This document shows, in pieces, positions 1 to 64,000 of a stretch of 64,000 bases of DNA (position 1 is the first letter of the stretch; each line of letters starts with the position of its first letter). Source of the stretch: Segnochrobactrum spirostomi. Its GTDB lineage: Bacteria; Pseudomonadota; Alphaproteobacteria; Rhizobiales; Segnochrobactraceae. A program made the position numbers and the translations under genes. Below the pieces are notes generated by a model that saw nothing but the letters and a program-made list of their open reading frames with translations, did not search any database and was not told the origin of the DNA. The DNA is taken from the NCBI RefSeq assembly GCF_009600605.1, contig NZ_VWNA01000002.1, positions 1-64,000 on the forward strand, written 5' to 3'.

Positions 1-930
1 ATGAGCACGGGTCCCCTCGCGTGGCGCGCCGCCACGCTGTCGGGTGTCGCGGCCCCGACCCGCCGCACCGGCGCGGGCCGTCGCTTCGCCGCTCTCCCCG
101 CCGCCTTGAGACGGCTGCCGTGGACGGGATATGTCGCGCTCGCCGGTCTCGCGCTCTACACGGCGCTCGCGCTCGCCGCGCCGCTGATCGCGCGCTATTC
201 GCCGACCGACGTGTTCGTCGGCGGGCCTTTCGACCCGCCGTCCGCGGACTTCTGGCTCGGCACCGACGCGCTCGGCCGCGACGTGGCGAGCCGCGTCCTG
301 TTCGGCGGCCGCACCGTCCTCGTCAGCGCCTGCTCGGCCGCGGCGCTCTCGGCTCTGCTCGGCGGCGCCTTGGGCCTCCTGCTCGGGATCAAGGGCGGGC
401 TCGTCGACGAGATCGCGATGCGCGCCCTCGAGATCGTCATGAGCATCCCGCCCATCATCTTCGCGCTCCTGATCGTCGGGATCTTCGGGTCGAGCCTGTG
501 GCTCGTGGTGGCGACGGTCGGTCTTCTCTTCGTGCCGAACGTCACCCGTGTCACCCGGGCCGCGACGCTCGCCCTCGTCGCCGAAGACTTCGTCGCCGCC
601 GCGCGAGCGCGGGGCGAAGGCACGCTCTCGATCGCCTTCCACGAGTTGATGCCGAACATCGCCGGCACGATCCTGGTCGAATTCTCGATCCGCTCCGGCT
701 TCGCGGTCCTGTTCATCGGCGGTCTCGGCTTTCTCGGCTTCGGCGCGGCACCGCCCTCGCCGGATTGGGGCCTGATGATCAACGAGAGCCGGGGTTCGCT
801 CGATTCCGCAATCTGGCCCGTGGCGGCGCCGGCGATCGGGATCGCCGTTCTCGTCGTCTGCGTGAACCTCTTCACCGATGCGCTGCTTCGGGTGATCGGC
901 CCCGATGCGCGACGGGGAACCGGAGCATGA
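1..930 (+). CDS. Dpp/Opp-type ABC transporter permease (DppC-like)
   Basis: Inner-membrane permease of a peptide/nickel-class (DppC/OppC) importer. The 309-residue protein has a charged N-terminal tail, a first membrane segment near residues 43-63, and the HWLGTD-like box (FWLGTDALGRD near 83) typical of DppC proteins. The permease EAA loop (VAAARARGEG) lies near residue 200, followed by further membrane segments. The ATG sits exactly at the window edge, so a longer N-terminus cannot be excluded. It overlaps the next ATPase gene by ATGA; the partner permease and binding protein should lie upstream outside the window. With a monooxygenase and a cupin downstream, the substrate is probably a sulfur compound rather than a dipeptide (inference). 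Confidence 0.9.
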   Translation: MSTGPLAWRAATLSGVAAPTRRTGAGRRFAALPAALRRLPWTGYVALAGLALYTALALAAPLIARYSPTDVFVGGPFDPPSADFWLGTDALGRDVASRVLFGGRTVLVSACSAAALSALLGGALGLLLGIKGGLVDEIAMRALEIVMSIPPIIFALLIVGIFGSSLWLVVATVGLLFVPNVTRVTRAATLALVAEDFVAAARARGEGTLSIAFHELMPNIAGTILVEFSIRSGFAVLFIGGLGFLGFGAAPPSPDWGLMINESRGSLDSAIWPVAAPAIGIAVLVVCVNLFTDALLRVIGPDARRGTGA

Positions 931-1967
931 GGGTGGAGGCGCGGGACGTGCGGGACGCCGTCGCTGCCATCGACGGCCTCGACGTCGATTATGGGCGGCC
1001 GGGCGCCTGGCGGCCGGTGCTGCGGTCGGTCGATCTCACGATCGCGCCGGGGGAGCGGGTCGCTCTGATCGGAGAATCCGGCAGCGGCAAATCCACCCTC
1101 GCCTCGCTGCTGCTCGGCGAACGCCGCGAGGACCGCCGGCTTGCCGCGGGGCGCGTGACCGTGCTCGGCCACGACGTCTTTGCGCTCGACCGGCGCAGCT
1201 TGCAGCGCCTGCGCGGCCGCCGCGTCGCCCTGGTGCCGCAGAATGGCGGCGCCTCGCTGACGCCGACGCGCCGGATCGCGGCCCATTTCTCCGAGACCCT
1301 GCGGACCCATCGCCCCGACCTCGACCGCCGGGCGCGCCGGGCGCGGACGATCGAACTGCTCGGCGAGGTCGGCCTTCCGGCACCGGAGGCGGCGCCGCGG
1401 CTCTATCCGCATCAATTCAGCGGGGGACAGCAGCAGCGGATCGCGCTGGCCTTGGCGATGTCCGGCGACCCCGACCTGCTCGTCCTCGACGAACCGACGA
1501 CGGGCCAGGACGCCGTCACCCGGCGTGCGCTTCTGTCGCTGCTGCGGGCGCTGTCGGCGCGGCGGGGCACGACGATGCTGTTCGTCTCCCACGATCTGAC
1601 CGCGGTGGCGCAGCTCTGCGACCGGATCGTCGTGCTCTATGCGGGCGAGATCGTCGAGGATGGTCCGGCCGAGATCGTTCTCTCCGATCCGAGACATCCT
1701 TACACGAAGGCCCTGCTCGCCTCGGCGCCGACGCTCGACGGCCCCCCCGATCCCACGGCGATCCTCGACGGCAGTTCGGGGCCGGACCGCGCCGCGGCCG
1801 GTTGCAGCTTCGCGCCGCGATGCCGTCATGCCGCGCCGGCCTGCCGGGAGCACAGGCCGACCGTCGAGACGGTCGGGCCGCGCCATCGCGTCGCCTGCGC
1901 TCTTCATGAGGTGATCGCGGTGGCGTTGCCGCCGGCCTCGAGCGGGAAGTCGAGGGCGACGGCATGA
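927..1967 (+). CDS. Dpp/Opp-type ABC transporter ATPase (DppD-like)
   Basis: First ATPase subunit of the importer begun at base 1, 346 residues. Visible are Walker A GESGSGKS (about 49-56), the signature SGGQQQR (about 165), Walker B LLVLDEP (about 185) and the switch histidine in VSHDLT. The C-terminal tail has the cysteine-rich oligopeptide-transporter extension (CSFAPRC near 293), usual for DppD/OppD. The ATG at 927 is chosen because it overlaps the upstream stop as ATGA and places Walker A at the normal distance. The stop overlaps the next ATPase start in the same way, so the genes are translationally coupled. Confidence 0.92.
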   Translation: MRVEARDVRDAVAAIDGLDVDYGRPGAWRPVLRSVDLTIAPGERVALIGESGSGKSTLASLLLGERREDRRLAAGRVTVLGHDVFALDRRSLQRLRGRRVALVPQNGGASLTPTRRIAAHFSETLRTHRPDLDRRARRARTIELLGEVGLPAPEAAPRLYPHQFSGGQQQRIALALAMSGDPDLLVLDEPTTGQDAVTRRALLSLLRALSARRGTTMLFVSHDLTAVAQLCDRIVVLYAGEIVEDGPAEIVLSDPRHPYTKALLASAPTLDGPPDPTAILDGSSGPDRAAAGCSFAPRCRHAAPACREHRPTVETVGPRHRVACALHEVIAVALPPASSGKSRATA

Positions 1968-2824
1968 CGACGTCGGTGATATCCGCGGGGTCCGGCGTGG
2001 CGGGTTCGGCTCCGCTCCTCGCGCTCGACGATCTCTGGTTCAGGCACCGGCGCGGCACGGCGCCGTGGGCTCTGTCCGGCGTCGGCCTCTCGCTCGACCG
2101 CGGTGAGACCCTCGCGCTGGTCGGGGAGAGCGGGAGCGGCAAGTCGACCCTCGCCCGCCTCGTCGCCGGGTTGATCGTCCCCGAGCGCGGGCGCATCCGG
2201 TTCGAGGGGCGCGACATCGCGGGTTCGGCGGCACGCAGGTCGGCTTCGGCACGACGCCAGATCCAGATCGTCTTCCAGAACCCGGACGCCTCGCTCAATC
2301 CGCGGCACCGGATCGCCACGATCCTCGCCCGTCCGCTGCGCCGCTTCTTCGGGCTCAGGGGCGAATTGCTGCGGGTCCGCATTGAGGCCCTGCTGGCGGA
2401 CGTTCAGCTTCCGCGAGATTATGCCGAGCGCTTTCCGTCCGAACTGAGCGGCGGCGAGCGCCAGCGGGTCGCAATCGCCAGGGCGCTCGCCGCCGAGCCC
2501 TCCATCCTCCTCTGCGACGAGATCACGTCGGCGCTCGACGTCTCGGTGCAGGCCTCGATCCTCGACCTGCTCAAAGGCATTCAGGCCGGCACGGGGCTGT
2601 CGATCCTGTTCATCACCCACGATCTCGCCGTGACGCGTTGGTTCGCCGACCGCGTCGCCGTTCTCTACCGCGGTGCGCTCTGCGAGAGCGGCCCCGTCGA
2701 CGAGATCTTCTCCCCGCCCCATCACCCCTACACGGCCGTCCTGATCGACGCCGTCCGCGGTGCGCCGGAGCCGACCGCCGACGGTCGGCCCGCGCCGGCC
2801 CCGCGTCTGTCCCGGAGTGCCTGA
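1964..2824 (+). CDS. Dpp/Opp-type ABC transporter ATPase (DppF-like)
   Basis: Second ATPase subunit, 286 residues. Walker A GESGSGKS lies near residue 54, the QNPDASLNP Q-loop near 105, the signature LSGGERQR near 163 and the D-loop (EITSALD) near 186. The C-terminus ends soon after the HPYT segment and lacks the full cysteine-rich tail, which is common for DppF-type partners. ATG 1964 overlaps the previous stop, and its own stop (2822-2824) overlaps the ATG of the monooxygenase gene. Importer and enzyme are therefore one transcription and translation unit. Confidence 0.92.
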   Translation: MTTSVISAGSGVAGSAPLLALDDLWFRHRRGTAPWALSGVGLSLDRGETLALVGESGSGKSTLARLVAGLIVPERGRIRFEGRDIAGSAARRSASARRQIQIVFQNPDASLNPRHRIATILARPLRRFFGLRGELLRVRIEALLADVQLPRDYAERFPSELSGGERQRVAIARALAAEPSILLCDEITSALDVSVQASILDLLKGIQAGTGLSILFITHDLAVTRWFADRVAVLYRGALCESGPVDEIFSPPHHPYTAVLIDAVRGAPEPTADGRPAPAPRLSRSA

Positions 2825-4203
2825 TGACCACGTCGCGCAGGATGAAGCTCGGAGCGTCCTTCTATCCGTCCGGCTATCATGTCGCCGGCTGGCGCTATCC
2901 CGGTGCCGTTCCCGACGGCGGTATCAACCTCGCCCACCACATCGAGGTCGCCCAGGGTGCGGAAAAGGCGGGGTTCGATTTCTTCTTCCTGGCCGATATC
3001 AACGGCATCTGGGACCCGGATATCGACGCGGTCTCCTACACCACGTGGAGCGCCAAGTTCGAGCCGCTCACGGTGTTGTCCGCGCTCGCGATGGTGACCT
3101 CGCGCATCGGTCTCGTGGCGACCGCGAGCACGACCTACAACGATCCGTTCAATCTCGCCCGCCGCTTCGCGTCGCTCGACCACATCAGCGGCGGGCGGGC
3201 CGCGTGGAACCTCGTGACCTCCGCGACCGCCTCGGAGGCTGCCAACTTCAGCCGCGACAGCCACCCCGATCATGGCGATCGCTATGCTCGCGCCCGGGAA
3301 TTCGTCGAGGTTGTCACCGGGCTCTGGGACGGCTGGGAGGACGACGCCTACGGCTTCGACCGCGCGAACGGGCGGTGCTTCGACCCCGCGAAGGTGCACC
3401 GGCTCGACCATCGCGGCCCGTTCTTTCAGGTCGCCGGTCCGCTCAACCTGCCCCGGCCGGTGCAGGGCCATCCGGTGATGGTGCAGGCCGGCCTCTCCGA
3501 GGCGGGCCGAGACCTCGCGGCGGCGACCGGCGAGGTACTGTTCACCGCCCAGCCGACGCTCGACGGGGCGAAGGCGTTCTACCGCGACGTGAAGGCGCGC
3601 GTGGTGCGATACGGCCGCGATCCGGCGCATCTCAGCATCATGCCGGGGGCGGTGACGGTGATCGGCCAGACCAAATCGGAGGCCGAGGACCAGATCGCCG
3701 CCCTCAACGGGCTGCTCGAGCCGAAGCCCGGCCTCGCCTTCATGTCTGGGCTGATCGGCGACACCGACCTGTCGCGCTTTCCCCTGGACGAGCCCTTGCC
3801 GCCGCTGCCGAAGACCGAAGGCCCGAAGGGCCGCCAGCAACTCGTGGTCGAGCGTGCCCGGCGCGACGGCGCCACGCTGCGGGAGCTCTACCAGTCGATC
3901 GCCCTGACCAGCAGCCACCGCCTCGTCTACGGCTCGCCGGTCGAGGTCGCCGACCAACTCGAGGACTGGTTCGTCGCGGGAGGCTGCGACGGCTACAACA
4001 TCGCGCCGGCCCACGCGCCGCAGGGTTTTACGGATTTCTTCTCGGCGGTCGTTCCGGAATTGCAGCGCCGGGGCCTCGTCAGAACGCGCTATGAAGGGTC
4101 AACCTTGCGCGAAAATCTCGGTCTGCCCCGCCCGGCCACGCGCTATGCCGCTGCGACTGAAGCGGAACAGACCGCCCCCGACCCGGAGACGATCGCGTCA
4201 TGA
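2824..4203 (+). CDS. FMN-dependent monooxygenase, NtaA/SnaA/DszA family
   Basis: Flavin-dependent (FMNH2) monooxygenase of the luciferase-like superfamily, 459 residues, the usual length for NtaA/SnaA/DszA/DmoA enzymes. Family hallmarks: N-terminal GASFYPSGYH, FFFLADINGIWD (about 52), the LARRFASLDHISGGRAAWN block (about 118-136) and the C-terminal GGCDGYNIAP substrate-domain motif. Such enzymes cleave C-S or C-N bonds in sulfones, sulfides, sulfonates or chelators using FMNH2 from a separate reductase. Start 2824 overlaps the ATPase stop (ATGA), and the stop overlaps the cupin gene. It is more divergent than the other three family members here, so a different substrate is likely; which one I cannot tell. 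Confidence 0.88.
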   Translation: MTTSRRMKLGASFYPSGYHVAGWRYPGAVPDGGINLAHHIEVAQGAEKAGFDFFFLADINGIWDPDIDAVSYTTWSAKFEPLTVLSALAMVTSRIGLVATASTTYNDPFNLARRFASLDHISGGRAAWNLVTSATASEAANFSRDSHPDHGDRYARAREFVEVVTGLWDGWEDDAYGFDRANGRCFDPAKVHRLDHRGPFFQVAGPLNLPRPVQGHPVMVQAGLSEAGRDLAAATGEVLFTAQPTLDGAKAFYRDVKARVVRYGRDPAHLSIMPGAVTVIGQTKSEAEDQIAALNGLLEPKPGLAFMSGLIGDTDLSRFPLDEPLPPLPKTEGPKGRQQLVVERARRDGATLRELYQSIALTSSHRLVYGSPVEVADQLEDWFVAGGCDGYNIAPAHAPQGFTDFFSAVVPELQRRGLVRTRYEGSTLRENLGLPRPATRYAAATEAEQTAPDPETIAS

Positions 4204-4826
4204 CGGATCTCACCCCTTCGATCGTTCGCTTTCTCGCCACGTTGCGCCGCCGCATCGAAGCGGAACCGGGGCACGGACCGGATTTCCTGCGGGAGCGGGA
4301 CGCTCTGCTGTCGGTTTGGCCGTCGGACGATGCGCGGCGCGGGACGCCGGCGACGCCCGTGCGCCTGCCGGCCTGCGCGCACTTTCCAGGCGCCCTTGCG
4401 GCGGCCCTGGACGGGCCGGAACGCGAGATCGCTGCGGCGCTCGCGGCGATCGAGCCCGCCCTCGCCTGGGTCTACGGCTACCCGGCCGATCCGCGACGGC
4501 CGGGTCTCGCGGACGCCATCGCCTTCAGCGACATCGTCGGCGGGCGCGGGCTGCTGCGTGCGGGCGCGATCGGGATCGGCCTGACGCTGATCGCACCGGA
4601 AACGGCCTATCCGAGCCTCGCCCACCCGGCGGTCGAGTTCTACCTCGTGCTGTCGGGCACCGCCTTGTGGACCGCGGGCGCCGCCCCCGAAGCGCCCCGC
4701 CCGCCCGGAAGCCTCATTCTCCACCCCGAGAGCCTTCCGCACGCGATGACGACGGGCTCGGAGCCGCTCCTCGCGGTCTTCACCTGGCACGGCGATATCG
4801 CCTCCCCTTCGGTTTATCTGGACTGA
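4200..4826 (+). CDS. Cupin protein resembling DMSP lyases (DddQ/DddL type)
   Basis: Small cupin of 208 residues whose C-terminal half resembles dimethylsulfoniopropionate lyases, which make dimethyl sulfide and acrylate. The motif YPSLAHPAVEFYLVLSG supplies His142, Glu146 and Tyr148, and LHPESLPHAM supplies His175 and His181. This HxxxExY plus later His pattern is the DddQ/DddL metal site. One difference is seen: the position two before His142, normally His, is Leu140. The ATG overlaps the monooxygenase stop, so it is the last gene of the importer-monooxygenase operon. A true DMSP lyase would fit the sulfur theme, but a related cupin acting on another sulfur compound is equally possible. Confidence 0.62.
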   Translation: MTDLTPSIVRFLATLRRRIEAEPGHGPDFLRERDALLSVWPSDDARRGTPATPVRLPACAHFPGALAAALDGPEREIAAALAAIEPALAWVYGYPADPRRPGLADAIAFSDIVGGRGLLRAGAIGIGLTLIAPETAYPSLAHPAVEFYLVLSGTALWTAGAAPEAPRPPGSLILHPESLPHAMTTGSEPLLAVFTWHGDIASPSVYLD

Positions 4827-4951
4827 TCGCGTTCCCGCCTCGGGGACCCGCTCGGCGGTCTTCGGCGCGGCATGACGACGGCCGAAAGGCCGGCCCGGAG
4901 CGCCTTTGAGTAGGCTTTTCGACGGGGCCGGCGAAGCTTGGAATAAGATAT

Positions 4952-4966
4952 CTATTTTATAAATAG
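4952..4966. promoter_or_regulatory. AT-rich inverted repeat upstream of sfnB-like gene
   Basis: Perfect inverted repeat with 6-base arms, CTATTT-TAT-AAATAG, in an AT-rich patch about 100 bases before the sfnB-like start, in an otherwise very GC-rich sequence. It is followed by ACAATAC, so it contains the string AATAGACAA, close to strings before the genes at 25196 and 42010. Probably a regulator-binding or promoter region (inference). Confidence 0.4.
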
Positions 4967-5064
4967 ACAATACGCTTAAATCGCGCATCGACGATCCGTC
5001 GCGCTGGGGTTGCGCCGACCCGTCCGTCGTCTCTGTACAAAAGAATCCCTCGGAGGTTGCGCTC

Positions 5065-6314
5065 ATGAACGTCACGGTCCCGGTGCCCGAGCCGGTCGTC
5101 GCCCCCGTCGCCTACGTTCCCGAGCCGCCGCGCGAGCCCGCCCACATCATCGCGAGCGACGCCGAGGCGATCGGCATCGCGACCACGCTCGCCCAGCTCT
5201 TCGCCGAGCGCGCCGGCGAGCGTGATCGCGACCGCAGGCTGCCGGTCGGCGAACTCGACATCTTCTCGCGGAGCGGGCTTTGGGGCATCACAGTGCCGCG
5301 GCCCTACGGCGGCGCCGGGGTGTCGCAGGCGACCGTCGCCCAGGTTCTGGAGATTCTCGCCGCCGGCGATTCCTCGATCGCCCAGATCCCGCAGAACCAT
5401 TTCGAGATCATCGATCTCATTCGCCTGACCGGCTCGGAGGCGCAGAAGCGGGAGCTGTTCGGCCTCGTTCTCGAAGGCTACCGCCTCGGCAACGCCTTTT
5501 CCGAATATAAGGGCCGCCATGTCGAGGACTTCCAGACGCGGATCGAGAAGCGCGGCGACGATTATGTCGTGACCGGCGAGAAGTTCTATTCGACGGGCGC
5601 CCTGTTCGCCCACCTGGTGCCGATCGTCGCCCTTGATGCGGATGGCCGGGCCTGGGTCGCCATCGCGGATCGCGGCGCCACCGGCCTCGAAATCGTCGAC
5701 GATTGGTCCGGCTTCGGCCAGCGCACCACGGCGAGCGGCACGGTGCGGCTCCACGAGGTGGTCGTGCCGGCGGCTCGCGTGCTGCCCGCCTACATCGCCT
5801 ACGAGGCGCCGAGCGCGTCGGGGCCGCAGAGCCAGATCGCCCACGCGGCGATCGATGCCGGGATCGCCAAAGGCGCGATCGAGCGGACCATCCGCTTCGT
5901 GCGCGAGCAGGCCCGGCCGTGGATCGACGCCAAGCAGGAGCGGGCCGCCGACGATCCCTACACCATCGCTGCCGTGGGCGAGCTCGAGATCCGGCTCCAC
6001 GCGGCGGAAGCGCTGTTGGAGCGAGCCGGCCGCATCACCGACGCGGCGATCGCCGATCCGACGCCGGCGCGGATCGCGACCGCCAAGGTCGCCGTCGCCG
6101 AAGCCAAGGTGCTGACGACGGAGGTTGCGCTCCTCGCCACCAACAAGCTGTTCGAACTCGCCGGCACCCGGTCGGTGCTCGCGGCGAACCAGCTCGACAG
6201 GCTGTGGCGCGATGCCCGTACCCACACACTGCACGATCCGGTGCGCTGGAAATATCATGCCGTCGGGAACTATTACTTGAACGACGCCGCCCCCCGCTGC
6301 ACTCCTGGATCTGA
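5065..6314 (+). CDS. sfnB: SfnB-family acyl-CoA-dehydrogenase-like monooxygenase, last codons frameshifted
   Basis: FMNH2-dependent enzyme of the SfnB/DszC branch of the acyl-CoA dehydrogenase fold, linked in other bacteria to use of dimethyl sulfone and related sulfur sources. N-terminal helical domain (about 30-150), beta domain with GEKFYSTG (about 172) and DDWSGFGQRTTASGT (about 212), C-terminal helical domain ending HDPVRWKYHAVGNYY. A good Shine-Dalgarno (ggagg, 5052-5056) supports ATG 5065. As given, the frame loses its family-typical ending: after NDAAP it runs on to 6462 over the next gene. Adding one C to the six-C run at 6290-6295 would give NDAAPPLHSWI and a stop at 6312-6314. Sequencing error or a real one-base loss are both possible; only the last residues are affected. 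Confidence 0.85.
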
Positions 6315-6379
6315 CGTCCGATGGCGATCCGGCGGCTGGAACGGTGGGGACCGGCCCGTCTTTTCCGCGAGGCATCATC

Positions 6380-6808
6380 GTGACCACTGCATTCACCCCC
6401 GTCTCGTCGCTGCTGGGAGGCGCCCTGATCGGGCTGTCGGCCGCAATCCTCATCGTCTTTAACGGCCGCATCGCCGGCATCAGCGGCATCGTCAGCCGGC
6501 TTCTGCCGCCCTATCGAGGCGACGACGTCGCGGGCAAGGCGCTCTTCACAATCGGGCTCGTCGCGGCGCCGCTTCTGGTCGAAGCCGCGGGCTTCCGCGT
6601 CGTCCAGACGGTTTCGGGGTCCTTCGGGCTGCTCGCCGTCGCGGGGCTCCTCGTCGGGATCGGCACGGTCGTCGGCAACGGCTGCACCAGCGGTCACGGC
6701 GTGTGCGGTCTCGCCCGCCTGTCACCCCGCTCGCTCGTCGCCACGCTCGTCTTCATGGCGGCCGCGGCGGCGACCGTGTTCGTCACCCGTCACGTCGTCG
6801 GGGGCTGA
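6380..6808 (+). CDS. YeeE/YedE-type thiosulfate transporter, first half
   Basis: Small membrane protein, about 142 residues, matching the N-terminal half of the YeeE/YedE sulfur-transport family. Several hydrophobic segments are visible, plus the family motif GNGCTSGHGVCGLARLSPRS near the C-terminus with two cysteines. In YeeE-type carriers conserved cysteines contact thiosulfate. GTG 6380 is preferred because of a gagg sequence 8 bases upstream and the normal family start; an in-frame GTG at 6344 is an alternative. The second half is encoded 4 bases downstream, so the carrier is split. Neighbours for sulfur oxidation and cysteine synthesis fit thiosulfate or sulfide-equivalent uptake. Confidence 0.82.
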   Translation: MTTAFTPVSSLLGGALIGLSAAILIVFNGRIAGISGIVSRLLPPYRGDDVAGKALFTIGLVAAPLLVEAAGFRVVQTVSGSFGLLAVAGLLVGIGTVVGNGCTSGHGVCGLARLSPRSLVATLVFMAAAAATVFVTRHVVGG

Positions 6809-6812
6809 GATC

Positions 6813-7283
6813 ATGACCCGCCTCGGCCTCGACCGTCTCGTCCAGGGCATCGCCGGTCTCGTGTTTGGGCTCGGGCTCGTCGTCTCGGGCATGATCGACC
6901 CGGCGAAGGTGCTGAACTTCCTCGATTTCGCTGGCACGTGGGACCCGAGCCTCGCCTTCGTCATGGCGGGCGCGGTCGCAATCGCCTTTGTCGGCTTCCG
7001 CGTCGCCGGCGGGCGCGCCCGTCCAATCCTCGCCGAGCGCTTCCATTGGCCGGTCAGCCGGGCGGTTGATCCGCGCGTGATCGTCGGGCCGGCGGTGTTC
7101 GGGATCGGCTGGGGTCTCTCCGGCTTCTGCCCCGGTCCGGCCGTCGCGGCTTTGGGCCTGCTGGCGCCCGGGACCTTCGTCTTCGTCGGCGCCATGCTGA
7201 TCGGCATGGCGATCGCCCGTGCCCTCACCGCCCCGCGCGTGCCGCAGGACCAATCCCACCCGGTCGCCGGCACCCGGCCGTAA
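6813..7283 (+). CDS. YeeE/YedE-type thiosulfate transporter, second half (DUF6691)
   Basis: Second half of the split YeeE/YedE carrier, 156 residues. It has the family signatures GLVVSGMIDPAKVLNFLD near the N-terminus and GIGWGLSGFCPGPA near residue 97, the latter carrying the conserved cysteine. Four or so hydrophobic segments are visible. Adjacent gene pairs of this kind are common in proteobacteria and are thought to assemble into one transporter. It sits 4 bases after its partner and 39 bases before the serine acetyltransferase, which would use the imported sulfur for cysteine (inference). Confidence 0.85.
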   Translation: MTRLGLDRLVQGIAGLVFGLGLVVSGMIDPAKVLNFLDFAGTWDPSLAFVMAGAVAIAFVGFRVAGGRARPILAERFHWPVSRAVDPRVIVGPAVFGIGWGLSGFCPGPAVAALGLLAPGTFVFVGAMLIGMAIARALTAPRVPQDQSHPVAGTRP

Positions 7284-7322
7284 CCGCCGCAATCATGAGG
7301 TGAAGATCATGAGGTCTCGATC

Positions 7323-8231
7323 GTGAAGCCGCTACCGAGCGAGACCGCGGCTTCCGCGGGCTGGGACCTCGACGCCATCGTGGCCGATCTTCGGCGCTCG
7401 CGGGAGGTGCTGCACAACATCCGCCACAAGGGCAGCGTCCGCGAACTGCCCTCGCGCCGGGCGCTCGCGGAGGTCGTGGAGCACCTCTCGGCCGCGCTGT
7501 TCCCAACCCATTTCGGGGCAACGGATCTCACCGACGAGAGCATCGATTATTTCGTCGGCGCGAGCCTCGGCCAGGCCCTGTCTGCGCTCGCCGAGCAGAT
7601 TCGGCGCGGACTTCGCTTCGGTCCGGCTCAGGTCGAAGCCGAGACCGGGCTCGAGGCGAAGGCGGCCGAGATCACCCGCACCTTCGCCCACCAGCTTCCC
7701 GACATCCGCGCCCTTCTCGTCAGCGATCTCCAGGCCGCCTACGAGGGCGATCCCGCCGCGACCAGCTTCGCCGAGATCCTGCTCAGCTATCCCGGCGTGG
7801 TCGCCGTCCTTCATTACCGGCTCGCCCATGCCTTGCACCGCCTGGGCGTGCCCTTCCTGGCGCGGCTCATTTCCAAGATCGCCCACTCCCAGACGGGGAT
7901 CGACATTCACCCCGCCGCCGAGATCGGGTCCGGCTTCTTCATCGACCACGGCACGGGGGTCGTGATCGGCGAGACGGCGATCATCGGCAACCACGTCCGG
8001 CTCTACCATTCGGTGACCCTCGGCGCGAAGCGCTTCGCGGTCGACGAGACCGGCGCCCTCATCAAGGGAAAGCCGCGCCACCCGATCGTCGAGGACGATG
8101 TCGTGATCTATGCCGGCGCCACCGTGCTCGGTCGCATCACCATCGGGCGCGGTGCCGTCATCGGCGGCAATGCCTGGGTCACCCAGGACGTCGCGCCGGG
8201 TGCGGTTCTCCTCAAAGCCGCGTCGGATTGA
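7323..8231 (+). CDS. epsC: Serine O-acetyltransferase EpsC
   Basis: Makes O-acetylserine from serine and acetyl-CoA, the carbon acceptor for sulfide in cysteine synthesis. The 302-residue protein has an alpha-helical N-terminal region (about 1-190) followed by a left-handed beta-helix of hexapeptide repeats: GIDIHPAAEIGSGFFIDHG (about 195), VVIGETAIIG, HSVTLGAK, and ATVLGRITIGRGAVIGGNAW near the end. This is the long EpsC type rather than short CysE. GTG 7323 is used, with gagg 8 bases upstream; no in-frame ATG fits better. This family is a known companion of family 2 encapsulin and cysteine desulfurase genes, which follow 390 bases downstream. Confidence 0.92.
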   Translation: MKPLPSETAASAGWDLDAIVADLRRSREVLHNIRHKGSVRELPSRRALAEVVEHLSAALFPTHFGATDLTDESIDYFVGASLGQALSALAEQIRRGLRFGPAQVEAETGLEAKAAEITRTFAHQLPDIRALLVSDLQAAYEGDPAATSFAEILLSYPGVVAVLHYRLAHALHRLGVPFLARLISKIAHSQTGIDIHPAAEIGSGFFIDHGTGVVIGETAIIGNHVRLYHSVTLGAKRFAVDETGALIKGKPRHPIVEDDVVIYAGATVLGRITIGRGAVIGGNAWVTQDVAPGAVLLKAASD

Positions 8232-8623
8232 TGACACGCGCCGCGGCGCGGCGGGCGATCCGGCCGCGCCGTCGAGACGATCATGGCTTTACACGGTCGC
8301 GACGAGGAATTTGGTTCTCTCAAAAGACCGTGATCGGGATGGAGTAAAACATTTCATAGAGACTTTCCGGCATCCTAATTTTATCTTTGTTTCATTGATT
8401 TCAAGATGTTGACGACGTTCTGCGCAGTGATACGCTTGGTATTGTAGAAGCATAATTCGTCGAAAGCCTCCGCGTAGAGCGCGGATTGTCGAGAGATAAA
8501 GGCGCGATAAGGCGCGCGGGCCGTCTTTTGTGGTCCGTAAGGGAGATGTTCTGTCGGGCGATCTCGACGGACATCCCGCATGACACGCGCCGAACGTTTC
8601 CCCGAGCGAGAGCAAGAGCCAAC
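8232..8623. other. Intergenic region before the encapsulin operon
   Basis: No credible gene. It begins with GC-rich self-complementary sequence (about 8235-8275) that could fold but lacks a T run. It then becomes AT-rich (about 8330-8480), unusual here and suggestive of a promoter for the shell-cargo operon. A weak candidate is TTGACG at 8409-8414 with TACGCT 16 bases further on. A regulator site cannot be assigned. Confidence 0.4.
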
Positions 8624-10019
8624 ATGACTTCACCATCGAGCGTTCCCGCACCGCATCTCAGCGTCAGCGCTGGCGCGGCGCGCAATCTCGCCACCGCCAC
8701 CGTCACGGCGGTCCAGAATTCTGAAACGACGCCGCGCTGGCTGCACCGGCTGCTGCCCTGGATCGACGTCGCCGGCGGTGTCTACCGCGTCAACCGGCGC
8801 AAGCTGGTCGTCGGCGGTGCCGGTCTGGTGGCGACCGAGGGGCACGGCGACGCGGCCCGCATCGTCGCGGAGAGCCTGCGCAGCATTCCAATCTTCGCTG
8901 CCCTCGACGCCGAAACGCTCGAGGCGCTCGCGGCGCGGTTCAAGGCGCGGCATCACGACGCCGGGGCTGAACTCCCGGCCGTCGGGGGGACTCACCGGAC
9001 CCTGGTGGTCGTTGCCGAGGGTTCGGTCGAGCTGTTCGGGATCGGCCCCTATGGCGGTCGCCTGCGCGAGCGCCTCGTCGGCACTGGCGGCTTCTACGGG
9101 GAGCGTGGTCTCGTGGACGAGGCGGGCGGTCCGGCGAGCGCCGCGCGGGCGCTGTCCGCGGTCACCGTGCTGACGCTTGATCATGGAGCGCTCGCGGACG
9201 CGCCGGCGCTCGGCGCGGCGGTGGCGGCTGCCGCCGCGGCGCGAACCGCCCTCGAGGCGGATGCCAACATCTACGGAGAATCGAAGATCGATCTCCTCGC
9301 CGGCCATACCGGGGAGCCGCTGCTGCCGACGACCTTCGTCGACTATGCCGACCATCCCCGCGAATATCATCTGAGCACCATCCAGACGGTGCTGCACACC
9401 CACACCCGCATCACCGATCTCTACAGCAACCAGATCGACCAGCTTCGCGAGCAGGTCCGCCTCACCGTCGAGGCGGTGAAGGAGCGCGAGGAATGGGAGC
9501 TCATCAACAACCCGGATTTCGGCCTGCTCCATGAGGTGGCGCCGGGCTTCCGCGTGCCGACCCGCAGCGGCGCGCCGACGCCGGACGATCTCGACGAACT
9601 GATCGCGCTCGTCTGGAAGAAGCCCGCCTTCTTCCTCGCCCATCCGAAGGCGATCGCGGCGTTCGGCCGGGAAGCGACGCGGCGCGGCGTGCCGCCGGCG
9701 ACGGTCAACCTGTTCGGTTCGCCGTTCATCACGTGGCGCGGCATTCCGCTGGTGCCGTCCGACAAGGTTCCGATCGTCCGCCGCAACGGCGTCGAGACCA
9801 CGAGCATCCTGCTCTTGCGCGTCGGGGAAGGCGAACAGGGCGTCGTGGGCCTCCAGAAGGCGGGCGTCACCGGCGAGGTCGAGCCGGGGCTGTCGGTGCG
9901 CTACAGCGGCACCAACGAGCATTCCATCGCCTCTCATCTCGTCACGCGTTATTTCTCTGCGGCCGTCCTGATCGACGACGCCATCGCCCGCCTCGACGAC
10001 GTGCTGATCGGTCAGTACC

Positions 10020-10036
<17 letters not shown>
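8624..10036 (+). CDS. Family 2B encapsulin shell protein with cNMP-binding-like insertion
   Basis: Self-assembling HK97-fold shell protein of a protein nanocompartment, 470 residues. An N-terminal arm (about 1-75) precedes an inserted cyclic-nucleotide-binding-like domain (about 88-195: IPIFAALDAETLEALAARF, VVAEGSVELFGIG, GFYGERGL). The shell fold follows, with the family-typical YADHPREYHLSTIQTVLHTH (about 241), EREEWELINNPDFGLLHE and a C-terminus ending DVLIGQYHDYKY. The insertion distinguishes subfamily 2B from 2A. In the phosphate-binding cassette the usual PR(S/T)A is GPASA, so the key arginine is absent and normal cAMP binding is doubtful. ATG 8624 gives the standard length; an upstream in-frame start at 8486 would add non-conserved sequence. 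It overlaps its cargo gene by 17 bases. Confidence 0.92.
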
Positions 10037-12014
<1,978 letters not shown>

Positions 12015-12102
12015 AGTGCGTGCGGCGGTCCAGGCTCGAAGCCAAGTGTGGTCGGGGGCTCGCCCCGGCCGCGCCGATCCGATCGACGGCGGAGTTGAGA
12101 TC

Positions 12103-12912
12103 ATGCCATTTCCATCAGCAGCGCGGCGATGGCGCGGCCGCGCCATCGCCTTCCTGGCCGCTCTCGTCGTGGCCGGGGCGGGCGTCCCGGCGCGGGCGGG
12201 CTCGGTCTACGACCACATCGAGGCGACGCACCAACTCGTCGTGGGGATGGAGGGCACCTATCCGCCGTTCAACTTCCAGGATTCCTCCGGCAAGCTGGTC
12301 GGATTCGAGGTCGATTTCGCCAATGCGCTCGCCGCCGAGCTGAAGGTGAAGCCGGTCTTCCAGCTCAGCAATTGGAGCGGTCTCCTCGGCGCGCTGCAAT
12401 CGGGCCGCGTCGATGTCGTGATCAATCAGGTCGCCGACACACCGGAACGCGAGAAGATCTTCGATTTCTCCGAGCCCTATTCCTATTCCGGCATCCAGAT
12501 CGTGGTGAAGAAGGGCAATCCGGACAACATCACCGGGCCGGAGACACTTGCTGGCAAGACGGTCGCTGCCGGGCTCGGCACCAATTATGGCCAGTGGCTC
12601 GTCAAGAACGTGCCGACTGCGATCCCGCGCACCTACGACGACAACGTCACGCCCTATCAGGATCTCGCCGCCGGCCGCATCGATGCGGTGCTCAACGACC
12701 GCCTCGTCGTCGCCGACATCGTCAAGCGCACCGGCAACGTCTTCGAGATCGTCGGCAAGCCGTTCGATCCCCAGGGCTCGTCGATCGCTCTGCCGAAGGA
12801 CGCCGAATTGCAGGCGGCGCTGAACCACGCGATCGATGCGCTGCGAGCCAACGGCACGCTCAAGACGATCTCGGAGAAGTGGTTCGGGATCGACGTGACG
12901 GCGCGTCCGTGA
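12103..12912 (+). CDS. Amino-acid (cystine-type) ABC transporter substrate-binding protein
   Basis: Periplasmic binding protein of the polar amino-acid class, 269 residues. An N-terminal signal peptide (RRWRGRAIAFLAALVVAGAG, cleavage near ARA-G) is followed by the SBP_bac_3 fold: LVVGMEGTYPPFNFQD (about 46), GFEVDFANALAAEL, GRVDVVINQ and FDFSEPYSYSG. The closest recognisable relatives are cystine-binding proteins of the TcyA/FliY kind. It starts 88 bases after the cysteine desulfurase and is followed by its permease and ATPase. Cystine or a related sulfur amino acid is the likely ligand, delivering substrate for the desulfurase (inference). Confidence 0.82.
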   Translation: MPFPSAARRWRGRAIAFLAALVVAGAGVPARAGSVYDHIEATHQLVVGMEGTYPPFNFQDSSGKLVGFEVDFANALAAELKVKPVFQLSNWSGLLGALQSGRVDVVINQVADTPEREKIFDFSEPYSYSGIQIVVKKGNPDNITGPETLAGKTVAAGLGTNYGQWLVKNVPTAIPRTYDDNVTPYQDLAAGRIDAVLNDRLVVADIVKRTGNVFEIVGKPFDPQGSSIALPKDAELQAALNHAIDALRANGTLKTISEKWFGIDVTARP

Positions 12913-12925
12913 GGCGGTGAGATCG

Positions 12926-13609
12926 ATGGACCTCTCCGGCGCCTCGTCGCTTCAGCTCATCGCCCAGTCGCTCCCCTTCCTCCTGCGCGGCGCGGTCTAT
13001 TCGATCGGCCTCGGGGTCGGCAGCATGGCGATCGGTCTCGTCATCGCCTTCTTCGTGGCGATCGTTCGTCTGCAAAGGGTCCCTGTGCTGGCGCTGGCCG
13101 CCCGCCTCTACGTCTCCTTCATCCGCGGCACGCCGCTTCTGGTGCAGCTCTTCCTGATCTATTACGGGTTGCCCCAATACGGCGTCACGCTGGGGCCGCT
13201 CACCTCGGCGCTGATCGGGTTTTCGCTCAGTGTCGGCGCCTATTCCTCGGAGATCCTGCGGGGCGCGATCGGGGCGATCGATCACGGTCAATGGGAAGCG
13301 GCAACCGTGATCGGCATGACGCGCTGGCAAACCCTGCGCCGCGTGATCCTGCCCCAGGCGGCGCGCACCGCCTTGCCCCCGCTCGGCAACAACTTCATCG
13401 GTCTCATCAAGGACACCTCGCTCGCCGCCACCATCCAGGTGCCCGAGCTGTTCCGCCAGGCGCAGCTCGTCACCGCGCGGACCTTCGACATCTTCGCCAT
13501 GTATTTCGCCGCGGCCGCGATCTACTGGATCCTCTCGACCATCCTCGCCTTCGGGCAGGACCGTCTGGAGGTGCGGGCCAATCGCCACAGCCGCAGGTCC
13601 GTCGCATGA
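12926..13609 (+). CDS. Amino-acid (cystine-type) ABC transporter permease
   Basis: Inner-membrane permease of the polar amino-acid class (TcyB/HisM type), 227 residues with about five hydrophobic segments. Visible family motifs are YVSFIRGTPLLVQLFLIYYG (about 58) and the EAA loop near 120 (WEAATVIGMTRWQTLRRVILPQA), followed by PPLGNNFIGLIKDTSLA. ATG 12926, with gaggcggtgag just upstream, is preferred over the in-frame GTG at 12917. It lies 13 bases after the binding protein and belongs to the same operon. Confidence 0.9.
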   Translation: MDLSGASSLQLIAQSLPFLLRGAVYSIGLGVGSMAIGLVIAFFVAIVRLQRVPVLALAARLYVSFIRGTPLLVQLFLIYYGLPQYGVTLGPLTSALIGFSLSVGAYSSEILRGAIGAIDHGQWEAATVIGMTRWQTLRRVILPQAARTALPPLGNNFIGLIKDTSLAATIQVPELFRQAQLVTARTFDIFAMYFAAAAIYWILSTILAFGQDRLEVRANRHSRRSVA

Positions 13610-13658
13610 GGGACATCGCCCGCATGAGAGCGGCCCACCGCGTGAGGGAGATCCGCTC

Positions 13659-14414
13659 ATGAGCATGATCTCGGTCACCGGGCTCGCCAAACGCTTCGGC
13701 GTCACGGAGGTGCTGAAGGGGATCGATCTCGAGGTGGAGCGCGGCGAGGTCGTCACGATCGTCGGCCCGAGCGGGTCCGGCAAGACGACGCTGCTGCGCT
13801 GTCTCGACCTTCTGGAAACGCCGACCGCCGGCCGCATCCGTGTGGGCGACGTCGTCATCGACGCCGCCCGGCCGCTGTCGCAGCAGAAGCGCGAGGTTCG
13901 CGCGCTGCGCCTGCGCCTCGGCTTCGTGTTCCAGAACTTCAATCTGTTCCCACACCGCACCGCGCTCGAGAACGTCATCGAAGGCCCGGTCGTCGTGAAG
14001 GGGGAAAGACGGGAGGCAGCGGTGACGCGGGCCCGGGCGCTGCTCGCCCGCGTCGGTCTCGCCGATCGCGCCGACGCCTATCCGAGCCACCTCTCGGGCG
14101 GCCAGCAACAGCGCGTCGCCATCGCCCGCGCGCTCGCCATGGACCCGGAGGTCATTCTGTTCGACGAGCCGACCTCCGCGCTCGATCCCGAGCTTGTCGG
14201 AGAGGTGCTCGGCACCATCCGCGATCTCGCCGCCGAGAAGCGGACGATGGTGATCGTCACCCACGAGATGCGCTTTGCGCGCGACGTCGCCGATCGCACG
14301 ATCTTCGTCGACGGCGGCGTCATCGTGGAACAGGGGTCGTCGAAGGCGCTGTTCGACGAGCCGCGGGAAGAGCGCACCCGGCGCTTCCTGCAGAAGACGC
14401 GAGACGGGTCCTGA
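13659..14414 (+). CDS. Amino-acid (cystine-type) ABC transporter ATPase
   Basis: ATPase of 251 residues for the preceding permease, HisP/GlnQ/TcyC-like. Walker A GPSGSGKTT (about 36), Q-loop VFQNFNLFPH (about 88), signature LSGGQQQR (about 146), Walker B VILFDEPTSALDPE (about 166) and the switch histidine in VTHEMRFA are all present. It lies 49 bases after the permease. It is also the only polar amino-acid-class ATPase in the window, so it could serve the nearby minus-strand Aap-type permeases, which lack their own (inference). Confidence 0.92.
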   Translation: MSMISVTGLAKRFGVTEVLKGIDLEVERGEVVTIVGPSGSGKTTLLRCLDLLETPTAGRIRVGDVVIDAARPLSQQKREVRALRLRLGFVFQNFNLFPHRTALENVIEGPVVVKGERREAAVTRARALLARVGLADRADAYPSHLSGGQQQRVAIARALAMDPEVILFDEPTSALDPELVGEVLGTIRDLAAEKRTMVIVTHEMRFARDVADRTIFVDGGVIVEQGSSKALFDEPREERTRRFLQKTRDGS

Positions 14415-14467
14415 CGGGCTCGAAGTCCCGCCGTCGCACCATCCCGCCGGCCCCCGGAGACAGCCTG

Positions 14468-15838
14468 ATGACGTCGAGCCGAATCGCCTTCAACGCCTTC
14501 GATATGACGTGCATCATGCACCAGTCGCCGGGGCTCTGGACTCACCCCGAGGACCGCTCGACCGATTACAAGAAGCTCGGCTACTGGACCGATCTCGCGA
14601 GGCTTCTCGAGAGGGGCAAGTTCGACGGCTTGTTCATCGCCGACGTGCTCGGCGTCTACGACACCTACCAGCACTCGCCGGCGGCCTCGATCCGGCGGGC
14701 GATGCAGATCCCCGTCCACGATCCCCTGATGCAGGTCTCGGCAATGGCTGCGGTGACGGAGAAGCTCGGCTTCGGCATCACCGTCTCGGCGACCTACGAG
14801 CAGCCGTATGCGTTGGCCCGCCGGTTCAGTTCCCTCGACCACCTCACCGAGGGACGCATCGCCTGGAACATCGTGACGAGCTATCTCGACGGTGCGGCTC
14901 GCAATCTCGGCCATTCGCAGCAGGTCTCCCACGACGAGCGCTACGTCCTCGCCGACGAGGTGGTCGATATCTGCTACAAGCTTTGGGAGGGCTCCTGGGA
15001 CGAGGACGCCGTCGTCGAGGATCGGGCGAACAAGATCTATGCCGACCCGGACAAGGTGCGGGGTATCGCGCACAAGGGCAAATATTTCTCGGTGCCCGGC
15101 GTCCATCTCAGCGAGCCGTCGCCCCAGCGGACGCCGGTGATCTGGCAGGCGGGCACCTCGCCGGCGGGACGGGCCTTCGCAGCGCGTCATGCCGAAGCGG
15201 TGTTCACCGTCGCCCCGACGTCCCGCATCCTGCGCAAATATGTCGACGATATCCGTGCGATCGCCGCCGACAACGGGCGCGATCCGCGCAGCGTGAAGAT
15301 CTTCACGGAGATCACCATCGTCACGGCCGAGAGTGATGAAGCCGCGCAGGCCAAATACGAGGATTATCTCACCTACACTGATTATGAAGGCGCTCTCGCC
15401 TTCTATGCCGGGATCACCGGGATCGACCTGTCGCAGCTCGATCCAGATCAACCGTTGCAATATGTCGACACGGATTCGGCCCGCTTCGCGCTCGAGATCT
15501 TCTCCCGCGCCGATCCCGACCGGGTCTGGACACCCCATGAGGTGGCGAAGTTCGTCGGCATCGGCGCCATGGGGCCGGTCCTCGTCGGCGGGCCGGCGAC
15601 GGTCGCGGATGAACTCGAGCGGTGGGTCGAGGAAGCCGACATCGACGGCTTCAACCTCGCTTACGCCATCACGCCCGGCACCTTCGAGGACTTCATCACC
15701 TTCATCGTGCCCGAGCTCCAGGCTCGTGGCCGCTATTGGCACGATTACGATGCCTCGACCACCGTCCGCGAGCGGCTCTACGGCGTCGGTCATACGCGCG
15801 TGCGCGACGACCATCCGGCGGCGCGCTACCGCCGCTGA
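14468..15838 (+). CDS. FMN-dependent monooxygenase, NtaA/SnaA/DszA (DmoA-like) family
   Basis: Reduced-flavin monooxygenase of 456 residues closely resembling dimethyl-sulfide monooxygenase and related desulfurising enzymes. Hallmarks: FNAFDMTCIMHQSPGLW at the N-terminus, FDGLFIADVLGVYD (about 51), LARRFSSLDHLTEGRIAWN (about 116), the SEPSPQRTPVIWQAGTSPAG block (about 215) and IDGFNLAYAITPGTFEDF (about 393). The substrate is probably a small organosulfur compound; DMS is one option but cannot be proved from sequence. It starts 53 bases after the cystine-type ATPase, so it likely shares that transcript. It needs FMNH2 from a reductase not encoded next to it. Confidence 0.88.
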   Translation: MTSSRIAFNAFDMTCIMHQSPGLWTHPEDRSTDYKKLGYWTDLARLLERGKFDGLFIADVLGVYDTYQHSPAASIRRAMQIPVHDPLMQVSAMAAVTEKLGFGITVSATYEQPYALARRFSSLDHLTEGRIAWNIVTSYLDGAARNLGHSQQVSHDERYVLADEVVDICYKLWEGSWDEDAVVEDRANKIYADPDKVRGIAHKGKYFSVPGVHLSEPSPQRTPVIWQAGTSPAGRAFAARHAEAVFTVAPTSRILRKYVDDIRAIAADNGRDPRSVKIFTEITIVTAESDEAAQAKYEDYLTYTDYEGALAFYAGITGIDLSQLDPDQPLQYVDTDSARFALEIFSRADPDRVWTPHEVAKFVGIGAMGPVLVGGPATVADELERWVEEADIDGFNLAYAITPGTFEDFITFIVPELQARGRYWHDYDASTTVRERLYGVGHTRVRDDHPAARYRR

Positions 15839-15862
15839 ACGGTTGTTCGCGGTCCTTCCGGC

Positions 15863-16945
15863 TCACACCTTCAGCCGGCGTTCCAGCCAGAGGCTGTAGC
15901 GCGAGCCGGCGGCCGAGATCACGAAATAGACGATGGCGGCAACTGTGAAGGCCTCGTTGTAGAAGCCGAGCCAGTTCGGGTCGGTCGCCGCGGCGCGCGC
16001 GGTGTTGAGGAAATCGAACAGGCCGATCACCGTCACCAGAGTGGTGTCGAGAAAGAGGCCGATCGCGAGGTTGACGAAGGAGGGGATCACCCGCCGGAGC
16101 GCCTGTGGCAGGATGATGAGCTGCATCGTCTGACGGTCGCTCAGGCCCAGCGCGCGGCCGCCCTCGAGCTGGCTCGTTTCGACCGACTGCAGGCCTGAGC
16201 GGACGATTTCCGCCATGTAGGCGGCGACGAAGAGGATGATCGCGATCTGCGCCCGCAACAGCTTGTCGATCGAGGCGCCGGCGGGAATCATCAGCGGGAA
16301 GACCAGCGTCGAGACATAGAGCACGGCGATCATCGGCACGCCGCGGAAGCCCTCGATGAAGGCGACGGCGAGAAGGCGGATCAAGCCCATCCGCGAGCGC
16401 CGTGCCAGCGCGAGGACGATTCCGAGCGGGAACGCGCCGAGGAAGCCCACCGCCGCGAGCAGCACGGTGAGCGGAAAGCCGCCCCAGTTCTGGGTTGGGA
16501 CCGGGTGGCCGGTGAGCGTCCCGCCCATCAGCCCGATCGCCCCGGCGAACCCCACGATCACCAGCGCGAATAGTTTGCGGCCCCACAAACGCGGCGCGGC
16601 CATCAACACCAGCGTGGCGGCGATCAGCACGGTTGCCGCGGCCGCCTGTCCGTCGAGATTGCGCGGATAGAGGGCGAAGACGAGAAAGCGCGCCTTCTCG
16701 ATGACGAAGATCCAGCACGCGCCGGTGCGGTCGTCGCACGCGGCGCGGGGCCCCGTGAACACCGCATCGACGAACGCCCAGCGCACGAACGGCCACAGCA
16801 CGGCGGCGGCGAACAGGATGTAGGCGAGCGTGATCGCGATGTTGAGCGGCGAGCCGAACAGACCCTTGCGCCACTTGGCGAGCGCCCGGCGCACGGCCAC
16901 CCGCGTGCCTTCGGCCGCAGGCTTGAAGGCGGTCACCGCCGTCAT
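15863..16945 (-). CDS. aapM: General L-amino-acid ABC transporter permease AapM-like
   Basis: Permease of the Aap/Bzt general amino-acid importer, 360 residues. The long N-terminal half has several membrane segments and a periplasmic loop (RAACDDRTGACWIFVIEKAR, about 66-85). The C-terminal half has the canonical permease part: FIEGFRGVPMIAVLYVSTLV, AEIVRSGLQSVETSQLEGGR and the EAA region GRALGLSDRQTMQLIILPQA. It starts with ATG overlapping the stop of the AapQ-like gene (ATGA), and converges with the monooxygenase gene ending at 15838. The usual aapP ATPase gene is missing after it. Confidence 0.9.
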   Translation of the reverse strand: MTAVTAFKPAAEGTRVAVRRALAKWRKGLFGSPLNIAITLAYILFAAAVLWPFVRWAFVDAVFTGPRAACDDRTGACWIFVIEKARFLVFALYPRNLDGQAAAATVLIAATLVLMAAPRLWGRKLFALVIVGFAGAIGLMGGTLTGHPVPTQNWGGFPLTVLLAAVGFLGAFPLGIVLALARRSRMGLIRLLAVAFIEGFRGVPMIAVLYVSTLVFPLMIPAGASIDKLLRAQIAIILFVAAYMAEIVRSGLQSVETSQLEGGRALGLSDRQTMQLIILPQALRRVIPSFVNLAIGLFLDTTLVTVIGLFDFLNTARAAATDPNWLGFYNEAFTVAAIVYFVISAAGSRYSLWLERRLKV

Positions 16946-18135
16946 CGGCGCCCGCTCCGGGCGATCAGGCGCGCATTGTAGCGGTTCATGGCGAACGACA
17001 CCGAGAGGCTGATCATCAGATAGACGGAGACCATGATGAAGATCGCCTCGACGGCCTGTCCCGTCTGATTGGCGACCGTGTTGACGATGCTGACGAGGTC
17101 CGGGTAGCCGATCGCCACCGCGAGGCTCGAGTTCTTGGTGAGGCTCAGATAGCTCGACGTCATCACCGGCAGGATGATGCGGACGGCCTGGGGCAGCACG
17201 ACGAGTTGCAACGCCTTGGCGCGGGAGAGGCCGAGCGAACGGGCCGCCTCCCATTGTCCGGCCGGGATCGCCTCGATGCCGCTGCGCACGATTTCCGCGA
17301 TGCCGGCGGCCGCGTTGACGACGAGCCCGACGAGGAGGGCCGAGAATTCCGGTGTCAGCGAGAGGCCGCCACGGATGTTGAAGCCCTTGAGGGCCGGAAC
17401 ATCGAGGCCGACGAGGCCCGGCTGCGCCACGGGCCAGACGAGCGCGGCCGCGAGCGCCCCGAGAGCCGCCGAGACGAGCAGGCGCCGCCGCAGCCGGAGG
17501 GCGGGCGAGGTGCGCGCCGCCACGATCGGCGCCGCGACCAGGATCACAGCGAGGAATGCGAAGGCCCAGGCGATAGCGGGCGTCGTGAACGTGAGGGCGG
17601 GGATGAAGACGCCGCGGTTCGACAGCAGCATGCCGGGTAGCGGCGAGAAGGCCTGCCGCGCCGCCGGCAGGGCGTGGAAGAGCCCGTTCCAGACGAAGAG
17701 CTGCAACAGGAGCGGCGTGTTGCGCATCAGCTCGACATAGGCCCGCACGGAACCCGACAGCAGCGGGTTCTCGGACAGCCTGCCGATCCCGAGGGCGACG
17801 CCGAGGATGGTCGCGAGCACGCATCCCGCCGCCGAGACGGCGAGCGTGTTCAGCAACCCGACCACGATCGCGCGGCCGAACGTGTCGGCCGGACTGTAGG
17901 CGATCAGGCTTTCGCCGATGTCGAAATTGGCGGCGCTGCGCAGGAAGTCGAAGCCGGGCCGGATGCCGGTGCGCTCGATGTTGGCATCCATCGTCGCGCC
18001 GAGCCAGGCGAACAGCGTGAGGACGGCGACGAACACCACGATCTGGGTCGCCGGCCGCTCGCCGATCCAGACCCGGATCGCATTGCGGGCGGGAGCCTGC
18101 GCCCCCGCCCCGCCCAGGAGTGCGGATTGCGTCAT
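16942..18135 (-). CDS. aapQ: General L-amino-acid ABC transporter permease AapQ-like
   Basis: Partner permease of the Aap-type importer, 397 residues, the usual length. Motifs seen: GLLNTLAVSAAGCVLATILG (about 92), YVELMRNTPLLLQLFVWNGL (about 133), AGIAEIVRSGIEAIPAGQWE (about 280) and the EAA loop ARSLGLSRAKALQLVVLPQA. It lies between the binding protein (10-base gap) and AapM-like permease (4-base overlap). Aap systems take up a broad range of L-amino acids; in this sulfur context a sulfur amino acid or derivative is possible. Confidence 0.9.
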   Translation of the reverse strand: MTQSALLGGAGAQAPARNAIRVWIGERPATQIVVFVAVLTLFAWLGATMDANIERTGIRPGFDFLRSAANFDIGESLIAYSPADTFGRAIVVGLLNTLAVSAAGCVLATILGVALGIGRLSENPLLSGSVRAYVELMRNTPLLLQLFVWNGLFHALPAARQAFSPLPGMLLSNRGVFIPALTFTTPAIAWAFAFLAVILVAAPIVAARTSPALRLRRRLLVSAALGALAAALVWPVAQPGLVGLDVPALKGFNIRGGLSLTPEFSALLVGLVVNAAAGIAEIVRSGIEAIPAGQWEAARSLGLSRAKALQLVVLPQAVRIILPVMTSSYLSLTKNSSLAVAIGYPDLVSIVNTVANQTGQAVEAIFIMVSVYLMISLSVSFAMNRYNARLIARSGRR

Positions 18136-18145
18136 CGGCGGACCG

Positions 18146-19207
18146 TCACCGGAACGGCGGGGAATAGAGCAGACCGCCCTTCTCCCAGATCTGGTTCAGG
18201 CCGCGATCGAAGTTGAGCGGCGTGCCCTTGCCGACATTGCGATCGAAGATCTCGCCATAATTGCCCACGGTCTTGATGATGTTGTAGGCGAACTTCGGAT
18301 CGAGGCCGATGGCCTGGCCGAGCGAGGGATCGACGCCGAGAAAGCGCTGGATCGAGGGGTCCTTGCTGGTCAGGAAGTCGTCGATGTTCTTCGACGTGAT
18401 GCCGAGCTCTTCGGCCTGGATCGTCGCGTAGACCGTCCAGTTGACGATCTGCAGCCAGTCGTGGTCGCCGCCGCGGATCGCGGGCGCCAACGGCTCCTTC
18501 GAGAGGCGATCCGGAAGCAGCACGTAATCGTCCGGGTGCGCCGCCTGGGTCCGCCGCGAGGCGAGATCGGAGGAATCCTGGGTGAGCGCGTCGACGCGGC
18601 CGGATTCGAGCGCGGCGAGGAATTCCTTGCTGTCCTCGAACACGACCGGCGTGTAGCTCTTGCCCGTCTTGCGGAAGAAGTCCGCGATGTTGAGCTCGCC
18701 CGTGGTGCCGCTCTGGACGCCGATGGTGGCGCCGTCGAGATCGGCGCCCTTGGTGATGCCGAGCGACTTCTTCACCAGCAGGCCCTGGCCGTCATAGAAG
18801 ATGACCGGCCCGAAATCGAAGCCGAGCTTGAACGAGCGGGTGATCGTCTCGGTCACGCCGGACAGCAGGACGTCGAACTCGCCGGCCTGCAGCGCCGGCA
18901 GACGCTGCTGCGGCGAAGACGAGGTGAACTCCACCTTGTTCGGGTCGTTGAAGACGGTGATGGCCAGTGCCCGACCGAAATCGATGAACAGCCCCTGCCA
19001 CTTGCCGTTGCTGTCGGGGGCGAAGAAGCCGGGCGAGGTGCCGACGCCGACCTTGATGACCCCGCGCGACTTGATGGCATCGAGCGTCGCGCCGGCGTGG
19101 GCGGCAAAGGAAAAGGCCGAAATCGCGGCGGTCGTCAGGACGGTCAAAGCGGCGGTCTTCGCCAGACCTGTTCTCAGTCGGGAAAGCATTCGGGCATGCC
19201 TCTTCAT
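18146..19207 (-). CDS. aapJ: General L-amino-acid ABC transporter binding protein AapJ-like
   Basis: Periplasmic binding protein of 353 residues with a clear signal peptide (about 1-40, cleavage near AHA-G). Then follow TLDAIKSRGVIKVGVGTSPG, FAPDSNGKWQGLFIDFGRAL (about 63), the VTQDSSDLAS-like block DALTQDSSDLASRR (about 204) and FDRNVGKGTPL near the end, all typical of AapJ/BztA. It is the first gene of a minus-strand operon with the two permeases. Its promoter should lie in the AT-rich region 19208-19740. Confidence 0.9.
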   Translation of the reverse strand: MKRHARMLSRLRTGLAKTAALTVLTTAAISAFSFAAHAGATLDAIKSRGVIKVGVGTSPGFFAPDSNGKWQGLFIDFGRALAITVFNDPNKVEFTSSSPQQRLPALQAGEFDVLLSGVTETITRSFKLGFDFGPVIFYDGQGLLVKKSLGITKGADLDGATIGVQSGTTGELNIADFFRKTGKSYTPVVFEDSKEFLAALESGRVDALTQDSSDLASRRTQAAHPDDYVLLPDRLSKEPLAPAIRGGDHDWLQIVNWTVYATIQAEELGITSKNIDDFLTSKDPSIQRFLGVDPSLGQAIGLDPKFAYNIIKTVGNYGEIFDRNVGKGTPLNFDRGLNQIWEKGGLLYSPPFR

Positions 19208-19740
19208 GTCGTCTCACGGCGCTCGCGCGAGAGATCGAGGATCGGGGAACGGTCTTCGGCGCGGCCGCGAGATGCGGTGTCCAAGACCTGGCGATGCCTT
19301 TGTTGTTGTCTGCTGGAAGATATCAGGCGAGCCGATCCTAAGCGGCGCCGACGTGTCGATATAGAAACGCCATTCTAATTTGGGCTGGCGCGGTTGAATT
19401 AAATGGCTCCGGCGCAACCTCTGGCTAGGGCGTCGGGGCGATTATCGCCGGCCATCGCGCGCCGCGCCGCCGGCGCGCGGCTATGCTCGTGTTTCTCAAA
19501 TCGTTCGATATTATAATCTAATAATCGCGATTTTTATGGAAATATATTTCTGACCATTCGCAGCGATCATGCGGCGCCTGTGAGTTCTATAAATGCAATT
19601 CTCCGGGCTGAGTTGAGAAGACTCCAAAAACTCACGATCTACAGCCGATCTTTTCCATCGATAGGGTCGTTTTTAGGTCGACGTTCCTGCCGGTCCACCG
19701 CTCGATCACGCTAGGCTGACGCTCTCGTTCGTCGAACCCG
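19208..19740. other. Divergent promoter region between aapJ-like and sugar-type ABC operons
   Basis: No credible gene in 533 bases. AT-rich stretches at 19355-19400 and 19495-19560 contrast with the GC-rich surroundings. A perfect inverted repeat, TAGAA-N6-TTCTA, sits at 19362-19377, about 155 bases before the aapJ-like start. A perfect -10-like TATAAT is at 19512-19517, within a self-complementary ATTATAAT, so it could serve either strand. Both operons probably start here. Confidence 0.5.
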
Positions 19741-21261
19741 TTGAGCGCGCCCGTGTCTCCCAGTTCAGTTCTCGCAGCGCACGACATCACCAAGGCCTTC
19801 GGCTCGACCAAGGCCCTGCGGGGGGTGGATCTCACCCTCTACGCAGGACGCGCCGTGGCTCTCATGGGTGCCAACGGGGCGGGCAAGTCGACGCTCGTGA
19901 AGATCCTCTGCGGTATCCACCAGACGGACGGCGGCACCGTTCTGCTCGAAGGGGCGCCGTTCCGACCGCGCTCACCGCGCCATGCGCGCGATCTCGGCGT
20001 GATCGCGGTGCATCAATCGATCGCCGATGTCGGCGTGCTGTCGCTGTCCGTCGAAGACAATCTCCTGCTCGATCGGCGCTGCGAGGGCGGCTCGCTCTTC
20101 GCGGGCGGCCGGCGGGACCGCGAGGCCGCGCGGGCCGTGGCGGCGGCGATCGGCCTCGAGGTGGATCTCCGCCGGCGTCTCGACGAATTGTCGATCGCCG
20201 AGCGCCAGCTCGTGGCGATCGCCCGCGCCGTCGCCCGCGATCCGAAGGTGCTGATCTTCGACGAACCGACCGCGAGCCTGTCCGCTCCGGAAGCCGAACG
20301 TCTCTTTCAGGTGATCGACGGCTTGAAGAGCCGCGGCGTCGCCATTCTTTATATATCCCATAAAACGGCCGATCTCGAACGGATCGCTGACAGCGTCGTG
20401 GTGCTCCGCGACGGCCTCGTCGCGGGCAAGTTCGAAGCGCCGCTCGATCTCGCCGCGGCGATCAAGACGATGATCGGGCACGCGGTCGAATCCGCCGCGC
20501 GCCAGCCGAAGGCTTACGAAGGCCGGCCCGTCCTGACCGTTCGGGGGGCTCGGTTACGGCGCTCCGCGCAGCCGTTCGATTTCGAGGTCCACCCGGGCGA
20601 GGTGGTCGCGGTTGCCGGCCCGGTTGGCGCCGGCAAGACGTCCCTCGCCGGCGCGCTGTTCGGGCTGTGGCCGCTCGAGGCGGGCGAGATGACGCTCGAC
20701 GGGGACCCCTGGCGCCCGCGCTCGCCCGCCGATGCGATCGGCCGCGGCGTCTTCCTCGCCGGTGAGGACCGCTGGAGAACGACGTTCTTCCCATCGGTGG
20801 TGCCGTTCGCCTCGATCGCGGGCACGATCGGCTTCCCCTTCCTGCCGCGCTGGTCCAAGGCGGGCCTCGTTCAGCCGGCGCGGGAGGAGGCGACGGCCGC
20901 AAGCCTCATCGCCGCCTTCGGGATCAAGGCGCCCGGGCCGCGCGTGGCCCCCTCGACCCTCTCCGGGGGCAATCAGCAGAAGGTGGTGATCGCCCGCTGG
21001 CACGCCGAGCCGGCGCGGCTGCTGCTCCTCGACGAGCCGTTCCAGGGTGTCGATATCGGCGCGCGCGACGACATCATCCGCGCCATCCGCGATCGAACCT
21101 CGGGTCGCGCGACCATCGTCTTCGTCAACGATCTGGAAGAGGCGCTCGAGGTCGCCGACCGCGTGGTGACCATGACCGACGCGACGGTCACGGACCAACG
21201 CTGCGAAAGCGCCGACCGTCTCATCTCCGCCCTCGCCTCGACACCTGCCGCTCTGCCCTGA
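19741..21261 (+). CDS. Sugar-class ABC transporter ATPase (RbsA-like), two domains
   Basis: Double ATPase of the ribose/carbohydrate class, 506 residues. First domain: Walker A GANGAGKST (about 47), signature-like LSIAERQLVAIARA (about 154), Walker B VLIFDEPTASLS (about 170). Second domain: GPVGAGKTS (about 294), signature LSGGNQQKVVIARW (about 407) and LLLLDEPFQGVDIGAR. The reading frame starts with TTG 19741; a GTG at 19753 is an alternative, and no strong ribosome site marks either. Although the fold is sugar-class, the operon ends in a sulfur-type monooxygenase gene, so the ligand may be a sulfur compound, perhaps a sulfonated or sugar-like one (inference). Confidence 0.9.
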   Translation: MSAPVSPSSVLAAHDITKAFGSTKALRGVDLTLYAGRAVALMGANGAGKSTLVKILCGIHQTDGGTVLLEGAPFRPRSPRHARDLGVIAVHQSIADVGVLSLSVEDNLLLDRRCEGGSLFAGGRRDREAARAVAAAIGLEVDLRRRLDELSIAERQLVAIARAVARDPKVLIFDEPTASLSAPEAERLFQVIDGLKSRGVAILYISHKTADLERIADSVVVLRDGLVAGKFEAPLDLAAAIKTMIGHAVESAARQPKAYEGRPVLTVRGARLRRSAQPFDFEVHPGEVVAVAGPVGAGKTSLAGALFGLWPLEAGEMTLDGDPWRPRSPADAIGRGVFLAGEDRWRTTFFPSVVPFASIAGTIGFPFLPRWSKAGLVQPAREEATAASLIAAFGIKAPGPRVAPSTLSGGNQQKVVIARWHAEPARLLLLDEPFQGVDIGARDDIIRAIRDRTSGRATIVFVNDLEEALEVADRVVTMTDATVTDQRCESADRLISALASTPAALP

Positions 21262-21293
21262 GCGTCGCCAAGAGCATCGCCGGGAACCCAACC

Positions 21294-22319
21294 ATGTCCT
21301 CGATCGCCACCGACCTCTCCGCCACGCCGAAGTCGCGGCCGCCCCTGCGGGAGTGGCTCATCCGGTACGGCATCTTCCTCCTGCTCGCGGTGCTCGTCGT
21401 GATCTTCACGAACGCCCAGCCCGCCTTCCTGAGGGTCAACAACCTCTTCTCGATCCTCCAGGCCGTCGCGATCGTGGCGCTGCTCGGCGTCGGCGTGACG
21501 GTGACGACCATCACCGGCGGCTTCGACATCTCGGTCGGGGGCCTTGCGGCCTTCATTCAGATGGCGGCGGCCTACGTCCTGATCGCGCTCGACGGATCGA
21601 CCCCGGTGGCGGTCGCCGTCTGTCTCGCGATCGGGCTCGCCGTCGGGCTCTTCAACGCCTTCCTCATCGTCGTCGTGCGCATTCCCGATCTGCTCGCGAC
21701 GCTCGGTACGCTCTTCCTCCTCGCCGGTCTTCAGCTCATTCCGACCGGCGGGCGCTCGATCGCGCCCGGCATGACGCTGCTCGACGGAACGACGGCGCCC
21801 GGTGTCTTCCCGCAGAGCTTCCTCGCGCTCGGCCGCTACCGGGTCTGGGACATCGTGCCGGTCCCGGTGATCGCGCTCGCGGTCGTCGCCTTCGCGCTCT
21901 GGTTCGTGATGGAGCGCACGCGTTATGGCCGCGTCTTCTATGCCGTCGGCGGCAGCGAGCTCGCCGCCCGCATGGCCGGTGCCTCGACGCGCCTCTACCG
22001 CGTGCTCGCTTATGTGCTCTCGTCGCTGACGGCGGCGATCGGCGGCATTCTGCTTGCCGGCCGGATCGGGCGCGGCGACGTGAGCGCCGGTAACGGTCTG
22101 ATGCTCGATGCCGTCGCGGCGGCGCTGATCGGCTATGCCGTGCTCGGGGTCAACCGGCCGAACATCTTCGGCACCATCGTCGGGGCGATCTTCGTCGGCG
22201 TTCTTTTGAACGGCCTGACCATGATGAACGCTCCCTATTACCTCCAGGACTTCGTCAAAGGCGCCGTTCTCATCGGCGCGCTCGCGTTGACTTTCGGCTT
22301 ATCGCGCAACCGCGCCTGA
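21294..22319 (+). CDS. Sugar-class ABC transporter permease (RbsC-like)
   Basis: Permease of 341 residues with about eight to ten hydrophobic segments. RbsC-family motifs are seen: TITGGFDISVGGLAAF (about 75), RIPDLLATLGTLFLLAGLQL (about 129), the cytoplasmic coupling loop RTRYGRVFYAVGGSELAARM (about 207) and NGLTMMNAPYYLQDFVKGAV near the end. It starts 32 bases after the ATPase stop and 29 bases before the binding protein, forming a compact operon. Confidence 0.9.
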   Translation: MSSIATDLSATPKSRPPLREWLIRYGIFLLLAVLVVIFTNAQPAFLRVNNLFSILQAVAIVALLGVGVTVTTITGGFDISVGGLAAFIQMAAAYVLIALDGSTPVAVAVCLAIGLAVGLFNAFLIVVVRIPDLLATLGTLFLLAGLQLIPTGGRSIAPGMTLLDGTTAPGVFPQSFLALGRYRVWDIVPVPVIALAVVAFALWFVMERTRYGRVFYAVGGSELAARMAGASTRLYRVLAYVLSSLTAAIGGILLAGRIGRGDVSAGNGLMLDAVAAALIGYAVLGVNRPNIFGTIVGAIFVGVLLNGLTMMNAPYYLQDFVKGAVLIGALALTFGLSRNRA

Positions 22320-22348
22320 TCTTCTTCTCCCACGCAAGGCTCGTCGTC

Positions 22349-23413
22349 ATGCTTTTCTCCCCCAAGACCCGCTTCGGATTCAAAGCCGTCGCGAGCCTCG
22401 CGCTCGCGGCGGGGCTCGGCCTCGCCGGCGCCGCCTACGCCGACGGCATTCCCGGCGCGCCGGCGCCGTTCGACAAAGGCGGGGTGAAGATCGCCCTCGT
22501 CGCCTATCTGTCCGGCGGCGATTATTTCCAGGCCGCCGAAGCGGGCGCGACGCGCCAGGCCAAGGCGCTCGGCGTCGATCTGCGGATCTTCCCGGGCCGG
22601 CAGAAGCCCGACGAACAGCGCGAGCAGATCCGTCAGGCGATCGACCTCGGCGTCCAGGGCATCATCGTCTCCGGCGGCAAGGCCGAAGCCGTGGACGACG
22701 TCGTGCAAGAGGCGCTCGACAAGGGCATCAAGGTCGTCGCCGGCAACATCTACCTGACGAACCCCGGTGTGATCATCGTCGATCAGGACGAGAGCAAGCA
22801 GCTCGACCTGGTGCTCGATCAGGTGCTCAAGGACAACGGCGACAATTTCTCGGCCGGCTACATCTACGTGGAAGGCTTCCCGGCGCTCGATCGGCGCGAC
22901 AAGGCCTGGACCGCGTTCAAGGCGAAGCATCCCGGCATCAAGCAGGTGGCCCAGTGGGGCACGGTGGACGACACCACGGCGCAATCGGTGGCGAACCAAA
23001 CGGCGGCGGTGCTGCGGGCTCACCCGGAGATCACCGTGATCCTCGCGCCCTACGACGAGTTCGCCCGCGGTGCCAAGATCGCGGTCAACGAGGCGGGTCT
23101 TCAGGACAAGGTGAAGATCTACAGCGTCGATGTCTCGACCTCCGACATCCAGGAGATCCGCGAGCCGAGCAGCCCCTGGGTGGCGACGGCCGCGACGAGC
23201 GCGGAGGGCGGTGGCGAGGTGCAGGTGCGTGCCCTCGCCCTCGCGATCACCGGTCAGCTCCAGGAAAAGAAGGTGCTGCTCGCGCCGACGCTCATCACCC
23301 GCCAGTTCCTGGAAGAGAACGATATCCAGACCGAGGCGAACCTGACGCAGAAGCTGCCGGCGTTCCTCGGCCGCAGCGTCGCTTCGGCTCCCTGGATCCC
23401 GGCGCCGAAATGA
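22349..23413 (+). CDS. Sugar-class ABC transporter substrate-binding protein
   Basis: Periplasmic binding protein of the RbsB-like Peripla_BP_4 class, 354 residues. A signal peptide (about 1-31, cleavage near AYA-D) precedes KIALVAYLSGGDYFQAAEAG (about 46) and the typical QREQIRQAIDLGVQGIIVSG (about 92). The mature protein keeps the two-lobe pattern, with DEFARGAKIAVNEAG near 234. Third gene of the 19741-24917 operon. The ligand is not readable from sequence. Confidence 0.88.
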   Translation: MLFSPKTRFGFKAVASLALAAGLGLAGAAYADGIPGAPAPFDKGGVKIALVAYLSGGDYFQAAEAGATRQAKALGVDLRIFPGRQKPDEQREQIRQAIDLGVQGIIVSGGKAEAVDDVVQEALDKGIKVVAGNIYLTNPGVIIVDQDESKQLDLVLDQVLKDNGDNFSAGYIYVEGFPALDRRDKAWTAFKAKHPGIKQVAQWGTVDDTTAQSVANQTAAVLRAHPEITVILAPYDEFARGAKIAVNEAGLQDKVKIYSVDVSTSDIQEIREPSSPWVATAATSAEGGGEVQVRALALAITGQLQEKKVLLAPTLITRQFLEENDIQTEANLTQKLPAFLGRSVASAPWIPAPK

Positions 23414-23507
23414 GGCCTGCCCCCGGGACACCGCGTCGCGACGTCCGCGCGGTGTCCCGCATCGTCTTTCCTTTTTCTTCCCCTCGTCTTGCCTCCGGAT
23501 TGTGCCG

Positions 23508-24917
23508 ATGCCCGCGCGCGACAGCGACAACGCTCCCGAAATCCGGATCAACGCCTTCGACATGAATTGCCTCGGGCACCTCTCGGGGGCGCTCTGGACC
23601 CACCCGCGCGACACCTCGCTCGGCTACAAGACGCTCGAGCATTGGATGGAGCTCGCCAAGCTCCTCGAAAGCGGGCTGTTCGACGCGCTCTTTCTCGCCG
23701 ACGTGCTCGGGCTCTACGATGTGTACCGGGGCGGACCGGAAACCGCTCTGCGCTACGGCACGCAGGTGCCGAACAACGATCCTCTGCTGATCATCCCGGC
23801 GATGGCGGCGGTGACCCGGCATCTGTGCTTCGCCGCCACGGCGATCCTCTCCTTCGAGCCGCCTTACACGTTCGCCCGCCGTCTCTCCACGCTCGACCAC
23901 CTCACCGGTGGCCGGATCGGCTGGAACATCGTGACGGGCTATCTGGACAGCGCCGCCCGCGGCGCCGGCCAGGCGCGGCAGACCGCGCACGACACCCGCT
24001 ACGAGGTCGCCCACGATTATATGGAGGTGGTCTACAAGCTCTGGGAGGGCAGTTGGGACGACGACGCCGTGGTGGCGGACCGCGCGGGCGCGACCTACGC
24101 CGACCCGCGCCGCGTGCGGGCCGTGCATCACGACGGTCCCCATTACAAGCTCGATGCGGTGCACCTGAGCGAGCCGTCGCCGCAGCGCACGCCACTTCTG
24201 TTCCAGGCCGGCACGTCTGAGAAAGGGCGCGCTTTCGCCGCCCGTCATGCCGAGGCGGTCTTCATCAACGGCCGCTCCAAAGCCACCGTCGCCTCCCACA
24301 TCGCCGACATTCGCCGCCGCGCCGCTGCTCTGGGGCGCGATCAGGCCGATGTGAAGGCTTTCGTCGAACTCCATGTCGTGGTGGCGAAAACCGAGCAAGC
24401 GGCCCGGGCGAAGCTCGAAGACTATCGCCGGCACGCGAGCCTCGAGGCGTCGCTCGCCCTGCAATCCGGCTGGACCGGGATCGATTTCGATCGCTACGGC
24501 CTCGACGAGCCGCTGCGCTATGTCGAGAACGACGCGATCCGCTCCGGGCTCGAAGCGCTGACCCGCACCAACCCCGAGAAGCGGACTTGGACGCCCCGCC
24601 AATTGGCCGATGCCGGGCTTGCCGGCGGCAGCACGACGACCCTGGTCGGGACGCCGGAGACAATCGCCGACCTGCTGCAGGAATGGCAGCGCGATACCGG
24701 CGCGGACGGCTTCAATCTCTCACACGCCCTCCGCTACGAGAGCTTCGTTGACTTCATTGAACTGGTCGTGCCCGAACTTCAGCGTCGCGGCGTCTACAAA
24801 CGCGGCTACGGCGAAGGCACCTTCCGCGAGAAGATCTACGGTCGCGGCCGTCGGCGTCTGCAACATCCCCATCCGGCGGCGTCGTTCCGGCACGACCGTG
24901 CGGTTGTGGTCGCGTAG
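23508..24917 (+). CDS. FMN-dependent monooxygenase, NtaA/SnaA/DszA (DmoA-like) family
   Basis: Third reduced-flavin monooxygenase of this family, about 469 residues. Hallmarks: INAFDMNCLGHLSGALW, FDALFLADVLGLYDVY (about 64), FARRLSTLDHLTGGRIGWN (about 124), LSEPSPQRTPLLFQAGTSEK (about 222) and ADGFNLSHALRYESFVDF (about 400). ATG 23508 is chosen; an in-frame GTG two codons earlier at 23502 is possible. It follows the sugar-class importer by 94 bases, so it probably acts on what that importer brings in. Enzymes of this branch oxidise small sulfides or other C-S compounds. Confidence 0.87.
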   Translation: MPARDSDNAPEIRINAFDMNCLGHLSGALWTHPRDTSLGYKTLEHWMELAKLLESGLFDALFLADVLGLYDVYRGGPETALRYGTQVPNNDPLLIIPAMAAVTRHLCFAATAILSFEPPYTFARRLSTLDHLTGGRIGWNIVTGYLDSAARGAGQARQTAHDTRYEVAHDYMEVVYKLWEGSWDDDAVVADRAGATYADPRRVRAVHHDGPHYKLDAVHLSEPSPQRTPLLFQAGTSEKGRAFAARHAEAVFINGRSKATVASHIADIRRRAAALGRDQADVKAFVELHVVVAKTEQAARAKLEDYRRHASLEASLALQSGWTGIDFDRYGLDEPLRYVENDAIRSGLEALTRTNPEKRTWTPRQLADAGLAGGSTTTLVGTPETIADLLQEWQRDTGADGFNLSHALRYESFVDFIELVVPELQRRGVYKRGYGEGTFREKIYGRGRRRLQHPHPAASFRHDRAVVVA

Positions 24918-25085
24918 CCGTTTTCGATCGGTCCGAGGCGTTCGATCGGCGGCGGAAGGCGACGTCTCAGGCCGGCGAAGGGGCGGCGGCTGGACACGGC
25001 GCCACCCATGGGCAAGCGGTCTTCGGCGGCCGCGCGATGGCGATCGGTGCGTTGCGCCCGGCTCAGCCGGAATGGCCTTCCGCTG

Positions 25086-25112
25086 AATAGACTATTTTGA
25101 ATATAAACATTC
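25086..25112. promoter_or_regulatory. AT-rich inverted repeats upstream of monooxygenase gene
   Basis: Two small inverted repeats lie side by side 85-110 bases before the start at 25196: AATAG-A-CTATT at 25086-25096 and GAAT-N6-ATTC at 25099-25112. The patch is AT-rich in a GC-rich setting and contains AATAGACTAT, similar to AATAGACAAT upstream of the sfnB-like gene. The rest of 24918-25195 shows no gene. Confidence 0.42.
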
Positions 25113-25195
25113 TGGTTTATGCCGCCTCGCTCCCGCATCATCGACACCGATCCCGACGCCCCTCCCGGCGTTCGGGCCACTTTCCGGGTTTCGAG

Positions 25196-26617
25196 ATGAC
25201 GCGCCAGATCCGCTTCAATGCCTTCGATATGAATTGCGTGGCCCACCAATCGCCTGGGTTGTGGCGGCATCCGCGTGACAAATCTTGGAAATACAAGGAT
25301 CTCGATTATTGGCAGGATGTCGGGCGCACGCTGGAACGCGGCATCTTCGACGGCATCTTCATCGCCGACGTGATCGGCTATTACGACGTCTACAAGGGCA
25401 GCAACGTCCACGCTATCCGCGAGGCGGCGCAGATCCCGGTCAACGATCCGCTTCAGCTCGCCGCGCCGATCGCGCTCGCGACCGAGCATCTCGGCATCGG
25501 CATCACCGCCTCGACCTCGTTCGAGCACCCCTACACGTTCGCCCGCCGCCTCTCCACCGCCGACCACCACACCAAGGGCCGCGTCGGCTGGAACATCGTC
25601 ACCTCCTATCTCGAGAGCGGGGCGAAGAATATCGGCCAGGGCGGATTGCGGCGGCACGACAACCGCTACGAAGTCGCGGCCGAATATGTCGAGGTGCTCT
25701 ACAAGCTGTTCGAAGGCAGTTGGGAGGAAGGCGCCGTCGTCCGCGACCGCGAGCGCGGCATCTTCACCGACCCGGCCAAGGTCCACGAGATCGGCCATAA
25801 GGGCAAGTTCTTCGAGGTGCCCGGCTATCATCTCTGCGAGCCGTCGCCCCAGCGCACGCCGCTGCTCTATCAGGCGGGCGCCTCGGGGGCCGGCAAGAAG
25901 TTCGCCGCCGAGCACGCCGAGTGCGTCTTCGTCGCCTCGCCGATCAAGTCGGTGCTGAAGGCCTACGTCGCCGACATCCGTCGTCAGGCCGCCGCCGCCG
26001 GGCGCGACCCGCGCAAGATCTACGTCTACAACCTCATCACGATCATCGTCGACGAGACCGACGAGAAGGCCGAGGCGAAGTTCCGCGAATACCAGTCGCA
26101 CGCCTCTTATGACGGCTCGCTCGTCTTCATGTCGGGCTGGAGCGGCATCGATTTCGGCCAATATGCGCCGACCGATCTCGTCCGCAAGGTCGAGACCAAC
26201 GCGATCATCTCGATGGTCGAGACCTTCGCCGGCGGTGAGAAGTCGTGGACCATCGAGGAACTGGCGGCGTGGGGCGGCATCGGCGGCCTTGGTCCCATCT
26301 TCGTGGGGTCGCCCTCGACGGTTGCCGACATCCTCGAGCAGTGGGTCGCCGAGACCGACGTCGACGGCTTCAATCTCGCCTATGCGGTGACGCCGGAGAG
26401 CTTCGAGGACGTCGTCGGCTATCTGGTGCCGGAATTGCAGCGGCGCGGCGTCTATCCGACCGCCTACCGGCCGGGCACGCTGCGCGAGAAGCTGTTCGGC
26501 GCGGGTCCCTATCTGCCGGCGACCCATCCGGCCGATCGCTACCGCGACATCGAGGCGGTGAAGCGCCGCGAGGCCGCCGAGGCCCCGGCGCCCGTGCCCG
26601 AGCCGGTTCAGGCCTGA
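25196..26617 (+). CDS. FMN-dependent monooxygenase, NtaA/SnaA/DszA (DmoA-like) family
   Basis: Fourth reduced-flavin monooxygenase of this family, 473 residues. Hallmarks: FNAFDMNCVAHQSPGLWRHP, FDGIFIADVIGYYDVYKG (about 50), FARRLSTADHHTKGRVGWN (about 115), CEPSPQRTPLLYQAGASGAG (about 214) and VDGFNLAYAVTPESFEDVVG (about 388). The C-terminal tail (about 445-473) is charged and Pro/Ala-rich. ATG 25196 matches the family start; an in-frame upstream ATG (25097) would add an unconserved, AT-rich-derived stretch overlapping the regulatory patch. The Liv-type importer follows after 5 bases, so enzyme and importer are one operon. It is most similar to dimethyl-sulfide monooxygenase-type proteins; the substrate remains open. 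Confidence 0.88.
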   Translation: MTRQIRFNAFDMNCVAHQSPGLWRHPRDKSWKYKDLDYWQDVGRTLERGIFDGIFIADVIGYYDVYKGSNVHAIREAAQIPVNDPLQLAAPIALATEHLGIGITASTSFEHPYTFARRLSTADHHTKGRVGWNIVTSYLESGAKNIGQGGLRRHDNRYEVAAEYVEVLYKLFEGSWEEGAVVRDRERGIFTDPAKVHEIGHKGKFFEVPGYHLCEPSPQRTPLLYQAGASGAGKKFAAEHAECVFVASPIKSVLKAYVADIRRQAAAAGRDPRKIYVYNLITIIVDETDEKAEAKFREYQSHASYDGSLVFMSGWSGIDFGQYAPTDLVRKVETNAIISMVETFAGGEKSWTIEELAAWGGIGGLGPIFVGSPSTVADILEQWVAETDVDGFNLAYAVTPESFEDVVGYLVPELQRRGVYPTAYRPGTLREKLFGAGPYLPATHPADRYRDIEAVKRREAAEAPAPVPEPVQA

Positions 26618-26622
26618 TCGCG

Positions 26623-27393
26623 ATGGCCGACCCGATCCTGAAGCTCGAGAACGTCTCGCTCTCCTTCAAAGGCATCAAGGCGCTCAACGCCTTGAGCTTC
26701 GAGGTCGCGCGGGGCGAGATCTGCGCGCTGATCGGGCCGAACGGGGCGGGCAAGAGCTCGCTCCTCAACGTCATCAACGGGGTCTACCGGGCCGATCGCG
26801 GCGATGTGGTGCTCGACGGGCACCGCTTCGTGCGCATCCGGCCCGGCCGGGCGGCGCGGCTCGGGATCGGCCGCACCTTCCAGCACAATGCCCTGTTCGG
26901 CCGCCTGAGCGTTCTCGACAACGTACTCGCCGGCCTCACCCGGCTGAGCCGCACCACCCTCGTCGAACACGCCTTCGGGCTGAAGCGCGAGCGGGCCGAA
27001 GCGCGCGATTTCCGCCGTCGCGCCGAGGAAACGATCGCCTTCCTCAACCTCGTGCCCTACCGCGACCGCATCGTCTCGACCCTGCCCTACGGCGTGCAGA
27101 AGCGTGTCGATCTCGCCCGCGCGCTCGTCGCCCGGCCGCGGCTCCTCCTGCTCGATGAGCCGATGGCCGGCATGAACCAGGACGAGAAGCGCGAGATGAG
27201 CCGCTTCATCCGGGACGCCAATGCGACCTACGGCACCACGGTGGTGCTGATCGAGCACGATATCGGCGTCGTCATGGGGCTCTCCCACCACGTCGTCGTG
27301 CTCGATTACGGCCGCAAGGTCGGGGACGGCTCGCCGGAAGAGGTCCGGCACAACCCGGATGTCATCGCCGCCTATCTCGGCACGGTTCACTGA
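26623..27393 (+). CDS. Branched-chain amino-acid-class ABC transporter ATPase (LivG-like)
   Basis: ATPase of the LivG class, 256 residues. Walker A GPNGAGKSS (about 39), Q-loop RTFQHNALF (about 85), the variant signature LPYGVQKRVDLARAL (about 148) and Walker B LLLLDEPMAGMN (about 171), as usual for LivG proteins. The C-terminal PEEVRHNPDVIAAYLG segment is also typical. It starts 5 bases after the monooxygenase stop and 8 bases before the LivH-like gene. Confidence 0.9.
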   Translation: MADPILKLENVSLSFKGIKALNALSFEVARGEICALIGPNGAGKSSLLNVINGVYRADRGDVVLDGHRFVRIRPGRAARLGIGRTFQHNALFGRLSVLDNVLAGLTRLSRTTLVEHAFGLKRERAEARDFRRRAEETIAFLNLVPYRDRIVSTLPYGVQKRVDLARALVARPRLLLLDEPMAGMNQDEKREMSRFIRDANATYGTTVVLIEHDIGVVMGLSHHVVVLDYGRKVGDGSPEEVRHNPDVIAAYLGTVH

Positions 27394-27401
27394 GGCGCCC
27401 C

Positions 27402-28283
27402 ATGTCCTTCTTCATCGAGACATTGGTCGGCGGTCTCCTCGCGGGCGTGATGTATTCGCTCGTCGCGATCGGCTTCGTGCTGATCTACAAGGCCTCCGGC
27501 GTCTTCAATTTCGCCCAAGGGTCGCTCGTGCTCTGCGCGGCGCTCACCTTCGTCACCTTGCGCGAGCGGGGCATCGATCTCTGGCTGGCCGGTCTCGCCA
27601 CCCTCGTCATCATGGTGGCGCTGGCGATCGCGGTGGAGCGCGTCGTGCTGCGCCCGCTCGTCGGCCAGTCGCAGATCACCCTGTTCATGGCGACCCTGGG
27701 CCTCAGCTACGTCATCGAAGGCGGCGCGCAGATCCTGATGGGTGCAAGCGTCCACGAACTCGATCTCGGCATCGTCGATGTTCCGGTCGAGATCGGCCCC
27801 ATCCTCGTCAGCCAATTCGACCTCGTTGCGGCCGCGGCGGCGGGCGTCCTCGTCGTCGGGCTGTCGCTGTTCTTCAACTGGACGCGGACCGGCATCGCGC
27901 TGCGGGCCATCGCCGACGATCCGCAGGCCGCCCTGTCGATCGGCATCCGGCTGCAACGGCTCTGGCGCATCGTTTGGGGCGTCGCCGGCTTCGTCGCCCT
28001 CGTCGCGGGCCTGCTGTGGGGCGCGCGGCAGGGCGTCCAGTTTTCGCTGACGCTCGTGGTTCTGAAGGCGCTGCCCGTCCTCATCATCGGCGGGTTCACC
28101 TCGATCGCCGGAGCGATCGTCGGCGGCCTCATCGTCGGTGCGGGGGATGCGCTCGCCGAGATCTATCTCGGCCCCCTCCTCGGCGGCAGCGTCTCCACCT
28201 GGTTCGCCTATCTGCTCGCCGTCGGCTTCCTCCTGGTGCGGCCCGCCGGCCTGTTCGGCGAGCGGGCGATCGAAAGGGTTTGA
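27402..28283 (+). CDS. Branched-chain amino-acid-class ABC transporter permease (LivH-like)
   Basis: Permease of 293 residues with about eight hydrophobic segments. LivH motifs are visible: GLLAGVMYSLVAIGFVLIYK (about 11), NFAQGSLVL, the coupling loop RTGIALRAIADDPQAALSIG (about 166) and VLIIGGFTSIAGAIVGGLIV (about 226). It lies 8 bases after LivG and 3 bases before LivM. Confidence 0.9.
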   Translation: MSFFIETLVGGLLAGVMYSLVAIGFVLIYKASGVFNFAQGSLVLCAALTFVTLRERGIDLWLAGLATLVIMVALAIAVERVVLRPLVGQSQITLFMATLGLSYVIEGGAQILMGASVHELDLGIVDVPVEIGPILVSQFDLVAAAAAGVLVVGLSLFFNWTRTGIALRAIADDPQAALSIGIRLQRLWRIVWGVAGFVALVAGLLWGARQGVQFSLTLVVLKALPVLIIGGFTSIAGAIVGGLIVGAGDALAEIYLGPLLGGSVSTWFAYLLAVGFLLVRPAGLFGERAIERV

Positions 28284-28286
28284 GCG

Positions 28287-29360
28287 ATGTCGTCGATCGA
28301 AACGGGCTCCCCGGCGGTCGCCGCCGCCCCGGCCTTCGCGAGCGGATCGCCCAACGCGCGGGGCCTCGCACTCGCCCTCGGCGGGCTCGCCGCTCTCGTG
28401 CTGTTCGTGGGCGTCCCTCTCGTCGGGGACGATTATTGGCTCAACGCCATCCTGATCCCGTTCCTGGTGATGACGCTCGCCAGCATCGGTCTCAATCTCC
28501 TGATGGGCTATGCGGGGCAGGCTTCGCTCGGCACCGGCGCCTTCATGGCGACGGGCGCCTACGCCACCTACAACCTGCTGCTCCGCCTGCCTGACTTGCC
28601 GCTGCCCGTCAGTCTCGTGCTGGGCGGCCTCCTCTCGGGCCTCGTCGGCGTCGTCGTCGGCCTGCCGAGCCTGCGCATCAAGGGCTTCTACCTGCTCGCG
28701 ACGACGCTCGCCGCGCAGTTCCTCCTCACCTGGATCTTCAACCAATATGGCTGGTTCTCGAACTATTCGAGTTCGAGCTCGATCTCGGCGCCCCGCCTCG
28801 AGATCGCCGGTCACGATCTGTCGTCGCCGGCCGGACGCTACCTCCTGACCCTGACCAGCGTCGTGGTGATCGCGACAATCGCCGCCAAGCTGGTGCGTAG
28901 CGAGACCGGCCGCACCTGGATGGCGATCCGCGACATGGACACCGCCGCCGCCGTGATCGGCGTGCCGGTCGCGCGCGGCAAGCTCTCGGCCTTCTTCGTC
29001 GGCGGCTTCGTCTGCGGCATCGCCGGCGCGCTGTGGGCGTTCGCCTATCTCGGCACCGTCGATGCCGGCAGCTTCAACCTCGACCGCTCGTTCCAGGTGA
29101 TGTTCATCATCATCATCGGCGGTCTCGGCAGCCTCGTCGGCAGCGTCATCGGCGCCGCCTTCATCGTGCTCCTGCCGATCCTGATCGACCGCGTCGCCGG
29201 CGGCCTCCTCGGCGGAGCCATCGATGCGGGCCAGCTCGAGAATTTCCAGAAGGTTCTCTTCGGCGCGCTGATCATCTGGTTCCTCATCAAGGAACCCCGC
29301 GGTCTCGCCGAGCTCCTCGCCCGCGCCGTGCGGTGGCTGCGTTCGCCCGCGCGATCCTGA
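28287..29360 (+). CDS. Branched-chain amino-acid-class ABC transporter permease (LivM-like)
   Basis: Second Liv-type permease, 357 residues. Motifs: IGLNLLMGYAGQASLGTGAF (about 68), LPSLRIKGFYLLATTLAAQF (about 126), the coupling loop TGRTWMAIRDMDTAAAVIGV (about 207) and GGLGSLVGSVIGAAFIVLLP (about 276). The first 45 residues are Ala/Ser-rich and precede the first membrane segment. Next to LivH and before the binding protein gene. Confidence 0.9.
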   Translation: MSSIETGSPAVAAAPAFASGSPNARGLALALGGLAALVLFVGVPLVGDDYWLNAILIPFLVMTLASIGLNLLMGYAGQASLGTGAFMATGAYATYNLLLRLPDLPLPVSLVLGGLLSGLVGVVVGLPSLRIKGFYLLATTLAAQFLLTWIFNQYGWFSNYSSSSSISAPRLEIAGHDLSSPAGRYLLTLTSVVVIATIAAKLVRSETGRTWMAIRDMDTAAAVIGVPVARGKLSAFFVGGFVCGIAGALWAFAYLGTVDAGSFNLDRSFQVMFIIIIGGLGSLVGSVIGAAFIVLLPILIDRVAGGLLGGAIDAGQLENFQKVLFGALIIWFLIKEPRGLAELLARAVRWLRSPARS

Positions 29361-29403
29361 CGCAATCCCCCTCCCCTCCCGCTCACCCGTCCCGGAGACC
29401 CCG

Positions 29404-30759
29404 ATGAAATTCTCCCTGAAATCGCTCTGGCGCAGCGCGGCGCTCGCCGTCGTCGGCGTCGGCCTTGCGTTCGGCACGGTCGCCCCCGCCGCGGCCGAGG
29501 ACGCCAAGGTCCAATATATCCCGCTGCTGACCTATCGCGTCGGCGCCTATGCTTCGAGCGGCATCCCGATCTGGGCCGGCATCATCGACTACTTCACCTA
29601 TCTCAACAAGGCCGAGGGCGGCATCAACGGCGTCAAGCTCGTGTGGGATGAATGCGAAACCGAGTGGGGCGTCGAGAAGGGTCTCGAATGCTATGAACGG
29701 GTGAAGCACGGCAAGGACGGCTCGCCGGTGCCGATCCTGTGGCCGCATTCCGACCCGATCGCCAAGGCGCTGCTCGAGAAGGCGACCGCCGACAAGATTC
29801 CGCTGCTGACGCTGAACTACGGCCCGACGGAATCCGTCGACGGCCGCGTCTTCCCCTACTCGTTCCCCGTCGTGCTGAGCTTCTATTCGGAAGCCTCGAC
29901 CGCGATCAACTACATCGCCCAGGTTTCGGGCGGTAAGGACAAGCTGAAGGGCCTCAAGATCGTGACGCTCTATCACGATTCCCCCTACGGCAAGGAGACG
30001 CAGACGCCGCTCGCGCTGCTCGCCAAGACCTACGGCTTCGAGGACATCCAGATCCCCGTGCCGCATCCCGGCAACGACCAGACCGCCGAATGGGCGCGCA
30101 TCCGCCAGATCAAGCCGGATTGGGTCTTTCTGCGCGGCTGGGGCGTGATGACGCCGGTCGCGATCAAGACCGCCGCGAAGGTCGGCTTCCCCGTCAACCA
30201 CATCATCGGCGGCATCTGGTCGAGCTCCGAGGAAGACGTGCGCCCGGCCGGTGCGGTCGGCAAGGGCTACCTCGCCATCACCACCTATCCGGCGGGCAGC
30301 AACTTCCCGCTCGACGAGAAGCTCAAGAAGTACGTGATCGACAAGGGCCTCAGCAACCTGAAGGACCCGAAGAGCTTCGGCTCGGTCTATTACAATTCGG
30401 GTCTCGTCGACGCGATCATTCTGACCGAGGCGATCCGCACGGCGCAGGGGAAGTTCGGCAACCGTCCGATCAACGGCGAAGAGGGCCAGTGGGGCCTCGA
30501 ACATCTCGACATCACCGAGAAGCGCCTCGCCGAGATTGGCGCCGTCGGGCTCGCCCCGACCCTCAAGCTCTCGCCCTCCGACCACGAAGGCGGCGGCATC
30601 GCCCGCGTCATCCAGTGGGACGGCGAGAAGTGGAACACGGTCAGCGACTGGATTCCCGCCGACACCGACCTTCTGCGCCCCGTCATCCTGGAGAAGGCCG
30701 CGGCCTACGCCAAGGAGAAGGGCATCACCCCGCGCAACGCCGACGGCACGACCAACTGA
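29404..30759 (+). CDS. Liv-class ABC transporter substrate-binding protein
   Basis: Periplasmic binding protein of the LivK-like Peripla_BP_6 class, 451 residues, longer than ordinary LivK (about 370). Signal peptide about 1-31 (cleavage near AAA-E). The lobe begins VQYIPLLTYRVGAYASSGIP, with an early cysteine pair (Cys84, Cys96) that could form a disulfide. Later GWGVMTPVAIKTAAKVGFPV (about 247) and NHIIGGIWSSSEED mark the second lobe. A Shine-Dalgarno (cggag) precedes the ATG. The long form and the monooxygenase-led operon suggest a ligand other than branched-chain amino acids. Confidence 0.87.
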   Translation: MKFSLKSLWRSAALAVVGVGLAFGTVAPAAAEDAKVQYIPLLTYRVGAYASSGIPIWAGIIDYFTYLNKAEGGINGVKLVWDECETEWGVEKGLECYERVKHGKDGSPVPILWPHSDPIAKALLEKATADKIPLLTLNYGPTESVDGRVFPYSFPVVLSFYSEASTAINYIAQVSGGKDKLKGLKIVTLYHDSPYGKETQTPLALLAKTYGFEDIQIPVPHPGNDQTAEWARIRQIKPDWVFLRGWGVMTPVAIKTAAKVGFPVNHIIGGIWSSSEEDVRPAGAVGKGYLAITTYPAGSNFPLDEKLKKYVIDKGLSNLKDPKSFGSVYYNSGLVDAIILTEAIRTAQGKFGNRPINGEEGQWGLEHLDITEKRLAEIGAVGLAPTLKLSPSDHEGGGIARVIQWDGEKWNTVSDWIPADTDLLRPVILEKAAAYAKEKGITPRNADGTTN

Positions 30760-30787
30760 GCCGCCGGACCGAGCCACGGAGGATCGC

Positions 30788-31594
30788 ATGAGCGCCGTGT
30801 CCCACACCGCCGACGTCGCCCCACGGACCGCGGCCGCGCCCTTCCTCGAAGTGCGCGATCTCGAGGCGGTCTATGGCGGCGCGATCCTGGCGCTGCGCGG
30901 CGTCTCACTCGAGGTCGAGGAGGGCGCGATCGTCGCCCTCCTCGGGGCCAACGGTGCCGGCAAGACCACGACGCTCAAGGCGATCTCCAATCTCCTCGCC
31001 CAGTCCCGCGGGTCGCTCACCCGCGGGACGATCTCCTGGCGCGGCGAGCCGACCACCCGGCTCGACCCCGCCGATCTCGTCGCCCGCGGCATCGTCCAGG
31101 TGCTGGAGGGTCGCCACGTCTTTCCGCAATTGAGCGTCGAGGAGAACATCCTGTCGGGCGGCTTCGTGCGGCGGCCGAGCCGGGCGACCCTGCGCGCCGA
31201 CTTGGAGCGCATCTATGCGTGGTTCCCGCGTCTCAAGCAGAAGCGCCGCACCAAGGCCGGCCTGACCTCGGGCGGCGAGCAGCAGATGACGGCGATCGGC
31301 CGCGCCCTGATGACGAAGCCGCGCCTCGTTCTGCTCGACGAGCCGTCGATGGGTCTCGCGCCGATCATCGTCGAGGAGATCTTCGAGATCATCCGTGCCC
31401 TCAATCGCGACGAGGGCGTGAGCTTCCTCCTGTCCGAACAGAACGCCACCCTCGCGCTGCGCTATGCCGACCACGGCTACGTGCTGGAGACCGGCCGGAT
31501 CGCCGCCTCCGGCACGGCGGCCGACCTCGCCGCGCGGGACGACGTGGCGGAGTTCTATCTCGGTCGCAGCACCGCGCCGCCGCCGAGCCCCTGA
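30788..31594 (+). CDS. Branched-chain amino-acid-class ABC transporter ATPase (LivF-like)
   Basis: ATPase of the LivF class, 268 residues, completing the Liv-type importer. Walker A GANGAGKTT (about 56), GIVQVLEGRHVFPQLSVEEN (about 101), signature LTSGGEQQM (about 159), Walker B LVLLDEPSMGLAP (about 181) and LLSEQNATLAL. ATG 30788 has a ggagg sequence just upstream and gives the normal N-terminus with a short extra leader. It is followed 51 bases later by an SfnB-like gene. Confidence 0.9.
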   Translation: MSAVSHTADVAPRTAAAPFLEVRDLEAVYGGAILALRGVSLEVEEGAIVALLGANGAGKTTTLKAISNLLAQSRGSLTRGTISWRGEPTTRLDPADLVARGIVQVLEGRHVFPQLSVEENILSGGFVRRPSRATLRADLERIYAWFPRLKQKRRTKAGLTSGGEQQMTAIGRALMTKPRLVLLDEPSMGLAPIIVEEIFEIIRALNRDEGVSFLLSEQNATLALRYADHGYVLETGRIAASGTAADLAARDDVAEFYLGRSTAPPPSP

Positions 31595-31645
31595 TCCCTC
31601 GCCCAGCTTCGACCCGTTTCTCGCATTCGCTCTGGAGTTTCCTTC

Positions 31646-32875
31646 GTGACCTTTCCGCATGGTGTTTGGGGCGTCGGCCCCAGCGGTTCCTACGAGGCGC
31701 TCGCCGATCGCTTTCGCCCCCTGTTCGCTCGCATCCGCGAGGGCGCGGCGAAGCGCGAGGTGACGCGCACCCTCCCCTTCGAGGAGATCGGCCTGTTGCG
31801 CGAGGCGGGCTTCACCGCGCTCCGGGTGCCGCAACGCTTCGGCGGGGCCGGCGTCACGCTGCCGGAATTCTTTGCGCTGCTGACCGAACTCGCGGCGGCG
31901 GATTCCAACCTGCCCCAGGCGCTGCGGTCCCATTTCGCCTTCATCGAGGACGTCGTCAACGCGCCGGAGAGCCCGCAGCGCGACGCTTGGCTCACACGGC
32001 TCGGCGGCGGAGAGCTCGTCGGCGGCGCCTGGACCGAGATCGGCAACGCGGTCGTCGGGACCTTCGACACGCGAGTGACGCGCAACGGCAGCGGGCTCGT
32101 CCTCACAGGCAAGAAATATTACACGACCGGCTCGCTCTACGCCGATTGGATCGAGGTCGGTGCCATCGACGATGCGGGCGAGTCCGTCATGGTCCGCGTG
32201 CCGCGGAGCGCGGCCGGTATCGACATCGCGGACGATTGGGACGGCTTCGGCCAGATCCTCACCGCGAGCGGCACCGCCGTGTTCGACAAGGTTCCGGTCG
32301 CGGACGAGGACGTGATCGGCGACGGCAACCGGTTCCGCTATTCGGCGGCCTTCTTCCAGACCGTCCACCTCGCGACCCTCGCCGGCATCGCGCGGGCGGC
32401 GGCGAGCGACGTCGCCGCCGCCGTCGCCGAGCGCCGCCGCACGTTCTCCCACGCCGCCGCGCCGGTCGCCGCGCAGGATCCGCAGATCCTCCAGGTGGTC
32501 GGCAAGGTGCACAGCCATGCTTATGCCGCGGGCGCGATCGTGGAGAAGGCGACGGCTGCGCTCGAGCGCGCCGCCCTCGCCCACGGGGCGGGCGACGAGG
32601 CCGCGGAAGAGGCGGCGAACATCGCCGCCGAGATCGAGGTGGCGCAGGCGCAGACGGTCGTGACCAGCCTGGTGCTCGAGGCGACCACGGTCCTGTTCGA
32701 TGCGCTCGGGGCGTCCGCGACGAGCCGCCCGAAGGCGCTCGATCGCTATTGGCGCAATGCGCGCACCCTGAGCTCGCACAATCCGCGGATCTACAAGGAC
32801 CGGATCGTCGGCGATTATGCCGTGAACGGTACGCTGCCGCCGTTCCAGTGGACCATCGGCGCCACGCCCACCTGA
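31646..32875 (+). CDS. SfnB/DszC-like acyl-CoA-dehydrogenase-fold monooxygenase
   Basis: Second SfnB/DszC-like enzyme, 409 residues, GTG start. Shared blocks with the gene at 5065: GFTALRVPQRFGGAGVTLPE (about 56), LTGKKYYTTGSLYADWIEVG (about 154), DDWDGFGQILTASGTAVFDK (about 197) and a C-terminal RYWRNARTLSSHNPRIYKDR. Such enzymes oxidise sulfur compounds with FMNH2 rather than dehydrogenating acyl-CoA. It ends the 25196-32875 operon (monooxygenase, importer, SfnB-like), which suggests a two-step oxidation of one imported substrate (inference). It converges with the minus-strand importer operon 44 bases away. Confidence 0.85.
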   Translation: MTFPHGVWGVGPSGSYEALADRFRPLFARIREGAAKREVTRTLPFEEIGLLREAGFTALRVPQRFGGAGVTLPEFFALLTELAAADSNLPQALRSHFAFIEDVVNAPESPQRDAWLTRLGGGELVGGAWTEIGNAVVGTFDTRVTRNGSGLVLTGKKYYTTGSLYADWIEVGAIDDAGESVMVRVPRSAAGIDIADDWDGFGQILTASGTAVFDKVPVADEDVIGDGNRFRYSAAFFQTVHLATLAGIARAAASDVAAAVAERRRTFSHAAAPVAAQDPQILQVVGKVHSHAYAAGAIVEKATAALERAALAHGAGDEAAEEAANIAAEIEVAQAQTVVTSLVLEATTVLFDALGASATSRPKALDRYWRNARTLSSHNPRIYKDRIVGDYAVNGTLPPFQWTIGATPT

Positions 32876-32919
32876 GTGAGACGGGCAACGCGGTCCAGGA
32901 TCGGGGTCAGCTCTCGGGG

Positions 32920-33627
32920 TCAGCCTGCGGTCGCGGGGGCGGCCCCGTAGATCTCCTCGCCGATGATCCGCCCGGCTTCCATCCTGACCACCCGGTCGCA
33001 CAGGTGGGCGACGACGCCGGGATCGTGGCTCACCAGCACCGTCGTCATCGGCCGGCGCGCCTTGAGATCCTGCAAGAGGTTCAGGATGTCGGCCTGGACC
33101 GACATGTCGAGGGCCGAGGTCGGCTCGTCGAGCAGGAGCAAATCCGGCTCGACGACCAGGGCGCGCGCGATGGCGATGCGCTGGCGCTGCCCGCCCGACA
33201 ATTGGTGCGGATAGCGCTCGGCGATGTCCGGGGAAAACCCGACCTGGGCGAGCGCGTCGGCGAGCCGCCGCTCTCGGTCGTCGAAGCCGGCCACCACCAT
33301 CGGCTCCGTCAGCGTGCGGCGGATGCGGTGGCGCGGATGCAGCGAGCCGTAAGGGTCCTGGAACACCATCTGCACCGCGCGCCGGCGCCGGCCTGCGAGC
33401 CGGGTTCCCGGCACGAGCGGCGCGCCGAGAAGGTCGATGCGGCCGCGCCAGGCGCGGTTGATGCCGGCGAGCACCCGGAGAACGGTCGACTTGCCGCACC
33501 CCGACGGGCCGATCAGGCCGAAGGTTTCCTCCGCGGCGATCGAGAAGGAGACCCCGTTCACCACGGACCGCGTCTCCCCGTCCCGCTCGAAGTCGATGAC
33601 GAGGTCTTCGATGCGGACCGCGCTCAC
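32920..33627 (-). CDS. Dpp/Opp-type ABC transporter ATPase (DppF-like), short
   Basis: Second ATPase of a Dpp-type importer, 235 residues. Walker A GPSGCGKST (about 37), Q-loop FQDPYGSLHPRHR (about 87), signature LSGGQRQR (about 143) and Walker B LLLLDEPTSALD (about 164). It ends about 15 residues after the D/H loop region and lacks the C-terminal oligopeptide extension, shorter than most DppF proteins. The GTG start at 33627 overlaps the upstream stop as GTGA, and this coupling fixes the start. It is last in the five-gene minus-strand operon 38075-32920. Confidence 0.88.
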   Translation of the reverse strand: MSAVRIEDLVIDFERDGETRSVVNGVSFSIAAEETFGLIGPSGCGKSTVLRVLAGINRAWRGRIDLLGAPLVPGTRLAGRRRRAVQMVFQDPYGSLHPRHRIRRTLTEPMVVAGFDDRERRLADALAQVGFSPDIAERYPHQLSGGQRQRIAIARALVVEPDLLLLDEPTSALDMSVQADILNLLQDLKARRPMTTVLVSHDPGVVAHLCDRVVRMEAGRIIGEEIYGAAPATAG

Positions 33628-34532
33628 GGCGATGTCTCCAAGCTCGCGGTCTCCAAACTCGCGGCGTCCAGATGCGCCGCGTCCAGGCTCGCCCGGTCGA
33701 GGGTGGGCAGGCGGGTTCCCCGCGTCGTCGCCGACGGACGGCAGCGCCACAGGGTGCTGGTGTAGGGGTGCGTCGAGAGGGGCAGATCGGCGGCCCGGCC
33801 GCGGTCGACGATCCGCCCGCGGAACATCACGATCGCCCGGTCGCACACCCGCGACACCTGCTCGAGGTCGTGGCTGATGAGGATCAGGCCCATGCCCCGC
33901 GCCTCGGTCAAACCGATCAAGAGCTCCAGCACCTGATCGCGCAGGTGATGGTCGAGGGCCGAGGTCGGCTCGTCGGCGATGAGGAGGCGCGGCTCGGTGA
34001 CGAGGACGGAGGCGATCATGGCGCGCTGGCCCATGCCGCCAGAGAGTTCATGCGGATAGGCCCGGGCGATCCGGACGGGGTCGGGCAGGCCGACGCTCTC
34101 CAAGGCGGCGAGCACTTTGTCCCGCCGCTCGGCGCGGCCGAGCTTGGTGTGGAGCCGCAGGCTCTCCTCGATCTGCGCGCCGACCGCCATGACCGGATCG
34201 AGCGCGACACGAGGGTCCTGGAGGACGAGCCCGACCTCGCGGCCGCGGAAGTGCGTCCAGTCCCGCGGCGAGAAGGCGAGGAGCGAGCGCCCGGCCACCG
34301 CGAGCGTCTCGGCTTCGAGCCGGGCGGAGGCCGGCAGCAGGCCCATGATGGCGCGGGCCGTGAGCGACTTGCCGGAGCCGGATTCCCCGACGATGCCGAC
34401 CCGTTCGGCCCCCATCGAGAAGGAGACGGATTCGACGGCTCGCCGGCCGCCTTGGCCCGGGAAGGCGATCGAGAGGGCTTCGACCGCGAGGAGCGGCGAT
34501 GCGTCCGGTTGGTGGGGGGGCGAGGCGGTCAT
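33624..34532 (-). CDS. Dpp/Opp-type ABC transporter ATPase (DppD-like) with repeat tail
   Basis: First ATPase of the second Dpp-type importer, 302 residues. Walker A GESGSGKS (about 49), Q-loop LVLQDPRVALDP (about 104), signature LSGGMGQR (about 165), Walker B LLIADEPTSALD (about 183). Instead of the normal cysteine-rich DppD tail it ends, after the shortened HPYT region, in four five-residue repeats (ASLDA, AHLDA, ASLET, ASLET). These repeats are encoded by 15-base DNA units. The ending may be a recent change to the gene. It is followed by DppF (overlap) and preceded by DppC (3-base gap). Confidence 0.88.
   Translation of the reverse strand: MTASPPHQPDASPLLAVEALSIAFPGQGGRRAVESVSFSMGAERVGIVGESGSGKSLTARAIMGLLPASARLEAETLAVAGRSLLAFSPRDWTHFRGREVGLVLQDPRVALDPVMAVGAQIEESLRLHTKLGRAERRDKVLAALESVGLPDPVRIARAYPHELSGGMGQRAMIASVLVTEPRLLIADEPTSALDHHLRDQVLELLIGLTEARGMGLILISHDLEQVSRVCDRAIVMFRGRIVDRGRAADLPLSTHPYTSTLWRCRPSATTRGTRLPTLDRASLDAAHLDAASLETASLETSP
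33633..33692 (-). repeat. Four 15-bp units encoding a pentapeptide-like tail
   Basis: Four consecutive 15-base units at the 3' end of the DppD-like gene encode ASLDA, AHLDA, ASLET and ASLET. The A-x-L pattern resembles pentapeptide repeats but is too short to fold as one. The two middle unit pairs are near-identical in DNA, suggesting slippage expansion. Confidence 0.75.
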
Positions 34533-34535
34533 CGG

Positions 34536-35402
34536 TCAGCCGTGGCGCGGGTCGAGCACGTCGCGCAACCCGTCGGCGATGAGATTGAAGGAGAGGCTGG
34601 CGAACAGGATCGCCGTGCCCGGCGCCGCCGCGATCCACCATTGATCGAAGATCACCGTCGTTCCGTCGGCGACCATGCTGCCCCAATCGGGCGTCGGGGG
34701 CCGCACGCCGAGGCCGATGAAGCCGAGGCCGGCGGCGGCGAGAATGATGCCGGCCATGTCGAGCGCCATGCGCACCGTGGCGCTCGGCAGCACCACGGGC
34801 AGCACGTGGCCGAACAGGAGCCGGGGCCCGCGGATGCCGCCCATCTCGGCCGCGGCGAGGAAGTCGCTGCGCCGGATCACGCTCGCTTCCGCCCGCGCGA
34901 GCCGTGCATAAGCCGGCCAGCCGGTGATGGCGAGGGCGAGCGCGCCATTGACGAGGCCCGGACCGAACACCGCGACGAAGGCGAGCGCCAGGGCGAGGCG
35001 CGGAAAGGCCATGCCGATGTCGGTGAGCCGCATCAGGATGCGCTCGACCCAGCCGCCCGCCGTGCCGGCGACGATGCCGATCGCAAGCCCGAGCGGCAGC
35101 GAAGCAACGGTGACGAGCAACACGAGCCCGAGCGTCGGCCGCGTGCCGTAGATGAGCCGCGAGAGCTGGTCGCGGCCGAACCCGTCGGTGCCGAGCCAAT
35201 GCGCGGCGGACGGCGGCGCGAGGCGGTTGGCGACGTCCTGGACGATCGGGTCGTAGGGGGCGACGAGTGGCGCGCAGGCGGCGGCGAAGAGAAACAGGCC
35301 GAGCAACGCGAGGCCGGCGACTGCGGTGCCCGACTTGAGGAGACCGCCGAGGATGTTGCGGTCACCCAGGCTGACCGGGGCTTCGAGGGCGTCGACACTC
35401 AT
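34536..35402 (-). CDS. Dpp/Opp-type ABC transporter permease (DppC-like)
   Basis: Permease of 288 residues. HWLGTDGFGRDQLSRLIYGT (about 68) is the DppC hallmark, followed by LGLAIGIVAGTAGGWVERIL, the EAA loop SDFLAAAEMGGIRGPRLLFG (about 179) and the usual LGFIGLGVRPPTPDWGSMV near 223. The ATG overlaps the stop of the DppB-like gene (ATGA). About six membrane segments are visible. Confidence 0.91.
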   Translation of the reverse strand: MSVDALEAPVSLGDRNILGGLLKSGTAVAGLALLGLFLFAAACAPLVAPYDPIVQDVANRLAPPSAAHWLGTDGFGRDQLSRLIYGTRPTLGLVLLVTVASLPLGLAIGIVAGTAGGWVERILMRLTDIGMAFPRLALALAFVAVFGPGLVNGALALAITGWPAYARLARAEASVIRRSDFLAAAEMGGIRGPRLLFGHVLPVVLPSATVRMALDMAGIILAAAGLGFIGLGVRPPTPDWGSMVADGTTVIFDQWWIAAAPGTAILFASLSFNLIADGLRDVLDPRHG

Positions 35403-36481
35403 GCGCGCACCCGGGGATCGAGACGGCGGACGATGAGGTCCGCGACGGCGTTGACGGTCACGAAGGCGGTTCCGATGGCGAGGGTGCCGCCGAGGATCGC
35501 CGGCATGTCGGCGGCGAACACGGCGGTCGACATGTAACGGCCGATGCCGGGCCAGGCGAACACGGTTTCGGTGAAGATCGCCCCTTCGAGCAGTGTCGTG
35601 TAGCCGAGCGCGACCACGGTGACGACGACGCCCGAGACGTTGGGAAGGGCATGGCAGAGGATGATGCGCAGGCGTCCCGCGCCCCGGGCGCGGGCGGCGA
35701 CGACATAATCCTTGTCGAGTTCGGCGAGGAGCGCCGCGCGCGTCAGGCGCGCGATGCCGGCGAGCACGTGGACGGCGAGCACCAGCGCCGGCAGGATCAT
35801 GTGCTTCAGGGCGTCGGTGAGGGCGCCGGGCTGCCCGGAAAGCCAGGTGTCGAAGAGCGCCGAGCCGGTCGGCCGGTCGATCGTGTAGGCGATGAGATCG
35901 TCGAGCTGGCCGGGCCCCGCCGCCCAATGCAGCCGGGCATAGAACAGCAGCAGCATCAGGAGCCCGAGCCAGAAGATCGGGACGGAATAACCGATCAGCG
36001 ACACGATCCGCACCACCGCGTCGAGGGTTCCGCCCGGCCTGAGCGCCGACAGCACTGCGAGGGTGAGGCCGACGATCGTGCCGATCGCGAGCGCGACGGT
36101 GGACAATTCGAGCGTCGCCGGGAAGACCCGGGCGATGTCCGCGGCAACGGAATCGCCGGTCGCCCACGAGGTGCCGAGATCGCCGTGGAGCACGCGGTCC
36201 ACATAGGCGACGAAGCGCGTCGCGACCGGCTGGTCGAGCCCGAGCGAGCGGCGCGCCGCCTGATAGGTGGCGTCGCTCGCATGGTCGCCGACGAGGTGCA
36301 GCGCCGGATCGGCGGGGGACGTCTCGCCGAGGGCGAAGGTGAAGACGAGAAGCCCGGCGAGCGTGACCGCCAGCGTGGCGAACCAGGTAACGAGGCCCCA
36401 TACAAAACGACGACCCCGCCGGGCGGTGGCCCGGCGGGGAACGGAAACGCCGATCTCGGGCTCCGCGGCGCGTTCAGTCAC
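35399..36481 (-). CDS. Dpp/Opp-type ABC transporter permease (DppB-like)
   Basis: Permease of 360 residues with an Arg-rich N-terminus and a first membrane segment near 28-50. DppB motifs: ARRSLGLDQPVATRFVAYVD (about 76), GDLGTSWATGDSVAADI, SLIGYSVPIFWLGLLMLLLF (about 160), the EAA loop KDYVVAARARGAGRLRIILC (about 255) and VFAWPGIGRYM. GTG start at 36481, one base after the stop codon of the binding protein gene. Confidence 0.91.
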   Translation of the reverse strand: MTERAAEPEIGVSVPRRATARRGRRFVWGLVTWFATLAVTLAGLLVFTFALGETSPADPALHLVGDHASDATYQAARRSLGLDQPVATRFVAYVDRVLHGDLGTSWATGDSVAADIARVFPATLELSTVALAIGTIVGLTLAVLSALRPGGTLDAVVRIVSLIGYSVPIFWLGLLMLLLFYARLHWAAGPGQLDDLIAYTIDRPTGSALFDTWLSGQPGALTDALKHMILPALVLAVHVLAGIARLTRAALLAELDKDYVVAARARGAGRLRIILCHALPNVSGVVVTVVALGYTTLLEGAIFTETVFAWPGIGRYMSTAVFAADMPAILGGTLAIGTAFVTVNAVADLIVRRLDPRVRA

Positions 36482-36482
36482 G

Positions 36483-38075
36483 TTATTTGGTCACTCCGGC
36501 ATAATCGACCTGGTCGGCGTTGAGGCCCTGAACATAGCCTTTCACGTCGTCGCGTAGAACCAGTTGATTGTTGGCCTGGAGGATGACGACGAACGGGCTG
36601 TCGGCCTGCACCGCCTTCTGGATCGCCAGATAATCCTCGGCGCGCTTCGCCGGATCGGTCTCCTCGACGGCCGCCTGCGTCTCATCGGAGAGCTTCGGGA
36701 TCACCCAGCCCTGCCGCCACGCCACCGTCTTGGTGCCGTCGTCGCGGTTGATGGCGAAGGCGCTCGCGTTCGAATGCGCGTCGAAATAATCCGGGATCCA
36801 GAACAGGAGCGCTGCCTCGTGCTCGCGGCCGCGGATCTTGGAATAGAACTGGCTCGCGACCGCCGGCTGGACCTCCAGCGTGATGCCCGCCTTGGCGAAG
36901 TCGGATTGCAGCGCCTGGGCGATCTGCGGATAGGGCGGCTGGTTGATGACGTCGAGCTTGATCGTCAGGCCCTTGTCGAGGCCCGCCTTGGCGAGGATCT
37001 CCTTGGCCTTCGGGATGTCCTGCTTGAACGGGTTGTCGTCGAGCGAGCCGGGGAAGCCCGACGGCAGGAACGCCTGGTGAACGCTGTACTGGCCCTTCAA
37101 GAGGTCCTTTGAGATGCCCTGGTAATCGACGATCCAGCGCGCCGCTTCCCACAAGGCGGGGTTCTTGGTGTTCGGATTGGTCGGGCTCACCAGATTGAAG
37201 GCGAGATAATCGATCTCCGCGGACGGCACGCTGAGCACCTTGAGGTCGCTCTTGCCCTTGAGGGCGGCGATCTGGTCGGCGCCGAGATCGCGGGCGATGT
37301 CGACGTCGCCCTGCTCGACGAGGAGACGGCGGGCGGCCGGATCGGTCACGTTCTTGAGGATGATGCCCTTGAGCTTCGGCGCGCCGCCGACGGCATCCGC
37401 GTTGGCATCGAGCACCAGGGCCTCGTGGGGCTTGTAGGCCTTGATCTTGAAGGGGCCGGAACCGGCGGAGGCCTGATGCAGCCAGGCGTTGCCGTAATCG
37501 TTGTTGGCGACATGCGCCGACACCGTCTTCTCATCGACGATCGACGCAACCGGGGCCGACAGGATCGACAGCGCGAAGGACGGGCCGACCTTCGCCGGCC
37601 ACGCGACCTTGACGTGGCTGTCGTCGACCTTGCTCAGGAAGCCGTCCACGTTGTCGGCCTTCCAGCCGAGCTCGTTGAGGATGAAGGCCGGGCTCTTGTC
37701 GAGCTTCACCGCCCGCGACAGCGAGAAGATCACGTCCTCGGGGCGGATCGGGTTGCCGGAGGCGAACTTCGCCCCGTCGCGGATCTTGAACACGAGGGAG
37801 CGGCCGTCGGGGCCGGCCTGCCAGCTCTCGGCGATGACCGGATCGAGCTCGGTCGGCTTCACCAGATCGGATTCGACCAGGCGCTGATAGAGGCTGTTGA
37901 ACGACTGCACGGTCGTCAGCTCGAAGCCTTCCGCCGGATCGAGGCTGACGATGTCGTCGATCGGCTGGGCGACGACGAGGATGCCCGGCGGCGTCGCGGC
38001 CTCGGCCGGTGCCAGGAGGGCGGTGCCGGCGAGGAGCGCGCCGGCGAGAAGGGAAGCTTTCAGGGGGCTCGTCAT
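36483..38075 (-). CDS. Dpp/Opp-type ABC transporter substrate-binding protein
   Basis: Periplasmic binding protein of the SBP_bac_5 class, 530 residues. A signal peptide (about 1-26, cleavage near AEA-A) precedes VAQPIDDIVSLDPAEGFELT (about 35), the domain-I block SWQAGPDGRSLVFKIRDGAKF (about 82) and ASAGSGPFKIKAYKPHEALV (about 181). It is the first gene of the minus-strand importer operon. ATG 38075 is preferred over an upstream in-frame start because it begins directly before the signal peptide. Ligand unknown; the surrounding genes make an organosulfur compound plausible. The 270 bases upstream hold an AT-rich promoter-like patch (about 38210-38260) but no gene. Confidence 0.9.
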   Translation of the reverse strand: MTSPLKASLLAGALLAGTALLAPAEAATPPGILVVAQPIDDIVSLDPAEGFELTTVQSFNSLYQRLVESDLVKPTELDPVIAESWQAGPDGRSLVFKIRDGAKFASGNPIRPEDVIFSLSRAVKLDKSPAFILNELGWKADNVDGFLSKVDDSHVKVAWPAKVGPSFALSILSAPVASIVDEKTVSAHVANNDYGNAWLHQASAGSGPFKIKAYKPHEALVLDANADAVGGAPKLKGIILKNVTDPAARRLLVEQGDVDIARDLGADQIAALKGKSDLKVLSVPSAEIDYLAFNLVSPTNPNTKNPALWEAARWIVDYQGISKDLLKGQYSVHQAFLPSGFPGSLDDNPFKQDIPKAKEILAKAGLDKGLTIKLDVINQPPYPQIAQALQSDFAKAGITLEVQPAVASQFYSKIRGREHEAALLFWIPDYFDAHSNASAFAINRDDGTKTVAWRQGWVIPKLSDETQAAVEETDPAKRAEDYLAIQKAVQADSPFVVILQANNQLVLRDDVKGYVQGLNADQVDYAGVTK

Positions 38076-38344
38076 CTGTCGTCTCTGTCCTGGGCCGAGC
38101 TTATGGCGGGCGAAAGGGGGTCGGGCGGCGAGGTCAGGCTGGCGCTTCAGTCGACGGCTCGCCACCGAATGGATCGCAACCTAGCGGCGACGGACCCTCG
38201 ACGGCGACGACATTATTTCTCAGAAATCCGTAGAAGCGGAAAAATCTTTCCCTATACCCCCACAAAGTTCGGCGCGGCGGAATGAACGTCCGCCGCGCCG
38301 CAACAGGCGCCGTCTCGTCGCGCCGTTCATCGGTGTGACGGGCC

Positions 38345-39676
38345 CTATGCGTGACCCGCGGCGGCATCGGCGCGGAGATAGGCGCGCCGCGTCTTCTCGG
38401 TCGGACGCACGGCGAGGCGCTCGGCGAGCAGGGCGCGGGCGAGGTTGGTCTGCCCGCTGCGCTCCGCCGCCGCGATCAGCGTCTGGATGAGGAGATCGCG
38501 CTGGGCGTGGCTGCCGCCGATGCGGATGGTCTTGTAACGCACGGGGAGAAGCCGATCGATCGCGCCGCGATGATCGCCCGCGGCGAAGGCGAGGACGCCG
38601 TCGATCAGGCGGCGGCCGACATCGACCGTGATCGCGTGGTTGTCGCCCCGGCCGTCGCGGGCATAGGCGTCGAGCGAGGCCGTGAAGCGGTGCAGCGCCT
38701 CCGGATCGCCCGACCGCGACACCGCAAGGGCGATGTGGAGATCGTTGAAGGCGAGCACGTGGTCGTCGACGTGGGTGAGCCACTGCGCGGCGACCGGCGT
38801 CCAGCGCGCGCCGACGTCCGCTCCGGCGAGTTCGAGGCGCCACAGCAGCGCCGCGGCATCGACGAGATCGAGCAAGGAATCTTCGCCGAGGCGCGGCGCG
38901 ACGTGGCGGTCGTAGTCTGCGAGCACGTCGTCGAAGCGCTCCTGCTCGATGAGGTAGAGCGCCAGATGCCAGCCGTTGTGGACAGACAGGGCGTTCGCCT
39001 TGCTCCAGGCCGGGCGGGACGCCTTCAGGAACTCGATCCCTTCCGCCTGCCGGCTCTCCGTCTCCAGCACGTGGGCGACCGCGTGGACCGCCCAAGCGTC
39101 CTCGGGATTGAGGGCGAGGGCGCGGCGACCGACCTCCTCCGCGTGGCGCAGTTCTCCCGCCTCTTCGAGCCCGAAGGCATATTGGCCGAGGACGTAGCCA
39201 TAGTTGCGGCCCGCTTCGTCCCAGGCCGGGAGCACACGGGCGACGGAATCGCGGATGCTCTGCGAGTGCCCGAGATAGAAATAACTGTCGTGGGCGAAGC
39301 GCAGCGCGAGCGCGTCGGTCGGATGGTCGAGCAGAACCTCCTCCCAGATCTCCGTCGCGCCGATGATTTCGCCCGCCGCCCAGGCCTTCGCAGCGCCGAA
39401 ATGATGCCGCTCGCGGGCCGTCGCACCGGCGGCGGAGGCTTCCGCCTTGTCGAGCGCGGTCCGCACCGCGGGGTGATCGCCGGGAACGCCGTTGAGCACG
39501 AGGAGCGACGCCACCGCGCTGTGGCCGAGGGTGAAGGCGGGATCGGCGTCGGCGGCTTCGCGCAGGACCGCCAGCGGGTCGCCCCGCCACGCATAATAAT
39601 CGGCGACGGCGCGATCGAGTGCGGCCACCGAGGCCGCCTCCCCGGTCACGGACAAGCCCTGGTCATCGAGCGGCAT
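38345..39676 (-). CDS. Tetratricopeptide-repeat protein
   Basis: Cytoplasmic-looking protein of 443 residues made of helical TPR-like repeats; no signal peptide or membrane segment. Repeat-like stretches include DPAFTLGHSAVASLLVLNG (about 41), the AEEVGRRALALNPEDAWAVH block (about 178) and AHVLETESRQAEGIEFLKAS. A conserved-looking HNGWHLALYLIEQERFDDVL (about 232) recalls a widespread TPR family that often sits beside hydrolase or oxygenase genes. It overlaps the hydrolase gene by 14 bases and ends the 42010-38345 operon. The function is not known; a scaffold or regulatory role is only a guess. Confidence 0.8.
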   Translation of the reverse strand: MPLDDQGLSVTGEAASVAALDRAVADYYAWRGDPLAVLREAADADPAFTLGHSAVASLLVLNGVPGDHPAVRTALDKAEASAAGATARERHHFGAAKAWAAGEIIGATEIWEEVLLDHPTDALALRFAHDSYFYLGHSQSIRDSVARVLPAWDEAGRNYGYVLGQYAFGLEEAGELRHAEEVGRRALALNPEDAWAVHAVAHVLETESRQAEGIEFLKASRPAWSKANALSVHNGWHLALYLIEQERFDDVLADYDRHVAPRLGEDSLLDLVDAAALLWRLELAGADVGARWTPVAAQWLTHVDDHVLAFNDLHIALAVSRSGDPEALHRFTASLDAYARDGRGDNHAITVDVGRRLIDGVLAFAAGDHRGAIDRLLPVRYKTIRIGGSHAQRDLLIQTLIAAAERSGQTNLARALLAERLAVRPTEKTRRAYLRADAAAGHA

Positions 39677-40532
39677 CGGCAAGGTCCTTCTGAGGTCGTG
39701 CGGCGGCGTCACCGCGCGGTGCGGGCGCCCCGATGAAGTCGCGGATATCGGCGGCGACCCGGTCCGGGATCTCCCAGTGCGGAGCATGCCCGACCTCGGG
39801 ATAATCGATCGCCGTCGGCCGCTCGAGGTGGCGGGCGAGATCGGCTTGCGCGCCGCGGTCGAACACGGCGTCCCGGTCCCCCCACAACAGGAGGGCCGGC
39901 CGGTCGAGAACGGTGTCCGGCACGTCCGGATCGTTCACGAGCCCGGCGAGCGCGCCGCGCCACGTGTCCGGATGCAGCCGCAGGCTCTCGCTCACGAAGG
40001 CCGCGAGGTCGGCCTCGCCGATCTCGCGGTGCGTGGTGCCGCGCTGGAAGGCCGTCACGAACGCGGGCGGAATATCCTCCCCGAGTGCGGCGAGTTCGGC
40101 GTCGAGTTCCGCGAGGCCCGGATGACCGGCCGCGGTCCGCGCGGGGCCGATCAGGATGAGGCTCTCGACGAGGTCGGGGCGGATCGCGGCGACGCGGTGG
40201 GCGACGATGCTGCCGAGCGAATGGCCGACGAGATGGACCGGCCCGCCCACCACCGCCTCGATGAAGGCGATGGCGTCGCCGGTGAAGTCGGCGATGGCGT
40301 AGCGCTCCGCCCGTTCGCTGAGGCCGTGGCCACGCTGATCGAGGAGCAGCAGGCGGCCGGCGCCCGCGAGCGCGGGGAGCAGCGGGGCGAAGCTCCGCCA
40401 ACTGTCCGTGTAGCCGTGCAGGAAGACGAGCGTCGGCCCCTCGCCTTCCACCGCGACATAATGGTGCCGACGGCCGTCGTTCAGCGTGACGTGGCGGCTC
40501 GTCGTGCTGGGTTCTGCGACATCCGCCGTCAC
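39663..40532 (-). CDS. Alpha/beta-fold hydrolase
   Basis: Hydrolase of 289 residues with a complete catalytic triad pattern. The oxyanion loop LVFLHGYTDSWRSF (about 33) precedes nucleophile Ser in VGHSLGSIVAH (about 104), Asp in LLWGDRDAVF (about 219) and His in VGHAPHWEIP (about 249). GTG 40532 overlaps the permease stop as GTGA, which fixes the start. The ester, lactone or amide substrate is unknown. With an APC permease upstream and a TPR protein downstream it forms a three-gene operon. Confidence 0.88.
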   Translation of the reverse strand: MTADVAEPSTTSRHVTLNDGRRHHYVAVEGEGPTLVFLHGYTDSWRSFAPLLPALAGAGRLLLLDQRGHGLSERAERYAIADFTGDAIAFIEAVVGGPVHLVGHSLGSIVAHRVAAIRPDLVESLILIGPARTAAGHPGLAELDAELAALGEDIPPAFVTAFQRGTTHREIGEADLAAFVSESLRLHPDTWRGALAGLVNDPDVPDTVLDRPALLLWGDRDAVFDRGAQADLARHLERPTAIDYPEVGHAPHWEIPDRVAADIRDFIGAPAPRGDAAARPQKDLADAAR

Positions 40533-42010
40533 GACCGCACCTTCGCCTGCGTTTGGACCTGCGCCTCGCTTTGGCTCGTCGGGACGAGATCCGCTTCGAG
40601 CGCCGCGAGCGAAGCCGGCGAGAAGACCTTCAGGAGCAGGAACCAGGCGACCCCGAGGGCGAGCAGCCCGAGGAAGATGTAAGGCAGGATCGAGTACGGC
40701 CACGCGGGCACGGGATAGAGGCTGCCGGCGAGCGGGATCAGCAGAAGCAGGATGGTGATGATGCTGACCAGCGCATGCCAGGGCTTGTAGTGCCCGATCC
40801 TGCGCAGGAAGAACGGCGCGCCGGCGGCGACCAGGATATAGGCGAACAGGAAGCCGTAGGTCGCGATGGTGCCGAGCAGGCCGAAGGTGTCGAGCAGCCC
40901 GTGGCCCGATTGGGTGAGGCCGAGCGACAGGGCGATCGCGATAACCGCGAGCAGGCTCACCGCCACGTGCGGCGTCGCGTTCAGATGGTGCGCCGCGCTG
41001 GCGGAGCGGTGGAACAGGCCGTGGCGCGACAGGGCAAAGAGCACCCGGGCGCCGGCATTGATGCTGCCGAGGGTGCAGGCGAAGAAGCTCAGGGCGACGC
41101 CGAGATCGATGAGGCTGCCGACGAAGCGGATGTGGATCCCCTCCGCCGCCGTGGTGAGCGGCGCCTCGGCCTTGTCGAGCGAGACGGTCTGGCCGTGGAA
41201 GATGCTGGTCAGGCCATAGGCCGAGATGATGAAGAGGAGGCCGATCGCGAGCACGCTGACGAACACCGCGCGGGGAATGGCGCGGTGCGGGTCCTTGGCC
41301 TCGGCGCCGAGCGTCGTCGCGCTCTCGAAACCGACGAAGCTGAAGAAGGCGAGCACCAGGCCGAGCCGGAGCTGATCGGATCCGACGCCTTCGAGCGAGA
41401 ACTGGGCCTTGTCGACGACGGGCCCGACGAACAGGACGGCGCCGATCACGACGACGAGGATCAGGACCACGGTCGCGAGTTCGATGGCGAGGGTGGTACG
41501 GGTCGACAGGCGGATGTCGCGATAGGCGAGGAACCAGGCGCCGGCGATCACCGCGAGGCTGACGACGATGGTGAGCGCCTGATCGGAATTCTGCACGCCG
41601 AAGGTGTGGGCGAGGACGAGCAGCGAATTCACCGCGCCGCCGATCACAGCACCGGCGGTGAAGAGATAGGCGATGAGGAGCGACCACCCCGCGATGACGC
41701 CCCAGAGGCCGCCGAGCCCCTGCCCCGCGAACACGTAGAGCGCGCCGGGGCTCGCGGTGTGGCGGGCGAACTGGTTGACGCTCCAGGCGACGAACAGGAG
41801 GGCGATGGTGGCGAACAGATAAGCGAGCCACGTGCCGTTGCCGGCGACGGCGAAGACGACGGGAATGACGAGCGCCGGCGTGCCCGACGGGGCGACGGTG
41901 CCGATCGATTGCGCCACCACTTCGGGGAGCGACAAGCGATTGGCGGCGAGCGTGGCGGTGCTTCGGGGCGTGGGGCGGATGGCGGTTGTCACCGCATCGG
42001 TCGGGCTCAT
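40529..42010 (-). CDS. APC-family permease
   Basis: Amino-acid/polyamine/organocation transporter of 493 residues with about twelve membrane segments. Family motifs: LSLPEVVAQSIGTVAPSGTP (about 26), GTWLAYLFATIALLFVAWSV, SFVGFESATTLGAEAKDPHR (about 223; the G-FE-A motif in TM6) and PRAVFVSVLAIGLLF. ATG 42010 begins the recognisable family start; an in-frame upstream start at 42124 would overlap the AT-rich promoter patch. First gene of the minus-strand operon. The substrate is an amine or amino acid by family; nothing in the sequence is more specific. Confidence 0.88.
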   Translation of the reverse strand: MSPTDAVTTAIRPTPRSTATLAANRLSLPEVVAQSIGTVAPSGTPALVIPVVFAVAGNGTWLAYLFATIALLFVAWSVNQFARHTASPGALYVFAGQGLGGLWGVIAGWSLLIAYLFTAGAVIGGAVNSLLVLAHTFGVQNSDQALTIVVSLAVIAGAWFLAYRDIRLSTRTTLAIELATVVLILVVVIGAVLFVGPVVDKAQFSLEGVGSDQLRLGLVLAFFSFVGFESATTLGAEAKDPHRAIPRAVFVSVLAIGLLFIISAYGLTSIFHGQTVSLDKAEAPLTTAAEGIHIRFVGSLIDLGVALSFFACTLGSINAGARVLFALSRHGLFHRSASAAHHLNATPHVAVSLLAVIAIALSLGLTQSGHGLLDTFGLLGTIATYGFLFAYILVAAGAPFFLRRIGHYKPWHALVSIITILLLLIPLAGSLYPVPAWPYSILPYIFLGLLALGVAWFLLLKVFSPASLAALEADLVPTSQSEAQVQTQAKVRS

Positions 42011-42466
42011 GGCGCGGCTCCGAGAAAGGGCATCGAGAAGGTCCAGGCGAAGCACCCGGCACCGATTGCGCCTCCGCTCAGCCCTGTGATGATCCAGCAT
42101 CGAAGCGGAGTGCTTTATTGTCAAGTTAGTCTATAAATATAGTATTCTAAAGCAAGGCGCCGCTTTGTCATGCCGTTCTAGTGGCGAGCCTTGCGGCAGT
42201 TTGCTGAGGGCGGCGGTCGACGGATGCCCGCGGCCGAAGCGGCGAGAGACGGACGAAGCCGGCGCGCTCGAACGCCGCCGGCGGGGTGGATTCACCCGGG
42301 TCTCGCGGTGCATACGCTCGGGACACGTTCCCATCGTCTCGCGGCGCGTTCGTGAAAGGTCTCGTTGCGCCCGCAAGGGCCCGCCGTGCTGCCTTGTGCC
42401 AACAACCGAGGCTCGGCGCAGCAAGGGTGTTCCAAAGCGGCCGCATCCCGTCGGCTTGCCCCGCCC
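42011..42466. other. Intergenic region upstream of the APC permease operon
   Basis: No supported gene; short frames here have no family resemblance. The useful signal is at 42115-42155, AT-rich, with a perfect inverted repeat CTATA-AA-TATAG at 42130-42141 about 120 bases before the permease start. Read on the minus strand it contains TATAGACTAA, resembling strings before the genes at 5065 and 25196. The remaining 300 bases show nothing. Confidence 0.45.
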
Positions 42467-43486
42467 CTATCGCGCGACTCCCTCCAAAATCGTCCGCGTC
42501 TCGGGCAGGCGAGCCAGCGACGCGTCGAGCCGGTCGCGCCAGCGGGGGCCGGCGGCGCGGGCGTCGGCATAGGCCTCAGTGAGGTCGTCCGGGCGGTCCT
42601 CGGCGAGGGCGCGGATCAGGAAGGCCGCCTGAAGGAGGTCCTTGCGCGCCTTCAGGGCGTCGCGGCCGGCGCGGCGGTCGGCGACGATCAGCTTGTGGAC
42701 GGCATAGCGCTCCGGCCGCGGGATCTGCACCATGACGCCCGAACGATACGGCACCGCGGCGAGGATCGGTTCGGCGATCAGGTAGTTCAGATAATGCAGC
42801 GACTGCGCGTGGACGCCGAGCGCCGCCAGCGGCCGTAGCTCCTCGGTGTCGCTGAAGCTCGGGGTGAGGAATTCGACGAGGAGGTCGTTGCGCGTCTGCC
42901 GCCAGCGCCAGGCCTTGGCGCGCTCGAGCGAGGGCGCCGGCTCGAAGGCGAAGTCGCCGAGCACCCGCTGCAACGGCTCGGACACGGTATCGGCGAGGGC
43001 GAGGGAGAGCCGCTCGAAGCTCGCGATGTCGAGATCGTCGGTCTGCGCCGCCTCGTCGAGCCCGTAGCGCAGCCCGAGCTCGCCCTCGTAGAGGCGGAAG
43101 GCGTGGGTGCCGACGATGGTGCCGCCGAGGCGGAAGACCCCGGCGCCGGCGAGCGCCGCGAGCAAGCTGCCGGTGCCGGCATCGACGCCCATGAAGCCCT
43201 CCGCCCGCAGGATGCGGATCAGGCGCGTGCGGGCGCGCCGCCGCGCCTCGCGGTCTGCCTTCAGCGCGGCGAGGCTGTCGAGGCGCTCGCGCAGGGCCTC
43301 GCTGTCCTCGCCGATATAGGCCTTCCGCACGTCGGAGCCGACCCGGTAGGTGTCGTACCAATAGATGCGGCCCCGCCGCTCGACCCGCGTCGGCGTGCCC
43401 CGGAGATCGGAAACCGCCTCGTCCTGCAGCGAGCGCAGGAGATCGTGATAGGCGGCGTGGGCGAGGGTCGAGTGGCGCGCGATCAT
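42467..43486 (-). CDS. GSU2403-type nucleotidyltransferase-fold protein (NTP_transf_8)
   Basis: Protein of 339 residues resembling the GSU2403 family. The N-terminal part has the family pattern GTPTRVERRGRIYWYDTYRV (about 30) and RKAYIGEDSEAL. A nucleotidyltransferase-like core follows with LGGTIVGTHAFRLYEGELGL (about 119) and the acidic TDDLDIAS (about 148), the likely metal-binding D-x-D. ATG 43486 is used; a TTG at 43495 is in frame. The biological role is unestablished; some nucleotidyltransferase-fold proteins act as toxins or antitoxins, but no small partner gene is visible beside it. Two strong inverted repeats sit directly upstream. Confidence 0.78.
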   Translation of the reverse strand: MIARHSTLAHAAYHDLLRSLQDEAVSDLRGTPTRVERRGRIYWYDTYRVGSDVRKAYIGEDSEALRERLDSLAALKADREARRRARTRLIRILRAEGFMGVDAGTGSLLAALAGAGVFRLGGTIVGTHAFRLYEGELGLRYGLDEAAQTDDLDIASFERLSLALADTVSEPLQRVLGDFAFEPAPSLERAKAWRWRQTRNDLLVEFLTPSFSDTEELRPLAALGVHAQSLHYLNYLIAEPILAAVPYRSGVMVQIPRPERYAVHKLIVADRRAGRDALKARKDLLQAAFLIRALAEDRPDDLTEAYADARAAGPRWRDRLDASLARLPETRTILEGVAR

Positions 43487-43490
43487 GATG

Positions 43491-43551
43491 TTCAACGGAA
43501 ATTATATCCGTTGAGCATAGGCGATCTTCAACGAACTTCAAGTTTGTTGAA
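43491..43551. promoter_or_regulatory. Paired TTCAAC inverted repeats before the nucleotidyltransferase-fold gene
   Basis: Two inverted repeats built on the same half-site. The first, 43492-43514, has perfect 8-base arms TCAACGGA / TCCGTTGA around a 7-base AT spacer and abuts the start codon. The second, 43527-43551, has 10-base arms TTCAACGAAC / GTTTGTTGAA with one mismatch and a 5-base spacer. The shared TTCAAC half-site and the position fit operators for a repressor, perhaps autoregulation (inference). Confidence 0.6.
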
Positions 43552-43632
43552 CACGGGGTCGGCCGGCCTGTTGGCTTTGGAGATGTGGCGGCGGCGAAGT
43601 GCGCGTGCCCACCGGAGGTTCATGGCCTCCCC

Positions 43633-45366
43633 CTACGCCTCCGCCGGTGCGCCCGGTCCCGCAATCGCCGCGCCCAGCGTCTCGATCTCGTCGAGGATGC
43701 CAAAGATCAGGCGCTCTTGGATGGCGTGAAAGGAGCGGGCGTCCGGCGCGAGGACGTAGGCGCGCACCTCGATGGTGATGGCGTCGATGTCGAGGTCGGT
43801 GATCGTGATCTCGAGGTCGCCGCGGGTGCGCTCGTCCACCTCGGGCAGCGCCGCCACGAGGGATCGCAGGCGGGCGAGGAGGGTGCGCAACTGCGCTGCC
43901 GAGGCGTCGGCGCGCACGGCGAAGCTGCGCCGAAATAGGTGCTTGTCGCGCCGCGTCCGGTTGGTGATGGGAACCTTCGCGAGGTCGCCGTTCGGCACCG
44001 AGATCAGGGTGCCGTCCGTCGCCCGGATGCGGCTCGAACGCAGGCCGATCGCCTCCACGACGCCGCCGATGTGTTCGAGGTCGGTCGCATATTCGATCTC
44101 GTCGCCGATCCGGAACGGACGGTCGGCGAAGATCGAGAGCCCGCCGAACAGGTTCTCGATGGTGGATTGGGCGGCGAGCGCCACCGCGATGCCGCCGACC
44201 CCGAAGCCGGCGACGAGCCCCAAAGCCGGGATGCCGATCTCGTTGGCGCCATAGGCGAGGATTGCCCCGGTCGTGAGCAACGCCGTCACCCGCGCCGTGA
44301 GGCGCAGCAGGTGCGCGTCGTAGACGTCGCGCGGGATCTTGGGCCAGGCGATGATCGCCTCGAGCACCAGGAAGCATGCCGTCCAGGCGATCCAGGCGGC
44401 GGCGAGATAGTGGGCGACCGAGGAGAAGACGTGCTCGCCGACGGCGAAGGTGCCGGTCAGGTTGAGTTCGTCGAGCACCGCCCATTCGGACGCCGAGAAC
44501 AGCGCGAGGAAGACGAGCGGCATCGAGATGCGCCAGGCATAGCGCACCGTCGGCTGCGCGCGGCGCGCCATCAGCCAGGCGAGCCGCGCCCACAGGGCGG
44601 CCGCGATGAGCACGGCGAGCACGATGACGAGGGTCGCGAGGATCTTCCAGAGCGGCGTGTCGAGCACGATCTCGTTGAGCGCGGGCGGTACGCGCGCGAT
44701 CAGCGCGTCGGGGATGAAGGGGCCGGTAACCGCGATCTGAAGGCGATGGAGCGAGGGATAGCCGGGGCTTGCGAGCGGCTCGGTGCCCGCGATCTCCTCG
44801 TAAGCGGCGGAGAGGTCGTCGATCGTGCGGGCGCTGAAGAGATATTCGCCCGCCGTCTCGCCGGCTGCGACGCGGGCGATCTCGATGTCGGTGCCCGGGA
44901 TGATCCATCGCGGCGGCAGCTTGTCGGGATCGGTCGGAACGGCGCCGGGAATGGTCGCCGGATCGATGGGAGGCGCCTGCGCCAGGAGGTCGTGCAAATA
45001 GCCGATCGCCATCGCCGCGACCTTGCCGCGAACGGCCGGCGGCTGATCGCTGAGGTCGAGAAGACGATGGGACCGCCGCACGCTTTGGCGCAGCGCCGTC
45101 GCGTTCGCGGGCGTCTTGTCGGCGGCATAGTCCGCATAGCGCGCCTCGATCGTCCGCACCGTTTTCAGGAACGATTGGTAGGTCGCGCTCGGGCTCGAGG
45201 TGTCGACCGGTTCGCTCGCCCTGAGAGATTCGGGCCGCGCCGGGCCCGCCCACGCCAGGAGGGCGAGGAGGAGGAGGCCGAGAGCGGCAATCGAGAATGC
45301 AGGCCGCCGCCCGCGGTGCGGTGCGCGATCGCTCTCTGGCTCTGTCGAGAAATGCGGCGCCGCCAT
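43633..45366 (-). CDS. MscS-family mechanosensitive channel
   Basis: Small-conductance mechanosensitive channel family protein, 577 residues. A hydrophobic N-terminal segment (about 24-43) acts as a signal or anchor, followed by a large periplasmic domain (about 45-235). Membrane helices lie near 242, 280, 325 and 365. The pore helix carries GFGVGGIAVALAAQSTIENLFGG (positions about 385-407), and the soluble MscS domain has SIFADRPFRIGDEIEY and SVPNGDLAK(V)PITNRTRRDK. It protects against osmotic downshock or fine-tunes turgor. It diverges from the autotransporter gene; the promoter should be in 45367-45819. Confidence 0.9.
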   Translation of the reverse strand: MAAPHFSTEPESDRAPHRGRRPAFSIAALGLLLLALLAWAGPARPESLRASEPVDTSSPSATYQSFLKTVRTIEARYADYAADKTPANATALRQSVRRSHRLLDLSDQPPAVRGKVAAMAIGYLHDLLAQAPPIDPATIPGAVPTDPDKLPPRWIIPGTDIEIARVAAGETAGEYLFSARTIDDLSAAYEEIAGTEPLASPGYPSLHRLQIAVTGPFIPDALIARVPPALNEIVLDTPLWKILATLVIVLAVLIAAALWARLAWLMARRAQPTVRYAWRISMPLVFLALFSASEWAVLDELNLTGTFAVGEHVFSSVAHYLAAAWIAWTACFLVLEAIIAWPKIPRDVYDAHLLRLTARVTALLTTGAILAYGANEIGIPALGLVAGFGVGGIAVALAAQSTIENLFGGLSIFADRPFRIGDEIEYATDLEHIGGVVEAIGLRSSRIRATDGTLISVPNGDLAKVPITNRTRRDKHLFRRSFAVRADASAAQLRTLLARLRSLVAALPEVDERTRGDLEITITDLDIDAITIEVRAYVLAPDARSFHAIQERLIFGILDEIETLGAAIAGPGAPAEA

Positions 45367-45819
45367 TGCGATCTCTTGCGGTTATATAAAATAAGTTAGG
45401 AGCGGAGCCGCTCGCTGCTAAGGAGCCCTTCGGGTGCGCTTCGTGTATAGGCCGGCGCTCTCGGCCGGTAAATACTCGCGCTCGTACCCGTAAATTCGAC
45501 GTCGAAGAAATCGTACTTCTTCGTTTAAAAAAACAAGCCGCCTTGGGCGTAAGGAACAAGTCGGGTTGAAGGCGGTCCGTATCGCGGCCCGCCGAGGGCT
45601 TGGCGGGGGCGTGAGATCGCGCTGGCGTGCCATCGGCGCGCCAGCGCCGGCCACTTTTCCGTTGGCGACGGGCAGTCTCGAAGGCCTCGAGCGACGAGGC
45701 TCGTCGCTTCGGCACGGCATCGCGCCACGCGCGGCCGTCCGTGCACCGCGTGCAGGCTTCCGATCGGTGCCTGCGATCACGGTCGCCCCGTGCGTATGAC
45801 GAGGCTCGAAGGGGGAATG
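45367..45819. other. Divergent intergenic region between mscS-like and autotransporter genes
   Basis: No supported gene. It contains a short AT-rich patch right before the channel gene (TTATATAAAATAA, 45382-45394). A perfect 12-base palindrome TTCGACGTCGAA (45495-45506) overlaps the left arm of a hairpin CGAAGAA-N7-TTCTTCG (45503-45523), followed by an A-rich run. These could be operators for either gene; none matches a regulator I can name. Confidence 0.4.
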
Positions 45820-48800
45820 ATGCGGCAGGTGGCGTTGCATGTCGGGTGCGGTGCAGGTGATCGGGTGGCGATGGTTCGGCATCGCGTCGTGGTGCTCCTG
45901 ACCGGCGTGAGTGCGCTCGCTGCGATCGCGGCGGGGGCGGAAGAGGCCCGCGCGGCGGATCCGATCCGCATCGTGAACACGGGTGCCAACGGCACCAATG
46001 CGACCACCGCCGCCGTCGCGACGCCGGGCCTCGCCGGAACGCCTGTGAACCTTACCAACGCCACGATCATCGCCAATGCGCGGCCCACCATCATCGAACT
46101 CGGCTCGGTCGGCGGGGCCGGTGGCGAGGGGCGTTGGCGCTTTCTCGACAAGAATATCGCGGGCGCCAAGGGCGGCGACGGCGGGGCGGTGACGCTCGTC
46201 GAAACGGCGACGGTCTCCGGCGGGTCGGAGAACACCGTCGCGACGCCGCTCCTCTTCCTCTATTCGAAGGGCGGCGCCGGCGGATACGGCTACAAGACCG
46301 ACAACGGCGGCATCGGCGCCGGCGGCCTCGGCGGAACCGTCACGCTCGACCTCCGCGCCAATGTCGCGACGACGGGCAGCGCGACCCCGGCACTCTATCT
46401 CCTCTCCCAAGGCGGCGCCGCCGGCGTTCGTCAGGGCACGGGCGGCGCCCCGGGCGGGACCAGCAAGGAGCGCATGCAGCGCGATTCCGGCGGGGCCGGC
46501 GGCGCAGTCGTCGCGACCCTCGCCGGCACAGCTACGGTCTCTACAACGGGCGCGAACGCGCCGGCCGTGGTGCTCGCCTCGAACGGTGGCGCGGGCGGCG
46601 ACGCGGACGGCACCACCAGCACCTATTATGCCTCGGAGGGCGGTGCCGGTGGTTCGGTCACGCTGACGAACAACGGCAAGATCGCAACCACCGGGGAGAA
46701 TTCGTCCGGCGTGATCGCCCAGAGCGTCGGCGGCAGCGGCGGCCGGGGCGGCGGCGGCGCCCTGACGGAGGCGGCGCCCGGCGCCGACGGCGGCAACGGC
46801 GGCGCGATCGCGGTGACCAATGCCGGCACCATCACCACGCGCGGCAACTACAGCTTCGGCATCATCGGGCAGTCCGTCGGCGGCATGGGCGGCCAAGGCA
46901 AGACGGCGATCTTCGGCTCGGGCGGGGCTGGCGGCGCGGCGGGCTCGGGCGGGGCCGTGAGCCTCGCCAATTCCGGTACGATCCAGACGCGAAAGATCGG
47001 CGCCACAGCGATCGTCGCCCAGAGCATCGGCGGCGGCAATGCGCTCGACGCGCTGCAGGCGGGCACACCGACCACCGATCATTCCGGTGGCAATGGCGGT
47101 GGCGGCGGTATCCTGCCGTGGAGCACGGGCGGTAGCGGCGGGCCGGGCGGGAATGGCGGCGCGGTCGTCGTCGTCAACAGCGGGACGTTAAGCACCGGCG
47201 GCAATGCGGCCTACGGCGCGCTCCTGCAGAGCATCGGCGGTGGCGGCGGCACCGGTGGCGGCAACGTCGGCATCGGGGCGTTCTTGGCGGTGGCCATCGG
47301 CGGCACGGGTGGCGGCGGCGGCGACGGCGGCGCGGTGACCTTCGACGGCACCGGCGGCAGGATCGGCACCACCGGCAACCGCGCGACGGGCGTGCTCGCC
47401 CAGTCGATCGGAGGCGGCGGCGGCACCGGCGGCTACGCGACCGCAGCGTCGGGCGGATTGCTCCTCTCGGCTTCGGTTGCCGTGGGCGGCAGCGGTGGCG
47501 GCGGCGGGGCGGGCGGCGTGGTCACCGTCCGCAATGCCTCGACGATCACCACCTGGGGCGAGGCTGCCGATGCGATCGCGGCCTCCAGCATCGGCGGCGG
47601 CGGTGGCACCGGCGGCGATGCCCGCGCCTATTCCGCATCGCTCTCCGCCGTGGTGTCGGGGCTGAGCCTGCCGGCCATCGCCATCTCGTCCGCCGTCGGC
47701 GGATCGGGCGGCGGCGGCGGCGCCGGCGGCACCGTCGATATTGCCAACACGGCGACCCTGGAGACCGGCGGCGTCGGCTCCGTCGGTATCCGAGCGCTGA
47801 GCGTCGGCGGCGGCGGTGGTGAGGGCGGCAACGCCCTCGCCTACGGGCTGTCGGTCGCGGTCAGCCCGGATTCGCTCGGCCTCAACGTCACGGCAGCGGT
47901 GGGCGGCAGCGGCGGAACCGGCGGCAATGGTGGGGCCGTCCATATCGACAACAGCGGCACGGTGGTGACGAGCCACGATTCGGCGGCGGGCCTCCTTCTT
48001 CAGAGCATCGGCGGCGGCGGCGGCGATGGCGGCGCGGCGGTCTCAACGGGGAACGCGCTCGGCCTCTATGCCGACGTCGCCTACGCCCTGGCGGTCGGCG
48101 GCCGTGGCGGAGGCGGCGGGTCCGGCGGGTCCGTCCAAGCCGACAATAGCGGCGTCGTGTCGACCAGCGGCAACAGCGCGGCGGCGCTGTTCGCCCAATC
48201 GGTCGGCGGCGGCGGCGGCAACGGCGGCGAGGTCGTCGCGACGGTCGCTTCCGGCCTCACCTTCGACAAGACCTTGAACGACCTCGCCCACGCACTGCCG
48301 CTCGCCGACAGCGTCACCGCCACGACGGTCATCGGCGGAACGGGCGGCAGCGGTGGCAATGGCGGGCGCGTCGTCATCGTGACGGCGGCGGGCTCCCGGC
48401 TGGAAACCGCCGGCGCCCAATCGGTGGGTCTCTTCGCCCAGTCCGTCGGCGGCGGCGGTGGGACCGGTGGCGGCGGCAGCGCGGCGGCGAAGGGTACGGT
48501 TCGCGCCGACCTGTCGATCGGCGGCCGCGGCGGCAGTGCCGGCAGTGGCGGCACCGTCGAGATCACCCAAGGCGGCACCATCGCCACCAAGGGCGATGCC
48601 TCCCATGGCATCCTGGCGCAATCGATCGGCGGCGGCGGTGGCAGTGGCGGCACGCTGAAGGCGGACCGCAGCAGCATTCCCGACAACGTCAATGCGCTCT
48701 GGCTCAAGCTTCGTGCCGAGACCAACGCCGATGCCTTCGACAAATGGGCGGCCGACAACAATCTGACGCCGAGCAAGGAGGCGATCGTCCTGTTCCTCAC

Positions 48801-51800
48801 CACGATGAAGACGGCAGTGGAGGGAACGGACTTCTATCAGAGCATCGCCAAGAGCTTCAAAGACTCGCAGTTCTACAAGGATTTTAGCGCATTCCGGGAT
48901 AATGCGCAGGCCTATCTGGCGGCGCGCCAGGCCAACGCGCTCCAACTGCCCGACGTGTCGCTCGTCCTGTCGGTCGGCGGCAACGGCGGGAGCGGTAATG
49001 TCGGCGGCGCGGTGACGGTCGACAACGCCGGCGCGATCGCGACCCTCGGTGATGGCGCGCACGGCATCCTGGCCCAGTCGGTCGGCGGCGGTGGCGGCCA
49101 AGGCGGCCTCGCTTATGCGTCCGGGGCGAGCAGCACCAACGTCAGCGGCCGGCTCGGTGGCAGCGGCGGCGGTGGCAACGCGGGCGGCACCGTCACGCTC
49201 TCGAACACCGGCTCGATTTCGACCGCCGGCGCAGCCGCCTATGGTCTGGTCGGTCAGTCGATCGGCGGCGGCGGCGGCGCGGGGGTCGTTTCGCCCGGGG
49301 CCGGCAACCGGAACATCGCGCTCAGCCTGTCGATCGGCGGGGCCGGCGGCACCGGCGCGGATGGTGGCGACGTGTCGATCGCCAATGCGGGCAGCATCGC
49401 CACCACCGGCAAGGAAGCGCATGGCCTCGTCGCCCAGAGCATCGGCGGCGGCGGCGGCATCTTCCTCGTCAATCCTAAGGCGGCGGCAGTGGAGACGCAG
49501 GTTGCGGCCGAGAGCGGCCTATCCCAGGCGATCGTCTCGGCCCTTCTGGATTTCTTCGGGTTCAGCGAACCCAAGGACGATGGTGCGAGCGATCCTGCGA
49601 CGTGGACCTCGGCGAGCCTCTCGTTGGGCGGTTCGGGCGGGGCGAGCGGCCACGGCGGGGCGGTCGGCGTCACCGTGTCCGGTACCATCTCCACGGCCGG
49701 CGCTGGGGCGTTCGGCGTCTTCGCCCAATCGGTCGGCGGCGGCGGTGGCATCGCGAACACCATCGGTGCCCCGGACGGCGTCACCTATTCGGCGTCGCTC
49801 GGGGCCTCGGGCGGAGCGGCCGGTGACGGCGGACCGGTCAGCGTCACGCTTGCCGGCGAAAATGCCCGGATCGCCACCTCCGGCAATCTCGCGACGGCCG
49901 TCTTCGCGCAATCGATCGGCGGCGGCGGCGGCTATGCCGGCGTCTCGAGTCTTCTCGGCAAGGACCTGCCTATCTATGGCGGCGCCGCGGGCACCAGCGG
50001 CGACGGCGGGCGGATCGTGATTCAAAGCGATCCCGCCGCCTCCGGTTTCGCCCTCGAGACGAGCGGGACCACCGCACACGGCATCTGGGCGATGTCGATC
50101 GGCGGCGGCGGTGGCGCATCGGCGCGTCTTATGCAAGGCCCGAACGCGGAACACCCCGCCCCGGAGAACGCCGACGCCTCCGCCCGCGGCACGGGCCAGG
50201 GCGGTGCCATCGACATCACTCTGGCGGGCGGTTCGATCTCGGCGACCGGTGCCGGGTCGTTCGGCATCCTCGCTCAGAGCGGTTCCCAGAATGCCGACGG
50301 CTCGTTCGATGCGACGCGACGCGGCGGCGATGTCACGATCGATTATACCGGCACGATCGAAGGCGGCTCCGGCGATGGCGCGGCCATCGGGATCGACGGC
50401 GGCGATCAGAACTTGATCGAGATCGGTGCCGGCTCCGTCATCAGCGCGGCGTCCGGCAAGGCGATCCTGACGTCGTTCGGCAACGATATGGTCGTGAACT
50501 ACGGGACCGTCGTCGGCGATGTCGACCTCGGCACCGGTGAGACCACCGAGCGCAATCAATTCACCAACGAAGCGGGTGGCACCTACCGCAGCGCCGGGAC
50601 GGGCACGATCAAGCTCGGCGGTCCCGGCGCCGGGGCCTATGCGAACCTCTTCCAGAACCTGGGCACTTTCGATGTGGGGGGTGTCGGTCAGATCGCGACG
50701 GCGAGTGTGACGCAGGGGACGCTGGACCTCGGCGGTGTGCTGCTCGCGGACGTGAGTCGGATTGGGGCCAACGTGCAGTCGAACGATGTCCTGACGGCCG
50801 ACCGCCTCAAGGTGAGTGGCGTGGCGATCAAGCCTTATGCGGTGAACGGTCTGCTGCCGGGCAACTTCACCGTGGTGACGACCGCCAACATGCTGTTTGG
50901 CGGGGTGCCGGCGACGGCGGGGGCGAGCCCGGTGAGCCCGATCTCGTGGAGCGTGGCGCAGACCGGCAACAGCCTGGTGATCTCGCCGTCGGCGGCGTTC
51001 CTGGCCAAGGCGCAGAGCCTGACGTCGCGGGCGCTGACCAAGACCGAGCGCTCGATGCTTCAGAGCGCGCAGACCGCCTGGGATTCGAGCAATGCCGGGA
51101 TGGCGGGCTTCTTCGCCCAGGCGGCGAACCTGACGACGAAGCAGCAGTTCAAGGCGCTGGTAAACAGCGCGAGCGCGTCGGAGAGCAACAACCAGCCGGC
51201 GGTGGGTCAGTCGTTCCAATCGCTCGATTCGCTCAATGCGTCGCTGAGCTGCCCGGCGTTCGAGGGTGACGGCTTGCGCATTCACGAGGGCGAGTGCGTG
51301 TGGTCGCGGGTTGTGGGCTCGCGGATGGCACGGTTCGGCGGCAGCGACGGAGAAGGCTTCAACCAGAGCGGCATGAGCTACCGGGTCGGTGCGCAATGGG
51401 AGGTGGCGCCGGATTGGTATCTCGGGGCGACGGCGGCCTACAACATGAGCTGGCTGCAGGCGAGCAGCGGGCTGAGCTCGACGAACGGCACGGGCGGCGA
51501 CGTCTCGGTGGCGCTGAAGCACCAGATGGGGCCGTTGTTGCTGGCGGCGTCGCTGCAGGCCGGCTACGGCACGTACGAGACGAACAACACGCTGGTGGTC
51601 GGGACGCAGCAGGGCGCGGCGTCGAACGACACGGACCTCTGGACGGCCGGCCTGAAGCTGCGGGCGGCGTACGAGTTCGCATTCCAGACGTGGTATGTGC
51701 GGCCCTATGTGGACGTGAACGTGCTGCATCTTTCGATGCCGGGCTACACGTTCGCGGCGAACGGGATGAGCGTGTCGTCGGGCTCGATCGACCATTGGAG

Positions 51801-52119
51801 CGGCGTGCTACAGCCGGTGCTCGAGGTTGGGTCACGGGTCAATGTCGGGGACGGTGCGTGGGTTCGGCCCTATGTCGGGGTGGGTGGCATGTTCGTGGCG
51901 GGCAACAGCATCAACACGACGTCGACGTTCTCGTACGGGGGCACGCAGGGGATCTCGTACGAGACGAGCAACGAGATGCCGAATGCGCTGCTCGACGTCG
52001 GCGGCGGCGTGCAGTTCATGAACCGGGACGGCTACGAGGTACGCGGCCAATACCGCGCCCAGCTCGCCAACGACTTCGTCGGCCAGGAACTCTCGCTCCG
52101 CCTCTCCATGAAATTCTGA
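45820..52119 (+). CDS. Giant glycine-rich autotransporter adhesin-like protein (copy 1)
   Basis: Type V secreted surface protein of about 2,099 residues. A signal peptide (VRHRVVVLLTGVSALAAIAA, cleavage near ARA-A) leads to a passenger of tandem, glycine-rich beta-helix-like repeats, each with VAQSIGGGGG followed by a GGxGG turn, from about residue 90 to 1,440. Two non-repeat helical inserts interrupt it (about 947-1044 and 1220-1265). A linker follows, then a C-terminal beta-barrel (about 1816-2099) ending LSLRLSMKF with terminal Phe. ATG 45820 has AAGGGGG upstream; in-frame GTG 45790, ATG 45796 and ATG 45817 are alternatives. The last 1.3 kb is nearly identical to the next autotransporter. 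Likely adhesion or biofilm role (inference). Confidence 0.88.
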   Translation: MRQVALHVGCGAGDRVAMVRHRVVVLLTGVSALAAIAAGAEEARAADPIRIVNTGANGTNATTAAVATPGLAGTPVNLTNATIIANARPTIIELGSVGGAGGEGRWRFLDKNIAGAKGGDGGAVTLVETATVSGGSENTVATPLLFLYSKGGAGGYGYKTDNGGIGAGGLGGTVTLDLRANVATTGSATPALYLLSQGGAAGVRQGTGGAPGGTSKERMQRDSGGAGGAVVATLAGTATVSTTGANAPAVVLASNGGAGGDADGTTSTYYASEGGAGGSVTLTNNGKIATTGENSSGVIAQSVGGSGGRGGGGALTEAAPGADGGNGGAIAVTNAGTITTRGNYSFGIIGQSVGGMGGQGKTAIFGSGGAGGAAGSGGAVSLANSGTIQTRKIGATAIVAQSIGGGNALDALQAGTPTTDHSGGNGGGGGILPWSTGGSGGPGGNGGAVVVVNSGTLSTGGNAAYGALLQSIGGGGGTGGGNVGIGAFLAVAIGGTGGGGGDGGAVTFDGTGGRIGTTGNRATGVLAQSIGGGGGTGGYATAASGGLLLSASVAVGGSGGGGGAGGVVTVRNASTITTWGEAADAIAASSIGGGGGTGGDARAYSASLSAVVSGLSLPAIAISSAVGGSGGGGGAGGTVDIANTATLETGGVGSVGIRALSVGGGGGEGGNALAYGLSVAVSPDSLGLNVTAAVGGSGGTGGNGGAVHIDNSGTVVTSHDSAAGLLLQSIGGGGGDGGAAVSTGNALGLYADVAYALAVGGRGGGGGSGGSVQADNSGVVSTSGNSAAALFAQSVGGGGGNGGEVVATVASGLTFDKTLNDLAHALPLADSVTATTVIGGTGGSGGNGGRVVIVTAAGSRLETAGAQSVGLFAQSVGGGGGTGGGGSAAAKGTVRADLSIGGRGGSAGSGGTVEITQGGTIATKGDASHGILAQSIGGGGGSGGTLKADRSSIPDNVNALWLKLRAETNADAFDKWAADNNLTPSKEAIVLFLTTMKTAVEGTDFYQSIAKSFKDSQFYKDFSAFRDNAQAYLAARQANALQLPDVSLVLSVGGNGGSGNVGGAVTVDNAGAIATLGDGAHGILAQSVGGGGGQGGLAYASGASSTNVSGRLGGSGGGGNAGGTVTLSNTGSISTAGAAAYGLVGQSIGGGGGAGVVSPGAGNRNIALSLSIGGAGGTGADGGDVSIANAGSIATTGKEAHGLVAQSIGGGGGIFLVNPKAAAVETQVAAESGLSQAIVSALLDFFGFSEPKDDGASDPATWTSASLSLGGSGGASGHGGAVGVTVSGTISTAGAGAFGVFAQSVGGGGGIANTIGAPDGVTYSASLGASGGAAGDGGPVSVTLAGENARIATSGNLATAVFAQSIGGGGGYAGVSSLLGKDLPIYGGAAGTSGDGGRIVIQSDPAASGFALETSGTTAHGIWAMSIGGGGGASARLMQGPNAEHPAPENADASARGTGQGGAIDITLAGGSISATGAGSFGILAQSGSQNADGSFDATRRGGDVTIDYTGTIEGGSGDGAAIGIDGGDQNLIEIGAGSVISAASGKAILTSFGNDMVVNYGTVVGDVDLGTGETTERNQFTNEAGGTYRSAGTGTIKLGGPGAGAYANLFQNLGTFDVGGVGQIATASVTQGTLDLGGVLLADVSRIGANVQSNDVLTADRLKVSGVAIKPYAVNGLLPGNFTVVTTANMLFGGVPATAGASPVSPISWSVAQTGNSLVISPSAAFLAKAQSLTSRALTKTERSMLQSAQTAWDSSNAGMAGFFAQAANLTTKQQFKALVNSASASESNNQPAVGQSFQSLDSLNASLSCPAFEGDGLRIHEGECVWSRVVGSRMARFGGSDGEGFNQSGMSYRVGAQWEVAPDWYLGATAAYNMSWLQASSGLSSTNGTGGDVSVALKHQMGPLLLAASLQAGYGTYETNNTLVVGTQQGAASNDTDLWTAGLKLRAAYEFAFQTWYVRPYVDVNVLHLSMPGYTFAANGMSVSSGSIDHWSGVLQPVLEVGSRVNVGDGAWVRPYVGVGGMFVAGNSINTTSTFSYGGTQGISYETSNEMPNALLDVGGGVQFMNRDGYEVRGQYRAQLANDFVGQELSLRLSMKF
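50821..52119 (+). repeat. 1.3-kb near-identical direct repeat, copy 1
   Basis: This stretch, encoding the linker and whole beta-barrel of the first autotransporter, matches 57825-59123 at the same length. By eye I find only about five base differences, all in the first 380 bases, one changing an amino acid (T to N in QSAQ-AWDSS). The rest appears identical up to the stop codon, after which the sequences diverge at once. Confidence 0.9.
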
Positions 52120-52575
52120 GGCGGAGAGCAAACCCTGCGGGCCGCTCGTGCGGCCTCCCCTTCCCTCTCCTCGTCCGGGCTGCATAGGAACGCATCGCCC
52201 AGAGTGCAACTGAGCGTGCGCGTGAAATCCCGGATACGCATTTACGGATGGAAATTATAAAACCGCACTGTCTATTATATTGCGATCAGAGATAGCAGAA
52301 AATCACTAAATATTGCAAGAATTGCGCAAACAAACGCGAGAATTGCGGTATATAGTACGAAATAGTTCCATTGATCGCCAGCGATTTCAAATCACGGCAT
52401 CGCCTGATAATTTATAAGCTTCGAAACAAATCATGAATTGGTACGCATCTCCCGAGAACGTGCCGCATGGAAACTGCGGCCGCGCCGACACGCACCGTCC
52501 CAGGCTGCGGCGGCGGCGCGGTCCAGGCCGCGGATGCAGGGGCCATTCGCCCGCAAAGGGCGATCTCGGGAAAAC
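52120..52575. other. AT-rich intergenic region between the two autotransporters
   Basis: About 450 bases, with 52240-52440 very AT-rich for this genome. It contains two copies of GAATTGCG (about 52319 and 52341) and several TATA-like strings, so the second autotransporter probably has its own promoter here. No gene or RNA is recognisable. Confidence 0.45.
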
Positions 52576-53277
52576 ATGATGTCGCGCCGGATCAACACTC
52601 TCACCGCCCGTCCCTCGGATCGGACCCACGGTCGCTCGAGCGCCATGCTCCGCATCGCCGTCCTGCTCGGAAGCGTCAGCTTCGTCGGAACGCTGATTGC
52701 GCCGGCCGCACAGGCCCAAACGCTGGTGATCGTCAATCGCGGCACCAACGGAATCGACAACGTGGACTTCGGTGGCTATCCGACCCGAGGGGGGGATGCC
52801 GCGGGTGCCAGCGTCGTTCTCAGCCAATCTTATGCCGGAAGCTCCGGAACGGCGATCGAACTCGGCTCCGTCGGCGGTTGGGGCGGCAACGGTGACTGGA
52901 ACTTAGTCACGCCGAATGTCTGGGGAGAGTTCGGTGGCCACGGCGGGGACATCAGTCTGCAGCAGCCGGGCGGCATGAATGTGTCGGGCGGCTCAGACCG
53001 GCAAACGATGACGCCGCTCATCTCGCTTTACTCGCTCGGCGGTGCAGGCGGCATGGGAGCCACCCGTTCGGGTGGCGGGAATGTCCCTGGCTCCGTAAGC
53101 GCAGAACTGAATGGCATTGTGAGTGCCACCGGCAACAACATGGCCGGCATCTTCCTGCTCTCCGAGGCTGGCGGTTCCGGCCAATATCACGGAATCCCGA
53201 CCCCCGTAATTGGGGCTCCGACGACCCGAGCGGAGAACGGGATGCCGGAGAATCCGGCAAGAGCGTCACGCTCGTGA
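52576..53277 (+). CDS. Autotransporter copy 2, N-terminal part before a frameshift
   Basis: First part of the second giant autotransporter, cut off by a one-base shift. The signal peptide LRIAVLLGSVSFVGTLIAPAA (cleavage near AQA-Q) leads to TLVIVNRGTNG, parallel to IRIVNTGANGTN of copy 1. Glycine-rich sequence then runs in frame to about 53200. After that this frame turns into unconserved sequence and stops at 53275-53277. The continuation is in another frame (see next entry). Restoring one C in the five-C run 53201-53205 would read GIPTPRNWGSDDPSGE and join both parts into about 2,182 residues. ATG 52576 is used; ATG 52645, just before the signal peptide, is possible. Confidence 0.75.
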   Translation: MMSRRINTLTARPSDRTHGRSSAMLRIAVLLGSVSFVGTLIAPAAQAQTLVIVNRGTNGIDNVDFGGYPTRGGDAAGASVVLSQSYAGSSGTAIELGSVGGWGGNGDWNLVTPNVWGEFGGHGGDISLQQPGGMNVSGGSDRQTMTPLISLYSLGGAGGMGATRSGGGNVPGSVSAELNGIVSATGNNMAGIFLLSEAGGSGQYHGIPTPVIGAPTTRAENGMPENPARASRS

Positions 53278-56200
53278 TCGGCCGTTCCGGCTCGATCACG
53301 ACGACCGGGGCGGGTGCGCCGGCTGTCATCGCCGCCTCGAAAGGCGGGTTGGGGGCCAACGCGAGCGCGAATACCTCGACCTATTACGGCTCGAACGGCG
53401 GGAATGGCGGCGCCGTCAACTTCACCAATGCCGGCACCATCACAACGATCGGCGACCAATCCTCCGCGGTCATCCTCCAAAGCATTGGCCGCGCCGGCGG
53501 CAAGGGCAGCGGTGGCGCGTGGACGTCTGCGGCGCACGGTGCTGACGGCGGCATGGGGGGCATCATCACGGCGACAAACACCGGCACCATTTCGACGCAG
53601 GGAAATTATAGCTTCGGCATCGTTGCGCAATCCGTCGGCGGCGCCGGCGGACAGGGGGCGAGATCGACGTTCGGATCGGGCGGAAACGGCGGCACTTCCG
53701 GCAAAGGCGGCGACGTCACGATCGACAATGCGGGCAACATCACCACGATCGGCAAGGGCTCGGCGGCGATCGCCGCCCAGAGCATCGGCGGCGGCAATGC
53801 GTTGAGCGCCACGTGGCTGACGGTTCCGTCCGTCGGGCAGAACACCCAGGACGCTGATTCCTCGAACGCCGGCGGCAGCGGCGGTGTGTTCTTCTGGAGC
53901 AGCGGCGGCGTCGGCGGCGCCGCCGGTCCGGCCGGCACCGTGAAGGTGAACCTGAAAGAAGACAGAACGATCAGCACCGCCGGCGACATGGCCTACGGCG
54001 TCTTGATGCAGAGCATCGGCGGCGGTGGTGGCCGCGGCGGCAATGTCAGCAGCTATGGCATCGGTCTGTCGGTCGCTCTCGGCGGCAGCGGCGGCGACGG
54101 CGGCGACGGCGGCACCGTCAATTTTGACAGCTATGCCCGGACCGGCAACCAATGGTCGGGATACGACTGGCACGGCTTGATCGAAACGTCCGGTGACAAC
54201 GCCACGGCGGTTCTCGGCCAATCGATCGGCGGTGGCGGCGGCACCGGCGGCGATGCGGCGGCTTCCTCCATCGGCCTCGGCTTGTCGGCGGCGGTCGCCG
54301 TCGGCGGCAAGGGTGGCGGCGGTGGCAACGGCGGAACCGTCAGCCTGCAGAACCGCTATGCGATCACGACCTGGGGTGAGAACGCCGGCGGCCTCGACGG
54401 CATCAGCATCGGTGGCGGCGGCGGCACCGCGGGCGACGCGAGCGCCTATTCGGTGGCGCTTCCGCTGGTGACGCCGAGTGGCCAGCAACTGCCCTCCATT
54501 TCGATCAGTGCGGCGGTCGGTGGCGCCGGCGGCAACGGCGGCAACGGCGGCACCGTCACGATCAACAACGTCAACAACACGGTCACCACCTACGGCGCCG
54601 GCTCCATTGGCCTCGCCTCGCAGAGCATCGGTGGTGGCGGCGGCAATGCCGGCAGCGCGCTTGCCGAGGCGCTGTCGGTGTCCGCCCCCGGCAGCGTGGC
54701 GGTCTCGGTCGCCGCTTCGGTCGGCGGCTCGGGCGGCAAAGGCGGCAAAGGCGGCTATGCCGAGGTGCGCAACACCGGAACGGTGCGCACGTTCGGCAAC
54801 GACGCGACCGGCATTCTTGCCCAATCGGTCGGCGGGGGCGGCGGCAATGCCGGCTCGGCCTCGTCTTCCGCGAATGCGGTGAGCCTGCGCAACAGCGTCG
54901 TCTACACGCTCTCCGTCGGCGGGAGCGGCGGGAGCGGCGGGAGCGGCGGCGACGTCCTAGTGCAACACCTCGTCGATACCGCAAGCGGCCTTTATCATTA
55001 CGGCGCATCGGTCGCGACGCTGGGCGATCGCTCTGCCGCGATCGTCGCGCAAAGCATCGGTGGCGGCGGCGGCAACGGCGGCGCGGTCAGTTCCTCGGCG
55101 ACCACGAATATCGGCCTCGGCAACGGCCTCAACGGCCTCGCCCAGCAATATGTGCTGGGGAAGAGCCTTACCGGCACGACCTCGATCGGCGGCAGCGGCG
55201 GCGACGGTGGCAACGGCGGCAAGGTCGAGATCGTCACGAATGCCGGGTCGACGCTGTCGACCGGCGGGGCGCAATCGGCCGGCATCTTCGCCCAGTCGAT
55301 CGGCGGCGGCGGTGGCACCGGCGGCGGTGGGTCGGAGAAGGTGACGGGCACGGCCGCGTTGAAGCTGTCGATCGGCGGCAGCGGCGGCGCCGGTGGGACC
55401 GGCGGCGCCGTCACAATTACCCAGCGCGGCTCGATCACCACGCTCGGCGACGCCTCGCACGGCATTTTCGCCCAATCGGTCGGCGGCGGTGGCGGTGAGG
55501 GCGGCAACTTCACGGCGGCGGCCAGCACTGTGCCTGACACAATCGCGCAACTTACGAAGACAATTAAGAAAAATGTTAAAGGCATAGATAAAGCGTTAAA
55601 GAAAATAAACGCGAACCCTGGAACTAAGGAATACCTAGATAAATTGATCGATACTCTGAAGCTTCCAGAGTTCGCTGACGCGATAAGAAATTCTGACCTA
55701 TATAAGCAACTCAGCGCGCTCAATGCCTTCATCAAGGAGCAGAATAAGTCCGGCGTGAAATTCCCGAGCGTCTCGCTGACGCTGTCGCTGGGCGGCGCCG
55801 GCGGTTCGGGCAACGCGGGGGGAATCATCGATATCGGCAATTCCGGCACCATCTCCACGGCCGGCAATGCCGCGCATGGAATTTTCGCGCAATCGATCGG
55901 CGGCGGCGGAGGTGACGGCGGCACGGCCTACGGCTCCGGCACGAGCAAACTCAACCTCCTTGGGACTCTCGGCGGCTCCGGCGGCTCGGGTGGTGTCGGC
56001 GGCGGGGTGGCGGTCAACAACACCGGTGCGATCACCACCGCCGGCGAGGCCTCCTACGGCATCTTCTCGCAGTCCGTCGGCGGCGGCGGCGGCACGGGCG
56101 TCGGCGCGCTGAGCAGTCAGAACAAGGCCAAGAGCGTCACCCTCAATTTCACCCTCGGCGGAACAGGCGGGTCCGGCAACGCCGGCGGTGCCGTCACGGT

Positions 56201-59123
56201 GACCAATTCCGGCGCGCTCGCCACCAGCGGCGCGGAAGCGCATGGCTTGGTGGCGCAGAGCGTCGGCGGCGGCGGCGGCGCGTTCGCGATGAACCCCGAG
56301 ACCAGCAAGGACGCCCAGGCGAGCGCGTCCGATGCGGTCCCGCTCGATACGCTCAAGGCATTCCTCAAGCTGTTCGGCCTGGAGCAGGTTCCCGATGCGG
56401 CCCCGGTCGACCCGAACGCCGCCAAGACGAGCATAACGTCGGGCAGCTTCACGCTCGGCGGGTCGGGTGGCACGGGCGGCAACGGCGGTGCCGTCAAAGT
56501 CGTCCAGTCGGGTACCATTTCAACGTCCGGCGAGGCCGCCTTCGGCATCTTCGCGCAATCGATCGGCGGCGGCGGCGGCCTTTCGAATGCCGCCGGCTCT
56601 CCCGGCGGCGTGAAGTTCTCAGCCTCGATGGGCGGGTCCGGCGGTGCGGCGGGCAATGGCGGCAGCGTGACGCTCGACCTGACCGGGGCCGGCGGCAAGC
56701 CGTCCCAGATCACGACGTCCGGCAACGCGTCCACGGCGGTCTTCGCCCAGTCGGTCGGCGGCGGCGGCGGGTACGGCGGCTCCGGCGTCCTGATGGGCTG
56801 GACGGTTCCGATCATCGGCGGCAGCGGCGGGTCCAGCGGGAATGGCGGCGCGATCTCGATCTCCGGCGGCGTCGCGGGAACGGATATCACGACGACCGGC
56901 ACGTTCGCCCATGGCATCTGGGCGCAATCGCTCGGCGGCGGCGGTGGCGCGACGCGCACCGTCTTGAACATCACCGCGCCCGTCGATGCGATCAAGCTCG
57001 CCGGCGATGCGGACAACAAGCTCTACGATTACGGTCAGGACGATAAAATCGGCGACATCCTGGACAGCGTTCCGCAGGAATATCGCAGCATCGTCGCGGC
57101 CCTCGGTTTGGACAAGACCGTGAGGGACGTACAGGATTGGCTATCCTCAGTGTGGCAAGACAGCATGTCGATCCGCAAAGGATCGAGCGGCCAGGGCGGC
57201 ACGATCAATATCAATATCGCCAACGGAAACATCTCGGCCACCGGCGCGGATTCGTTCGGAATTCTCGCCCAGAGCGGCTTCCAGAAGGTCGACGGGCGAC
57301 TCGACCCGAGCAAGCGCGGCGGCAACATCACCGTCAACTATACCGGCACGATCGTTGGCGGCTCCGGTAATGGCGCGGCGATCGGGATCGACGGCGGGAA
57401 CACGAACCAGATCACCATCGGTGCCGGCTCCACCCTGAGCGCGCTCTCGGGTAAGGCGATCGTGGCGTCGTTCGGCAAAGACACGGTTACGAACCACGGG
57501 ACCGTTGTCGGCGACATCGATCTCAATGTCGGCGGCGTCTACGGAAATGAGAACGCGTTCACGAACGCGGCTGATGGCACCTATCGCAGCGCCGGGGCGG
57601 GCACCATCAATCTCGGTGCATCTGGCGGGGCGTTGTGGTATAGCAGCGCCTTCACGAACCTCGGCACGCTTGATGTCGGCGGGGTGGGTCAGATCGCGAC
57701 GGCGAGTGTGACGCGGGGGAAGCTGGATCTGGGCGGTGTGCTGCTGGCGGACGTGACGAGCGTGGCGCCGGCGAATTCCCCGTCGAGCGATCTCCTCACC
57801 GCTGACTACCTCCTGGTGGACGGCGTGGCGATCAAGCCTTATGCGGTGAACGGTCTGCTGCCGGGCAACTTCACCGTGGTGACGACCGCCAACATGCTGT
57901 TTGGCGGGGTGCCGGCGACGGCGGGGGCGAGCCCGGTGAGCCCGATCTCGTGGAGCGTGGCGCAGACGGGCAACAGCCTGGTGATCTCGCCGTCGGCGGC
58001 GTTCCTGGCCAAGGCGCAGAGCCTGACGTCGCGGGCGCTGACCAAGACCGAGCGCTCGATGCTTCAGAGTGCGCAGAACGCCTGGGATTCGAGCAATGCC
58101 GGGATGGCGGGCTTCTTCGCTCAGGCGGCGAACCTGACGACGAAGCAGCAGTTCAAGGCGCTGGTGAACAGCGCGAGCGCGTCGGAGAGCAACAACCAGC
58201 CGGCGGTGGGTCAGTCGTTCCAATCGCTCGATTCGCTCAATGCGTCGCTGAGCTGCCCGGCGTTCGAGGGTGACGGCTTGCGCATTCACGAGGGCGAGTG
58301 CGTGTGGTCGCGGGTTGTGGGCTCGCGGATGGCACGGTTCGGCGGCAGCGACGGAGAAGGCTTCAACCAGAGCGGCATGAGCTACCGGGTCGGTGCGCAA
58401 TGGGAGGTGGCGCCGGATTGGTATCTCGGGGCGACGGCGGCCTACAACATGAGCTGGCTGCAGGCGAGCAGCGGGCTGAGCTCGACGAACGGCACGGGCG
58501 GCGACGTCTCGGTGGCGCTGAAGCACCAGATGGGGCCGTTGTTGCTGGCGGCGTCGCTGCAGGCCGGCTACGGCACGTACGAGACGAACAACACGCTGGT
58601 GGTCGGGACGCAGCAGGGCGCGGCGTCGAACGACACGGACCTCTGGACGGCCGGCCTGAAGCTGCGGGCGGCGTACGAGTTCGCATTCCAGACGTGGTAT
58701 GTGCGGCCCTATGTGGACGTGAACGTGCTGCATCTTTCGATGCCGGGCTACACGTTCGCGGCGAACGGGATGAGCGTGTCGTCGGGCTCGATCGACCATT
58801 GGAGCGGCGTGCTACAGCCGGTGCTCGAGGTTGGGTCACGGGTCAATGTCGGGGACGGTGCGTGGGTTCGGCCCTATGTCGGGGTGGGTGGCATGTTCGT
58901 GGCGGGCAACAGCATCAACACGACGTCGACGTTCTCGTACGGGGGCACGCAGGGGATCTCGTACGAGACGAGCAACGAGATGCCGAATGCGCTGCTCGAC
59001 GTCGGCGGCGGCGTGCAGTTCATGAACCGGGACGGCTACGAGGTACGCGGCCAATACCGCGCCCAGCTCGCCAACGACTTCGTCGGCCAGGAACTCTCGC
59101 TCCGCCTCTCCATGAAATTCTGA
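53274..59123 (+). CDS. Giant glycine-rich autotransporter (copy 2), main reading frame after the frameshift
   Basis: Passenger and barrel of the second autotransporter, about 1,949 residues in this frame. The frame opens with GTG 53274, but coding similarity continues upstream to the C run at 53201-53205, so this GTG is probably not a true start. The passenger has the same glycine-rich SIGGGGG repeats as copy 1. It contains a Lys-rich helical insert (nt about 55533-55745, AT-rich), a second (about 56290-56450) and a third (about 56950-57180). The beta-barrel (from about 58272) ends LSLRLSMKF. If the shift is real, the protein lacks a signal peptide and cannot be exported; if it is an assembly error, the gene is intact. 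Confidence 0.82.
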   Translation: MIGRSGSITTTGAGAPAVIAASKGGLGANASANTSTYYGSNGGNGGAVNFTNAGTITTIGDQSSAVILQSIGRAGGKGSGGAWTSAAHGADGGMGGIITATNTGTISTQGNYSFGIVAQSVGGAGGQGARSTFGSGGNGGTSGKGGDVTIDNAGNITTIGKGSAAIAAQSIGGGNALSATWLTVPSVGQNTQDADSSNAGGSGGVFFWSSGGVGGAAGPAGTVKVNLKEDRTISTAGDMAYGVLMQSIGGGGGRGGNVSSYGIGLSVALGGSGGDGGDGGTVNFDSYARTGNQWSGYDWHGLIETSGDNATAVLGQSIGGGGGTGGDAAASSIGLGLSAAVAVGGKGGGGGNGGTVSLQNRYAITTWGENAGGLDGISIGGGGGTAGDASAYSVALPLVTPSGQQLPSISISAAVGGAGGNGGNGGTVTINNVNNTVTTYGAGSIGLASQSIGGGGGNAGSALAEALSVSAPGSVAVSVAASVGGSGGKGGKGGYAEVRNTGTVRTFGNDATGILAQSVGGGGGNAGSASSSANAVSLRNSVVYTLSVGGSGGSGGSGGDVLVQHLVDTASGLYHYGASVATLGDRSAAIVAQSIGGGGGNGGAVSSSATTNIGLGNGLNGLAQQYVLGKSLTGTTSIGGSGGDGGNGGKVEIVTNAGSTLSTGGAQSAGIFAQSIGGGGGTGGGGSEKVTGTAALKLSIGGSGGAGGTGGAVTITQRGSITTLGDASHGIFAQSVGGGGGEGGNFTAAASTVPDTIAQLTKTIKKNVKGIDKALKKINANPGTKEYLDKLIDTLKLPEFADAIRNSDLYKQLSALNAFIKEQNKSGVKFPSVSLTLSLGGAGGSGNAGGIIDIGNSGTISTAGNAAHGIFAQSIGGGGGDGGTAYGSGTSKLNLLGTLGGSGGSGGVGGGVAVNNTGAITTAGEASYGIFSQSVGGGGGTGVGALSSQNKAKSVTLNFTLGGTGGSGNAGGAVTVTNSGALATSGAEAHGLVAQSVGGGGGAFAMNPETSKDAQASASDAVPLDTLKAFLKLFGLEQVPDAAPVDPNAAKTSITSGSFTLGGSGGTGGNGGAVKVVQSGTISTSGEAAFGIFAQSIGGGGGLSNAAGSPGGVKFSASMGGSGGAAGNGGSVTLDLTGAGGKPSQITTSGNASTAVFAQSVGGGGGYGGSGVLMGWTVPIIGGSGGSSGNGGAISISGGVAGTDITTTGTFAHGIWAQSLGGGGGATRTVLNITAPVDAIKLAGDADNKLYDYGQDDKIGDILDSVPQEYRSIVAALGLDKTVRDVQDWLSSVWQDSMSIRKGSSGQGGTININIANGNISATGADSFGILAQSGFQKVDGRLDPSKRGGNITVNYTGTIVGGSGNGAAIGIDGGNTNQITIGAGSTLSALSGKAIVASFGKDTVTNHGTVVGDIDLNVGGVYGNENAFTNAADGTYRSAGAGTINLGASGGALWYSSAFTNLGTLDVGGVGQIATASVTRGKLDLGGVLLADVTSVAPANSPSSDLLTADYLLVDGVAIKPYAVNGLLPGNFTVVTTANMLFGGVPATAGASPVSPISWSVAQTGNSLVISPSAAFLAKAQSLTSRALTKTERSMLQSAQNAWDSSNAGMAGFFAQAANLTTKQQFKALVNSASASESNNQPAVGQSFQSLDSLNASLSCPAFEGDGLRIHEGECVWSRVVGSRMARFGGSDGEGFNQSGMSYRVGAQWEVAPDWYLGATAAYNMSWLQASSGLSSTNGTGGDVSVALKHQMGPLLLAASLQAGYGTYETNNTLVVGTQQGAASNDTDLWTAGLKLRAAYEFAFQTWYVRPYVDVNVLHLSMPGYTFAANGMSVSSGSIDHWSGVLQPVLEVGSRVNVGDGAWVRPYVGVGGMFVAGNSINTTSTFSYGGTQGISYETSNEMPNALLDVGGGVQFMNRDGYEVRGQYRAQLANDFVGQELSLRLSMKF
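57825..59123 (+). repeat. 1.3-kb near-identical direct repeat, copy 2
   Basis: Second copy of the linker and barrel DNA described at 50821-52119, same length and almost identical, ending exactly at the stop codon. The passenger regions upstream are clearly more different from each other, so only this segment has been kept alike, by recent duplication or gene conversion. Confidence 0.9.
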
Positions 59124-59403
59124 GAAGCCCCCATCCCGATGAAGATGTGAAGTTGCGCCGCCTGCGTCGGCGGGCGGCATTCCGCAGTGCGCTCTCATAT
59201 TGCGAACGCACGCCGGTCTCGCGGTCGGCTTGGCACCTGCCGCCGCGGGACCGCGATCATCGGGGCGGCTGACGGGTCGGAGGCCCTGCCCCCTCGCGCT
59301 TCCCTCCACCGAACAGGAGAGCGTTGCCCATTTCGGGTTGTCTTGTTGTCGAATAAAATCTGCGTGTTTAGTATGGATCGATCAATTGGATCGGGCGGGG
59401 GCC

Positions 59404-60060
59404 ATGACGATTCAACCGAGTTCGTCCGAGCTCCGTGTGCCGGACGCCTATCCGATCCGTCTGCAGCCGATCGCTGCGGAGAATTTCGCTCGGCGCCTGA
59501 AGACCTGGCGGCATATCAATTCGATCAAGCAGGCGGCCCTCGCGCAGATGCTCGGCGTCTCGCAGGCGACCATCTCGTTCTGGGAATCCGGCCGCGACAT
59601 GCCCAGCCGGGACAATATGCGGCGCCTTCATGACTTGATGGCGAGGAGCGGTCGGGATGAGACGCTTCTCGATCGCTTGTTCGTGAAGCGGCAATCCGGC
59701 ATGCGCGCCCTCTTCGACTTCGACGGTGTGCGCCTCCTCACGACGTCCCAGGGCTTTCGGTCCCTCTGGCCGGACAGCGGCGACCTCGAATCCCGTTTTC
59801 TGGCCGACCATCTGGTGGACGAGGCCCAGCACCTCGCCTTCGACAGAGAGATCGGTCACGGAATCATGGACGGCTCGCTCGGCGTCGTGACCGGTGTCAG
59901 CGACCGGCACATGAACCTGTCGCTCGATGTCCCGATCCGCCATCGTTGGCACATGTGCTTCCGCCGCTACGGCTATCAGACGCTGGTCGACGTCGTTTAC
60001 GAGCCCTGCTTGGCGACCCTGCCGAAGGGCATTTCCGACCTGGTCCACCTCGGCGATTGA
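59404..60060 (+). CDS. XRE-family transcriptional regulator
   Basis: DNA-binding protein of 218 residues. The N-terminal helix-turn-helix (about 30-80) reads LKTWRHINSIKQAALAQMLG then VSQATISFWESGRDMPSRDN, typical of XRE/Cro regulators. The C-terminal 130 residues (DFDGVRLLTTSQGFRSLWPD onward) look like a folded sensory or oligomerisation domain that I do not recognise. ATG 59404 has a G-rich sequence upstream; longer in-frame starts would add unconserved sequence. It sits between the second autotransporter and the 60399 operon and could control either (inference). The 280 bases before it (59124-59403) hold no gene. Confidence 0.82.
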   Translation: MTIQPSSSELRVPDAYPIRLQPIAAENFARRLKTWRHINSIKQAALAQMLGVSQATISFWESGRDMPSRDNMRRLHDLMARSGRDETLLDRLFVKRQSGMRALFDFDGVRLLTTSQGFRSLWPDSGDLESRFLADHLVDEAQHLAFDREIGHGIMDGSLGVVTGVSDRHMNLSLDVPIRHRWHMCFRRYGYQTLVDVVYEPCLATLPKGISDLVHLGD

Positions 60061-60398
60061 GGCGACGACGGCGGGGCGCTGCCCCGTCAGGGCAGCGGTC
60101 AGGCCCATCCCGAGCCCGTCTCCGTCCCGCTTCCCGGCGTGGCACGCGCCGTCCCGGTTCGCACCGCGCGCGCCGCGGACCCGGCCGGCGCGGCTCGTTG
60201 TGCCGCGGCGTCGCGTGAGCCGCCGGTGGCTGCAACCTCATCGGCCCCGAACGCCTGTCGATCGCGCGGCCATCGATGCGGCGCGCGCATCGGCATTCCC
60301 GCCTCCCCGACAACGGTCGAAATCCCACCCCGGCGCTTGACACTCACTATTTTGGTATACCATCATACCTAACAAGGTAGCCGATACGAGAGGTCGCG
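60061..60398. other. Intergenic region before the catabolic operon
   Basis: Mostly GC-rich sequence without a supported gene. The only clear signal is at its right end (60337-60366), described separately. Confidence 0.4.
60337..60366 (+). promoter_or_regulatory. Promoter with embedded GntR-like palindrome
   Basis: A perfect -35 TTGACA (60337-60342) is followed after 18 bases by CATCAT (60361-60366), a four-of-six match to -10. Inside the spacer and into the -10 lies the perfect palindrome TGGTATACCA (60353-60362), the form of site bound by FadR-subfamily GntR repressors. A repressor there would block the polymerase. The first gene starts 33 bases downstream. No gntR gene lies in the window. 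Confidence 0.55.
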
Positions 60399-61001
60399 AT
60401 GAGCGTCGAGATCCGCAAGACCCTGCTTCAGGTCGAGACGACGCTCGTCGAGGGGGGCAAGGCGGCGGCGCGGCCCCTGGTGCTCTACACGGCCCTCGCC
60501 GTCCTCAAGAATCCGTGGGCCGGGCTCGGCTATGTCGAGGATCTCGGCCCCGAGATCCGCCGCGTCGCCCCGGTGCTCGGCGAGACCCTGACGGCGATGA
60601 TCCTCGGCGCGGTCGGCTCCGGCGAAGCCGTCGAGGGCTACGGCAAGGCGGCCGTCGTCGGCACCGACGGCGAGATCGAGCACGCCTCGGCGCTGATCCA
60701 CACCCTGCGCTTCGGCAACTTCTACCGTTCGGCCGTCGGCGCGAAGTCCTACCTCGCCTTCACCAACACCCGCGGCGGCCCCGGCGCGCCGATCATGATC
60801 CCCTTGATGGACAAGAACGATGCCGGGCGGCGCTCGCATTATCTGACCATCCAGCTCGCCGTGCCCGACGCGCCGGCCGCCGACGAGATCGTCGTGGCGC
60901 TCGGCGCCTCCGTCGGCGGTCGGCCCCACCACCGCATCGGCGACCGCTACCAGGACCTCAAAGAGCTCGGCCATGACCTCGACAACCCTGCTGCGGTCTA
61001 G
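60399..61001 (+). CDS. AA_synth-family protein
   Basis: Protein of 200 residues of the family named amino acid synthesis (PF06684), whose biochemistry is poorly defined. Motifs: IRKTLLQVETTLVEGGK at the N-terminus, NPWAGLGYVEDLGPEIRRVA (about 46), AVEGYGKAAVVGTDGEIEHA (about 76) and HYLTIQLAVPDAPAADEIVV (about 146). It is the first gene after the 60337-60366 promoter. It overlaps the hydrolase gene by 29 bases. Members often sit with luciferase-like monooxygenases and flavin reductases, as here, so a step in the same catabolic route is likely. Confidence 0.82.
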   Translation: MSVEIRKTLLQVETTLVEGGKAAARPLVLYTALAVLKNPWAGLGYVEDLGPEIRRVAPVLGETLTAMILGAVGSGEAVEGYGKAAVVGTDGEIEHASALIHTLRFGNFYRSAVGAKSYLAFTNTRGGPGAPIMIPLMDKNDAGRRSHYLTIQLAVPDAPAADEIVVALGASVGGRPHHRIGDRYQDLKELGHDLDNPAAV

Positions 61002-61761
61002 GACGCGGCGCGGCGCCGCTTATCAAGAGGCCGGTGCCGGCGAGCCGCTGGTCCTGATCCACGGCGTCGGGCTGCGGCTCGAGGCGTGGCAGCCGCAGAT
61101 CGCTTATTTCGCCGCCACCCACCGGGTGATCGCCGTCGACATGCCCGGCCACGGCGGCAGCGCGCCGCTCGAAGCCGGTGCAGCGCTGCCGGCCTTCGTG
61201 AAATGGCTTGGCGACGTGCTCGACGATCTCGCCCTCGACGCGGTCAACCTCGCTGGCCATTCGATGGGGGCGCTCATCGCCGGCGGCGCGGCGGCCGAGT
61301 TCGGCGCCCGCATCCGCCGCGTCGCCCTCCTCAACGGCGTCTACCGGCGCGATCCCGCGGCGCGGGCGGCGGTCGTCGCCCGGGCCAGGGAGATCGCCGC
61401 CGGCCACCGCGACGTCGAGGGGCCGCTGCAGCGCTGGTTCGACGACGATGCCGCGGATCCCGCGACCGTCGGCCTCGTGCGGCTGTGGCTCTCCTCGGTC
61501 GATCCGGCGGGCTATGCCACCGCCTACGGCGCCTTCGCCGAGGGGGATGCGGTCTATGCCGATGCATGGCCAAGGGTCGCCTGCCCGGCCCTCTTCCTCA
61601 CCGGCGACGGCGATCCGAACTCGACGCCGGCGATGGCCGAGGCGATGGCCGCGCTGGCACCGAACGGGCGGGCGGTGATCGTCGAAGGCCACCGCCACAT
61701 GGTCAATCTCACTGCCCCCGAGCGCGTCAATGCGGCGCTCGCGGACTGGCTTCGGAGCTGA
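60973..61761 (+). CDS. Alpha/beta-fold hydrolase
   Basis: Hydrolase of 262 residues. The oxyanion loop VLIHGVGLRLEAW (about 27) precedes nucleophile Ser in LAGHSMGALIAGG (about 93), acid in FLTGDGDPNSTP (about 211) and His in VEGHRHMVNL (about 237): a complete triad in the usual order. It could hydrolyse a lactone, ester or carbamate formed by the luciferase-like monooxygenase downstream (inference). Start 60973 lies inside the end of the AA_synth gene; the stop is 2 bases before the flavin reductase start. Confidence 0.87.
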   Translation: MTSTTLLRSRTRRGAAYQEAGAGEPLVLIHGVGLRLEAWQPQIAYFAATHRVIAVDMPGHGGSAPLEAGAALPAFVKWLGDVLDDLALDAVNLAGHSMGALIAGGAAAEFGARIRRVALLNGVYRRDPAARAAVVARAREIAAGHRDVEGPLQRWFDDDAADPATVGLVRLWLSSVDPAGYATAYGAFAEGDAVYADAWPRVACPALFLTGDGDPNSTPAMAEAMAALAPNGRAVIVEGHRHMVNLTAPERVNAALADWLRS

Positions 61762-61763
61762 CG

Positions 61764-62732
61764 ATGAGCGCGAGCGCAAGCCCTGAGAGCATCGACCCGC
61801 GGGCGCTGCGCGACGCCTTCGGCAGCTTCATCACCGGCGTCACCGTCGTCACCGCCCACGATCCCGACGGACGGCCGATCGGCTTCACGGCGAACTCGTT
61901 CTCCTCGGTCTCGCTCGATCCGCCGCTCTTGCTCGTCTGCCTCGCCCGCTCGTCGCGCAATTATGCGGCGATGACGGAAAGCGCGGGCTTTGCCGTCAAC
62001 ATCCTGTCGGAAGACCAGAAGGACGTCTCGAACACCTTCGCCCGCCGGGTCGAGGACCGGTTCGCGACGGTGCGCTGGGAGCCGGGGCCGCAGGGCTCGC
62101 CGGTGTTCCCGGACGCGGCGGCGTGGTTCGATTGCGTGACCGAGCGGGTCGTCGAGGCGGGCGACCACGCCATTCTCATCGGGCGCGTCGCGGCCTTCGC
62201 GGCGAGCGGCCGCAACGGGCTCGGCTATTCCCGCGGCGCCTATTTCACCCCGAGCCTCGAAGCGCAGGCGGTGCCGGCGGCGGCGGAAGGCTCGGCCCGC
62301 GTCGCGGCGGTCGCCGAGCGCGACGGCGCCGTTCTGCTCCTCGAAGGCGACGACGGCAGCTTGCGGCTTCCGGAATATGCGGTGAGCGACGGCGATCCGA
62401 CCGGCACGCTCGCCGCCGGCCTTGCGGCCGAGACGGGATGCGCGGCGACGGTCGGCTTTCTCTTCTCGATCTATGCCGATCGCCCGACCGGGCGGCAGCA
62501 CGTGGTCTATCGCGCGACCCTCGACGACGCGCAGGCGGCGGGGCATCTCTACCCCCTCGATGCCCTGCCGCTCGACCGCATCGCGAGCGCCCAGGCCAAG
62601 GACATCCTGCGGCGCTATGCGAGCGAGCGCGCGCTCGGCAATTTCGGAATCTATGTCGGCAACGAGACGGCCGGGCGGGTGCATCCTCTGACCGAGTCCG
62701 CTCAAGCGCTTTCCCGAGGATCGTCCCGATGA
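61764..62732 (+). CDS. Flavin reductase fused to a degenerate Nudix-like domain
   Basis: Two-domain protein of 322 residues. The first 165 residues are an HpaC-type flavin reductase that makes FMNH2 or FADH2 with NAD(P)H: FGSFITGVTVVTAHD (about 20), FTANSFSSVSLDPPLLLVCL (about 42) and a GDHAILIGRV strand. The second part (about 175-305) resembles a Nudix fold but its box is incomplete: only AAETG remains of the REUxEExGU pattern, so pyrophosphatase activity is doubtful. It overlaps the luciferase-like monooxygenase gene by ATGA and should supply it with reduced flavin. It is the only flavin reductase visible in the window. Confidence 0.86.
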   Translation: MSASASPESIDPRALRDAFGSFITGVTVVTAHDPDGRPIGFTANSFSSVSLDPPLLLVCLARSSRNYAAMTESAGFAVNILSEDQKDVSNTFARRVEDRFATVRWEPGPQGSPVFPDAAAWFDCVTERVVEAGDHAILIGRVAAFAASGRNGLGYSRGAYFTPSLEAQAVPAAAEGSARVAAVAERDGAVLLLEGDDGSLRLPEYAVSDGDPTGTLAAGLAAETGCAATVGFLFSIYADRPTGRQHVVYRATLDDAQAAGHLYPLDALPLDRIASAQAKDILRRYASERALGNFGIYVGNETAGRVHPLTESAQALSRGSSR

Positions 62733-63769
62733 AGTTCTCGCTGTTCGTCCACATGGAGCGGCTCGACGCGTCGCAGAGCCACCAGGCGCTCTATGACGAG
62801 TTCTGCGCGCTCGCGGAGATCGCCGATCGCGGCGGCATGGCCGCGGTGTGGACCGGCGAACATCACGGGATGGAATTCACCATCGCGCCGAACCCGTTCA
62901 TCAACCTCGCCGATCTCGCCCGGCGGACGACGAACGTGCGGCTCGGGACGAGCACGGTGATCGCGCCGTTCTGGCATCCGATCAAGCTCGCCGGCGAGGC
63001 GGCGATGACGGACATCATCAGCGGTGGCCGGCTCGAGATCGGCATCGCGCGCGGCGCCTATTCCTTTGAGTACGAGCGTCTGGTGCCGGGCCTCGACGCC
63101 TGGGGCGCCGGGCAGCGCATGCGCGAGCTGGTGCCGGCGATCAGGGGCATCTGGGCCGGCGACTATGCCCACGACGGCGAGTTCTGGAAATTCCCCGCGA
63201 CGACCTCCTCGCCGAAGCCGCTGCAGGCGCCGCACCCGCCGCTGTGGATCGCGGCGCGCGACCCGTCGAGCCACGAATTCGCCGTCGCCAACGGCTGCAA
63301 CGTCCAGGTGACGCCGCTGTGGAACGGCGACGAGGAAATCGCCAGCCTGATGGCGAAGTTCAACGCCGCTTGCGAGAAGCATTGGGACAAGGAACGGCCG
63401 CGCATCATGCTGCTCGCCCACACTTATGTGGGCACGGACGAGGCCGATCTCGTCCAGGCGGCGAAGGAGATGAGCGTCTACTACAATTATTTCTTCGCTT
63501 GGTTCAAGAACGAGAGGCCGATCCACCAGGGCCTCGTCGAGCGCCTCTCCGAAGAGGACATGGCGGCGAACCCGCAGATCTCGCCCGAGGTGATGCGCAA
63601 GAACCTGCCCGTCGGCACGCCCGATCAGGTGGTCGCCCGCCTGAAGACTTACGAGGCGCTCGGCTACGACGAATATTCGCTCTGGATCGACACCGGCATG
63701 AGCTTCGCGCGCAAGAAGGCGTCGCTCGAACGCTTCATCGCCGAGGTGATGCCGGCCTTCGCGGAGTAG
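62729..63769 (+). CDS. Luciferase-like (LLM class) flavin-dependent monooxygenase
   Basis: Flavin-dependent monooxygenase of the bacterial luciferase superfamily, 346 residues. Motifs: MKFSLFVHMERL at the N-terminus, AAVWTGEHHGMEFTIAPNPF (about 38), RLGTSTVIAPFWHPIKLAGE (about 71), DIISGGRLEIGIARGAYSFE (about 94) and NLPVGTPDQVVARLKTYEAL (about 293). It is a different branch from the NtaA/DszA-type enzymes upstream. It is translationally coupled to the flavin reductase and followed by an aldehyde dehydrogenase, a layout typical of two-component oxygenolytic pathways that release an aldehyde. The substrate is unknown. Confidence 0.88.
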   Translation: MKFSLFVHMERLDASQSHQALYDEFCALAEIADRGGMAAVWTGEHHGMEFTIAPNPFINLADLARRTTNVRLGTSTVIAPFWHPIKLAGEAAMTDIISGGRLEIGIARGAYSFEYERLVPGLDAWGAGQRMRELVPAIRGIWAGDYAHDGEFWKFPATTSSPKPLQAPHPPLWIAARDPSSHEFAVANGCNVQVTPLWNGDEEIASLMAKFNAACEKHWDKERPRIMLLAHTYVGTDEADLVQAAKEMSVYYNYFFAWFKNERPIHQGLVERLSEEDMAANPQISPEVMRKNLPVGTPDQVVARLKTYEALGYDEYSLWIDTGMSFARKKASLERFIAEVMPAFAE

Positions 63770-63773
63770 AGTC

Positions 63774-64000
63774 ATGGAACGCTTCCGCGCCTATATCGAC
63801 GGCACCTTCACCGACGGCGAGGCGCGCTTCGAAAGCCTCGACCCGGCGACGGGCCGTGCCTGGGCCGAGATGCCGGAAGCGCGCGAGAGCGACGTGGACC
63901 GGGCCGTCGCGGCGGCCGAGCGGGCGCTCTACGACGGTCCGTGGGCGACCATGAACGCGACGGCGCGCGGCAAGCTCCTGTCGCGCCTCGCCGATCTCGT
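63774..64000 (+). CDS. Aldehyde dehydrogenase, N-terminal fragment cut by the window edge
   Basis: Only the first 75 codons are inside the window. They read as the N-terminus of an NAD(P)+-dependent aldehyde dehydrogenase: RAYIDGTFTDG, FESLDPATGRAWAEMPEARE and VDRAVAAAERALYDGPWATM, then RGKLLSRLADL. It starts 4 bases after the luciferase-like monooxygenase with a gcggag sequence upstream, and would oxidise an aldehyde released by that enzyme (inference). Catalytic residues lie outside the window. Confidence 0.88.
   Translation, partial: MERFRAYIDGTFTDGEARFESLDPATGRAWAEMPEARESDVDRAVAAAERALYDGPWATMNATARGKLLSRLADL

Follow-up and report, generated by a model that had tools for sequence, protein, structure and literature searches.

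A stand-alone PF12281 nucleotidyltransferase that probably binds and represses its own gene through paired palindromes of variable sequence

Which protein reads the two inverted repeats that stand directly before a lone nucleotidyltransferase (NTase) gene, and what purpose would such reading serve? The gene lies on the minus strand of the window (the whole 64,000-nt stretch of Segnochrobactrum spirostomi DNA that was analysed) at 42467–43486, with its ATG at 43486, its stop at 42467 and a product of 339 aa. The longest open reading frame opens further upstream at a TTG (43495) inside the proximal palindrome, but this start is unnecessary and ATG 43486 is preferred. In a Pfam profile search the protein matches PF12281 (NTP_transf_8) with 227.7 bits against a curated cut-off of 26.3 over aa 105–309, and the catalytic domain thus spans 42560–43174 of the minus strand (codons 105–309). 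PF12281 is the protein's only Pfam match; neither a helix-turn-helix nor another known DNA-binding domain is found, and NCBIfam gives no useful match. A search of the open-access literature, with most subscription journals and all of bioRxiv outside its scope, found no paper on the function of the PF12281/NTP_transf_8/GSU2403 family of nucleotidyltransferases; the name GSU2403 alone occurs in one paper on Geobacter IHF genes (PMC7962754).

The putative proximal operator palindrome (43488–43518, half-sites TGCTCAACG and TGTTCAACG) has 15-nt arms that are 87% complementary and 1 nt apart, and it ends 1 bp before the ATG. The putative distal palindrome (43527–43551, half-sites TTCAACAAA and TTCAACGAA) has 12-nt arms, 92% complementary and likewise separated by 1 nt; the two centres are 36 bp apart. 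The preliminary description's two inverted repeats before a GSU2403-type gene, one abutting the start codon, are thus real. Taken singly, both palindromes are ordinary for this GC-rich window, where others score equally high or exceed them; counted loosely, the window contains 28 pairs of similar palindromes, partly nested. What distinguishes the pair is its conservation in relatives, not the score of either palindrome. Within the 5.4-Mb genome, the pattern TTCAACNNANNTNNNNTNNGTTGA occurs at 0 or 1 mismatch solely at these two sites and at 2 mismatches in two further places, while an exact TTCAAC-N11-13-GTTGAA is present at 43527–43551 alone. A strict scan found no consensus promoter; a looser scan gave mixed, not uniform, promoter placement and is not relied on.

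The paired arrangement recurs widely. Among non-redundant loci (2 of 209 dropped upstream and one more downstream), a matching palindrome pair with a score of at least 34 is found in 118/207 upstream regions, against 1/206 downstream regions and 2/414 shuffles. The 89 upstream regions that lack a pair at this score include distant members with one wider palindrome. A survey of single palindromes in the first set of loci, within 200 bp upstream of the gene or downstream of the stop codon (1 of 126 loci dropped, too near a contig end), points the same way: the best palindrome scores at least 8 in 115/125 upstream, 30/125 downstream and 13.8/125 shuffled regions, and at least 11 in 70, 5 and 0.2, respectively. 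In distant members such as L121, L122, L134, L143 and similar ones the single palindrome measures ~40–43 bp, which exceeds the 30-bp type by about one turn of the helix. At L009, a third palindrome of TTCAACA type (one mismatch) occurs at about 553–584, downstream of the gene by ~0.9 kb; of the reading frames on its two sides, one resembles by eye a PIN-domain toxin and the other an HTH protein.

The letters themselves change from relative to relative. Half-sites include TGTTCAACA, TGTGCATCA, TACCCTACA, TTATACGCA, TGCCTAGCA and others; written with alternative letters, the types comprise TGTTCAACA, TGTGCA(T/G)CA, TACCC(T/C)ACA, TGCCAC(A/G)CA, TGCCTAGCA, TTATAC(G/T)CA, TTATAAGAA, TATTACCAT and more; TGTGCATCAA and TACCCTACAA are half-site types non-cognate to the window protein. 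The first T and the inner CA are mostly retained. The expectation that the repeats would be conserved upstream of orthologues therefore holds for their architecture (118/207) and fails for their sequence between diverged relatives. This change is matched by change in the protein.

That match was sought by comparing operator distance with each protein column after removal of overall protein distance, over 117 sequences and 281 columns (1 of 118 loci dropped for an unclear consensus). The top columns are K55 (z 5.1), V35 (4.3), D61 (2.7), T46 (2.6), A95 (2.5) and V53 (2.3). Four of these six fall inside the 30 tested columns of residues 26–59 (chance ~0.0014); D61 and A95 rank high though they lie outside the predicted sheet. 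In 58 tree-independent pairs, taken from a tree built from residue 105 onward only, K55, V35 and V53 are the top three of 251 columns and T46 is 10th, though no column passes Bonferroni (best p 0.0017; threshold 0.0002). Where all four residues are alike (n = 25), operator mismatch is 0.084, compared with 0.256 in the other pairs (n = 33), which are also more distant. Residues 35 and 55 alone are equalled or bettered by 138/4826 random column pairs, and below 45% catalytic identity agreement at these two positions goes without operator similarity (mismatch 0.74 vs 0.67). The covariation is partly confounded by descent.

The signature at positions 35/46/53/55 maps onto the half-site class. V(T/S)VK goes with TGTTCAACA, R(K/R)MS with TGTGCA(T/G)CA, KQRQ with TTATAC(G/T)CA, KAMF with TGCCTA(G/T)CA and VEKR with TTATAAGAA; Asp at 55 mostly accompanies TACCC half-sites, and Glu at 55 mostly CCAC. 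Judged from these alignments, reader residues and operator appear to have changed together, and four amino acids appear to go far in predicting the DNA site.

These four positions were picked on the same 117 sequences that yield the covariation, so new data are provided by the plasmid set alone. Of 22 plasmid relatives fetched, 19 are scorable; three have a pair score below 34, namely L263, L285 and L260, whose one palindrome shows the TTCAACA half-site that was predicted for it. For 19/19 scorable loci, the half-site predicted by the signature differs from the real one at no more than 2 of 9 bases (mean 0.53 mismatches). The nearest catalytic relative used as predictor achieves this in 17/19 (mean 0.95), and thus descent alone explains much of the success; a random operator is off by 4.3. 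At 4 of the 19 loci the catalytic part has full identity, at two-decimal precision, with a training sequence. For the other 15, means worked out by hand from the per-locus rows are 0.53 mismatches of 9 for the signature and 1.2 for the nearest catalytic relative. L286 and L300 are the most telling cases: at L286 the signature is off by 1 and the nearest catalytic relative (52% identity) by 5, and at L300 the values are 2 and 4.

Structure prediction gives the co-varying residues a plausible setting. Taken as a whole, the full-length AlphaFold2 (AF2) model, built from five sequences, is of poor quality (mean pLDDT 53), yet its pLDDT reaches 83–87 at residues 31–60. A model of the N-terminal fragment gives pLDDT ~90 on strands 31–37, 40–49 and 52–60, and somewhat lower values along most of the helix at 63–95. 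The AF2 models and the covariation together define a predicted three-stranded β-sheet DNA reader (43307–43396, minus strand, codons 31–60) containing V35, T46, V53 and K55, with the long predicted helix behind it (43202–43300, minus strand, codons 63–95). In the models residues 35, 46, 53 and 55 alternate along the strands, consistent with one sheet face; columns assigned to that face have a mean covariation of 0.19 vs 0.015 elsewhere (p 0.02, the face having been chosen after the data were seen). Fold searches with the full-length and N-terminal models returned no significant structural match. Arm-binding domains are among the weak ones (Foldseek: 3rmp, E 0.61; 3jtz, E 0.87; VIA: 3jtz, Z 3.2, rmsd 4.5 over 50 residues). 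Sequence searches for relatives of solved structure found none with 5 sequences and chance-level matches only with 34.

Taken together, the locus is best explained, with good though not complete confidence, as a stand-alone NTase that would bind its own operator and probably represses itself. The covariation bears on an unlikely alternative, in which the palindromes are operators of another, unlinked host regulator and the NTase gene is merely its target. The protein's want of any Pfam-recognised DNA-binding domain would suit such a regulator, but the operator differs among relatives and tracks residues of the NTase protein itself, which disfavours it. A regulator elsewhere that shares the palindrome, a possibility raised in the preliminary description, did not emerge from the genome-wide search: sites within 1 mismatch lie solely at this gene, and no regulator gene recurs beside it in relatives. 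Across 11 genomes, exact TTCAAC palindromes occur in 27 places, 18 at their own gene and 9 elsewhere. Against 5 places for a reversed control pattern, these 9 are no clear excess, so a regulon reading was dropped.

PF12281 is found patchily, in 87/397 genomes of the order, and homologues occur in 451/72,556 plasmid records, query coverage reaching 80% or more in 167 of these. A phage origin was rejected, as a search of 50,697 phage records gave no match and no copy was confirmed in viral contigs. No neighbour family of reading frames of at least 60 aa within 1.2 kb appears at more than 5 of 209 loci, so no partner gene recurs, AbiEi-type winged-helix partners included. The gene stands alone, as first described, and the one-gene regulated unit then offered as a possibility is now well supported by the lone gene, the conserved architecture and an N-terminus that co-varies with the palindromes. 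Its flanking genes in the window, an MscS-type channel and an amino-acid permease, have no evident link to the NTase. Elsewhere in the window, 45790–52119 holds a glycine-rich, repetitive reading frame of 2109 aa that has no Pfam match at 1e-4 and by eye may be autotransporter-like.

The plasmid copies raise the other alternative of comparable, low probability: that the protein serves plasmid maintenance or incompatibility and uses the palindromes as its binding centre, transcriptional control being secondary. Many copies sit on plasmids, and the window contig, which carries a RepC replication gene ~57 kb beyond the NTase gene, is probably a RepABC-type plasmid or chromid. RepC-type genes lie at G000:C2:100199-100717 (the window contig) and G000:C3:73756-74277, and C2 and C3 are probably both RepABC replicons. 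In ten plasmid neighbourhoods of 10–17 kb the neighbours differ every time, and in 12 further short plasmid stretches two repeat an earlier-seen neighbour. repABC is close in 2/10 neighbourhoods and one further copy adjoins a ParB-family gene, but in the other 8/10 the sequence that was read contains no rep (plasmid replication) genes. Copies adjacent to ribosomal L9 or S1, presumably chromosomal, also argue against a plasmid-specific role. They share a common neighbourhood in four genomes each (L194, L228, L231 and L251 for L9; L193, L224, L241 and L247 for S1; ribosomal identity checked by Pfam on one member per group) and keep the paired architecture. The scored members (three for L9, all four for S1) differ in operator and signature, pointing to divergence in situ or to successive replacements at a single site.

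The palindromes look like DNA operators, not RNA hairpins. Centre spacings cluster near 36, 45 and 56 bp, with a period of ~10 bp. At a score of at least 32, 120/124 pairs are spaced 34–40, 43–49 or 53–61 bp; at a score of at least 34 (n = 118) the circular R is 0.51 at the ~10-bp period, against a maximum of 0.30 in a null of 2000 smoothed draws. Such helical phasing is as expected if proteins on both sites touch. The repeats acting as RNA, whether as leader hairpins or as a small antitoxin RNA of the type III toxin-antitoxin kind, is a very improbable reading. It would fit the position of the two palindromic repeats, immediately ahead of a gene that may encode a toxin, and the ~36-nt unit resembles the repeat unit of type III arrays. 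An RNA hairpin in a transcript, however, tolerates G-U pairs and would favour G/T mismatches, whereas arm mismatches on the sense strand number 73 G/T vs 76 A/C. With this symmetry and no G-U bias, there is no sign of either strand being kept as folded RNA, and the RNA reading was rejected; moreover, the spacing follows the DNA helix and the near repeat extends to the start codon. Just as improbable is a mobile element that carries the gene and has the palindromes as its ends or attachment sites. Patchy occurrence, frequent residence on plasmids and the third copy at L009 would agree with this, but the two sites stand on the same side of the gene, a downstream pair is found in 1/206 regions only and the window genome has no third copy within 1 mismatch.

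G126, T149, D151, D153, H264, K265 and K279 are present in 117/117 aligned relatives, including both Asp of the D-x-D motif (43028–43036, minus strand, codons 151–153), and R272, D283 and Q286 in 116/117. A diverse 34-sequence alignment leaves G126, T149, D151, D153, K265, D283 and Q286 invariant, and R272 is not retained in its more distant members. The Gly motif and D-x-D of the NTase superfamily signature are intact. Substitutions in AbiEii at its first Gly, at the Asp pair and at K173, R180 and D192 abolish toxicity (PMC3985639). The PF12281 protein has the Gly motif, D-x-D, K-x6-R and later Asp in common with AbiEii as described there, K265, R272 and D283 standing where AbiEii has K173, R180 and D192. 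The window protein does not match the AbiEii/DUF1814 profile (PF08843), which 1 of 34 relatives matches (E 6.8e-4), nor any PADLOC defence profile at E 1, where 1 of 34 relatives matches at E 0.043. PADLOC lends no support to the toxin-antitoxin-like reading offered in the preliminary description. Given the retained catalytic residues, their AbiEii-like spacing and the single relative that reaches the AbiEii profile, the enzyme is probably active and may be toxin-like. Twelve of 209 family reading frames (e.g. L041 and L033) are longer, with ~120–160 extra residues after the family domain.

The self-repressing NTase may be pictured as follows. The N-terminal domain, three β-strands and then a helix, would read one half-site, and a presumed dimer would cover one ~30-bp palindrome. 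Two dimers would then sit on the two palindromes with centres ~3.4, 4.3 or 5.3 helical turns apart. Since both sites occupy the expected place of the promoter and the near one touches the start codon, the bound protein would shut off transcription of its own gene. The paired architecture and its helical phasing, the character of the sites as DNA and not RNA, the reader–operator covariation and the lone gene are computed directly from the loci; binding, dimerisation and repression are what we infer from them. Tight autorepression might hold down a nucleotidyl transfer that is costly or toxic, its likely purpose given that the catalytic residues are intact and resemble the AbiEii type, and the gene could be released at low protein levels, for example when a plasmid enters or is lost. 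Because reader and operator change together, each copy would control mainly itself.

More tentatively, and with somewhat less than even confidence, PF12281 might be read as a family of one-gene, self-gated, toxin-like NTases in which the effector is its own repressor and a four-residue code gives each plasmid or locus a private switch. If so, entry into a naive cell would release the gene and cause a burst of NTase, an addiction or exclusion device with no separate antitoxin; if the NTase is toxic, a single protein would thereby form a toxin-antitoxin-like unit. The covariation would amount to a natural recognition code for a β-sheet DNA-binding domain, with more than 100 matched protein–DNA pairs, and to a case of regulator specificity that keeps shifting under a constant architecture. 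For the PF12281 family, such sequence-derived data point to a concrete role, that of an enzyme controlling its own promoter.

Several known systems share parts of this design. AbiE is a type IV toxin-antitoxin system consisting of the AbiEi repressor and the AbiEii DUF1814 NTase (PMC3985639, accessible parts). It also has two inverted repeats over its promoter, and autoregulation, shown in AbiE, is probable here. AbiE comprises two genes, whereas the PF12281 unit is one gene with no antitoxin; the AbiE reader is a winged helix in the partner, whereas the PF12281 reader is a predicted three-stranded β-sheet within the NTase itself. The AbiE repeats are described in the same source as 23-3-23, compared with ~30-bp palindromes with centres 36, 45 or 56 bp apart in the PF12281 family. 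The MenAT NTase toxins of Mycobacterium tuberculosis are of DUF1814 type, and in one MenAT the antitoxin autoregulates via several inverted repeats (PMC11375011; PMC10435456; PMC7319586, in the portions accessible). As far as these portions go, control there is by a separate MenA antitoxin, unlike in the lone PF12281 gene.

The predicted reader resembles the arm-binding domain of integrases (Tn916, lambda), likewise three β-strands followed by one helix. In the Tn916 integrase the domain has this order, and integrase arm-binding domains read the DNA major groove with the sheet (PMC8138268, accessible parts). The likeness is an analogy, since structural searches did not establish homology. Unlike in integrases, the PF12281 reader is fused to an NTase and linked to palindromes at its own promoter. 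BirA and PutA are enzyme-repressors that bind their own operator, with conserved operators and metabolic ligands. The PF12281 protein would resemble them in joining an enzyme to putative own-operator binding, and it differs from them in that the operator of PF12281 genes is hypervariable.
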